Below, piece by piece: positions 1-64,000 of a stretch of DNA of 64,000 bases; position 1 is the first letter of the stretch, and every line of letters starts with the position of its first letter. A model generated the notes under the pieces. The model saw only the letters and a list, made by a program, of their open reading frames with translations. It did not search any database and was not told where the DNA came from. This DNA comes from Trachythela sp. YZ-2020 (Eukaryota; Cnidaria; Anthozoa; Malacalcyonacea; Clavulariidae): assembly GCA_016169945.1 (NCBI GenBank), contig JADLSH010000395.1, positions 1,188,501-1,252,500 of the forward strand. Direction: 5' to 3'. Both the position numbers and the translations under genes were made by a program.

Positions 1-296
1 TCTAAGGTTTGAGTTGAAATACTTAACGCCGAACATTGGGCTGTATATGAAATTGAAGCTATTAAAAAGTTATATTTGATATAAAAACCTCAAGACTTTA
101 GGTAAAAAGGAAATACTTAAAACTTTGAGGGAAAATTTGCCGTATTTTACAAAATTGCGGTTGTTTTTGTATTTTTTAAGTATTTCCATTTTGCCTAAAG
201 TCTTGAAGTTTTTATATCAAATAGAACTTTTTAATAGCTTCAATTTCATATACAGCCCAATGTTCGGCGTTAAGTATTTCAGCTCAAACCTCAGAA
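1..296. repeat. Foldback (inverted-repeat) element in fbxo4 intron
   Basis: Bases 1-125 reappear in reverse complement at about 160-296, so the segment folds into one long hairpin with a short AT-rich centre. The outer arms carry the words TTGAGTTGAAATACTTAACG and its complement. No coding potential. It looks like a MITE lying upstream of (inside an intron of) the F-box gene. The left end may be cut by the window edge, so no target duplication can be checked. Confidence 0.75.
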
Positions 297-612
297 AAAC
301 TAGCTTGGCTTCAACGAATCATAGGACTTGATCATAGCAGTTAGCGTTCCAGTTTACTTAGAGTTCACTGGTTTTACGTCTAAAATTTACAGAAGTGAAC
401 ATATAAACTAACCTGAGAAGAGCGTCGTTTACTCAAGACATGTTATTATAAATTATAGAAGGGAGTGTTGGTCGCCCACCTCGCCCTCCATAAATACTTA
501 ATTAGATGAAACCTATTTATACTGCTTAAACTGTGACATCATTGCGCAAATTGATTAGCAATACTAACAATTTGCAGTACTATTTTCATTATTCTTCAAT
601 ATTTTGTTTTAG

Positions 613-2440
613 TATCTGAAAGTAATGATTTACTTCTTTCAATGATGGATGAAAGATGGACAAGTCAAAAAGCGCCATTATTAGTGTTATCTTGTGCTAT
701 AAATACTGAGCTGGAAGAATCAAAGTTAACCTGCGTTGATGTTGTTGAGGAACTCAAGCTTTGTGAGATGAATAGACATTGGCAGGTGAACATGTAGATT
801 AAATCATGTGTTTTTGCTAAGTTTAGTGTACAAATCATATTTAGAGTAGTTTAATGATAATTTTTAAATATTTACAAGGACAATCTCTGTCGGCAAATAG
901 CAAAAGCTAATCGAGGCGGACAGTTACAAATATTCAAGAAAAAGATTCAAGAAAAAGAAGACAACAACAAAGTTAAATAAAAGAAATAATACTGCATGAT
1001 TTAAATATAGTGATTAAAATACACTACAAGGTGTCGCAAAAAAAGAAAAGAATATTTCTGTTAACGCTGCCTACAAGTAGTCCCGGACTATATGCATGGT
1101 CTCTGGGCTGTGTCCCAATAAAGTTAGCTCAACTACTTATTACCATTATGCTAACGTTTCTCCGACACACCTGGGTAATGAAAGTGAAGCAGAGTGGATA
1201 TTGCCTTGGTCGTCGATCTAAGTCCTTGCGTGGTCGTTTCCGTGAACTTTTAATATTACGGTGATACCTTTAATATCCGCCATCTTTGGCTTCAATTTTC
1301 ATTCGCGATTTCAGTAACTTCCGATTCTTTTTTCTTCTACTGGCTAACACCCTGTTTAGTCATGTAGTTAAGTATTAAGTAATAGATAAAACATGAGCAG
1401 TCGATTTTTATCTGTTATACAAACTCGAGCCGAAGGCGAGTGTTTGTATATCAGATAAAGATCGGATGCGAATGTTTTATCGTACTTATCAAACGCATAC
1501 ATATAAATGTTCATCGACTATTTTAAAGTTAGCTGAGAAAATTGAATGAAAAGGTTATGTTAATCAAGACGAAATCTGTATCTGATTTACAGACATTGGT
1601 TAAACATTCATTGCTTTTCAATTTAAATCATGAGAATCATTAATTTAAAATCATGAGAATTTTATAACATTACCCCCAAATGCAGAAAATGGCAGATATA
1701 AAAATATTTCTACCCCTACAGATGAACTGTACTATGTAGTGAATAGATACCCCGGAAGTTTCTAACTGGTTTCAGTAACTATAACCAAACTATGCAGTCA
1801 AATTAACGGCAGGGCAGAAGTTCTTCGGCCCCCTCCTGGGTAATTTTCTCGCCCCCCCCCTTGATTGAACATCCTGGGGCCGGTTGTACGAAGGCCGTTT
1901 AGCTTAAACGGTGGATGACTTAATATGTAGTTGCAAACATAATTGTTCTATTCAAGTTAAAAAATTTTTAGCTTGGTTGTTAGATGAATGTATAGACTTG
2001 ATCGATATTTTCGATTTATCCACCGCGGATAGGCTAAACAGGCTTCGTACAACCAGTCCCTGGTTACGCCTCTGAACATAGACTCATGATTCGTGACGAC
2101 TACACTCTATGGTTACAACTTACAACTGAATTGTCAATCTGGCTAAAAAGTGCCTATATCTTGCGGTCAGGGATCCATTATGCAGTATGTAATATTTGCA
2201 ATACAGGTTTTCAGACATCACATAAAATTCTTAACGTTAACCGTGATTTAGGCAGTTTATATAGACCATAGTAATAATATAGTATATAGAATATCTATGT
2301 TATTTTCATGTTTGTTAATTAATTCAAAACTAATTTAGTGCAATTCATTTTTATGTGTATAGGTTAGCCAAGTGGTGGTTGAGACATTAGAAGGCATCGA
2401 TACTGCAACTAATTGGCTACTCAAGGAATGCTCAAGTTAA
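613..2440 (+). CDS. fbxo4: F-box only protein 4-like, last two coding exons (partial)
   Basis: Two spliced exons: 613-785 (acceptor TTTTAG, donor CAG/GTGAAC) and 2363-2440 (acceptor GTATAG, stop TAA at 2438). They are in phase. The first encodes a stretch with PLLVLSC followed by a helix-rich tail ending MNRHWQ; the second encodes VSQVVVETLEGIDTATNWLL and a short end. This matches the C-terminus of vertebrate FBXO4, where PLLVLSC, a NHPW-like motif and an ETLTGFLNGIEWIL-like end occur in the same order and spacing. FBXO4 is the substrate-recognition subunit of an SCF ubiquitin ligase; in FBXO4 this C-terminal part is an atypical small-GTPase-like domain. The F-box and earlier exons lie off the left edge. 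The intron 786-2362 contains a 183-bp MITE. The gene is convergent with ech1. Homology rests on recall of the family, not on a search. Confidence 0.8.
1877..2059. mobile_element. MITE with 3-bp CTG target duplication, copy 1
   Basis: Terminal inverted repeats of about 40 bp start GGGCCGGTTGTACGAAGGCC and end in the complement, each side flanked by CTG (1874-1876 and 2060-2062). A second copy lies at 53364-53602. Non-coding. Three-base target duplications are typical of the PIF/Harbinger superfamily, but CTG departs from the usual TWA, so the superfamily is only suggested. It sits in the last fbxo4 intron. Confidence 0.8.
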
Positions 2441-2656
2441 TTCTTTCCACGAGACTAAATGAAAAATTAGAAGTTACTAAATTGTGTATCGAACGATGAT
2501 GGTTGTTATCCACAGATAACAGGAACCCTATGTAAGCAGGACGACAACGTGGAATAAGACGCGGCTATCCATACAATGGAATTCATCGTAGACACGAAAT
2601 ATGATGAGTCCATAGTTCTCTTACTTCTAATCTATGAATCGTATTTAATTTAATTT

Positions 2657-2662
2657 AATAAA
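2657..2662 (+). promoter_or_regulatory. Candidate polyadenylation signal of fbxo4
   Basis: AATAAA 217 bases after the fbxo4 stop codon, the first such hexamer downstream. Cleavage position is not determinable by eye. Confidence 0.5.
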
Positions 2663-2717
2663 CGTTTCTCATGATAGCTTCACAACCTCGTCTCAGGCCA
2701 CTTTCGTGCGGTTTTGC

Positions 2718-2900
2718 ATGGTAAGTACATTTTCCGAATTTTGTTGTATTTGACTAATTTTTATATATTATAATATAATTACAGGGCTAACAAAAAACGT
2801 ATATATTAACTTTCAACATTGCGTAATTGTTCTTGGTTTCGACGGCTTTTTCAACCATATTTCAAACACAATTCGGAAAATGTTAAATGTACTTACCAAA
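2718..2900. repeat. Imperfect inverted repeat
   Basis: TGGTAAGTACATTTTCCGAA near 2719 is answered by its interrupted complement near 2872-2900. Non-coding hairpin-type repeat between the convergent fbxo4 and ech1 genes; no clear target duplication. Confidence 0.45.
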
Positions 2901-3186
2901 TCTGCGCGAAAAACGGCCAGAATAACATAATTATTCTGTGTTGGGAAATGTATATATTGATAATGTTCACTATATATACAGTAGAATCTCATAAATACCG
3001 TAACGAACGCGCCATAAAATATAGAATTGGCCGTTGGCTCTATTATCGAAATATTGTATTGTCGTTATGGTGGCAGAAAACAAGTGATATTGGGATTTGT
3101 CGGGGCAAAGAAAGCAGTGAAATAAGTGAGAGGGGACTGTATTCTTCAACTTCGTGAAGAAGTATTGATCCTATGAGTTTGTGTAA

Positions 3187-3412
3187 ATAAACAAGTATTT
3201 GTAATTCATAGTATAAGAATATACTATCATTGAAAGAAATATTTATATAAGTAAGATTTTAGTATAACATTCAGTAATTATAATAAAAACTTATGTTTTA
3301 ATAAACAAGTATTTGTAATTCATAGTATAAGAATATACTATCATTCAAAGAAATATTTATATAAATAAGATTTTAATATAACATTCAGTAATTATAATAA
3401 AAACTAATGTTT
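3187..3412. repeat. Tandem duplication, about 113-bp unit, two copies
   Basis: The segment starting AATAAACAAGTATTTGTAAT occurs at about 3187 and again at about 3300 with only a few substitutions. It lies immediately downstream of the ech1 stop codon, so it would form the 3' UTR or the polyadenylation region of that - strand gene. Confidence 0.85.
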
Positions 3413-3420
3413 TAATAAAT

Positions 3421-6400
3421 TCAGAGTTTTGAAAAAGTTGGTTCTTCTTTATTTATTCCCGCTTGAACAGCTTTTAGGATGTCTTCTGTCTGTAACATGC
3501 TCATGTTCCAGCTTGCCTGAATAAATCAGATAATACATTAATAAGAAGTGCGTATCTTTAATGTGTTGATTTCAAGAGAAGATGAAAAGTAGTTTGTAAT
3601 AAAAGCCTATACCTTTGATCTAAATTTTAATTGTGTATAGTTAAAGAAACTATAGACTTACCATATACTTCAAACTTTCATCAACAGGGTGATCTCTTGA
3701 GTAGTTCAAATTATGTTTTGTTCCACTCACAGCAATTGGACTCATTTTAGCAATATGACTTGCTAAATCTAGGGCCCCTTTTATCAAACTCTCTCGGTCT
3801 TGAAATATACGACTGCAACGAAATAAGATAACAACTGAGATATGACTACATCTTGTGCAATCTATAGGGAAATATTGCAGAGCCCCTTGGGCCGAACATT
3901 GCCCAAGGCTCCCGGTCTTCTATAGCCGTGCCCGTTTTGAAAGAATACGCGCTGGAAGGCCCAATACTCATATTTATTATTTTCTATTTTGTTTAAAAAT
4001 TTAGAACGCGACTAAACAGGTCCGCCCGTAGAGGGCAAAAATTGTTCCCATGCAGAAGGGCGAATCTGCGAATTCATGACCTGCGAATTATGCTAGGTCT
4101 TCTCACTTCCAGCATCTCCCCCACGAAGCTTCTAATTCCAGTGCAACAAGCTGTGGGGGAGCATGGAGCTAACCTACATTTACCCAAAATTGGCCCTAGG
4201 TTGAGTTTCTTGTGTTGCGGGTCTGGCAACTTGCGGAGTATTTACAGCCTCCTATACAGGCAGCTATAGGGCAAACTATTACACTGCAAACAAACAAAAC
4301 AATGCAACAATTATAAATTATAGTACTTTATCGATGTTTTTAGTTTTCGTATGTTTTCTTACCTGACCAAACCAAAGCTTTTTGCTTCTTCAGACATAAA
4401 CTTTCGACTTGAATAACACAATTCTCTGACCAGACTGTGCAGATAAAGAAAAAATCATGAAACAAAAAGATTTCGAAGACAGTTTCTAGAGCGAACTCAG
4501 GCTCGTCAGATAAATTAGCTGGCAGACCCGGGTGCGGGTTGGGCCCGTGTGTAAAATTTGGTATTATGCAGTAATGATGAAATACATGCAGTAAAAGTGG
4601 GGAGCCCAAAGTGTAGGTGATTTTCTTACTTAAATCTCAATGCAGAAAATTTTGAATCAAGTTTTACTAAGAATTGAATCAAATTGAAAATAACACTACA
4701 GTACACCTTTCATTTCCAACAATCTTGGGTAATCGCTGTAATGTTCCAATATCTGCGGCTAACCCGAGCTCAACTTCCTACATAAAGATAAAACAGACAA
4801 AATGTATTATCTATCACGTTAATAAAACGTAAATATGGATGTCGTTTGATTTCTATGTTTTTATCTTTTTGCTCGCTCGCTGAGTAAAGTTCTCTCGAAA
4901 AATACATTTATATTCCTTTGAATCCTTGGGTCGTAGACATCACAACATGGCACAATTTGAGGGTAAATTAAAGTCAATTTTTACATTACTTACAGCTAAA
5001 GTTAACCGTATTCCTTCAGCGAAGGAATTGAATCGTAGAGATCACAATTGTTTGAAGCATGAAATTTAACAGCAAAAATTGCATCTGAAATTGCTTCTTT
5101 AGAATGACGTTCAAAGCTCGAAACGTTAGATTAATGAATAATGGTTAAATTAGAATATTAGAATAATTGATGGTAAAACTGTGTAGAGGCAGTTGTTTAC
5201 CTTTATTTGAAACCAAGCATCAGACGTACACCAGCGTATATCACATGCACACACCATATCTACACCTCCTCCAACACAAGCTGAATGAATGGCAGCAATC
5301 ACTGGCTGAGGACATTTCTCTATCACTGAAAATGATTCTTGAAGTTGTAATATTGTATTTCGCATATTGTAAGCTCTCCTGGAGACGTCCTGATCGTCTT
5401 GTTGTGACATAAGCAATGAGGCAAAGTCCATCAAATCTAATCCTGAAATGTGTAAAATATACTAATATAATTTAATTTAATGAATTTAGTATAAATGATT
5501 ACACAAGGTGTTATAAAACATTATACAAGGTTTTATATACTACAATACATAAAGGCAGTGAACGGTACAAACCTACATACATGCTGATGCATGTACAGTA
5601 ATCAGATATTTTTGCGATCAGGCCCACGTATCTGTTACTTATTAACAAGCCGTAACCAAACAAGGATTAAGCCCCGTACAGACGAGAAAGTTTTCCTTGA
5701 CAAGTTCCTTGTCGAGTTTACTTGTTCGTAGTCCCGTTGCGATGGTATAATGTACCACGTAAACGTTCAAAAACAACCTGAATATTTAAGCACAAGTTTC
5801 TATTACCTGCAGTAAATATTTTCCCAGCACCAGATAAAACGACAGCTCTGCATTCAGTATCAATTGCAATTTTATTAAAACATATCACCATCTCACTGAA
5901 AATAAAGCCAGGGATATTAATTATTATTACAAAATCCCATTGGCGCGGTAGCTATACACAATTGGTATCGAACCTCTCTAATACGTGCACCAAAGTAGGG
6001 ACACAACAAAGTGTTTGTATTAGAGAGGGAATGTCGGCTGAATAATGTATGCATGCTTGTAGGCATGAATAATGTATGACAGCTTTCGTTGCAGGTTGTG
6101 GGTGCTTTCTATATCCAACTTTTATTAATGGTAACTTAACACAATTTGAATTGAATAGTTGAGCACGTTGAGAGAAATCGTTAGTAAACGTGATGGATTG
6201 TTTTGAGTGTCATTGTTAACAGCACAAGTTTGCCACCTGTTTGGCAACAGTGAATTACATTTTATCCATTAACGTACTTTCATGCAGGTTATGGTCTATT
6301 AAATAGTATAATTTAATTATTTGCTCCAACATTTTTTGTTTTAGGTATCAGAAACTTGAAGAAGAGCGAATTAAAACAGATGCAGATAGAAAATGAAAGG

Positions 6401-9400
6401 AGGAAAGAGGAACGACAACATGAACTCAACATGTTACGTATGATTTTGTTCCCGCAACAACCTCCACATGGTGTTTCAAATATCAATGCTTTCAACAGTC
6501 CCGTTTTCTCCTATCCAATTCCAGCATACCATAATGTTGATACCGACAATGATAGCACATGCACAAATGGTGATGCAACGTATTTTAAACTGTAAAGATA
6601 AACCTAAATATCGGAGACACAAAAATACTTACAGTATTTTTACATTTGAGTTAATTTAAGTAGAAACTATTGAACTTGTTGACATATTGTTGTGTTGTTC
6701 TTTTTGGTATACCGTATGTATATTCCACGTTGTATTAATGGTAAGGTGAAAAGGCAAGTTTTAAGAGAAATGCTCGGAAAATCTCATCAAATGCCACAAT
6801 TTGCTCTTCAAAAAAGGTTGGTTTCCTCCCAGTTGGGCAAAAAGTCATTTTTTCGAATTTCTAAATGTTATGCAAAATACAAGATGCAAGAACAACATCT
6901 ATTAATGAAGGTACTTCCATATTTACTCGTTTACGAAACCTGGGGAATCGACCGAATGTATTTTCCACTGTCATTCGTGCGCGTGTAAGGTTGAAATTAA
7001 GCTTTGGCTGGTTTTCGGAAGCCTCGTTTCTGGGATATCCCTTAAGTAACCATGAAAGGAGGGGTAAGCTGGATCATGACCAACAAGGAATGGTGGTATA
7101 TCCACAAATTTCCTTTACGAGATCGTGAGGGAAAATGTGTTGCTCGCTTCCCTTTCTAAAAATTTCGGAGTTCGAAAAAACTCGAGCGTCATGGACGCTT
7201 CCAGGCCACCCAATCACAAAATCCCGATATAAATAATTGCAATCGGTTACTGCTTGGATGAGAATGCTGTGGAAACCTTTACGGTTGACATATTCTATAT
7301 GATTATCCACAGGTGCCAGTATTGGTATACGCGTGCCATCGATTGCACCGGCACACACGGGGAACCCCCATCTTTCTTCGTAATCCTGAAGAAGCTGATG
7401 TAATTCATCTACTTTCGGGAAAGTGACTGCCTTCGGAAATTGCTTCGTTATGGCACAGCACACTTCTTTTACACACTGGCAAGTAAATGATCGCGATACA
7501 CCAAATAGATTCCCAATTGTCCGATACTCGGCAGTGGAGGCCAGGTAATACAATGTTAAGGCAAGTCGTCGTTTGGCAGAAACAGCTTCACGCATAGGTG
7601 TATTATTACGACATATATCACGCTGAACTTTCTCGAGGATGTATGCAAAAGTTTCTTTTGTCATTCTAAAATTAGCATACCATAGCTCGTCACAAAATGT
7701 TTCATCAACCATGTCAAACCAAACCAACGATCGTGGGTGTATCCACAAAGTCCTAATTCGTGGACGATGTAAGTATGATGATACAGCTTCAACTCTACGT
7801 TTGTTTATTTTATCTCGATGTATCCGAGATGAATAGGCACATTCTGACCACATATTCGGCACGATATTTCTTTGTTTTGTTCCTGGTAGATTGTTCCAGA
7901 TCTTTGGCGCAGCTGCTGCAAAAGATCTATCCCCATGAGTACGCTTGAACTTACTGTAGCTGTTCAGTCTTGCAGAGATATACCAGTATTAGACCGCATG
8001 TTACAGGGTGGACTCTGTCTAATGTTGGAGCTACTGTAGATTGTGATAGCCTTAAGGTGATCACAGCAATTTTATAACAGATTCGAAACCTCACAGGCAG
8101 CCAATGCAGCCAATAGTACTGGCGTTATATGGCAGATTCTGGGTGTATAAGTAAGGAGTCGTGCTGCAGTGTTCTGTAAACGCTATAACTTGGAAAGATG
8201 AACAGCTGGTACACCGTACAGGAGACTATTGTAGTAGTCAATGCGTGCCATTATCACTGTTTGCACAAGCAATTTAGTGGTTTCGTTCGATAAGAACTTC
8301 CTTATTTGTCTAATGTTATACAGATGGTAAAAGACTGATTGACATATCTTAGTAATGTGGGTAATCATCTTAAAGCGTCCATGACATGAAAATATCGAAT
8401 TGATTTTTTTCGACAAAATGAAATATCTATAGGTATAAAATAACCTGCCAAAATTTCAAATCAATCTGTTTTATACTCTTTGAACAACAACGAGTTAAAT
8501 GTGCGAATTTCTTTTGCGCGGTCAAAGAAGGTATCATATGGCCTGTTACGTAGGCGTATGGACATATCACACTGTTCTATATTTGCAACTATGGCGGCGA
8601 TACAGAAAGCTCCTGTAAAACGAATTATGCACAATTCCCTTATGGACAAAATTTGTGAGGAGACATCGCGCAAATTTCTCACCCACACAATATTCTATTT
8701 CGAGCCTTCGTGTTATCCGCAGTGCCATTCTCTGGATATCCTAGAACATCTAAGACCAAAGGCGAGGTATTTAAAGCCAGACGCTGTTCTCACAATCGAT
8801 GCTATTCCTCGTGAGATGGATAAACCAAAATCAACGCCAGTTTCAAAGCGTGAAAATCGACTCAATAAATAGCCGTGTGTTAATATGTTTATGAAGTTCT
8901 GATTGTTTGTGTTCTGTTCTCTTGTGTTGCTTATATGATTAAAGATTTTGATTTCTTAATCAAGTATGCTTTCAATTGACATGAGCTATTGGCACTATTG
9001 CATTACCAATAGTTAGGTGTCCTATATTAACTTTATTTAGTTGTTGCCAAGTGCCAATTAAAATTATCTCTGTTTTGCCCTCATTAAACTTTAGCTGGTC
9101 CACCGCCATCCATTTACTGAAGTCTTCAATACAATCCTGCACAGCAGTCACTGCGTCCATCTGGTTGGCACCAGAGTCCGGCTTAAAAGACAGAAGGGCT
9201 GGTTATCGTCTGCATAAGCGTGTACATCTGGAAGATGGGCCTCAATGACATCAAACAACTAATGTGAATAACAGGGGTCCGAGGCAAGAGCTTTGAGGGA
9301 CACCATAAGATAGATCAAATCTTTTGGAGTAACAGCAGCGCAGTACCAGTTATTCCAAATCGAGATTCAAGTCGTTGAAGTAACACAAGATGATCAGAAG

Positions 9401-12400
9401 TACCAACAATGTTACCTTTTGACGATCCATCCGTCTCAGTGCTGTGCACGATAGGCAGACTGTAATAACGGGTAGAGCAGGTTCGCCATCATGTGTTCAT
9501 GGGTCTGAATAAATACAGCACGCTCAGCCAGTTTTTATATAAATTGGAGGTTGCTCACAGGTCGTAAATTTGGAAACGAAATGTCTTTCGCAGATCTCTT
9601 TAGATGCGGATCAACAAGAGCTTGTTTCCAATTAGACGGGAAATGACCTGACAGCAAATAATTCAATATACACGTGATCGCAGGAAGAAGTTCATCTAGG
9701 CAGTTCACAACCATGGATGTGGGCATTGGGTCGAGGGTACAGGTCTTTTTAGTCGAATTCTGGACAAGGTTACGGACGACGTCACAAGAGAGCTGTCGAA
9801 ACACACGCATTGTTTGTCTTCCAATATAGGATCTGCAATTTCATCCCTGTTCTCCATAGCAACTCTGACGACACCAAGGTCGTGACGGATGTTATTGATC
9901 TTACGAACAAAGAATCTGCCTATATCGTCAGCCAAAACATGATTATCATGATAATCGGGGAAACAAATATTATCCTTCGGTGCGAGCAGTTTTTTCATTC
10001 CCCTGAACAGCTTCCCTTGATCGGAGCTATTATCATCAACAAACTCAGTATAAAAGGCTTTCCGTGCTTTATTAATAATAAGGGTGACGTAGTTTCTCTT
10101 TTTCTTAAAGAGCAGAAAGTCTGAAGTCAATTTAGTCTTCCGCCAGGTCCTCTCACATTTATGTCGTTGTCTCTTCGCCTCTGCAATATGCTCGGTGTAC
10201 CAGGAACCTGCGGCCTAGTCCTTGCTCTCTTGTTCTTGGTAGGTGCACGATGGTCGATCAATTGAGACAATGTAGATTCATAATTCTCGACAAGCTTTTC
10301 AAGATTGTCAGGGTCGCAAACTTTACTTTAGTCGGCAGTACGCAGATCAAAGGAAGAAAGGCTGTCACGGAAAGCGGCAATATTGATAGATTTAAGCTGT
10401 CTAAATTTGACCATCTTGATTTTGGAAGCAGGCTTCTTAATCTTAAGACCACAAACAATAGAAGCATGCTCAGAGAAATACCTGTCCACTTTAGGTGCTG
10501 TTTGAATGAGAGTACCTGCCTTACGAGTGCTGACGAGATCAAGCGTATGACCATAGATGTGCGTGGGCTACCCAACATGCTGTTGGAGACCAAATGAATC
10601 TATCAGTTCCAAAAACTTCGTGGCATCTGGATCGTCGGTGACATTGACATTAAAGTCCCCTGTGATCAACAGATGTTCCTTTGAGAGAATGACGGACTCC
10701 ATATAGTTGGAAAAATTCATTAAAAACACACTCATATGTACCCTGTGGTCTTCCGAGTAGGGCAGTCTGTAAACATACATACATATACAATTACATACAC
10801 ACATACATTATTCAGCTCTCCCCGTTGGGGGCTTTTCAGTGACCGATACATCAAGTATCTCGCTTACCTATATTACGTACTTAGCTTACACTATTTATTT
10901 TTACAACAATTGTGATATTACTTTCCTAATAACCCTGAGATTGTTCGAAGCAGATGGTGACACTACCCATTCTGAGTACTCAAATGACTATCATGACTGT
11001 CCACAATTGGCCGAGGTCACTTTGTATAGAAGTGCAGTCCCCCCACACGCAGCTCGAATTTGTAACCTGTAACCGCTTGGACATAACTGAGCTCTAAAGC
11101 CTGGTTCACACTACCAATTTTGTCGGCGACTTTTCTCTTCCTGATCGATGTGATCGAGCGAATCACATATCAACGTATGCCTTTGTAAAACCGATCTCTG
11201 AACGGTCACATACTTTTGGTTGCGAGTCCACTCATTCGCATGCGCCAAGAGAAGAATAATCGCCGACCAAATTGCTAGTGTGAACCAAGCTTAATAGAAT
11301 CATGAACCGACTTTAGCCAGCTCTCTGTAATTGCAACTAGGTCGAAATTTTTTCCAGAAACATATTCTACAAAATCCGCAGTTTTATTCCCAATGGACTG
11401 GGTCTTCATCAATGAATGAAATGAATGAAAACTTTATTGAAGTGTCAATGTATTTAGCTACAATAGCTAATTGGGGACACTATTTACCTACAGGGTATCA
11501 CTAACTTTCAATATAAAATAGTAGTCTATATATATATTACAAGATTTAGAATAAAAATAAATATTAAGTAGACATATCACTAAGTAATATATGTTTGCCC
11601 TATATATTAGTTAGAGCATAGTCCGCAGTTTTTGCATCCACCCTCCAACATACTCTCCAGATCTTTCTTTCTTATATTGTTAATAAATGATTTCAAGTTG
11701 ATATTTTCCCGCTCATGCGTTTCTAACCTGGACCACAAATAAGGTCCGAAGTATCTGATAGAATGCTTTCCATACCTTACACTTTTAAACCTAGGTAGAT
11801 CGAAGTCCGCATTACGCAACTCGTAACGCTGTTCTTTTTGTTTAAATAGTTCTATTATATGCGGCGGAGCTAGATTGTTCTTTACCTTGTACATTAGAAC
11901 AGCGATGTCCTGGAGTCTTCTGTTATATAATGTCGGAAGTTTAGCTCGACAAAGTAACTCATTATAAGTAAGATTATTAGTGTTAAATACTGCTTTCAAG
12001 GCTTTTTCCTGTACTCTTTCCAATTTTTTTCTGTCCGACACTTTACAAAAGTTCCAGACAAGATGACAATATGTTAGATGAGGGAGGATCGCTGATTTGT
12101 ACAGTTGTAATTTGGCAGTCATCGGAATGAGCTTGCGTAGTCTCATTATCACTCCCACTTTCTGACTACATTTAGTACAGATATCACTAATGTGTTTACT
12201 GAAATCAATGGTGTTATCAAAGTTGACTCCTAGTATTTTGAGGTAGTCCGAGCAAGCAATATTATGATCATCAATTCTTAAGGCGAAGTCGTCATGACTG
12301 CTACCATTGGATTTCGATTGATTTGGGCTTAATTTCATTGTCTGGTATTTTTTATAGTTGGGTTTAAGAAAGCACAAGGACGATCAAGATTCCCTGTAAA

Positions 12401-15400
12401 AAGCTCACAGCATATATTGACAAGGTTTGTGGAAAGCACTTTCCGTGAACTGCGACGCGTTGTAACAATAGGATTAGGTTGAGTTGTCATCCTCAAGGGG
12501 ATTGAAATATGTTCGTCATCATTAGCATTAATATAATAAATATTCGAAGATGGCTTGTTCGGTAAATAATGTGAATAACAGTTTTGAATGTTGTTATAAT
12601 CACGAGTATTTAAGTCCAGCAAATCGATAGATTCATTGCGAAACGTACCATTTTCACCGCTACCAACACAAGTAGACAAATCCTCCGAAGCGGATCGATC
12701 ACAGTTCAAAAAACCAGATGGGCCAGAGATAAACTAGTGATCCAAGGATAGTGCAAAGTTTTAAAAGACAATACAAATGCTATGTTACATGGTTTATAGT
12801 GCGTACGTAATTGTTGTGCATGATTAAGTTTAGGTTTATATCTTTGAATAGCGAGGGATTCTTGGAAAAGCAAAAGGGACAAATGGTTAGATTTATCTAC
12901 GATAAAACATGTTCAGCCATTATACATCTGGTTTGATTAGACTCTGCGTCAAGAATCCCTCGCTATTCAAAGATATAAACCTGAACTTAATCATGGAATT
13001 AATATATTGCATAAAGCTCGCTGGCAAGTCAAGCGATTGACGGTAACACGTTGGCTACCTCGTTGCCTTCTGCTTGGATTAAATAAAACTCGCTGGCAAC
13101 TGAAGCGATTGACGATAACACGTTGGCTATCTCCTCGTCTTTCTCGTTTTAATAAAGTCCTCTGACGAGTCAAGAGATTTTCGCTGTTCTCGCAAGTCAT
13201 TTTCATCGTATAAAACGCGACACAAACGCGGCGCTTCTGTACTAATAATCTGTTTACGCTCTACTCAGAGGAGGAATCGTGAGTATACCACAATGCATTG
13301 CGCTGGAGTTTTTTTCGAAATCAAGATTTTTCGCAGGAGCGGCGAGAAAATTGCTGATTTCTACTTAGTATTTTCTCTTTGAAAATCAGATATTTTTAAA
13401 GGTACGTGTTGAAATTATTGTAGTATGTGCATCATATTTCACGGTTTTGATTTTGTTTTCTTTCTACGATGTGCTTTAGTTATATTAATTTACATATGTA
13501 TTGACCTAATTTTCGGGTTACTACTCAATGCGTAAAAATAGCTTTGAAATATGCTGGAGTTTTTTTTACTTTTTGACGGGGAAGTTTAATAAAAATAACA
13601 TCACTGTATTCATGAAGAGTTTCTCTTTCAATTGATACCAAGAAATCAAAAAAGACTCCACAAACCAACGAGGGATCGCATTTTGAAAATGGGATATTTT
13701 GTGATATTCATGCTGCTAATTAAATATGCAATTAGAGCGCTCTGCTTCGAAAGTGATTTGTTCAAAAACCCTAAGGAGACAAACTTTGTGTTTCTAAGCC
13801 CAAATTTATATGAATTACCCATTAATGGTGTAGAGAAAATCATTTAGAAATTCATAATGTCTTTATTAGGGTCTATACACAGTATGCACAATGTCAATCG
13901 TATTACATACTATGTAAACAACTATTTGAGTTTGAAGTAGTTTAAAAAATTAGTAATTTTAACCTAAGGGTAGATACTGAGATGTTTTTCTCTTCTTTAT
14001 ATTGTAGACAAAGCACTACTGGAGTGGTAAAAGTCAAGTTTATGGGATAGAACATTCCTTGTCTGAAAATTATTATAATACTAACCTAGCATTACCTAAT
14101 TTAGCTAACCTTGAATTATATAAAGTTTTGAAGCTTTGTTATCATTTTACAGTGCCATAGACAGTTTGCATTTTAGGCCTGGTTTCCATTTGGTTGTAAC
14201 TGTCATGACTAATGCGCATTTGATCATATACTATAGCATGTTAATTTGCGCAATATAAATATTAAATATTATGTTCGACAATGAGAAATAGTGTGGATCT
14301 GTCTTGTCTTTTGTGTGCTCTATGTAAATCAGTTTTTACTCTACCTAGTAGAGATATATCCACACTCTGTTACACAGGTCATCTTGATAGTTTCACAGTT
14401 ACGACTAAACAGAAACCAGCCATTATGTAACTTTGAGTATGAAAGCTGAAAAAATGAGATATATCTGTGTAAGAAAATTGGCATATCAAACTTCACCGAG
14501 CAGTTCACATAGACAGGGGCGGACTGGCTACCTCAGATGGGCCTGGGCTAGAGGGGGCCCTGTACTTTTTGAGTCATATGTAAAAGCCCATTTCAAGGGG
14601 CCCAAAGGAGCCTTACAAGCAGGGGCCCACTGGGCTTTTCCCAGGTGGGCCCACTGTGCTTTTCCCAGGTGTGCCCGTCCTGTCCGCCCCTGCACATAGA
14701 ATGCACTCTGGTGCTATAGGGATGTTTACATGAAAATTGGCCCTCTAGCAACAAATTTGTTTTGCTTTAAAGCAAAAAAAATTAATATCCACAACTCCTT
14801 AGATTATTTTCCAATACCCTCAACCTTATATATTAGTGCAGTAGCCTTAATATTGTTGATGGTTGTTTTATAGGTGTATTCATTAAGTGCAACAGTGCAG
14901 CATATGGTGGCTAACTCAGATACTTTGGCCATCTGTTTGGTAGCAATTAGTTAAAACCCACCTGTTTTATTGTATATTTAAATAAAAGTTTATGTTGTAT
15001 AATTATGAGGGATGAGATTTCATCTTTAAAAATAATTTATGTCCATTTTGGCTTGGGGTGAGTCTGTCAAGTTCAGTAACTTTAGATGTTCATTCATCTG
15101 CATAACAGTAATGATTGTAAACCAATCTCAGGTGGCTTGCAAATCTTCATGTAGTTAGCTCCTATGTCACATGAAGCATTACATGTCAGGTGGTAGTGTG
15201 CTAGTCCAGGGATTTTTCATTGAATTAATTGTATTGTAAGCATTGTCCTGCTGTCCATTTAGATTCATACAATATACATGATGTACACATTTCTTTGACA
15301 TTTCTTTCTAAAATTAAAGATCATTATAATTTAAATACTTGTTAGAATGTATTTATCATGAATGCAACTACCTCATGAATATCAATCTCAATTTTGAAAT

Positions 15401-18400
15401 TTTTTAAAAAACAATAGTGTAGTACACAGACATAAAATAGTTCATATATTGTATTACATATTATGCTTTATTTACTGTCAGTAAACCAGTCCAAATAGAA
15501 AATATCCTTTGTCTGATGGTTGTAAGGCAATTATATTAATGCAATTATATGCAACAAAGTACAAATATAATATCAAACAACATTGACAACAGTTTTAATA
15601 TTAATATAAATGTTGTCTGTTGAAATATCAGATGGGGAAACAATTGTAAACAATATTGTATGTAATCCTGGGCTAAAAATATTATAATTGGATGGAATTC
15701 ATGTTAAATTTTTACATATCAAATAATTTAATTGGTATTGAAAATAATATGCATTGTTACTAGTAAAATTTTAACCACCTTACCTTGGGAATAATACTGG
15801 AAATGTATTCGATATGGACTTAACAATAAAAAGAAAAAATGCCTGTACGTTTATAATCGTTTGTAACTTTATATATCGTCGAATGAATCACAAGTACTCC
15901 GCGACAGCTTGCAGCACTAATTCTACGCAAGATGCAGGCCGAAAATGAACACCAAACGTTCTTTCAACGTGGACTTGAGCAACGAAGAAATTAATATATC
16001 GAAGTTTTCGATATATTAATTTATGATTTTTAATATGAAATCAAAGTTTTCTTGCGACAAAAGTTTGAAATTTCATCAGAATTCGGACATAATTCACTTC
16101 TGTGTTGATGTTGTCACTGCGACAGCCAACCGAAGAATGAACGACTCGCTCCGGCGAATTGATAATATGTATTAATATGTACGAAACCGCAATGCATCAC
16201 GGTATACTGACGATACCTCCTCTGCGCTCTACTGATCTGATGCAATTTTCTCTCTGCGTGGCATCATGGTGGCATTCATGCACGAGCCAATCATATTGAA
16301 TTCAGCAGCGTGTTGTTCACGTGCGGGTCACGTCACCTTAGGCAACCTTGCTCTGAACCTTTTTAAAATCATTTCCATATTTAGATTTTAGAGAGCCAAT
16401 CACTGTAACAGTTGTTTGACCGGTTGCGGTATATAAATATAAACAACCGCTCATATTTGCCCCGTCCTTTTAAAAGTTAAAACTGCCAATGCCTTATACT
16501 GAGATAGACGTCTATGATCATTGAAACTTTGCTTTTAGTAAAAAAAAATTATTTGTAATCTTGAGAGAGGACAAAGTTATCGAGGCAATGAATGTTGTGG
16601 ATGAATAGTTGCAGACTTGCAGTAAATATTACGTTGTCGTTGTGTACTTGTGTTGAAAGAAAAACATTCGTTAATCGTTATGTTTATGACTTATACTCAG
16701 TATTAAGTTATAGAAGGACAAAGAGTAAAGAGTAGTTACATGTATGATATAGTTTAGTTTTGTAAATATTACAGGGTTCATATTATTATTAAATGTTGTG
16801 TTGAAAATTTTGTTTACAGTAATATGACTCTACTGTATATGTCTGTACTCTATAATTCCGGACTGTCACTTCAAATTTTGCACATGGGTGGCTATTATAT
16901 ATTAGCCCAAGTTAAGTAAGTCCAAGTCGGAAATCTGAATTGTTTGGTGAAATAGTATAAAAATTAAGGGTGTATAGTCGGCCACTGCCTGTCTGCCTTC
17001 AACTAGAACACCCACACAATTTTTAAGGGGATTTTTTCAAAGCGGAAATTCTGTTTAACTTTCGTTTTCCTAACAATGTCAATGACAATGCATATAAACA
17101 GTACTGTTGTTTACGTTCACACTTCAAACGTAATTATTTATATCACAGAAAATCAGAATTTACATTTATTTTAAAATATTATACATCCCAATACAATTAT
17201 ATGCCATCAATTCAAGGTATACTGTAAAGTTTAAATTAACACGACTATTGGGACTGCAGGCTTTGCAGCACGTTTATACACGTATGATCCCGTTTTATAC
17301 CATAGAGGTTATAATATAAATCGGATACTATAGTCTGCACTGTTTTGATAGTTCATAATACAGATTACAGATCGAATACATGCAGTATACTATATATATC
17401 CAGCCATCGACTTGCACAAGTTTATTGACATTGGCATTGTCCCTATAGTTCATAAGGCTATAGTTGTATTTGCAATAATATAGCCTTTAAACTGCTACCA
17501 CATTTACCTTCCTTATCATTTATATAATCTGCAAACTCGCATTTGAGATACAGTCTTTAAATATTTTGTCATAATCATATTCTCGAAAGCAAATGTCAAA
17601 TAATAATGCTCGGGAAGCGAAAATAAGTGAATTTCTACAATCCTTCCCGTTGATTATCCAGTACTGAAGGCACGTTGGTAAGTCAGTTATAATGACTGAT
17701 TTCTCTCCGGTTCATCGACATATAGTTATACTATATATTGATAATTTGATATAATTATGTCTTGTCGCTAGACTCGCTACACCGCACGTGTACGAATCTC
17801 GCAGTCACCTCGCGGCCACGCACTTGATAGCGCACGCGCATTTGTGATTGCACAAAAAATCGCGTGTTCCGGGGGAAAGTTCGCCAATTTAATGTCAATT
17901 CAACGTATTCAGCAAATGTTTCAAGTTCAATATAAAGACTCTAATTCAGCATAGTTTGTGTAAAGTCGCCATAAGATCAAAATAATATTTAAAGAAAAAT
18001 GTGAAGTCCTGTCTTGAAGGACTAAATCACTAAATGTTAATGAATTTAAAAAGAAACATAAATTGTATGCACCCCCCGGAAAGTTTACACTATGATTGAA
18101 TGAATGAATGAATGAATGAATGAATGACTGACTCGTTTGAATTTTCGCCACTCACCACAATATTGCAAAGTTTCGAAGAAACTTTGCACTAATAAACGAG
18201 TAAGGCCAAGAGGGCCAAGGTTGTTGATGGTTTAGGTAGTAGTTCAGTGGTTTAAGTCATCCACCTTGCAAGCACTAGCAAGTAGGTTCGAATCCCACTC
18301 AGGATTAAGAAAAAGAATATGAGTTCCTGCAAACGGGTGACCGGATCTTTTAGGGACGGTTAATAGGGTTAGGGAAGGGGTTGGGAGCAGGCAAGGTCAG

Positions 18401-18884
18401 GTTTTATCGTCTGAAACAACCTGATTTAGACAAATAGCCAAAGCTCAAGGTTTTCCATGACCTATTAGACAAATACCACCTGCATAAATTCTACTCTAAA
18501 ATTGTATCTTCTTCTAAAGCATATCTTTGCAATTTTGTTTGCAATATCGCTGCAATTTTTTTCACTTGATGGCAAGAAACACTGTGTGTTTAACAGAGAA
18601 GCTATTTTTTAAGTTTTATAGGGGTTGTATATTATTTATTTTAGGGGGTACTGTTAGGATCTTTTCCACATGAGAAGGTGGGGGGTGGGGGAGGGGGTTT
18701 AGAAGACATTTTGGCTCACCAACCACAATTCCGACATACAGTGTAATTAATGGTTGCCTTACCTCCAAAAGGTTTGATTCATTGCATTTCGTTTCTCAGG
18801 TCTGTTGATATTCACTTGGAAAACATGATCTCTTGGTTTAGTTACTTCAAGAGTTCCAAATTTATATTCTTGTGTGGTCAACAT
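3421..18884 (-). CDS. ech1: Delta(3,5)-delta(2,4)-dienoyl-CoA isomerase, seven exons
   Basis: Exons in transcription order: 18884-18763, 5895-5807, 5442-5201, 4777-4707, 4434-4363, 3812-3662, 3516-3421, all with AG acceptors and GT donors in compatible phases, giving 280 codons. The protein belongs to the crotonase (enoyl-CoA hydratase) fold and acts in beta-oxidation of fatty acids with odd-position double bonds, shifting 3,5-dienoyl-CoA to 2,4-dienoyl-CoA. Visible landmarks: NRPEKRNAMN near residue 28; AVVLSGAGKIFTAGLDLMDF (oxyanion strand); CPQPVIAAIH; GGGVD with Asp132; Glu152 and Asp160 in EVELGLAADIGT. These three acidic residues have the same spacing (20 and 8) as the catalytic Asp176, Glu196 and Asp204 of the mammalian enzyme. 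The C-terminus is SKL, a type-1 peroxisomal targeting signal. The start is uncertain: the ATG is one base after a good acceptor (TTTCAAG), so an upstream exon with a mitochondrial leader may exist. Intron 1 is 12.9 kb and full of transposons; the coding exons look intact. Confidence 0.93.
5664..5760. mobile_element. Fragment of a TTAA-target MITE
   Basis: TTAAGCCCCGTACAGACGAG followed by AAGTTTTCCTTGACAAG resembles the left terminus of the complete MITE at 29102-29496. No matching right end was seen, so this is probably a truncated relative inside an ech1 intron. Confidence 0.5.
6345..6595 (+). pseudogene. C-terminal exon of a Harbinger Myb/trihelix-like companion protein
   Basis: After a polypyrimidine tract and TTTTAG acceptor, an open frame encodes a strongly charged helix (KKSELKQMQIENERRKEERQ) and a Pro/Asn-rich tail, stopping at 6593-6595. 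Such a charged C-terminal coiled coil is typical of the Myb/SANT-like DNA-binding partner that PIF/Harbinger transposons encode beside their nuclease, and the HARBI1-like gene lies divergently next to it on -. No Myb domain exon was recognised upstream, so this is a remnant or an incomplete model. The assignment is inferred mainly from context. Confidence 0.45.
6861..7862 (-). pseudogene. HARBI1-like transposase with one in-frame stop
   Basis: Open from the Met at 7862 to a TGA at 7074-7076, then the same frame stays open to TAG at 6861-6863. The protein has an N-terminal helical region (FRMTKETFAYILEKV), a helix-turn-helix-like segment (YRTIGNLFGVSRSFTCQCV) and a DDE_4 nuclease core: Asp in GAIDGTRIPI, Asp in GWPGSVHDARVF, and Glu in TRARMTVENTFGRF after the stop. 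All three acidic residues are thus present, but the third lies beyond the premature stop. Cellular HARBI1 relatives are nucleases; here the decay and the LINE sequence directly abutting the 5' end argue for a dead Harbinger transposon. It lies in ech1 intron 1. Confidence 0.85.
7865..10772 (-). mobile_element. Degenerate L2/CR1-type LINE (endonuclease and RT fragments)
   Basis: Read on -, successive fragments follow LINE order: endonuclease end with LLITGDFNVNV (about 10690), linker, RT start with KKTCTLDPMPTSMV and WKQALVDPHLKR (about 9740-9590), RT palm remnant near 9000-9160, then NIRQIRKFL and a C-terminal end with HGDRSFAAAAPKIWNNLP (about 7900). Frameshifts and stops break it repeatedly. 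The 5' end is truncated near 10772. It is interrupted by a ~570-bp insertion (8404-8973). The 3' end abuts the Harbinger remnant without a recognisable tail. Confidence 0.8.
8591..8872 (+). CDS. Unrecognised 93-aa ORF inside the LINE insertion
   Basis: An ATG in good context (ACTATGGCGGCG) opens a frame with no stop until 8870-8872; an in-frame ATG exists further upstream at 8480. The product is basic, contains YFEPSCYPQCHSLDILEHLR and ends in a charged, Pro/Lys-rich tail. I do not recognise the family. It lies in a segment that splits the degenerate LINE between its RT palm and C-terminal parts, possibly bounded by AATTGA (8398-8403 and 8974-8979). AATAAA overlaps the stop, and ATTAAAG follows about 65 bases later. 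It could be a retrocopied cellular gene or a chance ORF. Confidence 0.35.
   Translation: MAAIQKAPVKRIMHNSLMDKICEETSRKFLTHTIFYFEPSCYPQCHSLDILEHLRPKARYLKPDAVLTIDAIPREMDKPKSTPVSKRENRLNK
10773..11060 (-). mobile_element. 3' end fragment of an L2-type LINE
   Basis: On - the sequence reads CACTGAAAAGCCCCCAACGG with GGGAGAGC, a short GC hairpin, then a TATG-rich simple tail (10766-10805). The same kind of hairpin (TCACTGAAAAGCCCCTTTAG) ends the LINE at 52208-55880, so this is a 3'-terminal piece of a related element that landed at the truncated 5' end of the older LINE. Confidence 0.6.
11098..11291. mobile_element. PIF/Harbinger-type MITE with TAA duplication
   Basis: The 194-bp element begins AGCCTGGTTCACACTA and ends TAGTGTGAACCAAGCT, with further matching GTCGGCGA/TCGCCGAC inside, and is flanked by TAA on both sides (11095-11097, 11292-11294). 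A TAA duplication is the Harbinger hallmark, so it may be a non-autonomous partner of elements such as the one at 6861-7862, although the termini of that element were not found. Confidence 0.8.
11410..12720 (-). mobile_element. 5'-truncated CR1/L2 LINE, RT C-terminus
   Basis: On -, 12377-11607 encodes 256 aa of LINE RT C-terminus: DYLKILGVNFDNTIDFSKHI, then YKSAILPHLTYCHLVWNFC, then KLERVQEKALKAVF, and ends with a Cys motif (GGCKNCGLC). An adjoining frame (12709-12335, Ser/Asn-rich) may be linker. The 3' UTR ends CAATAAAGTTTTCATTCATT and a short TTCA/ATTCA tail near 11405-11430. The catalytic palm is absent. Confidence 0.8.
12819..13003. mobile_element. Hairpin MITE, about 185 bp
   Basis: ATGATTAAGTTTAGGTTTAT and CTTTGAATAGCGAGGGATTC on the left arm are matched by their complements on the right arm ending in TTAATCAT. 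The central ~80 bp is unpaired. Non-coding; no clear target duplication read by eye. Confidence 0.7.
13013..13160. repeat. Short tandem repeat, about 67-bp unit
   Basis: CTCGCTGGCAA, GTCAAGCGATTGACG and AACACGTTGGCTA recur twice with substitutions, with a third weaker copy to about 13185. Lies just outside the 13266-16224 element. Confidence 0.6.
13266..16224. mobile_element. Mutator-like element, 2.96 kb, perfect 9-bp target duplication
   Basis: Both ends carry related inverted termini of about 37 bp (left CAGAGGAGGAATCGTGAGTA, right complement CAGAGGAGGTATCGTCAGTA, both continuing to ATGCATTGCG). The flanks are the identical nonamer CGCTCTACT (13257-13265 and 16225-16233). Nine-base duplications are typical of Mutator-like elements. 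The interior has no transposase-sized frame and contains a hAT MITE (14514-14692) and a perfect hairpin ending GAAGTTTTCGATATATTAAT near 16000. It is therefore non-autonomous, or a superfamily not assigned here. Confidence 0.75.
14514..14692. mobile_element. hAT MITE with perfect 8-bp duplication
   Basis: Termini CAGGGGCGGACTGG and complement CCTGTCCGCCCCTG; flanks are both CACATAGA (14506-14513 and 14693-14700). Eight-base duplications and CAGGGGCGG-type ends are characteristic of hAT elements. Internally GGGCCC-rich and non-coding. Nested in the 13266-16224 element. Confidence 0.9.
16225..18210. other. Intronic sequence without recognised features
   Basis: AT-rich sequence within ech1 intron 1. 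No coding frame of interest. A GAAT tetranucleotide run lies at about 18095-18127. Nothing else stood out. Confidence 0.6.
18225..18330 (+). mobile_element. tRNA-derived SINE head
   Basis: A box A-like stretch (TAGTTCAGTGGTTTAAGTC, about 18239-18257) and a perfect box B core GGTTCGAATCC (18285-18295) stand at tRNA-like spacing, but the T stem has a mismatch and no acceptor stem closes. It continues into a non-tRNA body (CCGGATCTTTTAGGGACGG). This fits a SINE with an internal RNA polymerase III promoter rather than a functional tRNA gene. Confidence 0.7.
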
Positions 18885-19539
18885 TCTTGAAATGAAGACA
18901 GTTCTGTTTCTGGGCAATTGTTTTGTTGCTCCTGTATGGCAAGATAGGAGTATAATATGGCGTTCCGTAAATTATTTTAAGAAAGATGTCAGTGGTGGAC
19001 ACTTATCAACATGCCACTGTGGAAAGTTTGTATTGTACAACCGGAAATATTGGGTTTGCAATTTCTGTAGTTTTGATGTCTCCTGTATATTTACAGTACT
19101 ATCAAATTTTTAAAATTTTGGGCCATTCTGGCATGCAATTTCGATACTTTCCAGTCTGGCAAATTTTGGGGTACATGGTTCAAATTTAATGCAAAGTTGC
19201 TAATCAGCTTCTACTGTTATAATCTTTAAGAATTTTGCTCCACACCAGGTCTGGCATTTTACATAATATTATCAATAATGGGCTATAACATAAAAACAAC
19301 ACCAAAAAAACAAACTGCACACCCCATTTGATGCATTATAAAAGTCTCCCCGGGAAAACCTAGAATCAACAATGTTCACTTGAATCTAAATAGATATGGA
19401 AGGGGTGATTGAAAATCGTTTCGGTTTTGTTGTATATGACTGCCGATAGTAAACGTTTCGGACAGCATACAAATCTCCCAACCCATGGGGCCACATTACA
19501 ACCAAATCCCCACAAATGCCCCAGAGCCTTGGGCACAAA

Positions 19540-20060
19540 GTCTTCCTACTATTCCTCCTGTTATCCCCACCTCTCCCCGGGGTGGGGGTGTGGGGATAAC
19601 ATTGACTCAAGCATTACTCGATTACCTTTCAAGAAAAAAGTGGTCTGGGTAATGGGCCAGGGGTCTGGATATCCAATGGGAGAGGAGGGGTGTTTCATCT
19701 GAATCTTTCCTAGGGGATAGCTTATGGGATTTTCAAAAAATGGCAAAATTTTGGTGTTTTAGTGATATCCAAGGGGGTGAAAACGATATCCTAAAGGGCT
19801 ACTTACGATATCCCATGGGGCAACTTCCCAAAAATATATCCAAGTGGGTTCCAATTTTTTTTTATCCCAAGGGGGTTATGAAGGAACCATTCAATGGGCT
19901 ATTCAAATTTTAATCCGTACCCCCCTGTTGAGGAAACTTGGAATTCCAAGGGGGAGGGGGTTTAAGATCCTTCGTGGAATTTCCATGGGGATAGCATATT
20001 TCCATATTTCCAGAGGGGATAACATGCAATTCCAAGGGGTCTGACATGAATTTTATAGGA
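19540..20060. repeat. Degenerate GGGG-rich minisatellite
   Basis: Imperfect units of about 25-35 bp built on words such as CCAAGGGGG, CCATGGGG and GATATCC are strung together. Similar words recur at 21490-21690 and in the minisatellite at 39760-40945, so this is a dispersed family. Open frames here are low-complexity by-products. Confidence 0.6.
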
Positions 20061-20087
20061 ATTGCCATGGGGTGGGGGTTATGTAGG

Positions 20088-21533
20088 TGTCAATTCCAAC
20101 TGTGATCATCCCCCCCACGGGCAAACCCCTGGGAATTTGACTTTTCGAAAAATATTTGGTCAAAATCCCAACCATGTGGGTGAAAACTATCGTCAAATTC
20201 CCCACGGTGCGGGTAAAAAAACATAGTCAAATACCCGTCTGCCTCGTAAGATGCCCATATATAAATTCTTAATGTGTGTGTGAAGAGAACCAGGACTTTA
20301 AATGTATTTTGTTTGAATGAAATAGTGTATTACTTGTACCATTTTTAACAACTAGAACATAAAGTTCTCCAACAAAACAAACCAAACATTTTATAACAAC
20401 AGTTGAGCCAAAGCGAGTACAACTTTGAGTTTGTATTAGCAGATATTTAACAGAAAAATCGCCGTAGCCGTCATCAAATCTAAAGTTCCCTATTAAGAAT
20501 TGCCAATAATATATCTTCGCTTGCATCCAACAACAGCATGACTAATTTGTCCTCAACTAGTGCATCACGTTAGCAGTATAAAATTGTATAAATTCTGTAA
20601 ATATTTGTATATTTATGCAAATATTATTACAAATATTTATTCTATTCTTTTGAATACATGACTACATTTTCTTCGGAGATTAACAATTATAACAAACAGA
20701 CTACATGATGTCATGATGTTGCAAAATAGACAAATTATGAAATATTGAATGTAACAATATTCGCATAAATATACATATATATTTACAGAATTTATACAAT
20801 TTTATACTGCTTTATACATGATGCATAGTTGAGGACAAATTAGTCATGCTGTTGTTGTTGAATGCAAGCAAAGATATATTATTGGCAACCCTTAATAATG
20901 CCGCCAGTACTTCGTTGAGTTTTGATCTGTCCATTCGTACTTTAAAATCACGTAGAAGTCCGTATTAATAAGTAAAAACCACAAAAAATTGGTGTGCAAA
21001 TATGGATATTTATAACAAGAGAAGGAAGAAGTGGCTCTGCCTATAGAACTCTGGTCAGTGGCAGAACTGAGCCCACAGTATCAGTTACTTATTGGATTGC
21101 GGTTGGAAATAAAAAGTTGCCAATACAAAAACTTGCATATCAAATGAAAGTTGTGCATAAAATGGAAAAAGTTGTTGTGTACAAAATACAAAACTTTATA
21201 CAAAGTTCCAAACTTTATACAAAGTTCCAAACTTTATACAAAGTTCCAAACTTTATACAAAGTTCCAAACTTTATACAAAGTTCCAAACTTTATACAAAT
21301 TAAAGCATTTTAAGGCAGGACTTTACCCAATAAATTTCCACGTGAAAACTTCTCAAGCCAATAAAATTAGTCGATTATGAAGTTCTAAGCGCGACCACTG
21401 ACCAATTTCGCACAACCGGGAAACAAGTCAAATGCCTGACGGGGTGGAAACGGTTTTGTGTCAAATTCCCGCCTGTGTGGAATTAAACTCTGGTCAAATC
21501 CCAGGGGGGGATGATCGCAGTTGGAATTGACTC
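20088..21533. mobile_element. Long inverted-repeat element, about 1.45 kb
   Basis: GTCAATTCCAACTGTGATCA at 20089 is answered by its complement ending at 21533 (GCAGTTGGAATTGAC), with CCCCACGG-type words matching inside. A second inverted pair is nested within it: 20515-20590 (GACTAATTTGTCCTCAACTA) against 20815-20880. So two foldback structures, one inside the other. No coding content and no clear target duplication. Confidence 0.6.
21190..21303. repeat. 19-bp tandem repeat, six copies
   Basis: The unit CAAACTTTATACAAAGTTC is repeated almost perfectly about six times. Units are contiguous without spacers. Each unit contains a self-complementary core (AACTTTATACAAAGTT). Confidence 0.95.
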
Positions 21534-21900
21534 ATACATTAATCATGCATACGAATTTCCATGGGGAGGAGACTTCAGTTCTTTGGAAATTCAGGGGGAG
21601 GGGTGCAAAAGGAAGGGGTTCCTCAACAGGGGGGTGTGTTTAAATAGGAGGGGTGCCTATATTAAATGGAATCCCATTGAAACAGCTAGCCCTTAACGTG
21701 TACAAATGGATCACAATTTAGTTTTTTTACCTTTAGCAATTAATCTCAGACCTTGACAAGCCCCGAAAGCTTTCCAAAACATACTTCAGATCTATATAAA
21801 AGCAGACAAACCACTGATCGTCTGATCTATCACCATTTGTGCGAAGCCATATTGAATAATTCATTTCTTCATTTTAGAAACCTCGAAACTTCATATTAAC

Positions 21901-22450
21901 CAGTGCTTCCACAACCGCCTGTTCAAAAATCCTTTCACAATCTCCAAAATTCCTTTTTTCCCACAAAATTTCCCTGCCACCCAAACGGTAGAAAAAATCA
22001 AGAAAATTCAGGCACATGTATCACAAAATATTGTACGCTCACAATTCTAGGCATTTCCAACTTAGAAATGTTTGGTTTGTAATAAGAACGTGAAATTTAT
22101 GTTCATCCAGGGGCATAGGTGCTTGATAATGATGGAGGGGTCGAATGGCACAAGGCGCTGAACGACAAATTTTGAAATTTATAGTCTCTAGATCGCCGGA
22201 AATGGCATTTTTAGATTCTTCTTTACCTCTTTTGTTAGGCCTATACTATTTATAGGTTCATTTTTACTGGTTTAAGTGGTTTTACACTTGTAACTGGTAT
22301 AAGTTACAGAAATCCTTGCAATTTCCTTTACTTTTTGTATTTTTCATTTTTTCCTTGCCATTTCCTAGTAAAACTCATTTCCTTGCATTTTCCTTGCAAG
22401 GACCAATATTTCCTTGCTGCAGGGAAAAATCCTTGCAAGTGGAAGCACTG
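21901..22450. mobile_element. hAT-type MITE with perfect 8-bp duplication
   Basis: Ends CAGTGCTTCCAC and complement GTGGAAGCACTG; flanks both ATATTAAC (21893-21900 and 22451-22458). The termini are those of the hAT transposon at 41370-44594, so this is a non-autonomous relative. It is immediately followed, from 22458, by another copy of the same left terminus (CAGTGCTTCCACTTTCC) and the CCTTCAAAAAG-rich subterminal region, which appears to be a truncated second element. Confidence 0.9.
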
Positions 22451-22559
22451 ATATTAACAGTGCTTCCACTTTCCAAAATGAATATTTCCTTTTTTTGTCC
22501 TGAGTTAGTGATTTTGACCAAAATGTCCTTCAAAAAGTATTGAAATTTCCTTCAAAAAG

Positions 22560-24229
22560 TTTGGTGAAATTTAGTTGAATATTCTGGCTCCAAATAGAAC
22601 AAAATAGCCTATTTGGAGCAAAATATTCACCTGAATTTTCAATTTTGTAACTCTAACGGTCTAATACCCAGGTCTAATGTTTGTCAAGAGCATTTGATTT
22701 GACAGCTGGTATTAATAATCTGGTCAGCCAATCATGTTCAACTAGGATTACGTTGATTGGCTGAGCGAATTGAAACCTTCAAATGTTCGTTACAAACATT
22801 GAAGTTTCACGTGAGAATAAACAATGTTTTTATCTGTAGCTGTTCGTCATTAGTTGCAAACGACGTACATTTGCGCATTTGATCACATATAATATACAGC
22901 ATGTTAATTTGACAATATAAATATTAAAAATTATTAATATTTATATTGAGAGGGGGGCGCTTTCTTGAGCTATGGGGGGGATGGCCCCTCCCTTCTATTT
23001 TGCAAGGATGCTTGAAAATATATATGGCGTTATCCATACCCGAATATTTTCACCCTTGGTAACATGCTCGTCTAAAGAGCCCCCCGCCCTTCTAGTGTTA
23101 TGAACTTAGTTCTACAGCACTGTTATTACACACTCTGCATGGTGCACAGGGGTGCACATTCAAAAAACGTTTGGAGGGTGTCCATTGTTCAGGGACCGAC
23201 TTTTTATATTTGTTTGACCACATGAAAACATGTTTTACGAGTTAATGTAAAAATATGTGTAGTGCCAGGCGTGTAGAAGGATTGTTAAAATATAGGGGGC
23301 CGACTCCCACGAGGCGCCACCATGATTGGCGCCGACGGGGGAAATTTTGAAAAATTTGAGTCTGTAGATATCGTCGGAAATGGCATTTTCAGAGACTTCT
23401 CTACGTAGCTCTTTCGTTATAGGCCCATTCATTAAATATAAGATTTCAAACACTCGATCTGGTTTCGAATTCAAATATTTCGCTGCAATTTTCTTTAAAT
23501 GCAGTTATTTAAAGAAAACGCCCCCGAAAACGTAACCTTCAACACCATAAAGACCCAACAGAGTCGACTTAATTTTACTCAGAATACTGACGTGGAAATA
23601 GAACACACAAGGAGGTTTTGCGCAGTCGTGTATGGCTATGTCATCTCACATTTGAGTATATTGCTTTAAGAGGAAAATATATCTCTGGATTGTGCAATGT
23701 TGATTTATTTTATTGACAATTTTTGTATCGTTTATTATACGTTTTTTAGACAGGATGTTTCGGACCGAATTAAGTAGTGTAATTTTACAATTTGGGACCG
23801 ACTTTTTTTGAAAAATTCACAAATGATGGGGGGGGGGGGTGGATGCACACGATGACACGAGCAGTGGACACGAGTTCGTCCAACTGAGCCTGCTGAATAC
23901 TAATCGGAAGATCCGCGGCTTCAACGTACGAAATACTTCATGTAGCATTCTAATAAGCGGGCATTAACTGTGCACGTGTGATCGTCACAGAGTGCGTGAG
24001 AAAAATATAATAATCAGGATATAATGGAACGGCTTGCGTGACTGTGTTATATATATACACTTTTAGAGCGAGACTTGTCCCCTTTTGTCAATATTTTGAA
24101 TATTCCACATTTTCTTTCAAATTTTTTTAGTTTTCCTGGGGTAATGCTTCTGGGACCAAATTTGTATAACTGAGCATGCGCAGATATGTAAGAACGCGTC
24201 ATTAGTATTAAGTACTTGTTTACACTTAA
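22560..24229. other. Intergenic sequence without recognised genes
   Basis: Between ech1 and the acetyltransferase gene. AT-rich, with a G homopolymer near 23829 and a hairpin-like stretch near 22915-22945 (ATAAATATTAAAAATTATTA). No supported coding region; the short frames have no family features. Confidence 0.5.
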
Positions 24230-24916
24230 GGTGGCTCGATATAGTAATCACAAAAACCTTATTCAAGAATCGCGAAAACAAAACTTCATACTCTATGAAC
24301 AAATCCGTGTGACCATTTGTGCGCGTGGGAATATTAACGAAATAACTTACAAAATGATCTGACGTGTTGCTCGCGCCATCTCGCATGTTATATACCGTTT
24401 CATGTCAATTGCTGACGTCATTAAAAAATTCCATTTTTGAAAAACAATGCGCTATATCTCATTTTTTGTCCGGTGACCTATTTTCAAATTTTGCATGCTG
24501 TATTGCACCGCAAAAATCTTTCATTGTACCAAAAATAAAAGTTTTGTAATGCCAAAAACATTTTTATCGAAGAAAACGACATTTTTGCCTTTTTCAAAAA
24601 AATGGCATTACAGAATTTTTTTATATTTTGCTTATTGTTAGTCTGTCTTGCAAGTAAAATAATACACGAAAAAAAATTGGGGGTCACCGTGCTTCTTTTC
24701 CAACTACACGAGGCGATAGGCTATTTTAGAGTGAATTTCGTACGCGTATGTTGCCATAGCAACGAACTATGTGTTACTAAAACTAACATAATTTGAAAGT
24801 AGAAACATCAAAATATATGAAAACCCTGAAACCTGATGAATAAAACCTAAGAATATGGAGTTTAATCATTTCAAAGTGTTGGACACCTGAATTTTTGAAA
24901 ACTGTATCGAGCCACC
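24230..24916. mobile_element. Non-autonomous TTAA-target element, 687 bp
   Basis: Starts GGTGGCTCGATA and ends TATCGAGCCACC, both directly flanked by TTAA (24226-24229 and 24917-24920). TTAA targets are used by piggyBac and Kolobok transposons. Interior is non-coding, with a second inner inverted pair around 24540-24610 (GTAATGCCA / TGGCATTAC). Confidence 0.85.
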
Positions 24917-24952
24917 TTAATTCACGGAATTTTGACCTACATACCGTATTTA

Positions 24953-25075
24953 TTCGTTTAAGCGCTGCCAGCGATTACGCGCCGCCCCCGAATAAGCGCC
25001 GCTTATAAGAGCAAAAATATTAGAGCGCCGTCCTCGAATAAGCGCCGCACTTATTCACAACAACGCGATACCAAC
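24953..25075. repeat. Mariner/pogo-type MITE fragment
   Basis: TACCGTATTTATTCGTTTAA followed by repeated AAGCGCCGC words (three imperfect repeats of GAATAAGCGCCGC). The terminus resembles Tc1/mariner-class MITEs that insert at TA. The opposite terminus was not found, so the element seems incomplete. Confidence 0.45.
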
Positions 25076-25503
25076 CCCACGTAAAAATAATAGACGCTCC
25101 CTAACGTAACAACGTTGGAAGTAACTGACTTAGTACATATTTCAAAGGATTGACACACAGCACTTTTATGGGCCATGTGGTAAAGTTATTCTTTATACTA
25201 ATATGTTTGGCAACTTGCGCACCCAGAATTGCGCACCATAAAACGTCCCTCTCGTTTTAATTAACTCAAAAAATACAACGTCGAGGACTCACATAATTTC
25301 AGTTGAATGTTTCAGTTGGATGCAAACTGCAGTATAATACAATTAACAATTTACAGTTGCGTGAACCAAGACTGAGAAAAAAGCAGACAAACAGGCGGAA
25401 ATATTTCGATTTAAAATTTTAAAACATGTATCTCCATTTTGGATTCTGCATATTGTATTAAATTTATTAAAATATTTGCAACCAACGATTATTATTATAG
25501 TAC

Positions 25504-26826
25504 TTATGGCAGACCCTGTTTTATCATAATACATATTGTAGAATTTCCATTCACATTATCAATATCCAATGACGGTCCTTTATATTCCGGTCCCAATTTT
25601 GTAAGATCCAGTATGTTGACAGTTTCAAATCCAAGTTTCTTGAGCAAGTAACCGCTGTATCGATTGGTAACTTTTGTAGCTGCTCTGTTGCACCCTGCAG
25701 CTACACCAAGACGAATACACTCCTGAAATGATTTCAATATACTTAAGTGTGTTATATACACCTTGAAGGTGTGGTGCCAGTGTAGGTAGAGATAATCCGG
25801 ATATGCTTGGTTAGTAGGATCAAATGGCATACTTCGAAACCCGTACTCGGACCCGGACTCGAAGAAACTCCGGGCTCAAGTGAAAATCCGGACTCGTCTT
25901 TGAGAAAATCCGGACTCGGCATTGGATTCGAAACTGGATTCAGAATTGCGAAAACCTGCACTGGTTTAAGAATGAATAAACTATAATCTCTCATAATATA
26001 CGTCCAATACGTGTCAAATTTGATAATTCGTGCATTTTCGTTTTCGCGCGGGTACCCTCTTCCTTGCCCGCTTTCAAAACCTAAAATCCGTCTCAATATC
26101 CTATATCTTGACTGTGAAGAGCCAGCAAGAGGTCGAACAAGCGGTATAACATTATTCACAGATATAACCTAGCTGGCTAGCTGTTACCTAGCTGATACTA
26201 TATAATAATATGCTTGCCTTTATAGGACAAGCTTTGTTACTTGCCCAAGACTAAGAGTCGGTTTAGAAAGCAAAGGTAAAAGACTGCTCTCGCAAATTGA
26301 GAAAGATGCTAGTCTATTAGGATTAGATACATTATAAGCGAGAAATTCCAAAAGCGCTCCTATCATTTATTTGTGTGCAACATGTTATTTGGCAGACGCG
26401 ATAGCAAGTTGTCCTTTTGAGGCATTCCAGCTCGTTCTCGTCGTTGTCCAGTCCAAGCCTAGTCCAGTGTTTACAGAGTGCGGTTTACAATATGCCGGTA
26501 CCAACCTTACAACGTGCGCGTCTTGCAATTTTTCGTGACAACTTGCGTGACCCTGCTTGTGACGTAACATGCATATGGCGGACAGCTCGGCAGCTCGCTG
26601 ATTTATGATTATTTCTGTCAAAATTTCTCAAGAACTAAGAAAGATACGAAAAATCGGTAAGGGAGATTTTCATATAATTTTAAAAGTTCTTTCAAATGAG
26701 ACAAACTAAATTTTTATCGCCATATCCCTTTAAGGATTAAATAGTTCGTGTTACCTGTTGTGTGGCCTAAATATGGTATCATTTTTGTTTCTTAATCTAT
26801 AATCACGAAATGGTTAAAATTGGTTA

Positions 26827-26876
<50 letters not shown>

Positions 26877-29800
26877 TACTATAAATTATTTAAATATAGC
26901 GCTTAATGTATGATAAGATATTCTAAAGCGCTGTACAATGATATCATCAAAAGTTATTCAAAAACTACTGTATACTATTACAATTCCAATACTAAAATAC
27001 AATGTTAAACACCTACCTAAATAAAAATGTCTTTAATTGACCATTAAAACAGTTTATCAAAATTGGAAGCGTATTATTACTATATACTATTATATACCTA
27101 AATAAAAATGTCTTTAATCGGCTTTTAAAACAGTCTAAAGTTTCACTTTGTCTTATTAAGATTGGAAGCGTGTTCCGGATTGACGGAGCTGCACACTTAA
27201 ATGCTCTGTCACCAAGAGTCTTAGCATTGGTTTTAGGAATCTGTAGCAAGAAGCGATCATCTGACCTCAGGTGGTAGCTGCTTTCGTATTTAATGGACAA
27301 CAGGTCTGTAATATATTGAGGTGCCATACTATGAAGTGCTTTATGCACTAATAACGCGATTTTAAATTCCACTCTAAACTTTAGTGGTAGCCAGTGAAGA
27401 TGTATCAGAACTGGAGTAATATGAGCAATTCTGGGAGTAAGACATGTCATTCTTGCTGCAGCATTAAGAACCTTCTGTAGACGTTGAATCTGATATTGTG
27501 GTAGCCCAACGAGGAGAGAATTGCAATAGTCTAGATGGGACGTTACAAATGCATGTACCAGAGTTTTAGTCGATTCTATAGAAAGGAACTTTCTTATTTG
27601 TCTAATTTTATATAGACCTCTAAGCGCTTTACTGCACACCTTTGTCGAACCAGGCCCCTAAGTTCCGGACACTTTTGACAGGAATAATATAGGCCCGAGA
27701 CAACTTCCTTGAGGAACTCCACAATTCACATCAAAACTATTAGACATCACTTGGTGTCTTGGTTTACATAACCTTGATCAAGTGATAAGTTGATGATCTT
27801 TGTGATTATAGGCAATAATTCATCAACACATAATTTCAGCAACCATGTTGGAATAGGATCTAGTTTACAGGATGCATTAGATGATTTAATAATAATGTCA
27901 CGAATCTCCATTTCGGATAAATGATGAAATGATTCAAGTTTAACTCGCGGTGACCGATATTCAACATACAGCTGGTGGTTGTATTATAATGCCATCAACT
28001 TCAGCTCTAATTAGTTCAATTTTCCGGCAAAAGAACTCGCCAAAATCATTCGCAAGTTGACCTAAGTCACCATGAGGAGGCAGCGGATTTTCATCATGAA
28101 CTTTAGAGAGCGAAGATACCACTCTAAAAAGTTTTCGTGAGTCAGCTGAGCATTTATCAATGAGTTCAGAGTAGTATAGTCGTTTGGCATTATTCAATTT
28201 AGCAGAGTATTCATTACAAATTCTGCGATAAGATTTCTTATCACATATACAGTCTGAATTTCTCATCATCTTTCTCTCCAATTTTCTACGTCTGATCTTT
28301 TAGGCATTTAAGCTCATCATTAAACCACGGTATCTTTGTTCTTTCCCTTACAACCTTTCTTTGTATCGGAGCATGTTTATCCAAAATATAAGTCAGTGTA
28401 TCATCATAACTTTTCGCCAAATTATCAACAATAGTCCCAGTTGTATTGTATAGATTAGACGCAACAATGTCCGATTTGAAAGAGTTCATATTAATTTGTT
28501 TCATCTTTCGAAATTGAATTTCCTTCTTTTTAAGATTAGGACGCGGAATAGCCAAATTACACTCAATAAAGCAATGGTCTGATAGGAATAAAGTGGGCTG
28601 TATTTCATTGATTATAATGTCACTGGATGATCTTGTTATAATAAGATCCAATATATGACAGGACCGATGAGTTGGGACCTTTACATGCTGTATAAGACCA
28701 AAAGTTTCTAAAACTTCCATAAATTGTTTGGTATCATCATTTTCTATCTCACCAAGATGAAAGTTAAAATCTCCAGTTATTAATATTTCAGGGTACATGA
28801 CGAGGTTGTCAAGAAAGGAAGAGAATTCTTCAAAAAACAAGCAAGCAGTAACTGCATGAGCCTGTGAGTATGGTGGGCGGTAAACAGCGATTATTTTCAC
28901 AGTATTATTAGCGATTGTACAGTTCCATTCCGAAAATTCAAATGATTGTTTCTCATCCCCATTTATGAATTTGATTTTGACAAATTCACTATACAACACT
29001 CCAGTCCCCCCACCTCTACGATCAGATTGTCTTGCAAAATGTTTAAAATAATACCCAGGTGGAGACAACGCTGCTATGCTCACGGAATCTATGTCCTTTA
29101 AGCCTCTTACAGACGAGCAAGTTTTCTATGACAAGTTTTTATATGACAAGTTTTATTTGCTCATCTGAAAACGCAACTTTGGCAATTTTTTCTATGACAA
29201 GTACACTTGTTCAAAAGCTAACATGCTAGCTTTTGAACAAGTGTACTTGTCATAGAAAAAATTGCCAAAGTACAAATTTTGCTCGTCTGTATGGGTCAAC
29301 AAGGAAAACTTGTCAAAGTAATTTGAGCACTCAGGAGCGGTTGGTCAGCAATCTATATTGTTGTGTTAGCTATCATGGCGGTCAGAAAACCACAAACTTG
29401 TCAGAGAAAATTTGTTGTACGTACACACGTGCAATTGGCAAATAAAACTTGTCATATAAAAACTTGTCATAGAAAACTTGCTCGTCTGTAAGAGGCTTAA
29501 ACCATGTGTCAATAACTACACAAATGTCAATTTTATTCTCCAGTACATGATCAACCAAAGTCGCAGTTTTATTTTTGACAGATCTTGTATTAACATTAGC
29601 AAAACGTATAGCATTGTTTTTTCTCAATGAACCCATTTCCTTCCACACAGTTTTCCAGATGAGCATTATTTACATGTTTATTAACAGTAGATCGTTCATG
29701 TTTCGTAGAGGGAGGATCACGATTTGTAATATGAACCGGTATAGCCTGACAATTCCTGAAAAATCTAAGACTCTGATTATCTTGCATTAATATAATGGGG

Positions 29801-32800
29801 TCTTGTTGGTATGGACATCAGAGGTATCGTAGTGGGTATGAAAATGGTCGAAACGTGGGATAATACTGTGGGGATTGAAACGGGGGGAAATGGCTTGGAT
29901 TCACGGGAAAAGGGTAATGTTTAGTATTGGGTTGTAATATATATGGATAAGATGTATGGCCCAACGAGTTTTGAGAGTATTGCTGTGGGTTATTGGACAA
30001 TTGAGAATTTTTGTGCTGGAAGTCACACAAAGGACCCTTTAAACAGTAGCCTCTCTGTCTCAAATATGGGCATGGTACTAGGTGTTTGGGTAATCGTTGG
30101 CTGGGAGTAGCGCAATTACGATCAGTACTAATATCGTTCATACGTGGCCTTCTCAGTGGATTGATTCTAGGTTCTTTTCTTGACTCAATACGGTCAATGA
30201 CTGAATTCATCTGGGAATTGCACGCTGACCCTTTGTCGGCCCAAGGAATCTTATTGCTAACTGAGGGAGAAGTATTTATATTTAAATCTGTATTTAAATC
30301 AGGGGCCCGCTTATCAACAATGGCTATCAGTTCATCAGGAATGATAATTGTACCAACGGGGGCTGTGTCATTGTTCTCGGAGTCTTTTTGTTTTACTTTA
30401 AGCGTGGAGTTTTTAAACAACAGCGGCTTTGATTTCAACAAACCATTCTCATATCGCAATGAACTAGAAACCGGCTCTTGACAAGTAACAAAGCTTGGCC
30501 TCAAGCATATTATTGTATACTGTAGTATCAGCTATGTTGTATCTGTGAATAATGTTATACCGCTTGTTCCACCTCTTGCTGGCGATATTGAGACGGATTT
30601 TAGGTCTTGAAAGAGGGTAAGGGAGAGGGGTACCCGCACGAGAATTATCAAATTTCACACGTATCAGACGTATATTATGAGAGATTATTGTTTATTCATT
30701 CTTAAACCAATGCAGGTTTTCGCAATTCTGAATCCAGTTTCGAATCCAGTTTTTCTCAATTTTGAGTCCGGATTTTCTCAAAGACGAGTCTGGATTTTTA
30801 TTCGAGTCCGGGTTTTCTTCGAGTCCGGGTCCGAGTCCGGGTTTCGAAGTATGCCGGATAAAATTGCCTGAAAAATATAACATCGATGTTTCGATGGTTC
30901 GCAGACTAACGTTTCGAGGGAAGGCCCCTCATCTGGAAGTTAGTAGCGTTACTCCGTTAGTATTTTTGAAGTGAAGATCACTGACTGAGAAGCGATCAAA
31001 ATTTTGAATTATTATTCCCCTAAATATATACCAAAATCCTACATATTTTCATTACCAAAAGCCCTTAATTAGCCTGTGTTTAGTTACTGAAACGCTTATC
31101 ATTTACGTAATATTCATATTGTAACCAACGGTAACCAAACTAATGCATCTTTATATAATTATGAACTTCCTTCTATCGTGGATTTGAATAAGTGGCGTAA
31201 ACAGTTTGTTGTAAATATAGCCAATCATATACTTTTTGTACATAATTTAACATTTTAAATCTTAGTTTAACCGTTGGTAAATTATTCTCCTATTATCCTT
31301 TCGCTTGTACATATAAAGAACGTAGATATTTTAGTATAGTCAGTTGGTCTGAATAAGGCTTTCTTCAGACTATAAAACTGTCAGTGAAGTCTTAAAAGTG
31401 ACGTCATCATGGTCACCTATAAAACGGACACCACTCTATTAAGGAGGTTCATAGTACGTTATAGTCTATAGATGCATTAATGCTAACCTTCGTTAATCTT
31501 GAACCAAATCCTTTTCTTCCGTGCTCCTCTGCGACACCCACGAATAGCATTTTTAGTAATTTGTGTTCGCTGCCAAACATATCCACGCCATGGGATGCCA
31601 TTTCAACCAGTGTATTTGCGTCCTCCTGTAGAATAATAAATTTTCCTTTTAAGAACGTACTGTTTCATATATAAAGTGCATTTTTCTTCAATTTTTAAGT
31701 TCTTTTCTCAGTTTTGTGTCACTGTATGCTTAAATGATCATCATCACCATCATCAATACATGACACATAATATAATTATCACACTGCGTACTATACCTGA
31801 AGTGGAACCAATTGTAGTCCAGGTTTGAGGTCATAACATTCACCGCGATTTTCTATCACAGACAGTAGGAGTCCTGCTAGTTCACCATTCTTCATCCTTG
31901 CACCAATGGACACCCCAGAACACAATGCTGCATGCACAGATTCTCCATCTCTGCCTTCTCTGGTGTGGTTGTCAACAATATGAAGGACTACAGACTTGAG
32001 GAAAACCAATATTTATCCTTATAATACTAATTATTTGGCTGCATGGTTATGGTTATCATATGTGGGGGTATTTCTTCTCATGCCTTATACATAAATTTAT
32101 CTTTAACTAAAATTATTATTAGTACATGATGATTTACCGACAGTGGCGTGCTGGCAGGGGGGGCATGGCCACCCTGCCAGGAATTTTAGGGGGCGCAGAA
32201 GCTTATAGAAGAGGCGCCAAAACTACATGAAATGAAACAAGAACTTTAATGTTAGAATTTCCTTAATCGAAGGGAGCAGTGTTGAAAAAAATTATCGCTT
32301 GCAGAATATCAGATACAGTAAACTCTTTTGAGATTCTCAATTTGAAGGTACATATCGCGCTTAATTATGTAATATGGAAAACTCTATAAAGAGGTTTTCG
32401 CTAAAGTGCGTCAGGCTCAAATTTCTCATACGCTTATGGACCTTGAATTGTTAATCATTAAACCTTCCGTAGAAACCTTAGTTATTATTTATGAAATTAC
32501 CAATGGTTTGACAACACTTTTCTTTTTCTTAATTAGGGTAAGACAATTCTTACATATTTCATTGATTCATTCCGTTTGTTTCTTACATTTAATACTTGAA
32601 AATGACAGCTCAAAGTCAAACTTTGTCGAGATTTTTGTGCAAATTTGCTTCAAAAAAGGCCGAAAATGGTGTCCTGAATTATAAAAATATAAAAAATTTC
32701 CCCCCAGAACCCCCTTAGTAACTCCCCTCAACATGCGGTCACTTATTACTAGGGGGCGCCAAATTCCCAGTTGGCCTCCCCTGACCAATAGGAGCCAGCA

Positions 32801-33147
32801 CGCCACGGTTTACCGATATAGAAAAGGCCAGGGAACACATAGCATTCTTTTCTACCTGAAGTGAGACTATTTTATTCACCAAGGCAAGATGATCCACTCT
32901 AGGTGCACCTGCCAGTGGGTAAACTAAGTACTCGTAATTTTTTCCAACTAGACAACATTCTAATTATACCCAATTGGGGGTAGGCTGCTGGGGTTCCTGA
33001 AAGTCTCCGACAGCCCCACTGTGTACACAAGATTTTTAAAATTCATACTAGCGGATCTCGAGGAAAGAAATGTTTGTCAAGAAACAAGACCACTTCCTCA
33101 AAGTCTTCAGCTTGCAGGACCACCAACTCATATTCACAGTCACTCAT
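25504..33147 (-). CDS. GNAT acetyltransferase, arylalkylamine N-acetyltransferase-like, four exons
   Basis: Exons in transcription order: 33147-33049, 31994-31797, 31625-31488, 25722-25504. Every intron is phase 0 with GT donor and AG acceptor, and the sum is 217 codons plus stop, the normal length of this family. Exon 1 starts at an ATG and encodes YELVVLQAEDFEEVVLFLDK and FFPRDPL. Exon 2 encodes GVSIGARMKNGELAGLLLSV (beta 2-3). Exon 3 carries the acetyl-CoA pyrophosphate loop HGRKGFGSRL, the R-x-x-G-x-G motif A of GNAT enzymes. Exon 4 encodes TNRYSGYLLKKLGF (motif B) and the end. Family members acetylate amines such as dopamine or serotonin, or related small substrates, in the cytosol; the substrate here cannot be told. 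A polyadenylation hexamer AATAAA lies on - at 25463-25468. Intron 3 (5.8 kb) carries a nested transposon block but the exons are clean. Confidence 0.88.
26828..26873. repeat. (ATT)n microsatellite at LINE 3' end
   Basis: Uninterrupted ATT/AAT repeat of about 15 units. It stands where the 3' tail of the - strand LINE (26880-30504) is expected. L2/CR1-clade LINEs end in short tandem repeats rather than poly(A). Confidence 0.85.
29102..29496. mobile_element. TTAA-target MITE nested in LINE endonuclease
   Basis: Termini GCCTCTTACAGACGAGCAAG and the complement, with TTAA on both sides (29098-29101 and 29497-29500). The interior is nearly palindromic around 29220 (AAAGCTAACATGCTAGCTTT). The interrupted LINE frame resumes on the other side (IDTWFK ... 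KDIDSVSIAAL), which confirms insertion into a pre-existing LINE. Confidence 0.92.
29818..30504 (-). CDS. LINE ORF1-like protein with CCCH zinc finger
   Basis: A 228-aa frame upstream of the LINE endonuclease on the same strand. It has a polar, Ser/Pro/Asn-rich N-terminal half and a CCCH-type finger near residue 150 (CPYLRQRGYCLKGPLCDFQH, Cys-x8-Cys-x5-Cys-x3-His), then a Tyr/Pro/Phe-rich tail (YPFPVNPSHFPPFQ). CCCH fingers bind RNA, consistent with an ORF1 nucleic-acid chaperone role, but this ORF1 type is less common than esterase or RRM types. The Met lies at the inner edge of the right long terminal repeat, so the true N-terminus is uncertain. It could also be a captured cellular exon. Confidence 0.6.
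   Translation of the reverse strand: MRPSFVTCQEPVSSSLRYENGLLKSKPLLFKNSTLKVKQKDSENNDTAPVGTIIIPDELIAIVDKRAPDLNTDLNINTSPSVSNKIPWADKGSACNSQMNSVIDRIESRKEPRINPLRRPRMNDISTDRNCATPSQRLPKHLVPCPYLRQRGYCLKGPLCDFQHKNSQLSNNPQQYSQNSLGHTSYPYILQPNTKHYPFPVNPSHFPPFQSPQYYPTFRPFSYPLRYL
30906..30943 (-). ncRNA. Hammerhead-like motif, class C (position 4 is A)
   Basis: On - the order is CTAAC (stem I), CAGATGAG, a GGGG..CCCTC hairpin (stem II), GAAAC, GT, then GTTAG-type closure of stem I. That is the hammerhead arrangement, but the invariant CUGANGA box reads CAGAUGA (U4 to A) and stem III is only the palindrome ACGT. The same variant occurs at 57576-57614. It lies just outside the right end of the 5-kb long-TIR element, in a repeat that the element split (left part from about 25769). 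Confidence 0.5.
32141..32808. mobile_element. hAT-type non-autonomous element, 668 bp
   Basis: Starts CAGTGGCGTGCTGGC and ends GCCAGCACGCCACGG; the octamer TTTACCGA flanks both sides (32133-32140 and 32809-32816). Contains a GGGGGGGC-rich left part and a mirrored GGGGGCGCC right part, non-coding. Located between exons 1 and 2 of the acetyltransferase gene. Confidence 0.9.
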
Positions 33148-33223
33148 TATTAGTCTAGAAATTAAACAAATCAGGAAACACCTTCATTCAATAATTTGGA
33201 AGTGTGATGTGTATATCATAATG

Positions 33224-33347
33224 TAGCCTGCGTGGCAGGCGTTCTATTGGGGGGAGGGAGTTTTGTTTAGAGCGTGCGCTTCCCTCCCCCCGCGCTCTCA
33301 AAAAAAAAACGCGCTAAACTCCCTCCCCCACAATAGAACGCAGGCTA
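33224..33347. mobile_element. Foldback MITE with AGCCTGCG ends
   Basis: TAGCCTGCGT and GTTCTATTGGGGG on the left arm pair with their complements on the right (ACGCAGGCTA), around a pyrimidine/purine-rich centre with an A run. A second member with the same ends lies at 56699-56830. It lies just upstream of the acetyltransferase start codon, so it could sit in the promoter region. Confidence 0.8.
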
Positions 33348-33942
33348 ATCATAATGTTGTGATATACGTATGGTTTCAGTAAACATTATGCTATACCACA
33401 TAATGGTGGTTAGGTCAACTTCATAGGAGTGAGAAAATGATGGTAAATATTTCCAATATAATAATACTAAATAATAATAATTATCATTTACTTCATGTAA
33501 TATTTACATGACTTATTTAGTTATTTGTACCATTATGTCCTTTATAAATAGTATGATGACCATGCAGTGACACTTTCCCCTTGTTGAGGGAAACCATCCC
33601 AACATGAGACATGAAATTTGTTCCCTGGGGATCAAGTCTGGCAAATTGGCCTATGTGCTTTTGTCATGTTCTCTTCTATGTTTTCAGATCAGTTGAAGTA
33701 TACAACCCCCATATAAGTAAGCGCTGAATAGAATTTCCTCATTCTTTAAAAAAATTGTTTTATTTTTGTCGTCACTGAGTGCAATTCATGAATTAATGTT
33801 GTCTTGGATAAATAAAATGGAATTTATTAAACCATTAAGCTGGAATTCCCCCTAATGTACCCTACTTTGTCATTTCACTCTGTCTATAACGCCAGACAAT
33901 TAACTCGTCAAGGGGAATAAGTGTTGCGCATTGATGGTTTAA

Positions 33943-36900
33943 AGTGCACCTCACCCCAAAAAAATTTTTGGGCTATATCAAATCTTGGCATCATTTCTAG
34001 AGTATCCGTGAAAATTTTAATTTATTTGGTCAAATCGTTCGATTTTTATGGCAGTTTAAAGTTGGCAAAAAGGCACTTTTTGGTGGACCTTGTCCGTCGT
34101 TACGAGGAGTCTGGAACGAGTAAATTTCGTGACGTCACGCAAGGGACTCGTCAAAATAAACTTTCGGCCCACATGCGAATTCCCTGTATACTATCGGCCA
34201 TCTACATATGATATATCAGACCTACAAGCACGAAACTGTACGTAAAATGTTTTTCTTGATCAGAGCTTTCGATCTATGCATCTTACATGCATAGAACGTG
34301 TGTAGTTCTCAAGAAAATGTGCACGAAAATCGATGTATGTTTCCCCGGGATTATGTACTTTTAGAAGTTTAGTGCCGTTGAATTTTAGTACACTTTGCCT
34401 GTGGGCGAATACCTCATAAATATTGAACTACGAACTTGAAATAACCAATAGCTATCCCGTCACGAAGAGAGCTTTATTTTCATGTATGATATGTCTATAT
34501 AGCTTGTGTATTTCCATTCAAACATTACTACAAATTTTGTATGTTTTCAGCTTTCAGGCGCAGGACTTTAAAGAACGGATACCGGTGTCACAGCGGATTT
34601 GGCCCCCCCTCAAAATGGCCCCCCCGGGCCATATCCGCTAGCGGATATGGTCCGGGGGGGCCAATTCCGCTAGCGGATATGGTCCTATGGGGGTCCATAT
34701 CAGCTAGCGGATATGGTCCCTCTCGCGGATTTGGACCCCCCTCGCGAATCTATCGTATGGCATATTAAATATCGAATGAAAACGTTTTGAATCATCTTTA
34801 CATCTAACAGAGAAAAAGTGTACGAAGATTTTTGGGATTAAAATGTTCCTGTAAATTTTCTCGCGGTTTTGGACTGCAGGAACTATATTTTGCTGCAACC
34901 AAAACTGCATTTCACTGCCAAAAATATATTTCACTGCCACTATGATATATTTAACTACGAGAAGTAGATTTTATTGCAATCAGAACTATACATAGTACAG
35001 TTCCCATTTAAATGTTATGTCTCAGCAGTGGGAAATACAAAGTTGTAAATGTTAACAGAATTTAAATAAACTTATCATTTCAATTAAACTGACGTTTTGA
35101 ACGCAAGTACGCAACCAAAGAAATACTAGCTAATACTTATCTAGAAATAGGCCATGTGCCAGCAATTACTCGGTTGACAATTGTCAATTGATTGATTTTT
35201 TCGGTGCCATTTTCCCGTAAATTTAATTTCCATGCGCTTTCACTAGTGGTAGACAGAAAAATTTCTCTTAATTCTGCTTCGGTCCTGGAAACGATTACTA
35301 ATCTGTTATTTGTGTCTGTTTCCGCATTAAATACCATGCCTACAGTTATGTAAATTTTAACTTTCAATTTAGATAACTGTTAAATGGTTCTGAATGAAAT
35401 CCCATAAACAATAAGTGATGACTCATAAGATAAAAATGGTGATCAGAATACATATCAATACGCGCGACCATTGAATCGAACCAACTCATTGTAGTTGTTA
35501 TTTTGCGGTGATACAGCAGTTTATTTTTTTTGAGGTCCGTAACTCAGGTCCGTAACTAAAATAGAGCCTTTTGATTGGCTGAGTACGAGGTCCGTATCAC
35601 ACCAGTACGGACCTCTCGCAACTTTTCGCGCCAAAACAAACAAAGGAGTGAAGAAATAAACACGAAAAAATAAACACGTTATTTACCGTTCTGGTCGGTC
35701 CGTACTGGAAAAATATTTTCCCTCAGTCTCAGAAGTACTGGGAAAATATTTTCCCTCAGCCGCTTCTGAGACTTCGGGAAAATATTTTTCCAGTACGGAC
35801 CTCCCAGCCGGTAAATAACATATATATATTTTCTAACGTGGTCTTAATTTCAAATTTACTACTTAACTTTCGTAAATGTTTGTTGCCGTTTTTAATCAAA
35901 ACGTCAGATATTTAATTTTTATGCCAACATGGCAAAGACTTTAACCGAAGAAAAATTTTCAGACAATTACTCTAAAACCAAATCATATGCAGCTCAAAAA
36001 TACTTGTAGACTTTTGCGCGAGAACTTTGTAAACAATAATATACTTAAGTTGTCTGCCTATGATTTCATAGGGGGGACCATTTCCGCGGAAGGGGGTCCA
36101 TATCCGCTAGCGGATTTGGTCCCCCCGGACCATATCCGCTAGCGGATATGGTCCGGGGGGGCCAAATCCGCGGGGGGGCCAAATCCGCTGTGACACCGGT
36201 TTAAAGAGATATACAACCGATCTATTTGCCCGTATAACTTTGTAAATATTGAATCTACAACCTTGAAACAACTATGAGCGTGTTCGTCATGCCTACAGCT
36301 TTCTACCCCATGCATAAAACATGTGTTTATCAACAAAATAGCTTTAAATATATTTTACTAAGTTCATTTCGCGCCGAGGTCACATTGGCGCTGCGAAAGA
36401 CGTGTGAGTAATATTCCATTTGGATATCGCTTCATAAGTGACATAACTCAGCCAATATCAGACCTACAAGCACGAAACTGTACGTAAAATGTTTCTCTTG
36501 AACAGAGCTTTCGATCTACGCATCTTAGATGTATGAAACGTATGTAGTTCTCAAGGAAATGTGCACGAAAATCGATGTATGTTTCGCGGGTCAAATGACG
36601 AAAATATATCGTGTGTACTAATTGTGCTGTAGTAGGGGTAAACTTTTTTGATACGCCTGAAGTCAATAATCAAGATATATTCTCATGCTTCATACCAAAA
36701 GATAGCCCAGAAAAAGGCGATTTTTTTGTATATATAGCAGTGACCTATATCGTGTAAACAAGTTGTAGTTTTAGATGCCTACACGCGTGCGAAGTTGGAT
36801 TTTCAACGTGCCGAACTAAATAATACAGTCTTACAGATATATAGCTTAATGCGGCATATTGTTAGATAGCTCTTCTAAAGCTGATTCTATCCATATATAG

Positions 36901-37244
36901 CAATTATATATATCCTGTGTGCTAGTCTGTTCATGGTTAGACATGATAGCCAGAAAAAAACAGTGTAAACTTCGATTGATTCAAGGCAAGCAAAGCCGAA
37001 ATGGCGAACTGAATACAAGCCGATCAAAGCTAAATGCCGACTACCTTGTGTGACGTCAGAAAATGGGCTAGACCCAGGCTCTTTTTGGTTAGAAGATACG
37101 ACGGCCAAGGTCCATCGAAAGCTAAGTTCAAAACGCCATAAAAATCTAACGATTTGGCCAAATTAAAAAAAATTTTCACGGATATACTAGAAATGATGCC
37201 AAGATTTGATAAAGCCAAAAAAAAATTTTGGGGTGAGGTGCACT
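33943..37244. mobile_element. TTAA-target element, 3.3 kb, long terminal repeats
   Basis: Begins AGTGCACCTCACCCC and ends GGGGTGAGGTGCACT, with TTAA at 33939-33942 and 37245-37248. Inverted similarity reaches about 240 bp inward (ATCTTGGCATCATTTCTAG). Inside are a direct repeat (about 34218-34350 against 36455-36595, ACCTACAAGCACGAAACTGT) and palindrome-rich blocks. No transposase frame. It fits a non-autonomous Kolobok or piggyBac family member. Confidence 0.85.
34575..36205. repeat. Inner inverted element with GATATGGTCC palindromes
   Basis: Left end CGGTGTCACAGCGGATTTGG and right end its complement. Next to each end are several copies of the perfect palindrome ATATCCGCTAGCGGATAT separated by C or G runs (34575-34735 and 36070-36195). 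Between them, 35682-35818 is another inverted repeat (GGTCCGTACTGGAAAAATAT). No coding content. Probably an element nested in the TTAA element; target duplication not resolved. Confidence 0.6.
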
Positions 37245-37429
37245 TTAAAGAATGAGGCAGTTCAATACAACACTAATTTGTTGGGGGTCATATTGCTTTA
37301 ATTGATCCATGTAACGAATATCGTATGTGGAGCACATCACAAAATATGAAGTTAATTAAGCAGCGTGCAGGTCATGAGCTTTCACCTTGCAGATAAGCTG
37401 AGGATGAGGGGGCTTACAAGAAAGAGTGA

Positions 37430-37625
37430 TTAAAATCGCAAACGAATGGCTTCCTGAACGGGGAAGAAGGGGGAGAGGAAGACCAGCTATCACTTGGAGA
37501 AGACATGGAATGAAGCGAAAGTTATGGCCCAGGAGAGAAGTCAATGGCGGAGATTCAGGGCTCGATGTGTGGAGACGCATGGAACGAACTAAGACTAAGA
37601 ACAATTACATAATTTTTGTACCACA
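37430..37625 (+). pseudogene. C-terminal scrap of another non-LTR retrotransposon
   Basis: Reading across frames on +, the text resembles the basic tail of RTE/L1-like endonuclease-RT polyproteins: a GRRGRGRPAITW stretch followed by a segment with alternating Arg/Trp. Only about 60 residues remain, with a frameshift. Clade assignment is tentative. Confidence 0.45.
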
Positions 37626-39410
37626 ATAAAAATCAAAAGTGAGTGCCATATCAGTAATCAGTTAGGGGCCACGTCCATGTTCATGTTGCCACGGTTTTAT
37701 GTCAGCCTGTCAATATTATCTCGTCGCAATATTGTTTTAAGATAAGCAATTTGCAGCTGCAACAACGGAAAACTGGCCTTTTCCTCTCTCGTCCGCAGAG
37801 TGTAAATGATATAGCAGAATAAAAATACCACATAATTTATCAACTAGCATGGCCTGTCATCCAGAGTTATCTTGCGAGATAAACTTGATTGATAAACTAG
37901 TGACTAAGACTTGTGTGAATTTTTTGGCGGTCAAAATACGACTATGCCACCATGGACGTTATCTGACGTGGGTGGGTACAAGTGATAGCGTTGATTTGAC
38001 ATTATGCCAGTGGCGGCGAAAATTTTGAACTCTCGAATCTTTGAAATGGCATTTTCTGCATTCTGGAGGAAGATTTAACATGCAGAAACCAGGTCATTTC
38101 GCATTTCAGGTATCGAAGAATCTCACATCCCAGACTGCTAAGTTTGCTATGCGCACGACAGATATCCATGCACATTTTTGAGCTGATGTGCGTATGTTTT
38201 CGTGAATTGAAATCATGTGCACAGTTTGCACACAATTTGATCTGTCAAGAACATTTCTTAGAGAATTGAAGTCCTGTGCACATTTCCCCTCATTTAAAAA
38301 CTTCTTTCACACCCTGTACCACCTAGCTGTGTGCACATTTTGTCTCATATGTGCCTTATATGTCCGCACATATTTTGGCAAGAAAAATATTCTGTGCGCA
38401 GTTAACAAAGTTAGCATCTTCATATTTTACTATATATATAAGACGATATGGCTATCTAACATTATGTAAGAAAAATTGTTTTTCTTGTTTTCTTGAAATA
38501 GGTAAAAATCATTACTGAGTATTACTAAGTTCAAAGTGTGTCTATTTCACGCTGGTAAAAGCCGCTTGGCTGAATTAGCATATATTTGCGGTCGGTCAAA
38601 AGGTCATTTATGTTATTTAACAATTAGCCAACGAGGCCGAGTTGTCTAATTGTTTTAGTATAAACTATAGCATTTATTGAGAACTAGGGAACACAATACA
38701 AAAGTAAACAAAAGTATTAATATTAATTTTAAACGTGAATTTTCACGCCATTGTTTTGAATTTTGCTACTAGTAGACTATCACTAATAGTCTACGAGTAG
38801 CGTAGCCAATCAGAACGCAGGAAAAGTGATAGTCTATTACTAAGTTTATACTAATATATATATTAGTCGTTATATTGGCATTTGTTGTATTATTTGTATC
38901 AGCCATGGTATTGCTGATGTATTTTTATCGACCGAACCAAATATTATTACTACACTAACAGTATTAACACAAATTGTCTTGTCGAAATTTTCTTTGACTG
39001 CATGGTTTGGTGTTATGCTGTGTTGTACTATGATATCTAGAAGCATAATATATGGCAATTTGTGTTTCATAGGCATGCTGATGAGCCCTGATATGGGGCG
39101 AAATAAAATATGCCCCCCTTGGGGTAGCAGAACCGAAATGTTTGACTAACATACGAAAATTCCTAGATCCACCCCTGCTCGGAACCTTTGTCAATTGGGT
39201 TGCAAAAACCTGTTAAGGCTTTCCATCCATCTCAGAGTGGTAAACAGAATAAACTAAATATTATTAACTCTAATATAATGTCAACAATATGCCATAGGAT
39301 ATATAATCCGTGCACTGCTGCAATGCAGGCTATCTGCAATGCACCAAAGGTAAAGACTTCTATAAACTCCTTCCCTACTGGAAATTCTGTGCTCTTGCAG
39401 ACCGTCCCAC
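37626..39410. other. Intergenic sequence, no supported gene
   Basis: AT-rich. Holds a small inverted pair (AGTAGACTATCACT near 38770 against AGTGATAGTCTA near 38826) and hAT-like TIR scraps near 39160-39180 (CTAGATCCACCCCTG) and 39411 (CAGTGGCGGACACTAGGGGG). No target duplications could be matched. Confidence 0.45.
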
Positions 39411-40003
39411 CAGTGGCGGACACTAGGGGGAGCCAAGGGGGGCGATCGCCCCCTAACTGTGTAACAATGCTGTATTAATGATTTTACAACCACAAAAGCC
39501 TTGATAGGCTATAATTTAAGTAGAAAATGAAATGAAATTTAAGCCAAAGGTTTTAAGCCAAAGGTTTTAAGAACCGAGATTTGAAGCAACAAAAATATGG
39601 TTATATGTTGGCAACCTAAGTTTGCACCCTCTGGACTCTCTGTGGAAACTCCAAGTCTTTTAACACCCTTCCTACTGGAAATTATGTACTCTTTCCGTAT
39701 CCTCCCCAAGGAAATTGGGCTATTCTTGCATTTAATATCTGCACACCCCCTTTCGAGGATAGCTGGAATTCTTCAGGGGTACCTGTATAATTGAGCTGGA
39801 ATTCTTCAGGGGTACCTGTATAATTGAGGGGTAAATGTTTTGAGCTTGGAATTTCTCAGGGGTAAGTGTTCTGAGATTAGAATTCATCAGCCAGGGGTGA
39901 GTGTCTTGAGTTTGGAATCCTTCAGGGGTAAGTGTTTTGAGACTGGAATTCCTCAGGGGTAAGTGTTTTGAGCTTGGATTTCCTCAGGGGTAAGGGTTTT
40001 GAG

Positions 40004-40790
40004 TAGGCCCTTCCCGATTGTGCTAACATAATTTTCAGCATAATTTGGCTTAGCGAGCATATTTTTTGCATTTTTTCAAGAAAAGAATTGCTAGCATAAT
40101 TTAGTAATTTTTCGCTAATTCATCTGAATTTTGGGTGTTAAAAAGCAAAACTTTTCATATTTTTGGTGTTCATGCAGTTTTAGTGAGTTTAGGAAAACTA
40201 TATTTCATCTTTTATTTCCCCATAAAGTCAAAATAAAGTACGTTTTACTAATTTTATTTCATTATCTGATAATCCGATACGGTCATACGGCTCTCTCCTC
40301 CGCAGAGGCTTACATGAAGTTTCTAGTGAGGGAAAAGTGAGCGTGCAGGGAGTGATGGGAAGAGCGAAATAAAAGTAGTGTCTTCATTTCAATCTTCCCA
40401 TCACTCCCCGCGCGCTCACTTTTATTCAAGAAACTTCATGTAAGTTATTTGTAAATACTTAAGAAGGCTCTGCAGAGGAGAGAGGTCATACGGAAATACA
40501 AATCTGAAAGTGGAAGCACTGGCTAATTGAAAAAACAAGATGGCATCACAAAATAACTTACATTTAACATTTTAAAGTTAACGTTATATTTGCATGAAGC
40601 TTCAGTTAATGAAAAGCACATGTTGTGCCATATGTTGATGTGTTTCTTCTAAATAAAGCCAAGCATTTTTTTCAACCAAATGAGCATAATTTTGAAAAAT
40701 GAGCATAAATTTGAGCATAATTTTGGAAAAAAACAAGCATTGCTATGTGCATAATGTGCCAGTTTTACTAGCACAATCGGGAAGGGCCTA
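40004..40790. mobile_element. hAT-type element inserted in the minisatellite, 787 bp
   Basis: Ends TAGGCCCTTCCCGATTGTGC and complement. The flanks are both GTTTTGAG (39996-40003 and 40791-40798), a perfect 8-bp duplication of the minisatellite unit. The interior is AT-rich with repeated AGCATAATTT words and contains a further nested 194-bp element. No transposase. Confidence 0.92.
40291..40484. mobile_element. Mutator-like MITE, 194 bp, perfect 9-bp duplication
   Basis: Ends CTCTCTCCTCCGCAGAG and complement CTCTGCAGAGGAGAGAG; flanked by GTCATACGG on both sides (40282-40290 and 40485-40493). Almost the whole element folds back (TACATGAAGTTTCT against AGAAACTTCATGTA). It is the innermost of three nested repeats. 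Confidence 0.9.
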
Positions 40791-41369
40791 GTTTTGAGCT
40801 TGGAATTCCTCAGGGGTAAGGGTTTTGAGCTTGGAATTCCTCAGGGTAAGGGTTTTGAGCTTGGAATTCCTCAGGGGTGAGGGTTTTGAGCTTGGAATTC
40901 CTCAGGGGTGAGTGTTTTGAGCTTGGAATTCCTCAGGGGTATAACTATGAGAAACATGTATCCTCAACAGGGGGTGAGCAGATATTAAATGGAATAGCCC
41001 ATTCCCTGTTTCTTTGGACCCCTCCCTGTGGAAATTTCATATACTTCTTACACCCTCCCCCTGAAAATTCTAAGGGTCTGGGGCTCTGGGCGAACCTCTC
41101 CCCCGAGGAATTCCAAGATTCCTCGACAAGCGGGCGACAGGGTAGTTCGATAAAAATTGCAATTAGTCCAATCACCTCATGGTAGCAAATTGCAAAATCT
41201 CGCTTACACATCCAGCTTAAAATGAGAAATAACGTATATTTATACGTACTACTTACCGAATTGATTAATCAAAGTGTTGTTGAATTGAATTCAGTAAATT
41301 ATTTACGGAAAAGTGAAATGAATACGACCCTACGACCCAGTATCCCACTGAGCTATATAATATTAACGA

Positions 41370-44300
41370 CAGTGCTTCCATTTCCGAACTTGGTAATTTC
41401 CTTATTTTTTCCTTTTTTTGACCGGAATTTCCTTCAAAAAATATCAAAAATTCCTTCAAATTTCCTTCTCAAAATCAGTGTTCAACAAACTCTCATCGAA
41501 GAAAATGTGTAATTTACTATAAATTATACACTACTTACAGCCAATTTTAACCAATTTTTAGTGACAAATATGAAGAAATTAGGAACTAATACATCGATCA
41601 AGGTTTTGTAGCTACATATGACATCATGACATGTCATCGTAAGAAAAATTTCAGAAATGCCACCATTTCGTAGGCAGAATGGAAGATGGACTCTAAGTTC
41701 CTTCGCGTTTGTCTTTTGAACGTTCCTTTTTTAATCTACGAATTGTTCATTTTGCTTTGAAATTTGAAAGGTTTAGAAAAACCCATTTTGCAATCAAAAC
41801 TGTCTATCAGTTAATTTTGGAAAATGGTTAATGGATTACCTTTAATATGACTTTTATATATAGCTTAAGAATATAAAAAATCAGGAACGGAAAGTTTTAA
41901 ACCATTTTTGACTGTACAAGAGCTTTAAGTTCGGAGATTAGAATGTCAAATCTCTTTTAGCAGTTCCTTTCTCAATCCTTTTACTTCCTCCTCGGTAGCA
42001 TCCGATTTTGCGTCCCGTGCAAGTTTTAAAAGTTCTTTGCCAGGCTGGAGACTCGCAGCAGTGACGCGTTGATTCTTCAAATTCAATTTGCTTTGAAGCA
42101 ATGAAACCAATGACATCGATTTCAAGGAATTTCTGTGGTCTGTCTTGACTAATTTGAGCTGACTGAACATCCGCTCCACAGCTGCATTGGAAACGGGTAG
42201 AGATGAAAGAATGGCAAAGAATTTGATTAAATTAGGATACTTCGGCTCACGCATTGGCGTCTGGGCATCTCGCACAGCTAACCAGTATTCGTCCCAGGGA
42301 AGATTCGCATTTAATTTTTCGTCGAGGGCTTGTAGTCTCCATTCTAGGTCGAGCTTGCTGGTATCCAAAACTTCCTTAGACAAGGCATTTTCTCACAGAT
42401 TCTTGACAATGACCTGGGTTTAAGATTAGTGGCATTTTGTGGCTGAAGACATTCAACGAGGTCGTGGTATTCGGCATTCAAGTCGAATCTGCTCTTTATC
42501 TGGATAATACTCTCTATCAGAAAGTTTTTGCAGTCGATCAGAAATTTGTTGATGTCCTCATCATTGGCCTTATCTTTTAGTGACTGTATAGTTGTAGTTG
42601 CAGCTACTCCTACGTACGTCTGGTGTAATGGGACGTGTTGCGTGAGATCGGATGGATCAAGATCTTTTACCAGAGTTGTTTTCACAATGCCGAGCTCAAT
42701 GAAGTCACTTGCAATGGATTTCACAAGTTCTTCAACCTCATGTTTCAAATTATGAAGCAGGGGTTGTTCACTTTGAAATAAGCGATTAAAGGCATTCAAA
42801 CGTTCCAGTTGGTAACTAAGGAATTCCAGATAAGCTTGAGTGAAGTGGTTTTGCAGTGATGCCAAAATACGATCGTTGGTATGGGATGGGTCAGTATTTG
42901 CAGTGAGGACGAAATAATTCTTCAACGCTTCGTACTGTTCTAGAATGCGGTTAACGCATTCTTGTAGAGATAACCATCGCGTCTGTGCAGGAGACAGAAT
43001 CTTTAGTGGTTCCACACCAAAAAAGGCCTGGAATTCCTTATAGACATCCTGCCTTTTCGACGAGCGGTGAAAATGAGCATACAAATCACGGCAGAGATCT
43101 TCGACACTTTTCGGCAGTTTTAATGCAGCATAAGAGGAAACTAGATGAATTAGGTGGCAAGAACACTTCACAACTTGAATAGATTTCAAGTCCGATTTCA
43201 GCAACTGAGCAACAGAGTTATATTGTCCAAACATGACATTTGTGGTGTCTGACGAATATCCAATGATACGAGTCATCGGAATATGTAGGTCATTAAACGT
43301 CTCCTTCAACTTTGTGTAAATTCCCAAGGCAGTTCCATCATCGGCCTCTACCATATCCACTAGCCAGTAATCCATTTTAAATTTTTCGATATCGAAAAAG
43401 TTGGCAAGGATGGCAAGCTGCTTTTTTGTACTTTGGTCGGTGGCTTCGTCAATGATAATGCTGAAAAACTTGCAGCGTAGCAATGAAACCATTTCCTTTA
43501 AGTAGTTAAAGCCGAGGACCTGGCGGACGATGTTGGTTGCCTTTTGTTTTCCCAACCTCACGTTTTTCAGCGCTGCGTCGTTCGGAAAAAGGGAGCGGAG
43601 GAATCGAACCATATCGTCTGTACTAGAGATAATGGCAAGTTGTGCTGTGCGACGAATGCACATAATTTCACCTCCATGGAAGTCGAAGCATCAGCAGTCG
43701 TAGCTTGGTTCATCATTTGGCGGATGGAGCTTGTTCTTGATTTTGAATTCAAATTTTCCTGATGTTTTTTACTAAGTTTGTGGCGCTTCACACCGGTTTC
43801 GAACACGTAAGGAATTTCTCGCACAGGTTGCAGTAAGGTTTCATTTTTCTTCCACTTAACCTTTTGGTAAGCCAACCTTTAAATTCAGGAACTTCGAGCC
43901 AGTTATCCATAAATGGTTGATCTCGCGGTGTATGCTTTCGCTTTTTGGATGTCGATGGTGTTTCATCATGGCTTTCTTCATCATCAGACTCACTCTCCGA
44001 AACCAAATCTTCACAATCCATATAAAAAATTCTTTAAAACACTTCAATAAGTCTTTATAATCTATGATTTCTTGCAAAATTTCTTTTAAGAAAACACATC
44101 AACATTACTAATAATTTGCATTGCAATAATGCAACTGCAGTAATACAGTAATTTAATTACCGTTGTAACATTTTCCCCGTGTTAACATTGTAAAATTCCC
44201 CTTCAAAAATCACGTGCTTATAAAATGTAAATGAGATATATACACGTGATTCTTGAGAATTTCAAAACATTGCTAACCTATAAATGAACAAATGACATAT

Positions 44301-44594
44301 TCGAATATGAAAGCAACCTGAATCTAAGAGTATTAATATTATACTGTAGAAAGAATGCGGTTATGACTTTCTGCCTGTCTGGTTACTCTGCTTCCGCAAA
44401 TCGAATTGAGACATATTTTACACTTTATTTCCAAAATTTAACTAATTTTAAGATATTTTTGTATTTTCCTTCAACTTTCCTTTATTTTTCTAGAATTTCC
44501 TTCAAATTTCCTTCAAAAATTATTTCCTTTTTATTTCCTTCATTTTGCCAAAAAATCCTTTCAAAAGGAAATTTCCTTCAAAATGGAAGCACTG
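41370..44594 (-). mobile_element. hAT transposon, 3.2 kb, with transposase remnant
   Basis: Ends CAGTGCTTCCATTT and complement AAATGGAAGCACTG, with perfect 8-bp duplications ATTAACGA (41362-41369 and 44595-44602). Subterminal regions are rich in TTTCCTTCAAA words on both sides, probable transposase binding sites. It encodes one decayed transposase on -. MITEs at 21901-22450, the fragment at 22458 and a terminus inside 40511-40523 carry the same ends. Confidence 0.95.
41946..44021 (-). pseudogene. hAT transposase (BED finger, DUF4371, hATC), frameshifted
   Basis: Fragments in order on -: 44021-43788 (acidic N-terminus, then KPYCNLCEKFLTC, first half of a BED zinc finger), 43875-43567 (KRHKLSKKHQENL, its His half), 43663-42344 (439 aa; catalytic region with IIDEATDQSTKKQLAILANF, a first-Asp segment typical of DUF4371 hAT proteins, then GYSSDTTNVMFG and CSCHLIHLVSS), and 42383-41946 (LPVSNAAVERMFSQLK, the C-terminal hATC dimerisation domain with its AxxER motif). 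At least three frameshifts separate them, so no full protein is made. This is the ZMYM/ZNF862-like hAT lineage seen in many invertebrates. Confidence 0.92.
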
Positions 44595-45062
44595 ATTAAC
44601 GACCGTGGTACAGTGAGCTCTATTTTTTTATTTATTTATTAACTTCAGCCGTTACACAACTATAAACATATATACAAACAGGAAAACGGCTCAGGAACAC
44701 TAACACAGCGTGAGCCAATTACGTTAGTGACCTGTTACAAAACAACACTTAGCTTCACAATATACAGTCGAACCTCTATTAAGCGGCCACCCTCGGGGAT
44801 CGGCTTTGTGGCCGCTTAATAGAGGTGGCCGCTAAATAGAGGTACGCAATAATTAGGCCTTGGGCGTGGTCAAATGTCTATTTATTCAATCATAAATCAC
44901 CGATGACAGTAATAAGTAGATTTTAGAAAGATCAAGAAGTAATTGTTAACAAAAGAGTTTTCAAACTTGGTCCAAGAACTACACAAAGCGGTAGCAAAAG
45001 ACTAACAACTTAAATTTGGAAAAGTGCAATATGTTCGACCATATACGTTTACTATTAGCAGT

Positions 45063-46944
45063 CTATGTTGGCTTAAAATAGTCCTTAATCTGCATTTGTC
45101 GCCGCGGTGCATTGAGTTTCAAAGCACAGAGCAAATCATTTGTCTTAGATATTGATTGAGCTAGCTCCTCATATCCGTTATAAATTGCAAAATTTCGCAG
45201 ATCCTCAGCATGCCCAATTGCCTCCGTCAACGACTCCAGTTCAGGTTCTTGTAAATCTCTGTCATATTCGTCATCGCTTACTGAGTTCGCTGTATCTGAC
45301 GAAGCGGATAAATCATTAAGATTGTCTCCCAGCAATTCCTCGCGAACAACTTCCCTCCAGTTCGGGTCAGAATTGTCGATGTAGCCAGGACAAACTTCAA
45401 GATCGTCTTCGGTCGATATGTACTCTTCTGCAGTACAAGGCACTTCGAATCTGCTCAGAAGTTCCTGAAGATCTTGCAGTTCCTCTCCTTCAAAGGGATC
45501 GTCTTCGATAGCGATTTCTTGCGGAGACAATCCCGTCTTCTTGAAGCATCTTTGGATTGTATCAGAGGACACTTCGTCCCAAGCCTGTCTTCCCATTCGA
45601 TGGACATAAGAAGATTCACAGATTTCACAATGTCGCTCGCACTCTTGGACCCGTCGACTTGACCACATACATAGCGAAGCAATCGCTTTTGTACTTAACT
45701 TTCCAGTTGGCAATGATACCAGCGTCCAGTGGTTGAGTCTTGGATGTGGTATTCTTTGGCAAAAACACAATGTTTATGTTCGAAAAGCTGTCCTTCAAGC
45801 TTTGTGGATGACAAGGGCATTATCCATAAACAGCAAAATACGTCTGTTCTTTCGCTTCAATTGACGATTAAGTTTTGACAAAACTTCAGTCATAATACCC
45901 GTGTTCATCCAGGCTTTGGCATTTGAAAAATAGTTGCATTTGGACGGACGCTTGTTGTCCTTTAAATGCTTGAAGCATCGCGGTTTTGCAGACTTCCCGA
46001 TAACAATGGGATCTTCCTTATCCCCTGCGGCATTAACAAAAAATGCCCACGTGATGCGCATCTTTGCGTTTTTGCCGCCACTGCATCTTTTTCCTCTTTC
46101 GCTGAGAGTCTTCTCAGGAAGACCACGCCAAAACTTCCAGTTTCATCCATGTTCCACACATCTTCTTCCTTCCATCCTCTGGTGATTTCTCCTGCCCTTT
46201 CACTCCAGCTTTCAACTGTTTCCGGTCTCACGCCTCCTCTTCGCCTGCCACGGTCATATTGCATATGTTATGTTGTTTCTTGAATTTTTCCAGCCAACCA
46301 TTTGATGCTGTAAAACCTATCATTTCTAGCCTTTCTGCTATTACTAGGGCCTCTTCTTGAAGCATTGGTCCGGAAACTGGTATGTTAGAGTTTCTACACA
46401 TGGTGTACCACTCCCACACGGGTTTGTTCACATCCGAATATTTGGCTGTGCGCTGTCGCTTTTGCTGACTTCGTTCATCAGTGCTTTCGTGCAAAGCAAG
46501 TATAGATGCCTTGTTTTTTATGATGGTTTGGATCTGTGTTCTTCCAGTTTGAAAGTGTTCTGCTATTTTTCTGGCTCCGAGATCAGGGTGATCTTTAGCA
46601 AATCTGATTACGGCAACTTTTTCAGACAGGTCAAGACATTTGCGCTTGTTCGTGAAGGTTGAGCAGCGATCGGTTGGACGGCTGTTACTGTGGCCGGTCT
46701 TCAGCTTTGTTTTAACACCAGCTTTACATGTTGCCTGTTCTTTTATGTTCTCGGTTGCATCTTTGCAAGAATGACAAAAGGACACACTTGAGCCAGCTTT
46801 CCAACCAGGTGTCTCTTCAGGAGCGGCAGTGGAACAGGTAGCTGACCTGTTACATACAGCTTTTCTGCAACTCAAACATTCGTAATTTGTTTCACTACCA
46901 CACGTTTGACAAAATGCGGTACTCGTCAACTCAGACATTTCCAA
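45063..46944 (-). pseudogene. Tigger/pogo transposase (CENP-B HTH, DDE_1), frameshifted
   Basis: Successive frames on -: 46944-46228 has an N-terminal Cys-rich region (FCQTCG...CLSCRKAVCN, likely a zinc-binding addition), a psq-like helix-turn-helix (LSEKVAVIRFAKDHPDLGAR) and the CENP-B/Tc5 second DNA-binding domain (WEWYTMCRNSNIPVSGPMLQ). 46264-45962 has the first DDE Asp (WNMDETGSF). 46061-45795 has the second ([12 protein letters not shown]). 45770-45063 continues with an acidic C-terminus. Frames overlap, showing several indels rather than introns. Inactive as it stands. Confidence 0.92.
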
Positions 46945-47065
46945 TTGAATACCTTACATTGTTATGGCGCTTTACCTCCCAACTGTAATGCTACACTCAT
47001 TTCCGTTCACACCTGTATACGTCTTAATTTTGCCAGCCAAAAGATCAGAAATACATAGCATAGAA

Positions 47066-47562
47066 ATGTCCTCCACGGAAACATTTAAAGTAATTTCGTT
47101 TATCAGAGGCTATCATGCATATATGGACATCTGGGTGCCAAACGTTGAAGAAGAACATGATCTTAAGCGCGAACCAAGTAACAAAGAGGACTCTAATGCT
47201 GTGGCAGTTGTTCGCGAAAGCTTGCACGAAATGGACGAAAATCTTAGTCTTAGATCAGTTCAACGTGCAATGCGACGTCGTCATGATATATCTACCGAAA
47301 AACGATACTCGCATCCGAATGAAATGAAGGAGGACTTTGAAATCATTAGACATGTTCCAAAATTAATGGCAATCTGGCTCACAAAGTTTCTTAAACGAGC
47401 GGCGAACTCCGGTAAAGCAGTGGTCAAAGGAACGCGTGTGAATTGAATAGAGGTGGCGGCTATGGTTTGGAAATTCCCTGTGAATTTCATTTCACAGGAG
47501 ATGCCTTTTCAATCAGTTGGCTAAAGGAAAAGTTAAAAAAGGAGGGATTTGAGGCGAAGTAA
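47066..47562 (+). pseudogene. HIRAN-like domain passenger protein, frameshifted
   Basis: A + strand frame (Met at 47066; an upstream in-frame Met at 46964) encodes FKVISFIRGYHAYMDIWVPN, KREPSNKEDSNAVAVVRE, HVPKLMAIWLTKFLKR and GKAVVKGTRVN, then hits TGA near 47443. A shifted frame continues RGGGYGLEIPCEFHFTG and ends with a charged helix at TAA 47560-47562. The order of these blocks matches the HIRAN fold (a beta-barrel that binds 3' ends of single-stranded DNA in HLTF/Rad5-type helicases), as recalled. It lies wholly between the Tigger inverted repeats, divergent from the transposase. The duplicated TTGAAT at the break suggests a small insertion. Function in the transposon is unknown. Confidence 0.62.
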
Positions 47563-47967
47563 TAGAGCGTTTCTATGCAACGCAAACACCGACACTTTTG
47601 TTGCTGACAATGCTTTGAATTTAATGACCTGTAAAGTTGAGCGAGGTGTCAAGTGGCATGTGTTGAACATTAGTTTTAAGTGTTATTAAGTAAATAAAGC
47701 AAATTATTAAACATTAGCTCAACTTTTAGTGTGCAAGCTGGCCGTTTAATAGAGGTAATAACTTATATAAAACATCATTTGGGACCGCTCATAGGTGGCC
47801 GCGGCCGTTTAATGGAGGTGGCCGTTTAATAGAGGGATATTTTATAGTAATTGTATTACAAATATTTTGGGACTTTGATATGCGGCCGTTTAATAGAGGG
47901 TGGCCGCTTAATAGAGGGCCGCTTAATAGAGGTTCGACTGTAGTATAAATATCAAACAAGATTACAG

Positions 47968-48095
47968 TATAGTCCATTTTATCCGAAGTAGGGAGAGCAA
48001 TAGGTTGAAAAGAAATAGATAAACGAAATAGTGTTTCCGTCGGTTACGACGAAATGGCGAAAAACCCAACTCTACATCGGATAAAATGAACTATA
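47968..48095. mobile_element. Small pogo/mariner-type MITE
   Basis: TATAGTCCATTTTATCCGA near 47968 is matched by the complement of TCGGATAAAATGAACTATA ending at 48095. About 128 bp, inserted at TA, non-coding. It lies between the Tigger element and the stop codon of the LINE ORF and probably cuts off the LINE 3' UTR. Confidence 0.75.
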
Positions 48096-48120
48096 TTACA
48101 CGGAATATCAACTAGATTAT

Positions 48121-51100
48121 TTAAGAACAACATTTCATTGTTCCAGTAAGTTGTCTTGCCCTGTGGCATTTCAGACAAACTGATTTCCAAGTCTGCGGAT
48201 TTTCTTGGTCAAACACGGTTAATGTTGCAGAATGATAATAATCCAGAACACGTGATTTGAAGCTCTGAAATGACAATTCTGGTTTACGCAGCTCATCTGG
48301 AAGGCAATTCCACACACGCGATACTCGTACGATATAGCTGTTCTGATGACATAGCGTTCTGACTTTAGGAATGTTGTATTTAGTAACAGAGTTATTAGAT
48401 GATCGTAGATTTATGGTTGAAGTCAGAGTGTCAATTTCTTCCGGTAGGATATGATCAGTTTTAATCAAGCCATGTGTGCATTTGAACAGGAATAAAATGT
48501 CAAGATATTCGTGCCAGTAACAGAGGGGTAGCATCTTCAGCGTAGCGAGTCTTGTTTTGTATGGTATGTCGGTTTGGAATGGTAAAGACAGTACGAATTT
48601 GGTCGCTCTGCGTTGTATGCGTTCGAGCTCCATACACATGGTGATAGTTTGTGGACACCACACTTGTGAGGCATAAGCAAGATGAGATCTCACAAGTGTA
48701 AGGTAGAGACATCGTCGGGTATTCACATTTCTAACCTTGACGGTAGAACGTTTAATCATACCAAGCAGGCGGTTGGCTTTCGTGACTTGCTCGTAAATAT
48801 GCGTGTTCCATCTAAGGTCTGAACAAACCGTCACTCCGAGGTCTTTCTGGGAGGAAACATGCTGCAAAGTTTTACCGTCGACTATGTATTCAGCAACAAG
48901 AGGATGATGCTTTCTCGTAATGCTAAGTACTTTGCACTTTTCGGAATTGAACTTTAGCCTCCAACGTTGAGCCCAATTCTCCACGTTACTCGCTTCCGCT
49001 TGAAGGACATTGGCGTCAATCGGTGATTCGACAACTGAGATGCATTTTGTGTCATCAGCAAACAATGAAACGTCAACAGTCGGTGATGTTATTGATTCGG
49101 GAAGGTCATTTATGTAGATCAGAAACAGGAGTGGTCCTAGTATTGATCCTTGCGGAACGCCGGAGGAAACTGGAAGAGTTTCTGAAATCTCGCCATTGAC
49201 TAGTACACGTTGTTGTCGTCCTGATAAATAACCTTTAAACCACGTTAAAATATTGCCCTTAAGCCCAAATCGACGAAGTTTCGTTAAAAGAAGATTATGG
49301 TCCACAGTGTCAAACGCTTTAGCAACATCGAAATACAAGACATCTGTTTGTTTCCCTGAATCCAGGTTTTGACTGATGCGGTGTAGAACGGAAAGGAGCT
49401 GACCTGTGCAAGACTTTCCTCTCAGAAAACCATGCTGTGCAACGGATATCATGTGCTCAATATGACCAATCAAACGATTGTAAACGCATCGTTCAAAAAC
49501 TTTGGCAACAACGCACATAAGAGAAATCGGTCTGTAATTCTCAACAAAACTCTTGTTTCCTTTCTTATGAAGAGGGATGACGTTGGACAGTTTCCATTCT
49601 GATGGTAGGCAGCCGTGCTTTAAGGATTTGTTGAAGAGACATGTTAACGATGGTGTGATAGAGTGCGCGCATTCTTTTAGTAAGCGGATTGGTATATTAT
49701 CTGGACCAGATGCTTTGTTAGGATCGAGGTAATATAGAACATCATATACTTCACTTGGGTCTAAAATAATGTCAGAAATAGTCTCTTCGCACATTGGTGT
49801 AGTGGGGCTTGATTTCGCATCACCTTCGGTTAGAAAAACTGAGTGGAAATATTCATTGAACATGTCTGCAGCTTGCTTTTGAGTTTTGGAATCTACGCGT
49901 GGAGAGTCTGCGTTGCCTGTAGCGGTGGAAACTTGCTGTGGAATTCTGCTGGATTTAGTGGTTGTTTTAAAAAATGACCAGAACAATTTTGGTTTGGATG
50001 GTAGAGTTTCGCTTAGGGAACCAAAGAATATTTCACGACTTTCTGTAATCATTTTCTTGGATGTACGGCGGAGATTCTTGTATTTCTCTACAAGTGCAGT
50101 AGATTTTGTTCCACGACGGATTTTTCGCCGCAGCGTTTCCTTCTTTTTAATCACTGATTTAATTTCGCCAGTCAACCATGGTGGATTATATCTTCCTTTG
50201 ACTGTCTTTGTTGGAATACATTGGTCAGCTACAGCAAGGAAAGTGTCTCTCCATAAATTCCAGTTCTCGTTAATGTCCGACGTGGATGTAGAATCACAAA
50301 ACTCGAATTCAATCGTTTCAAAAGTACGGTTCAATTTTTCAAAATCTGCTCGGTTGTAATCATAAACCGATCTTTTGAGTTTGTGGGAAGGTATTACTGC
50401 ATCTTGAAACTCGAAGAGTAGGCACTTGTGGTCGGAAAACAAATTGAAATTGGTTGGATCAATTACTTCAATATTAGTAACGTTGTCGGGAATGTTTGTC
50501 ATGATAAGGTCAAGAACGCTAGTTTCTCTAGTTGGAGTGAAGATCAGTTGACTTAAGTAATGGTCGGATAAGGTGTTGTAGAAAAGTCTTTCGGATTCAC
50601 CGGTTGGGATTACCATGCTTTCAGACCACGAAATTCGGGGGAAGTTAAAATCACCAGTGATGATAATTTTCTCGTAAGTATCCATAACGTTATCTAAGAA
50701 CTTCTTAAACGAGAGAAGCCATTTTGACGAGGAGTTCGGAGGTCTGTAGCAGCAGACAACAAGGATTCGTGCACTGTTCGTAACACATTCAACGCAAACG
50801 ATTTCTAGTTCAGCGTCTAATTGACTGAAGACTACTTGTTTGGTTTCCGTAAAAGAAGATTCTTTCGTAGCTATGAGTACGCCACCGCCAGTTTTACATT
50901 TACGGTCGACACGAAAAACATTGTAATCTTGAGGTAATATTTCTACATCAAAATGTTTATCGGATAGCCATGTTTCAGTGAGAAAAACAATGTCTACTTT
51001 CTCCGAGTATATAAAATCTTGAAGGCTTGAGTTATTTGATATTATATCTCCATCGGATGATCTATGCAGGCTAAACAAGCTTCGCGTATTCCAGCTCAAA

Positions 51101-51459
51101 CAGCGAAAAGTCTTACGACTACACCTGTTGGGATTACTTCGATTATTTACGACAGATGAACGTTGTTCGAGTTCAGCAGATGAAATAACTGGACCAGGAT
51201 TTATTTCCACATCGTTAGATAAAATAATTAACATCAATGGCAAAGAAGATCTTTGTAACAATAAAAGTCCGTTTACAAATCGATGAACTGAGAGCAAAGT
51301 TACATGTCTCCTAACACGACGAGCTCGATAAGAACACGGCGGTCCAAGGGTCTTCGTTGCTGCATAGAACAAACTAATGTGACTTTCTTTGGTATTTTGA
51401 ATTCCACGTAAAACCAACCACAGAAAAACAATAACGTAGCTCAATTTCGGGAAAATCAT
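48121..51459 (-). CDS. Intact LINE ORF: 2A motif, AP endonuclease and reverse transcriptase
   Basis: A single 1112-aa frame without stops. Residues 1-25 are hydrophobic (SYVIVFLWLVL), and another hydrophobic stretch (LLLLQRSSLPLMLIIL) directly precedes DVEINPGP (residues 83-90), a 2A ribosome-skipping motif that would release the N-terminal peptide. The endonuclease follows: SWNTRS (Asn124), TETWL (Glu162), YRPPN, ITGDFNFP (Asp270), LIMTN, SDHKCL (Asp343, His344). The RT has SGPDNIP, YRPISL, YFDVAKAFDTVDH, SGVPQGSILGPLLF and SLFADDTK (Asp802, Asp803). The C-terminus has RSHLAYASQVW and a final Cys-rich tail (CLKCHRARQLTGTMKCC). Every catalytic residue is present, so this copy may be young, though the 3' UTR looks truncated by the MITE at 47968. 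CR1/L2-type clade. Confidence 0.95.
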   Translation of the reverse strand: MIFPKLSYVIVFLWLVLRGIQNTKESHISLFYAATKTLGPPCSYRARRVRRHVTLLSVHRFVNGLLLLQRSSLPLMLIILSNDVEINPGPVISSAELEQRSSVVNNRSNPNRCSRKTFRCLSWNTRSLFSLHRSSDGDIISNNSSLQDFIYSEKVDIVFLTETWLSDKHFDVEILPQDYNVFRVDRKCKTGGGVLIATKESSFTETKQVVFSQLDAELEIVCVECVTNSARILVVCCYRPPNSSSKWLLSFKKFLDNVMDTYEKIIITGDFNFPRISWSESMVIPTGESERLFYNTLSDHYLSQLIFTPTRETSVLDLIMTNIPDNVTNIEVIDPTNFNLFSDHKCLLFEFQDAVIPSHKLKRSVYDYNRADFEKLNRTFETIEFEFCDSTSTSDINENWNLWRDTFLAVADQCIPTKTVKGRYNPPWLTGEIKSVIKKKETLRRKIRRGTKSTALVEKYKNLRRTSKKMITESREIFFGSLSETLPSKPKLFWSFFKTTTKSSRIPQQVSTATGNADSPRVDSKTQKQAADMFNEYFHSVFLTEGDAKSSPTTPMCEETISDIILDPSEVYDVLYYLDPNKASGPDNIPIRLLKECAHSITPSLTCLFNKSLKHGCLPSEWKLSNVIPLHKKGNKSFVENYRPISLMCVVAKVFERCVYNRLIGHIEHMISVAQHGFLRGKSCTGQLLSVLHRISQNLDSGKQTDVLYFDVAKAFDTVDHNLLLTKLRRFGLKGNILTWFKGYLSGRQQRVLVNGEISETLPVSSGVPQGSILGPLLFLIYINDLPESITSPTVDVSLFADDTKCISVVESPIDANVLQAEASNVENWAQRWRLKFNSEKCKVLSITRKHHPLVAEYIVDGKTLQHVSSQKDLGVTVCSDLRWNTHIYEQVTKANRLLGMIKRSTVKVRNVNTRRCLYLTLVRSHLAYASQVWCPQTITMCMELERIQRRATKFVLSLPFQTDIPYKTRLATLKMLPLCYWHEYLDILFLFKCTHGLIKTDHILPEEIDTLTSTINLRSSNNSVTKYNIPKVRTLCHQNSYIVRVSRVWNCLPDELRKPELSFQSFKSRVLDYYHSATLTVFDQENPQTWKSVCLKCHRARQLTGTMKCCS
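51190..51213 (-). other. 2A translational recoding motif DVEINPGP
   Basis: Encodes Asp-Val-Glu-Ile-Asn-Pro-Gly-Pro in the LINE ORF, fitting the D-x-E-x-NPG-P consensus in which the ribosome skips the Gly-Pro bond. 2A-like motifs at the N-terminus of non-LTR retrotransposon ORFs are documented in several animals. Efficiency here is not testable by eye. Confidence 0.88.
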
Positions 51460-51830
51460 TTCTAATAGGATTAAGACTAATTGTTCTAATTTTGTTCTGA
51501 TTAATTAGCGCGCGCGCTTAATCAAGCGCGCGTGATGGCGTGTTCGTTTGCACTCGTGAGCTGATCAACCGTCCGTTTAGCTTGCGTGAGCGGGAAAAAC
51601 AACGGGAAAAATCAAATTCGGTACAAAGATGAACGAAAATCCACCAATTACTCAATGAATGTCCAATATAATTTTAAAAATACCCCAGATTTTCCAAGAC
51701 GTCGACTTTATCCACCGTTTCGTTGTATAGTTTGTTTATAAATCCAAAGAATTAATGAAAAAAATCTTATAATTTCACAGAGCAAGGCAGCGCGTGGCCG
51801 CACGCGCTGGCGTCACGTATCACGATGTCT
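51460..51830 (-). promoter_or_regulatory. Likely 5' UTR/promoter of the intact LINE
   Basis: About 370 bp between the LINE start codon and a MITE. It contains a strong GC hairpin (AGCGCGCGCGCTTAATCAAG then CGCGCGT, near 51508-51533) and CpG-rich stretches unlike the AT-rich surroundings. Function as an internal promoter is inference. Confidence 0.4.
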
Positions 51831-51844
51831 ATATATATATATAT

Positions 51845-52176
51845 CTGGAGTGAGAACTTATGTCCAAAAAGTGAAGCCAAAGATGGCGGAAATTGACGTC
51901 CAGTGCCAATCCCTTTCTATTGTTTTCGACCGCGCGGTTTGCACAAGCCGGCAAGGAGTGTGCCGAAATTTCGTGTTTTTACTCCGATTTAAACAATAAC
52001 ATCATGATTTTATGAACTAATAACTTGATTAGCGATGCGATCTGTTAGAAACAACTGGAATTAGCAGGAAAAAATGGTATGAAAACTGTTTATGACCTTC
52101 ATGAGTTTGGACGTCAATTGCCGCCATCTTGGCTTCACTTGGCCTATTGGCCGAACATTAGAAGTTCTTACTCCAG
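51845..52176. mobile_element. hAT-like MITE, copy 1
   Basis: CTGGAGTGAGAACTT and complement at the ends, with a further matching TIR of about 80 bp including GCCAAAGATGGCGGAAATTG. The copy at 60902-61271 is nearly identical and shows the full ends CAGTGAGCTCC. The left end here lacks that outer word, so it may be slightly truncated. Non-coding. Confidence 0.85.
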
Positions 52177-52207
52177 ATATATATGGAGCTCACTGGTACC
52201 ACTGAGC

Positions 52208-55200
52208 TTATTGACTTTGACTTTGACTTTATTGACACTCCCCTAAAGGGGCTTTTCAGTGACAAAAATACATATACATATCAATTAATTACTATAATTC
52301 TACATTAGATCCTAAGTTTACATAATAAGATCACGCAATTACTTTATACACAAACACGACATTAATTATTGACAACATCAGCAACATAGGCATCAACATC
52401 ATCAACATCATCAACAACGACAGCAAAAACAACAACAACAACATAAAGGACAATAACAACGACAATGACAACAACGCTTACTGATTAACAAAAGAAAACA
52501 CGCCCTTAACTATCTAGAAATTGCTGAACGAAGCAGTTCCCGTTTCAGTTTAATTTTAAAGCTTAGAATAGATTTGCAAAGTTTTAAGTCAGGGTTAATG
52601 TTGTTCCAGAGAGTGACAGTTCTGTAATGGAATGTTCTTTGTCCTGCAGTTGATCTATATAACGGAACGTCCAGCTGTTTAACATTTCTTGTTTCGCGAC
52701 CACTCACTTCACCTCTCGTTTTGAACAGGGACGATAAGTAGGCAGGTGCGCAATCGTTCATGCATTTGAAAGCTAACAGAACATCGCGACTGTACAGATG
52801 TGACTTCACGGGAAACCAGCGCAGTTCCTTCAGTATCGGGGTGATGTGGTCGAATTTCCTTCTGTTGCTCACAACTCGTGCTGCGAAGTTCTGGACTCCT
52901 TGAAGTCGGGATAGGTTACTGCAGGAAGTATTTGACCAAAGCGAGGAACAGTAGTACAGCTTGCTAAATACCAAGGCATTGATGACAGTTATTAAAAGGT
53001 TTTTACTGAAGACATGCTTAGCGCGATTTATCTGGCAGAGACTTGACTTGCAGGATGAAACAGTAGAAAGGATATGATTGTTGAAGGAGAGGGTTGGGTC
53101 AAACTTAACTCCGAGATCTTTCACTGATGGAGCAGGTGTAAGTTCCTTACCAAGTAGCGAGAGTCTAAAATCAGGTAACTTCGCGAGCATTTGGCGGCTT
53201 CCGTAGACCATCAATTTAGTTTTGTCTGGATTCAGCAGGAGCAGGTTATCAAAGCACCAGTTTCGCATTCTAATCAAATCCTCGTTTAGATCAGTCAGCG
53301 CAGTGTTCGAGTCATTGATTCGGAAGGACAGAAGGAGTTTAGTGTCATCGACGTACGATTCTGGGGCCGGTTGTACAAAGGCCGTTTAGCTTAAACGGTG
53401 GATAAGCCAAAATTAAAAAACACTTTCACACATTTGGTGAATGACTGAACTTAAATCTTATGCCCTTAATATGTAGTTGCAAATATAATTGTTCTATTCA
53501 GGTTGAAATATTTTAGCTTGGTTGTTCGATGAATGTATAGACTTGATCTATATTTTCGAGTTATCCACCGTTTAAGCTAAACGGGCTTCGTACAACCGGC
53601 CCCTGATGAACAATTTTTGGCGGCTGACGGCAAATCGTTCACATAAATACTGAAAAGTAACCGGCCCAGAATACTTCCCTGTGGGACACGACTAACCACT
53701 GGCAATTTCTCAGATAGAGTAGAGTTGATACGTACTGCTTGGTATCTCTCGCTGAGGTAACTTTCAAACCAAGCCAGGCATGTAGGCGAGACACCAACGT
53801 CCTCCAATTTAGCAAGCAGTATATTATGGTTAATGTCCAAAATAATAACTGCTGTTACAGTCCTCTGGTCAATTGCTTTAAGAATAGAGTCGGTGGAATG
53901 AATAAGGGAGGTTTCCGTTGAATGCCAGGTTTTGTTGCCGCTTTGATGCACAGAGACGGTGATTGGTGGTTAGGTAAGACGTTAGTTGGTGGAGTGCAAC
54001 ACGCTCACATACTTTCGAAAGAACTGGTAATAGGGAAATGGGTCGGTTATTGTTCGCCAGCTCATGATCGCCTTCTTTCGGAATGGGAATTACTTCCGCG
54101 ATTTTCCAAGTACTCGGGAATATATTGTTTGCCAGCGAGTTGTTTATGATGGAGGTGATCCATGGCGAAAGAACGGGTAAACAGTCCTTGATGACACGGA
54201 TTGGTATTTTATCCATTCCTGGAGCTTTGTTATCTGGCATTGATTTCACAATATATTCTACTAGGGAGCATTCTATAGGTTCAAAGGTGAACTGTTCTGA
54301 CTCAGTATAACTTCGTGGGACAAATGGTAACTGAGATGGAGTGTAATTGTTTTCTTTAGCTAGTGATTTGATTTTCGTGACAGTATTTGAACCAACTGAT
54401 GTAAAGAACTGGTTGAAGTTATTCGCCACAGATTTATCATCACTGCTGAAGCATTTTTTTCAGTAGATTTCTTTGGAATACAAGTGCGAATTACTTTCCA
54501 GATATTGCCAGTGTCCTTGGTGTTTTTCCTAATTTCCTGTTCGACATAAGATCTTTGGGCCACACGTAACTCTCGTTTAACATCCCGTTTACAGTTCCTG
54601 TAAGCAGACCATGCAGCAGGATCACCAGTCTTCCGAGCTAGTTTTCTCCATCGATCTCTAGTTTTCATTAGCCCTCGAATCTCTTCTGTCACGAAGGGGT
54701 TTGGACGAGTTCTTACTTTAACCTTTCTAATTGGAGCATGTTGATCCAGAATTTCATTAAACAGTAAGTCAAAAGCATTCAAACGATCATTGACGTCTTC
54801 AAAGTTGTTAATGACGGACCAGGAAGCGTTAGATATGTCTTCACAAAAAGAGTCTTTGTTGTAATGTTTGAGACTTCGGACGGAGACATAAACAGGCTTC
54901 GGACGACATTTCTTCAAGGCTAGAATTGACATAACTATATCATGATCACTTATCGAATTGGGGATGACTTTCGTTTGCTTGATATTATTTTCTGAAGAGG
55001 TAAGAATTACATCAATTAATGTACGAGAATGTTCAGTCACTCTGGTAGGTTTATCGACCACCTGAGTGAGGTTAAAACAAGTACAAAAATCTGAAAGAGC
55101 ATATTGTCCCGGATCATTCGCATCTAGTACATTGCAGTGGAGATCTCCCAGAATGTAGATCGGTTTGTTAAAGGACAAAGCTGACGTTAATGTTTCGCTG

Positions 55201-55880
55201 AAATCAGTTTCAAAACAAGACAAGCTAGTGTCAGGTGGACGGTAAGCTGTGCATATGAAAAATGACCTGAAGTTCATAACTTGTATCTTTAGCCATAACT
55301 GATGTAAACCAGATTCCGCTATGTAGGTCAGTTCTTTCATTGGCTCACATTTGAAACTTTGGTTGACATAGGCAGAGACACCACCTCCTCTCTTATCATT
55401 GCGATCAAGTCGAAATAGAGCATATCCCGGAAATTCAATTTCACTATCCGTAACAGAGGTGTCCAGCCAAGTTTCTGAGATGGTGAAAATGTCAAATTTC
55501 TGTTTTAGGACCAAATCCTGTGCCAGCAGGTAGTGCTCTTTGTTCTTTAGGGAACGGATGTTTAGATGAGCAATCTTAATGTTACCTTGATTTGAGGAGA
55601 TTTTAGCCGTGCTCGTATTATTGGTTCAACGGGAATTTATATTATCAGACTGAGCAGGACCAGGGTTAGACTCTACATCCATACAGACAGTAAGGTCAAT
55701 ATCTTTGTGAAAATTAGGGGGCGATAAATAGATTTGTCCGCGTAAAGACCAGCAGACTTGGGAAGTACGTAAAGGAGCCTTCAGTCTGTGGCGTTTGGAT
55801 TTTAGTACGCGACGTAATAGAAAAGAGTATAAAATTTCAATCGTGTCCATTCGTGTATTCGAAACACTCGTGACAACGTT
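52208..55880 (-). mobile_element. Near full-length L2-type LINE with 2A motif, broken
   Basis: On -: 55850-55629 N-terminus with DVESNPGP (55679-55656), then an in-frame TGA at 55626; the same frame continues as endonuclease (HLNIRSLKN, ISETWL, RGGGVSAY, AYRPPD, ILGDLHCN, ISDHDIV) to 54360. RT then follows in shifted frames: 54429-53878 (APGMDKIPIRV, NRPISLLPVL), 53951-53603 (VVSRVPQGSILG), and, after the MITE at 53364-53602, YVDDTKL and the C-terminus (53277-52510: LGVKFDPTLSFNNHI). The 3' end is a GC hairpin (CCCCTTTAGGGG) followed by a GACTTT-type tail at 52208-52230. Dead through one stop, two frameshifts and the insertion. Confidence 0.9.
53364..53602. mobile_element. MITE with CTG duplication, copy 2, splitting the RT active site
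   Basis: Same termini as 1877-2059 (GGGCCGGTTGTAC and complement). CTG stands on both sides (53361-53363, 53603-53605). The LINE frame reads NCSS before and ESYVDD after it; removing the element plus one CTG (242 bp) leaves the flanking RT frames in register, which confirms the 3-bp duplication independently. Confidence 0.95.
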
Positions 55881-55988
55881 TGTTTTGTCTTATATCGGGA
55901 AGCACACTATTCTTAACGTGCCATGGTTTCTCCAGAGTCCCCTCTACCCAGTCTTTCGCGCGACCTATGTATTGTCAAGATTTGGATC

Positions 55989-56465
55989 AACCTCGTCCCC
56001 AGGACCTTTTGTTGAGGGAGGCTAGGGCAGCCTAGTCCCTAGGCCTCTTAGCACGTGTTCTCATTGACGTCGCGGAAATATAGGACGCGTGCACAGAGGA
56101 CTAGGGACTAGTCTTAGGCGAGGGATGGAAGAATGCCCTAGAAAAGGCTGGGTATTACATGACCAAATTTTCCAATATATTTGGAAAATGTTCGCGCCAC
56201 GTTCTTGTGCTGACCATTGGTGCTGACTAATCAATATTCAGTGTTTGCTCGAACAACAACATGAGTGCAGTTTTGTCGATCGGATACTAGATTTAGGCAT
56301 TTAGCCGACATAGTCCGCGTTCTCAAAATGTTGACGAATTGAAACGTCTCTAACAACGTAATTAAATTAAATCCTTTAGCCAATCAACGGCTATGTTAGT
56401 TCAGCCTTTTCCAGGGCCTTCTTCCAGCCCTCGCCTTCCTAAACAAAAGGCCCTGGGACGAGGTT
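55989..56465. mobile_element. MITE with AACCTCGTCCC ends
   Basis: AACCTCGTCCCCAGGACCTT and GGGAGGCTAGGG on the left match GGCCCTGGGACGAGGTT and CCTCGCCTTCC on the right in reverse complement. A related short hairpin (CCCAGGGCTTCTG ... CAGAAGCCCTGG) lies at 56630-56665. Non-coding. Confidence 0.7.
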
Positions 56466-56698
56466 GATTTCCGCTTTGTTCGCCACTGTTGCAGTGTGGC
56501 TTATCTCTAAAGCAAGCATTGCGGAAGTGGAAGGCCAGGAACTAGGCTATTAAGTCCTTTCCTCTTTTGAATAACTCTCAATATCCGATTGACCAATCAA
56601 ATCGCTTTAAATCGCTTCCTGCAACTGGTTATCCCAGGGCTTCTGAGAGCCACAAGCGCAGAAGCCCTGGATACGAGGTTGCTCTAGCACTGCAAGTC

Positions 56699-56830
56699 TA
56701 GCCTGCGTAGCTGGTGGTTTTAAGAGGTTGGGGGTTGAGGTGGAGGCAGTTTAGTCGAGGGCAGTTGAGGCGCGGGCAGACTCTAAACTGCCTTGGCCCG
56801 ACCCCTTAAACCCGCCAGCTACGCAGGCTA
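56699..56830. mobile_element. Foldback MITE with AGCCTGCG ends, second member
   Basis: TAGCCTGCGTAGCTGG and complement CCAGCTACGCAGGCTA; arms continue with TTTAAGAGGTTGGGG against its complement. Same family as 33224-33347. Confidence 0.85.
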
Positions 56831-57528
56831 TGCAAGTCTAGCTATTGGGAGGCGCGCAAAATGTGAAAATATCTCCCGCTCGTGCGTTCGCTCCCACAAG
56901 ATTAGCTCGCTAATTTTTCCCGCCCGCTCGGAATTTGTGAAACGCCTGCAGAGGAGGTAGGGAACGCGGGCCAGAGATACGAGAATGGGTCGCCACTTGT
57001 TTCCATCTTCCATAATGACGTGACGTCATGTTTCAAGTTTGGAGAAATGTAAAATAGCCTTGTAACTGACCGTAAGACCTACCCTAACCGGCCCCAACCC
57101 TAAGCAAAGTGATGGGAAAAAATCAAGAAAAACGAAATTGAAAATCGGGACTAAAATTGCGTAATGTCAGTTTGGTAGATGGAAACAAGTGAAAACCGAT
57201 TGATGGAAACAAATGAGAACAGATTGATGCAAGGAAGCTGTTTAGAAGCCTGTGTTAAACTTCGCCTTTAACATATGTGGAGGAGATAAAGGAAACAGAT
57301 TTAAAGGGGACCGCTACCTTCAGTTGTACACTTGTGAAATAATCGCCCTTTTCAATGATAGTCTATAACCCGGCCCCAACCAAAGCAATCCTCCGCCGCC
57401 ACTGGATAATTAACAAATAATTCAAATTTGCCATTGTGCCACTGTGTCAGTTTCAAGCTTGATAAGATGCTGAAACGTTAATGAATATTGTAACTAGATA
57501 TCACAAATAAGTCTACATAAACGTGCGG

Positions 57529-57710
57529 TGCCAGTGTGGGTAGAGTATATAAAACTACCTGAAAAATACAATAAGAACTTCGACGTTTCGAGCGAAGGCC
57601 CTCGTCTGGAAGTTAGTACCTACTAACGTCGAAGTTCTTATTGTATAAGAACGTCGAAGTTCTTATTGTATTTTTCAGGTAGTTTTACACAACAGTCAAC
57701 CGCCGTATTA
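57529..57710. repeat. Ribozyme-bearing inverted repeat (class C)
   Basis: ACTACCTGAAAAATACAATA and GAACTTCGACGTT occur at the left and in reverse complement (twice) at the right. The left part holds the hammerhead-like motif at 57576-57614. GGTGCCAGTGTGGGTAGAG at 57531 is shared with 25770, showing the same repeat family flanks the block in the acetyltransferase intron. Confidence 0.7.
57576..57614 (-). ncRNA. Hammerhead-like motif, class C (position 4 is A)
   Basis: On -: AACTTC, then CAGACGA, stem II GGGC/GCUC with CUUC loop, then GAA, ACGT, C, and GAAGTT closing stem I with AACTTC. All elements of a hammerhead are in place except that CUGANGA reads CAGACGA, as in the copy at 30906-30943. 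The four-base palindrome ACGT leaves no loop for stem III, so folding would need an RNA dimer. Confidence 0.5.
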
Positions 57711-57810
57711 AGTATACATAATACTACAATTGGAAAAAATGAGTTTTCTGGCGAATTAATCATCATGCTAATTATACTGTATATATATATATATATATAT
57801 ATAGTCAAAT

Positions 57811-57855
57811 CTGCAGACATGCATGTTTCGCCGTTCAACGGCTCGTCAGTGCAGC
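57811..57855 (-). ncRNA. Hammerhead ribozyme, class A, copy 1 (-)
   Basis: On -: stem I CUGCA; core CUGACGA; stem II GCCGU-UGA-ACGGC; core GAA; stem III palindrome ACAUGCAUGU; cleavage triplet GUC; stem I UGCAG. All invariant hammerhead positions are present. Self-cleavage would fall after the GUC. The short palindromic stem III is typical of genomic type-I hammerheads that act as dimers. Confidence 0.9.
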
Positions 57856-57973
57856 TTGTAACGCAGTATATATATATATATATACGTGTAGGTTTAGGTC
57901 TACGAAACGCAAAGAGTGCTCGACAACATATAGTTAGAGCAAATTATAGATTTTCGCTTACCTCAAAACTTGT

Positions 57974-58093
57974 CTGCAACAGGCTGTTTCATCTGTAAAA
58001 GAATCATCAGGCAGTTTTTTTGTGTTTTTTCAGGCAAAAACTGCCTGATGATTCTTTTACAGATGAAACAGCCTGTTGCAGACAAGTTTTGAG
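57974..58093. repeat. Perfect palindrome with class B hammerhead-like arms, copy 1
   Basis: 57962-58014 (from CTCAAAACTTGTCTGC) is the exact reverse complement of 58041-58093. Each arm (- 57974-58014, + 58041-58081) reads CTGC, CTGATGA, a 13-base segment with a weak 3-bp stem, GAA, ACAGCCTGT, T, GCAG: hammerhead order with an intact core, GUU as cleavage triplet and CTGC/GCAG as stem I, but a U-U mismatch at the base of stem II. Copies recur at 59035-59142 and 60105-60352. Confidence 0.5.
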
Positions 58094-58308
58094 GTAAGCG
58101 AAAATCTATATATATATATATATATAGGGTGTCTACTAGCGTAATGCAAAGCTCACTTCCCTTGTGGTCGTTTGAGCAATCTGGCTCCGTGACACTTTGT
58201 GCATGTCCATAGATGCGTTTATGTCACCGTGTTGTACCACATGCGCTTGGTGAGAGTAAGCTCATGTGTATAAATACGGTGGTCATCTCGTGTATAGACG
58301 TATACCAA

Positions 58309-58353
58309 GCTGCACTGACGAGGCGTTGGACGCCGAAACATGCATGTCTGCAG
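58309..58353 (+). ncRNA. Hammerhead ribozyme, class A, + copy 1
   Basis: CTGCA, CTGACGA, stem II GGCGT-TGG-ACGCC, GAA, ACATGCATGT, C, TGCAG. Compared with the - copies the second base pair of stem II is G-C instead of C-G, a compensatory change that preserves the helix, and the loop is TGG instead of TGA. It ends a diverged monomer (about 58120-58353) oriented head-to-head with the - monomers. Confidence 0.92.
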
Positions 58354-58389
58354 ATTGTACTATATATATATACATATATATAGTCAAAT

Positions 58390-58434
58390 CTGCAGACATG
58401 CATGTTTCGCCGTTCAACGGCTCGTCAGTGCAGC
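58390..58434 (-). ncRNA. Hammerhead ribozyme, class A, - copy 2
   Basis: Identical 45 bases to the copy at 57811. Lies 37 bp from the + ribozyme, separated by a TA-rich spacer. Confidence 0.92.
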
Positions 58435-58654
58435 TTGTAACGCAGACTTCGTATTTATACACCATACTCTTGCCCTCACCAAGCGCATGTGGTACAATAC
58501 TCAGACACGTGCGCATCCAGACATGCGTGAAGTGTCTTGGGGCCAGAGTGCTCAAACGACCACAAGGAAGTGAGCTTTTACATTATAGCTTATTAGCCAC
58601 CAATTAACCTCACAGAGTGCTCAACAACACAAGTGAAGGAGCATATAGTCAAAT

Positions 58655-58699
58655 CTGCAGACATGCATGTTTCGCCGTTCAACGGCTCGTCAGTGCAGC
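58655..58699 (-). ncRNA. Hammerhead ribozyme, class A, - copy 3
   Basis: Identical core. The distance to copy 2 is 265 bp and to copy 4 is 283 bp, so transcripts would be cut into monomers of those lengths. Confidence 0.92.
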
Positions 58700-58937
58700 T
58701 TGTAACGCAGTCTAGATGCGAGTGACTTCGTATTTATACACCATACTCTTGCCCTCACCAAGCGCATGTGGTACAATACTCAGACACATGCGCATCCAGA
58801 CATGCGTGAAGTGTCTTGGGGCCAGAGTGCTCAAACGACCACAAGGGAAGTGAGCTTTTTGCATTATAGCTTATTAGCCACCAATTAACCTCACAGAGTG
58901 CTCAACAACACAAGTGAAGGAGCATATATAGTCAAAT

Positions 58938-58982
58938 CTGCAGACATGCATGTTTCGCCGTTCAACGGCTCGTCAGTGCAGC
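58938..58982 (-). ncRNA. Hammerhead ribozyme, class A, - copy 4
   Basis: Identical core; first ribozyme met by a - strand transcript of the left 1.07-kb block. Confidence 0.92.
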
Positions 58983-59034
58983 TTGTATATACATATATAT
59001 ATATATATAGATTTTCGCTTACCTCAAAACTTGT

Positions 59035-59142
59035 CTGCAACAGGCTGTTTCATCTGTAAAAGAATCATCAGGCAGTTTTTTTGTGTTTTTTCAGGCAAAA
59101 ACTGCCTGATGATTCTTTTACAGATGAAACAGCCTGTTGCAG
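59035..59142. repeat. Palindrome with class B arms, copy 2
   Basis: Same palindrome as 57974-58093: arms 59035-59075 (-) and 59102-59142 (+), identical in the hammerhead-like segment. Confidence 0.5.
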
Positions 59143-59375
59143 ACAAGTTTTGAGGTAAGCGAAAATCTATATATATATATATATATATATATGGGTGTCT
59201 ACTAGCGATAATGCAAAGCTCACTTCCCTTGTGGTCGTTTGAGCACTCTGGCTCCGTGACACTTTGTGCATGTCCATAGATGCGTTTATGTCACCGTGTT
59301 GTACCACATGCGCTTGGTGAGAGTAAGCTCATGTGTATAAATACGGTGGTCATCTCGTGTATAGACGTATACCAA

Positions 59376-59420
59376 GCTGCACTGACGAGGCGTTGGACGC
59401 CGAAACATGCATGTCTGCAG
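59376..59420 (+). ncRNA. Hammerhead ribozyme, class A, + copy 2
   Basis: Same as 58309-58353, with the same covarying stem II. Confidence 0.92.
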
Positions 59421-59456
59421 ATTGTACTATATATATATACATATATATAGTCAAAT

Positions 59457-59501
59457 CTGCAGACATGCATGTTTCGCCGTTCAACGGCTCGTCAGTGCAG
59501 C
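59457..59501 (-). ncRNA. Hammerhead ribozyme, class A, - copy 5
   Basis: Duplicate of the copy at 58390; core unchanged. Confidence 0.92.
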
Positions 59502-59724
59502 TTGTAACGCAGACTTCGTATTTATACACCATACTCTTGCCCTCACCAAGCGCATGTGGTACAATACTCAGACACATGCGCATCCAGACATGCGTGAAGT
59601 GTCTTGGGGCCAGAGTGCTCAAACGACCACAAGGGAAGTGAGCTTTTACATTATAGCTTATTAGCCACCAATTAACCTCACAGAGTGCTCAACAACACAA
59701 GTGAAGGAGCATATATAGTCAAAT

Positions 59725-59769
59725 CTGCAGACATGCATGTTTCGCCGTTCAACGGCTCGTCAGTGCAGC
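59725..59769 (-). ncRNA. Hammerhead ribozyme, class A, - copy 6
   Basis: Duplicate of the copy at 58655; 268 bp from copy 5, 283 bp from copy 7. Confidence 0.92.
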
Positions 59770-60007
59770 TTGTAACGCAGTCTAGATGCGAGTGACTTCG
59801 TATTTATACACCATACTCTTGCCCTCACCAAGCGCATGTGGTACAATACTCAGACACATGCGCATCCAGACATGCGTGAAGTGTCTTGGGGCCAGAGTGC
59901 TCAAACGACCACAAGGGAAGTGAGCTTTTTGCATTATAGCTTATTAGCCACCAATTAACCTCACAGAGTGCTCAACAACACAAGTGAAGGAGCATATATA
60001 GTCAAAT

Positions 60008-60052
60008 CTGCAGACATGCATGTTTCGCCGTTCAACGGCTCGTCAGTGCAGC
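60008..60052 (-). ncRNA. Hammerhead ribozyme, class A, - copy 7
   Basis: Duplicate of the copy at 58938; core unchanged. Confidence 0.92.
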
Positions 60053-60104
60053 TTGTATATACATATATATATATATATAGATTTTCGCTTACCTCAAAAC
60101 TTGT

Positions 60105-60352
60105 CTGCAACAGGCTGTTTCATCTGTAAAAGAATCATCAGGCAGTTTACAAGTATCGAAAGAAATGACCGTGTGGGTGTGTGGGAGACAATGTGTGCAT
60201 ACATGGCTTTGTTTGCGTTGTTTACGCGATGCATGCACACATTGTCTCCCACACACACCCCACGCCCCGGCAGGAAGCATATAAGCGGTCATTTCTTTCG
60301 ATACTTGTAAACTGCCTGATGATTCTTTTACAGATGAAACAGCCTGTTGCAG
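60105..60352. repeat. Palindrome with class B arms, copy 3, with a different hairpin at its centre
   Basis: Arms 60105-60145 (-) and 60312-60352 (+) match the other copies, but the short loop is replaced by a ~165-bp inverted repeat (TTACAAGTATCGAAAGAAAT ... complement) holding TGTGGGAGACAATGTGTGCA. The sequence outside (60370-60440, TTTGCTCTAACTATATGTTG) is the reverse complement of 57883-57950, so the entire cluster is bracketed by an outer inverted repeat. Confidence 0.75.
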
Positions 60353-60599
60353 ACAAGTTTTGAGGTAAGCGAAAATCTATAATTTGCTCTAACTATATGT
60401 TGTCGAGCACTCTTTGCGTTTCGTAGACCTAAACCTACACGTATATATATATATATGTATAGGAATACGAGGCAATCACTTTTTCTCTAGAACTCAAAGA
60501 TGGATGGAAGAGACGTACTCGGGAAGAGGGGGAGTACCAAATTGTGTACTCCAGTGATGATTTTCTCAATAGTCATTGTGAAGCCCACATCCCTCCGAG

Positions 60600-61580
60600 G
60601 GCAAATAAACGTGTCACCAGCAAAAAATCTCTTGGTTTTATCATGAACGATCAATTAAAGTGGGGTATGCACATTGACGCACAATGTAAAAAAATCTCAA
60701 AAAATATTGCATGATTAAGAAGAGCTAAGTCCTTTGTTCCTTTACATATTCTAATCAAAATGTACAATGCTCTAGTATTTCCTCACCTGACATATTGCTC
60801 AACAATATGGAGTGATGGATCTAATTCCATTCTTAACAAACTTTCTAAATTACAAAGAAGAGCAGCTCGAGTTATCACAGGACAATCATACGAGGTTCGT
60901 TCAGTGAGCTCCATATATATATATATCTGGAGTGAGAACTTACGTCCAAAAAGTGAAGCCAAAGATGGCGGAAATTGACGTCCAGTGCCAATCCCTTTCT
61001 ATTGTTTTCGACCGCGCGGTTTGCAAAAGCCGGCAAGGAGTGTGCCGAAATTTCGTGTTTTTACTCCGATTTAAACAATAACATCATGATTTTATGAACT
61101 AGTAACTTGATTAGCGATGCGATCTGTTAGAAAAAATTAGCTGGATAAAATGATACGAAAACTGTTTATGACCTTCATGAGTTTGGACGTCAATTGCCGC
61201 CATCTTGGCTTCACTTGGCCTATTGGCCGAACATTAGAAGTTCTTACTCCAGCTATATATGGAGCTCACTGGGTTAGTTCCACTCAAATACTAGAAAGTC
61301 TCAATTGGATGCCAATTGAAGACATTTTAAAGTAGATAGAAAACCATCATGACGTTTAAAAGCTTTAACTAACAGACTACCTGATTATGTGCAGAATTTC
61401 TTCACGAAATGTGAAAATAGTAATTATTCTCTAAGGAGTAATAATGTTAAACTATCTTTACCTAAACCAATAACTAACTTTCTTAAAAGAAGTTTCTCTT
61501 ATAGAGCAGCACAAGGGCGGAACGAATTATCGAATGAAGTAACTAATAATTGTCTTTACCCTATTTTAAACGGCGTTTAA
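60600..61580 (+). mobile_element. LINE RT C-terminus fragment on +, split by a hAT-like MITE
   Basis: On +: SKKSLGFIMNDQLKWGMHID, then YNALVFPHLTYCSTIW and LQRRAARVITGQSYEV up to 60901; after the MITE the frame resumes with STQILESLNWMPIE and, following stops, YSLRSNNVKLSLPKP, ending at 61578-61580. Only the RT thumb/C-terminal region is left. Stops occur within it. Confidence 0.85.
60902..61271. mobile_element. hAT-like MITE, copy 2, complete
   Basis: Ends CAGTGAGCTCCATATAT and complement, TA-rich next to the termini, then CTGGAGTGAGAACTT arms. Flanks GGTTCGTT (60894-60901) and GGTTAGTT (61272-61279) differ by one base, consistent with an 8-bp duplication. Nearly identical inside to 51845-52176. 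Confidence 0.88.
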
Positions 61581-61669
61581 CCCTTGCACAATAATGTATA
61601 ATGCATTTCCGAAATTAATGGACTGTGTAATAATTATGTGCTGTAATTAATTAGTAAACAAGTATAGTT

Positions 61670-61800
61670 AACATTAACATTAACATTAACATTAACATTA
61701 ACATTAACATTAACATTAACATTAACATTAACATTAACATTAACATTAACATTAACATTAACATTAACATTAACATTAACATTAACATTAACATTAACAT
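61670..61800. repeat. (ATTAAC)n hexanucleotide array
   Basis: About 21 perfect tandem copies. It stands downstream of the 3' end of the - strand LINE remnant (61801-63700), the place where L2/CR1 LINEs carry a short tandem tail. Confidence 0.95.
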
Positions 61801-63702
61801 AATTAAATTTATATTGGGCATGTTAGCATGCAGATATGTTCATATGCGCATCACATAAAAATCTAAAATTTAAATTACAGTTACTATATTATAATTATAA
61901 AAAGTGAACTTTAATTGTGAACTCCCACTTGTAGACAATCGATGTTAACCTTTTCCAGCTGTTGCCTTGTGCCAATGATCATAAACTCAGTTTTCGCAGG
62001 ATTAAGCTTAAGTTTTTGAGAGAGTATCCACTGATGTACCTCAGCAATACAAGTTTCCATTGCTCGAACAGCATTGGCTTCATCCAACATAGTTCCGGGT
62101 TTAAAAGATAAATACAGTTGAGTATCATCAGCAAAGCAATGCGCGTTAGGTAAATGAGATTCGATAATTTTGAACAACCTGCTTGTATATAGGATGAAAA
62201 GCAGTGGTCCCAAACATGATCCCTGTGGGACACCAAAACTCAGATCAAATTTTTTAGAGCAGAGACCATCAATTACAACTTTTTGAGACCTGCCTGAAAG
62301 ATAGGAAGAAAACCAAGAAGGCATTGTTCCAGAAATTCCAAAGTCCTCCTGTAGTCGCTTAAGAAGAATACTGTGGTCGACCGTGTCAAAGGCAGCGCTG
62401 AGATCCAATAGAACAAGTAATGTAACCTTTTGGTTGTTCATATTCATTAAAATATCATTTTTTACTTTTAATAGCGCCGTCTCTGTACTGTGATATTTCC
62501 GATAACTGGATTGACAAAGAGGAAACAAATCATTTGAAACTAGATAAGAGTGGATTTGGTTGAAAACAGCTTTTTCGGTCAACTTTGACACAAATTGTAA
62601 ATTACTAATAGGCCTAAAATTTTCGAAAGCTAAATCCAGGCCAAACTTCTTCAGTAACGGAATTATTAAAGCTTCCTTCCATTCATTAGGAAATATTCCT
62701 GATGACAAACAGTTATTAATAATAGATGTTAACACTGGTAGCAACTCATCCAAACATTCCTTTACCATACTTTACCATACTAGGATCCAAGGAGCAAGAT
62801 TTTGTGTTTGACTCTAGAACAAGGTGCTTGACAGCTTCCATCTCCAAAGGTTCAAATTTCTCCAATGATGACACACATGGGTCACTAAGATTACTATAGG
62901 TACAATCATCTACACAAGTCAATTCCGCACGTAGGTTTGTAATCTTCCTTATAAAGAATGATCCCATATCGTCAACAAAGCTTGTCATATTACAGTTAGG
63001 TGGGAGATCCATCTCGTTACTCTGATTAAAAAGTTTCCTTGTAATTGAAAATAATTTCCTTTGGTTACCAGAGTTCTCACTAATTAAGTTACTATAGATT
63101 ATTTGCCCTCTTACGAATGCCATTAGTAAACCAAGGAACCCAAGGTCCTAACAACTGCAGATCTAACTCGAAGGGGTGCATGTCTGTCAAGAATTCTCTC
63201 TAGTGTGGTATTATAACTATGAGTTAGTTCATCAAGTTCCTCAGGAGGTTGCTGACACAAGTCAGACAAACGTAGGTCTTCTTTACATAATTCCGTATTG
63301 ATACTCTTGAGTTTACGATATGACATCTTCTTCCAGAGATAGCTAGGCTTGGTTACATTTAGATCACATAAAATAGTAGAATGGTCAGACAAAAAACAAT
63401 CAGACACAGGCAAGCATTCAATAATGTTATCCATCTTACGTGTAATAATCAGATCCAGCGTGTGACCAGCTACCTGCGTGGCCGAATGTACATGCTGCTC
63501 AAGATTCAAGAATCAAGTAGGTCGATCTAAAAATGCTGAAACATGGAGATCCATAGAATTATCGACATGAAAATTGAAGTCACCAGTGATTAAGATGGGC
63601 TCCAAACACAATATTAATGATTCCACATAAGTAGCAAATTCATTAAGAAATGTATTCACACACGAAGAAGGAGGTCTATACACAACAGCTAATCGCTGTT
63701 AA
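61801..63702 (-). mobile_element. 5'-truncated L2-type LINE (endonuclease end and RT)
   Basis: On -: endonuclease scraps (ILITGDFNFH near 63590; HTLDLIITRK and LSDHSTILCDL in 63509-63123), connector (63123-62746), then a 285-aa RT palm (62768-61911) with LPVLTSIINNCLSSGIFPNE, FRPISNLQFV, LLDLSAAFDTVDH, FGVPQGSCLGPLLF and CFADDTQLYL, all key residues present. The RT C-terminus is absent. 5' truncation at about 63702. Confidence 0.88.
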
Positions 63703-64000
63703 TGTGTTTTTGATATTATATAGCACGGGCCTTTGAAAAACAGATTATTTTATTAAAGATTAAATCACTCCTAAAAAGTGTACGAGACTTTTGGACTTTC
63801 GAAAGTTCGGGAATTTTATAGTTGGACTCTTTGGAAATTTGCAAGACTTTTTGTACAAAATCTTCGATACTTGATAAACAATACGAGAAATACTCGTACT
63901 ATGGAGTAGGGCTGAGCAGTTGTCAGAAGCATATTTTAGATCAGGATAATATTACATGAAGTAGAACATATGTTTATGAGCCAGAATACACTCATACTTG
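63703..64000. other. Right-edge sequence, nothing recognised
   Basis: AT-rich, with repeated CTTTTGGACTTTCG-like words. No gene or element identified. Confidence 0.5.

Follow-up and report, generated by a model that had tools for sequence, protein, structure and literature searches.

A nest of small non-coding hammerhead ribozyme units, probably non-LTR retrozymes, in the cnidarian Trachythela sp. YZ-2020

A stretch of 64,000 nucleotides from Trachythela sp. YZ-2020 (contig JADLSH010000395.1, positions 1,188,501 to 1,252,500; hereafter the window) contains a nest of small non-coding units, about 2.6 kb in all, that we consider likely to be metazoan non-LTR retrozymes. Nine type I hammerhead ribozyme (HHR) motifs lie at 57811-60051, seven identical ones on the minus strand (subfamily A-) and two on the plus strand (A+), and all nine are present as an earlier note on this DNA had described. 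The units resemble published retrozymes in having a type I HHR with a full core (9/9), in forming tandem repeats within the 150-450-bp range, in being non-coding and in having a GC content below 50%. Corals, jellyfish and anemones are published hosts of such elements (PMC7229834, PMC4918200; here and below, cited papers are represented by excerpts).

Nine hammerhead motifs in duplicated arrays

Each of the nine A motifs is 44 nt long and follows the layout CTGCA-CTGACGA-stem II-GAA-ACATGCATGT-C-TGCAG. The invariant positions and closed stems claimed by the earlier note were recovered in 9/9 (5-bp stem I, CUGACGA, 5-bp stem II, GAA and C17), as was the ten-base palindrome ACAUGCAUGU that serves as stem III. 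The word 'canonical' suits the complete core and stems but is a generous label, since the loopless palindrome leaves only 3 bp and a UGCA tetraloop in the monomer.

The pattern CTGACGAN{8,30}GAAAC matched the window 10 times against 0.10 expected, nine of the matches being the A motifs; the tenth (4482-4509) was absent from both stem-aware scans. When CTGANGA, GAAA and three stems were required and one stem II mismatch was tolerated, the stem-aware scan of the 64-kb window returned 15 motifs; over 60 dinucleotide shuffles it averaged 0.17 and never gave more than 2. All 15 were found between 57811 and 60352, the nine A motifs together with six of a second kind (subfamily C). Given these two excesses over expectation, the nine motifs are not explained by chance. 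Model R1, built from single copies of A-, A+ and C and run at E 5 or less, gave 23 matches: the 15 motifs, 7267-7312 and seven weaker ones including 57578-57612. The match at 7267-7312 (17.5 bits, E 0.017) is without CUGANGA, lies inside a transposase ORF and was discarded.

A covariance-model search, the check put forward with the earlier note, gave no Rfam family at its gathering score. At a loose threshold RF00008 (a type III model) overlaps 9/9 motifs, at 19.2-27.8 bits, all below its cut-off of 48.5. The loose-E Rfam matches (n = 116) were led by microRNA precursors, one of them at 48.4 bits where 76 is required, and were ascribed to inverted repeats and TA tracts. No match to the exact HHR pattern was found in viral and genome contig collections, nor to the 23-nt block (see below) or the C motif in the viral contig collection, the window's own genome possibly being excluded from these searches. 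A 17-mer from the 38-nt block matched two contigs and was taken as chance.

The spacing of 265-283 bp holds for four of the six same-strand minus intervals (265, 283, 268 and 283). The remaining minus intervals measure 579 and 519, and the plus pair is 1067 apart. The four monomers (265, 268, 283 and 283 nt; GC 46.6-47.2%) occur in two arrays, each in the order HHR, 283-nt monomer, HHR, 265/268-nt monomer, HHR, and the arrays are duplicates of each other. They belong to a tandem duplication of ~1.06 kb; the alignment of its two copies has 1059 matching columns, 2 mismatches and 9 gap columns, of which 5 fall within a TA tract. Because the two segments are tandem duplicates the copies are not independent, and a count of nine is inflated. 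Without the duplication there are a solo minus HHR, one plus unit and one minus array, from which we infer that the nine motifs reduce to about three insertions, or independent witnesses. The duplication itself may be an assembly artefact.

As the earlier note had it, no protein is encoded: there is no ORF of at least 150 aa in 57811-60052 and no Pfam match above cut-off there. Two BBS7 Pfam matches in the arrays (16 bits against a cut-off of 28.2) were taken as chance. TTTT is absent from the 605-nt minus array, too weak a signal at 0.056 in mononucleotide shuffles. A recurrent element, TTGAGCACTCTG (at most one mismatch), occurs 10 times in 58172-59975 and at one other place in the window (29323), against 0.56 expected; there are two per full A- monomer, and a near-match is found in the C arms too.

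Table 1 Features of the hammerhead nest, in positions of the window
Feature	Position	Strand	Remark
Degenerate minimal HHR, like PLE type	57576..57614	-	stem-aware scan
Solo HHR, subfamily A-	57811..57854	-	stem-aware scans; C17 at 57816
Outer inverted arm, 151 nt	57867..58017		partner 60309-60459, 150/151 complementary
Tandem duplication	copy 1 57945..59005, copy 2 59006-60075		head-to-tail
Subfamily C HHR-like, hairpin 1	57974..58014	-	stem-aware scan, model R1
Subfamily C HHR-like, hairpin 1	58041..58081	+	stem-aware scan, model R1
HHR of plus unit 1, subfamily A+	58310..58353	+	stem-aware scans; C17 at 58348
HHR, A- array 1, 3' end of array	58390..58433	-	stem-aware scans
Monomer between cleavage sites, 265 nt	58395..58659	-	
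HHR, A- array 1	58655..58698	-	stem-aware scans
Monomer, 283 nt	58660..58942	-	
TATAAATA box	58731..58738	-	15 nt past 23-nt block, 40 nt ahead of HHR stem I
23-nt common block TTGTACCACATGCGCTTGGTGAG, candidate PSE-like element	58754..58776	-	
38-nt block common to A- and A+	58821..58858	-	
HHR, A- array 1, 5' end of array	58938..58981	-	stem-aware scans
Subfamily C HHR-like, hairpin 2	59035..59075	-	stem-aware scan, model R1
Subfamily C HHR-like, hairpin 2	59102..59142	+	stem-aware scan, model R1
HHR of plus unit 2 (tandem duplicate)	59377..59420	+	stem-aware scans
HHR, A- array 2 (duplicate)	59457..59500	-	stem-aware scans
Monomer, 268 nt	59462..59729	-	
HHR, A- array 2	59725..59768	-	stem-aware scans
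Monomer, 283 nt	59730..60012	-	
HHR, A- array 2, 5' end of array	60008..60051	-	stem-aware scans
Subfamily C HHR-like, hairpin 3	60105..60145	-	stem-aware scan, model R1
Separate foldback (MITE-like) insertion, loop of hairpin 3	60147..60310		palindromic, TTACAAGTATCGAAAGAAATGACCG ...
Subfamily C HHR-like, hairpin 3	60312..60352	+	stem-aware scan, model R1

Unit ends, subfamily C and a degenerate hammerhead

The minus array starts with TACAAG, 6 nt before stem I, and the solo HHR with CTGCGTTACAAG, 12 nt before stem I. Projected onto the full-length unit these starts fall at TATA+34 and TATA+28, and on the 265/268-type unit at +20 and +14, each uncertain by a base or two because the flank is TA. 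The plus unit starts at another point. All three A units end 3' at ACTATATA and run into (TA)n, the plus unit and the minus array lying tail to tail over one TA tract; the outermost C arms also adjoin TA tracts, with different preceding letters. Nine of the window's 16 TA tracts of at least 10 nt lie at 57770-60460. No target-site duplication is readable at these junctions, which fall inside TA tracts. The TA ends would be explained if UAUAUA annealed to TA targets that had been nicked, and equally if the tract grew out of the element.

The six diverged HHR-like motifs of subfamily C, absent from the earlier note, are arranged in three head-to-head hairpins and share the layout CTGC-CTGATGA-TTCTTTTACAGAT-GAA-ACAGCCTGT-T-GCAG. 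The copies are identical and thus amount to one independent sequence. When the plus arm of hairpin 3 (60312-60441) was aligned with the A monomer, the score was 40 with several gaps, against 26 for the best of 500 mononucleotide shuffles. The alignment spans the HHR's GAA, the cleavage site and ~60 nt more, up to GAGCACTCT; the CTGATGA half of C, which falls outside it, scored just 12. Judged by this alignment, subfamily C is a probable diverged relative of A. Its stem II opens with a U-U mismatch, a feature shared with the axolotl HHR_Amex2 (PMC7229834), and no HHR was seen in the predicted monomer or homodimer folds of C.

The remnant at 57576-57614 (9.5 bits, E 3.5 in model R1) was likewise missing from the earlier note. 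It reads CAGACGA, so that the CUGANGA core is broken, and GAAACGTC leaves its stem III without a loop. By eye, it is surrounded by a fold-back region (57541-57690) with the repeated phrase TCGAAGTTCTTATTGTA, possibly an end fragment of a Penelope-like element (PLE).

Conserved blocks and RNA structure

Alignment of A- (283-nt monomer) with A+ (unit 2) gave 171 identical columns out of 218 ungapped, with identity runs of 38, 23, 17, 15 and 13 nt. The 17- and 15-nt runs are the HHR; the others are the 38-nt block, TTGTACCACATGCGCTTGGTGAG and GTGTATAAATACG. A run of at least 38 arose in 1 of 5000 column shuffles and the sum of the top four runs in none of 5000. Just 5' of the 38-nt block, the 283-nt monomers and the plus units carry an octamer-like TAATGCAAA and the 265/268-nt monomers TAATGTAAA; the octamer likeness was chosen by eye. 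The distance to the TATA box is 126-128 nt from the octamer-like box and 14-15 nt from the 23-mer in 6/6 units (three of which are duplicates of others), and the TATA box precedes HHR stem I by 40-41 nt in four units; in the 265- and 268-nt monomers this distance is 26 nt.

We take this order of blocks (octamer-like, 23-nt, TATA) to resemble that of snRNA promoters. On the strength of the sequence we tentatively suggest that the retrozyme may carry its own internal snRNA-type promoter, with an octamer-like box, a PSE-like block and a TATA box placed shortly before the HHR. Against this, TATAAATA has 23 sites in the window, 6 of them inside A units. HHR satellites offer precedents in a schistosome Pol III promoter and a newt snRNA promoter (PMC2220036). 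According to the excerpt of a 2020 review, retrozymes appear to lack promoters (PMC7761336). The literature yielded nothing usable on cnidarian PSEs. There is about an even chance that the 23-nt and TATA blocks reflect the RNA structure of a circle rather than a promoter. The two share one helix in the consensus fold (columns 124-144 with 152-173; 97.7% of cells paired), but 14 of its 18 pairs are invariant and none is compensated, so that conservation tells neither way, and an RNA structure explains neither the near-constant spacing nor why units begin close to where transcription might plausibly start. The blocks at near-constant spacing, together with the TA-tract ends, appear to go beyond existing retrozyme descriptions in the excerpts, newer promoter work being possible.

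The hammerhead fold of one motif was predicted at -12.5 (A-) and -11.9 (A+) kcal/mol against MFE values of -15.0 and -14.4, and homodimers using the ten-base palindrome at -41.7 (A-) and -40.5 (A+) kcal/mol, tertiary contacts not being included in these energies. The monomer MFE fold differs from the hammerhead, with a stem III pair probability of about 0.01. In published assays most invertebrate retrozyme HHRs cut in monomeric form, and those of amphibians act mainly as dimers (PMC7229834), so the A HHR might cleave in either way. The predicted 283-nt circle reached -91.4 kcal/mol (z -2.88; 0/150 shuffles as low; the 283-nt monomer was the one of three distinct monomers shuffled), and the partial plus unit was about as stable as its shuffles (z -0.97; 30/150 as low). 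The three predicted circles are 61-63% paired, less than the 'above 70%' of PMC4918200.

The earlier note had taken a compensatory swap in stem II as evidence for selection on RNA structure. The swap is real and the reasoning fair, yet it concerns one pair and one event. Between A- and A+, 2 of 56 consensus pairs are compensated (stem II pair 2, CG to GC, and one internal hairpin pair, AU to UA) and 5 are broken in the plus rows; 233 of 500 shuffles had as many compensated pairs, and 233 likewise as many further pair types. For the percentage paired, the cells changed on both sides and the covariation score, 3 of 500 shuffles did as well in each case, and the consensus structure outscores all six slid versions, in a set of five closely related rows from which the tested structure was itself derived. 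Taken together, these comparisons lend selection on RNA structure little support.

Origin, mobilisation and known systems

The retrozyme interpretation of the earlier note was supported in part: the type I HHRs, the tandem non-coding 265-283-nt monomers and their GC content stand, and the selection argued from the swap and the nine independent copies are not supported in that form. That the units are instead terminal fragments (pseudo-LTR pieces) of Penelope-like elements strikes us as distinctly improbable. A degenerate minimal PLE-type HHR does lie ~200 bp away (57576-57614), and the tandem minimal HHRs found in PLEs may cleave in dimeric form (PMC7761336). The minimal type without helix III nucleotides fits that remnant only; A and C have helix III, and in the A motifs it consists of 2 bp following the A-U pair and a tetraloop, as described for invertebrate HHRs (PMC7229834). 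Moreover, six-frame translation of 55-64 kb shows a single RVT_1 match, part of a LINE with an APE-type endonuclease, and no PLE gene was seen in this general Pfam scan.

An ordinary satellite or microsatellite, with arrays made by DNA duplication and the ribozyme a fossil without present use, is also unlikely, and is partly compatible with a retrozyme origin. The plain 1.06-kb tandem duplication and the location of the units in TA microsatellites would suit it, but it sits poorly with an HHR core intact in 9/9 motifs (about three independent witnesses), with the presence of both orientations and a solo HHR, and with identity between subfamilies that is concentrated in blocks.

As retrozymes, the units would be transcribed into RNAs that fold type I HHRs and cut before UGCAG to give 265-283-nt RNAs, with neighbouring HHRs probably cutting as a pair through the palindromic stem III. 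A host ligase would close the released RNAs into circles, and a reverse transcriptase supplied by a PLE or a LINE would return the RNA as DNA to (TA)n targets. Priming could occur where ACUAUAUA, which the RNA carries close to its cleavage site, anneals to the primer end. The sequence itself shows the motifs, monomers, subfamilies, duplication and TA junctions; cleavage, HHR pairing, circles, priming and mobility are what we infer here. Tandem growth by DNA duplication, seen once at this locus, requires no RNA step and counts against this scheme. A combined scheme, in which the element's own promoter starts the transcript, the HHR cuts it, transcripts or circles prime on (TA)n via UAUAUA and insertions begin near the start site, is conceivable but rather doubtful.

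The earlier note named a nearby LINE as a possible mobiliser. Within 55-64 kb the sole RVT_1 (Pfam, six frames) lies in frame behind an APE-type endonuclease, which identifies that element as a LINE; its nearness does not identify the mobiliser. A second ORF (48121-51459; 1112 aa, uninterrupted, with endonuclease and RVT_1 domains) we take to be a CR1-like LINE, possibly recently active judging by its sequence. Among the best 120 of its 225 relatives, the first named by organism were from the anthozoans Nematostella (40% identity) and Dendronephthya (38%), at ranks 13 and 14, which would by themselves point to a probable anthozoan host; the 12 ranked higher, without organism name, reached 74% identity. 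Elsewhere in the window, an ORF at 7074-7862 has a DDE_Tnp_4 transposase domain and is presumably Harbinger-like, an ORF at 46228-46944 has Tc5/CENP-B-like DNA-binding domains, and 61668-61800 is a perfect TTAACA hexamer array of 22.2 copies. Retrozyme authors regard Penelope-like elements as strong mobiliser candidates (PMC7229834), and no conserved motif reveals which element mobilises retrozymes, according to the excerpt of the 2020 review (PMC7761336).

The closest known systems are the retrozymes of Acropora millepora and Nematostella vectensis, likewise short tandem non-coding repeats (150-450 bp) with type I HHRs and a GC content below 50% (PMC7229834, PMC4918200). The monomers here are longer (265-283 nt against 220-240 in A. 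millepora), the junctions are TA tracts where Nematostella has readable target-site duplications (15 bp), and the head-to-head hairpin pairs and promoter-like blocks are unlike the cnidarian retrozymes described in those excerpts. Amphibian HHR satellites and axolotl retrozymes also have a weak, palindrome-capped helix III and dimer cleavage, and an snRNA promoter was reported for newt satellite II (PMC2220036, citing Coats 1994); they differ in their 330-350-nt repeats and vertebrate hosts, and loop-loop contacts are described for them. Minimal PLE HHRs share the dimer logic and resemble the 57576-57614 remnant, whereas A and C keep helix III, A lies in short monomers and a PLE gene was not found within 55-64 kb. 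The plant LTR retrozyme NbRZ1 of N. benthamiana has a promoter and a transcript cut by the element's own HHR (PMC12029980), but plant LTR retrozymes have type III HHRs, LTRs, PBS and PPT and ~700-bp repeats (PMC7761336).

In kind the locus is ordinary, cnidarian retrozymes being already known, and as an example it is compact and informative: it gives a testable promoter layout, an idea of how priming may work, and related HHR subfamilies side by side.
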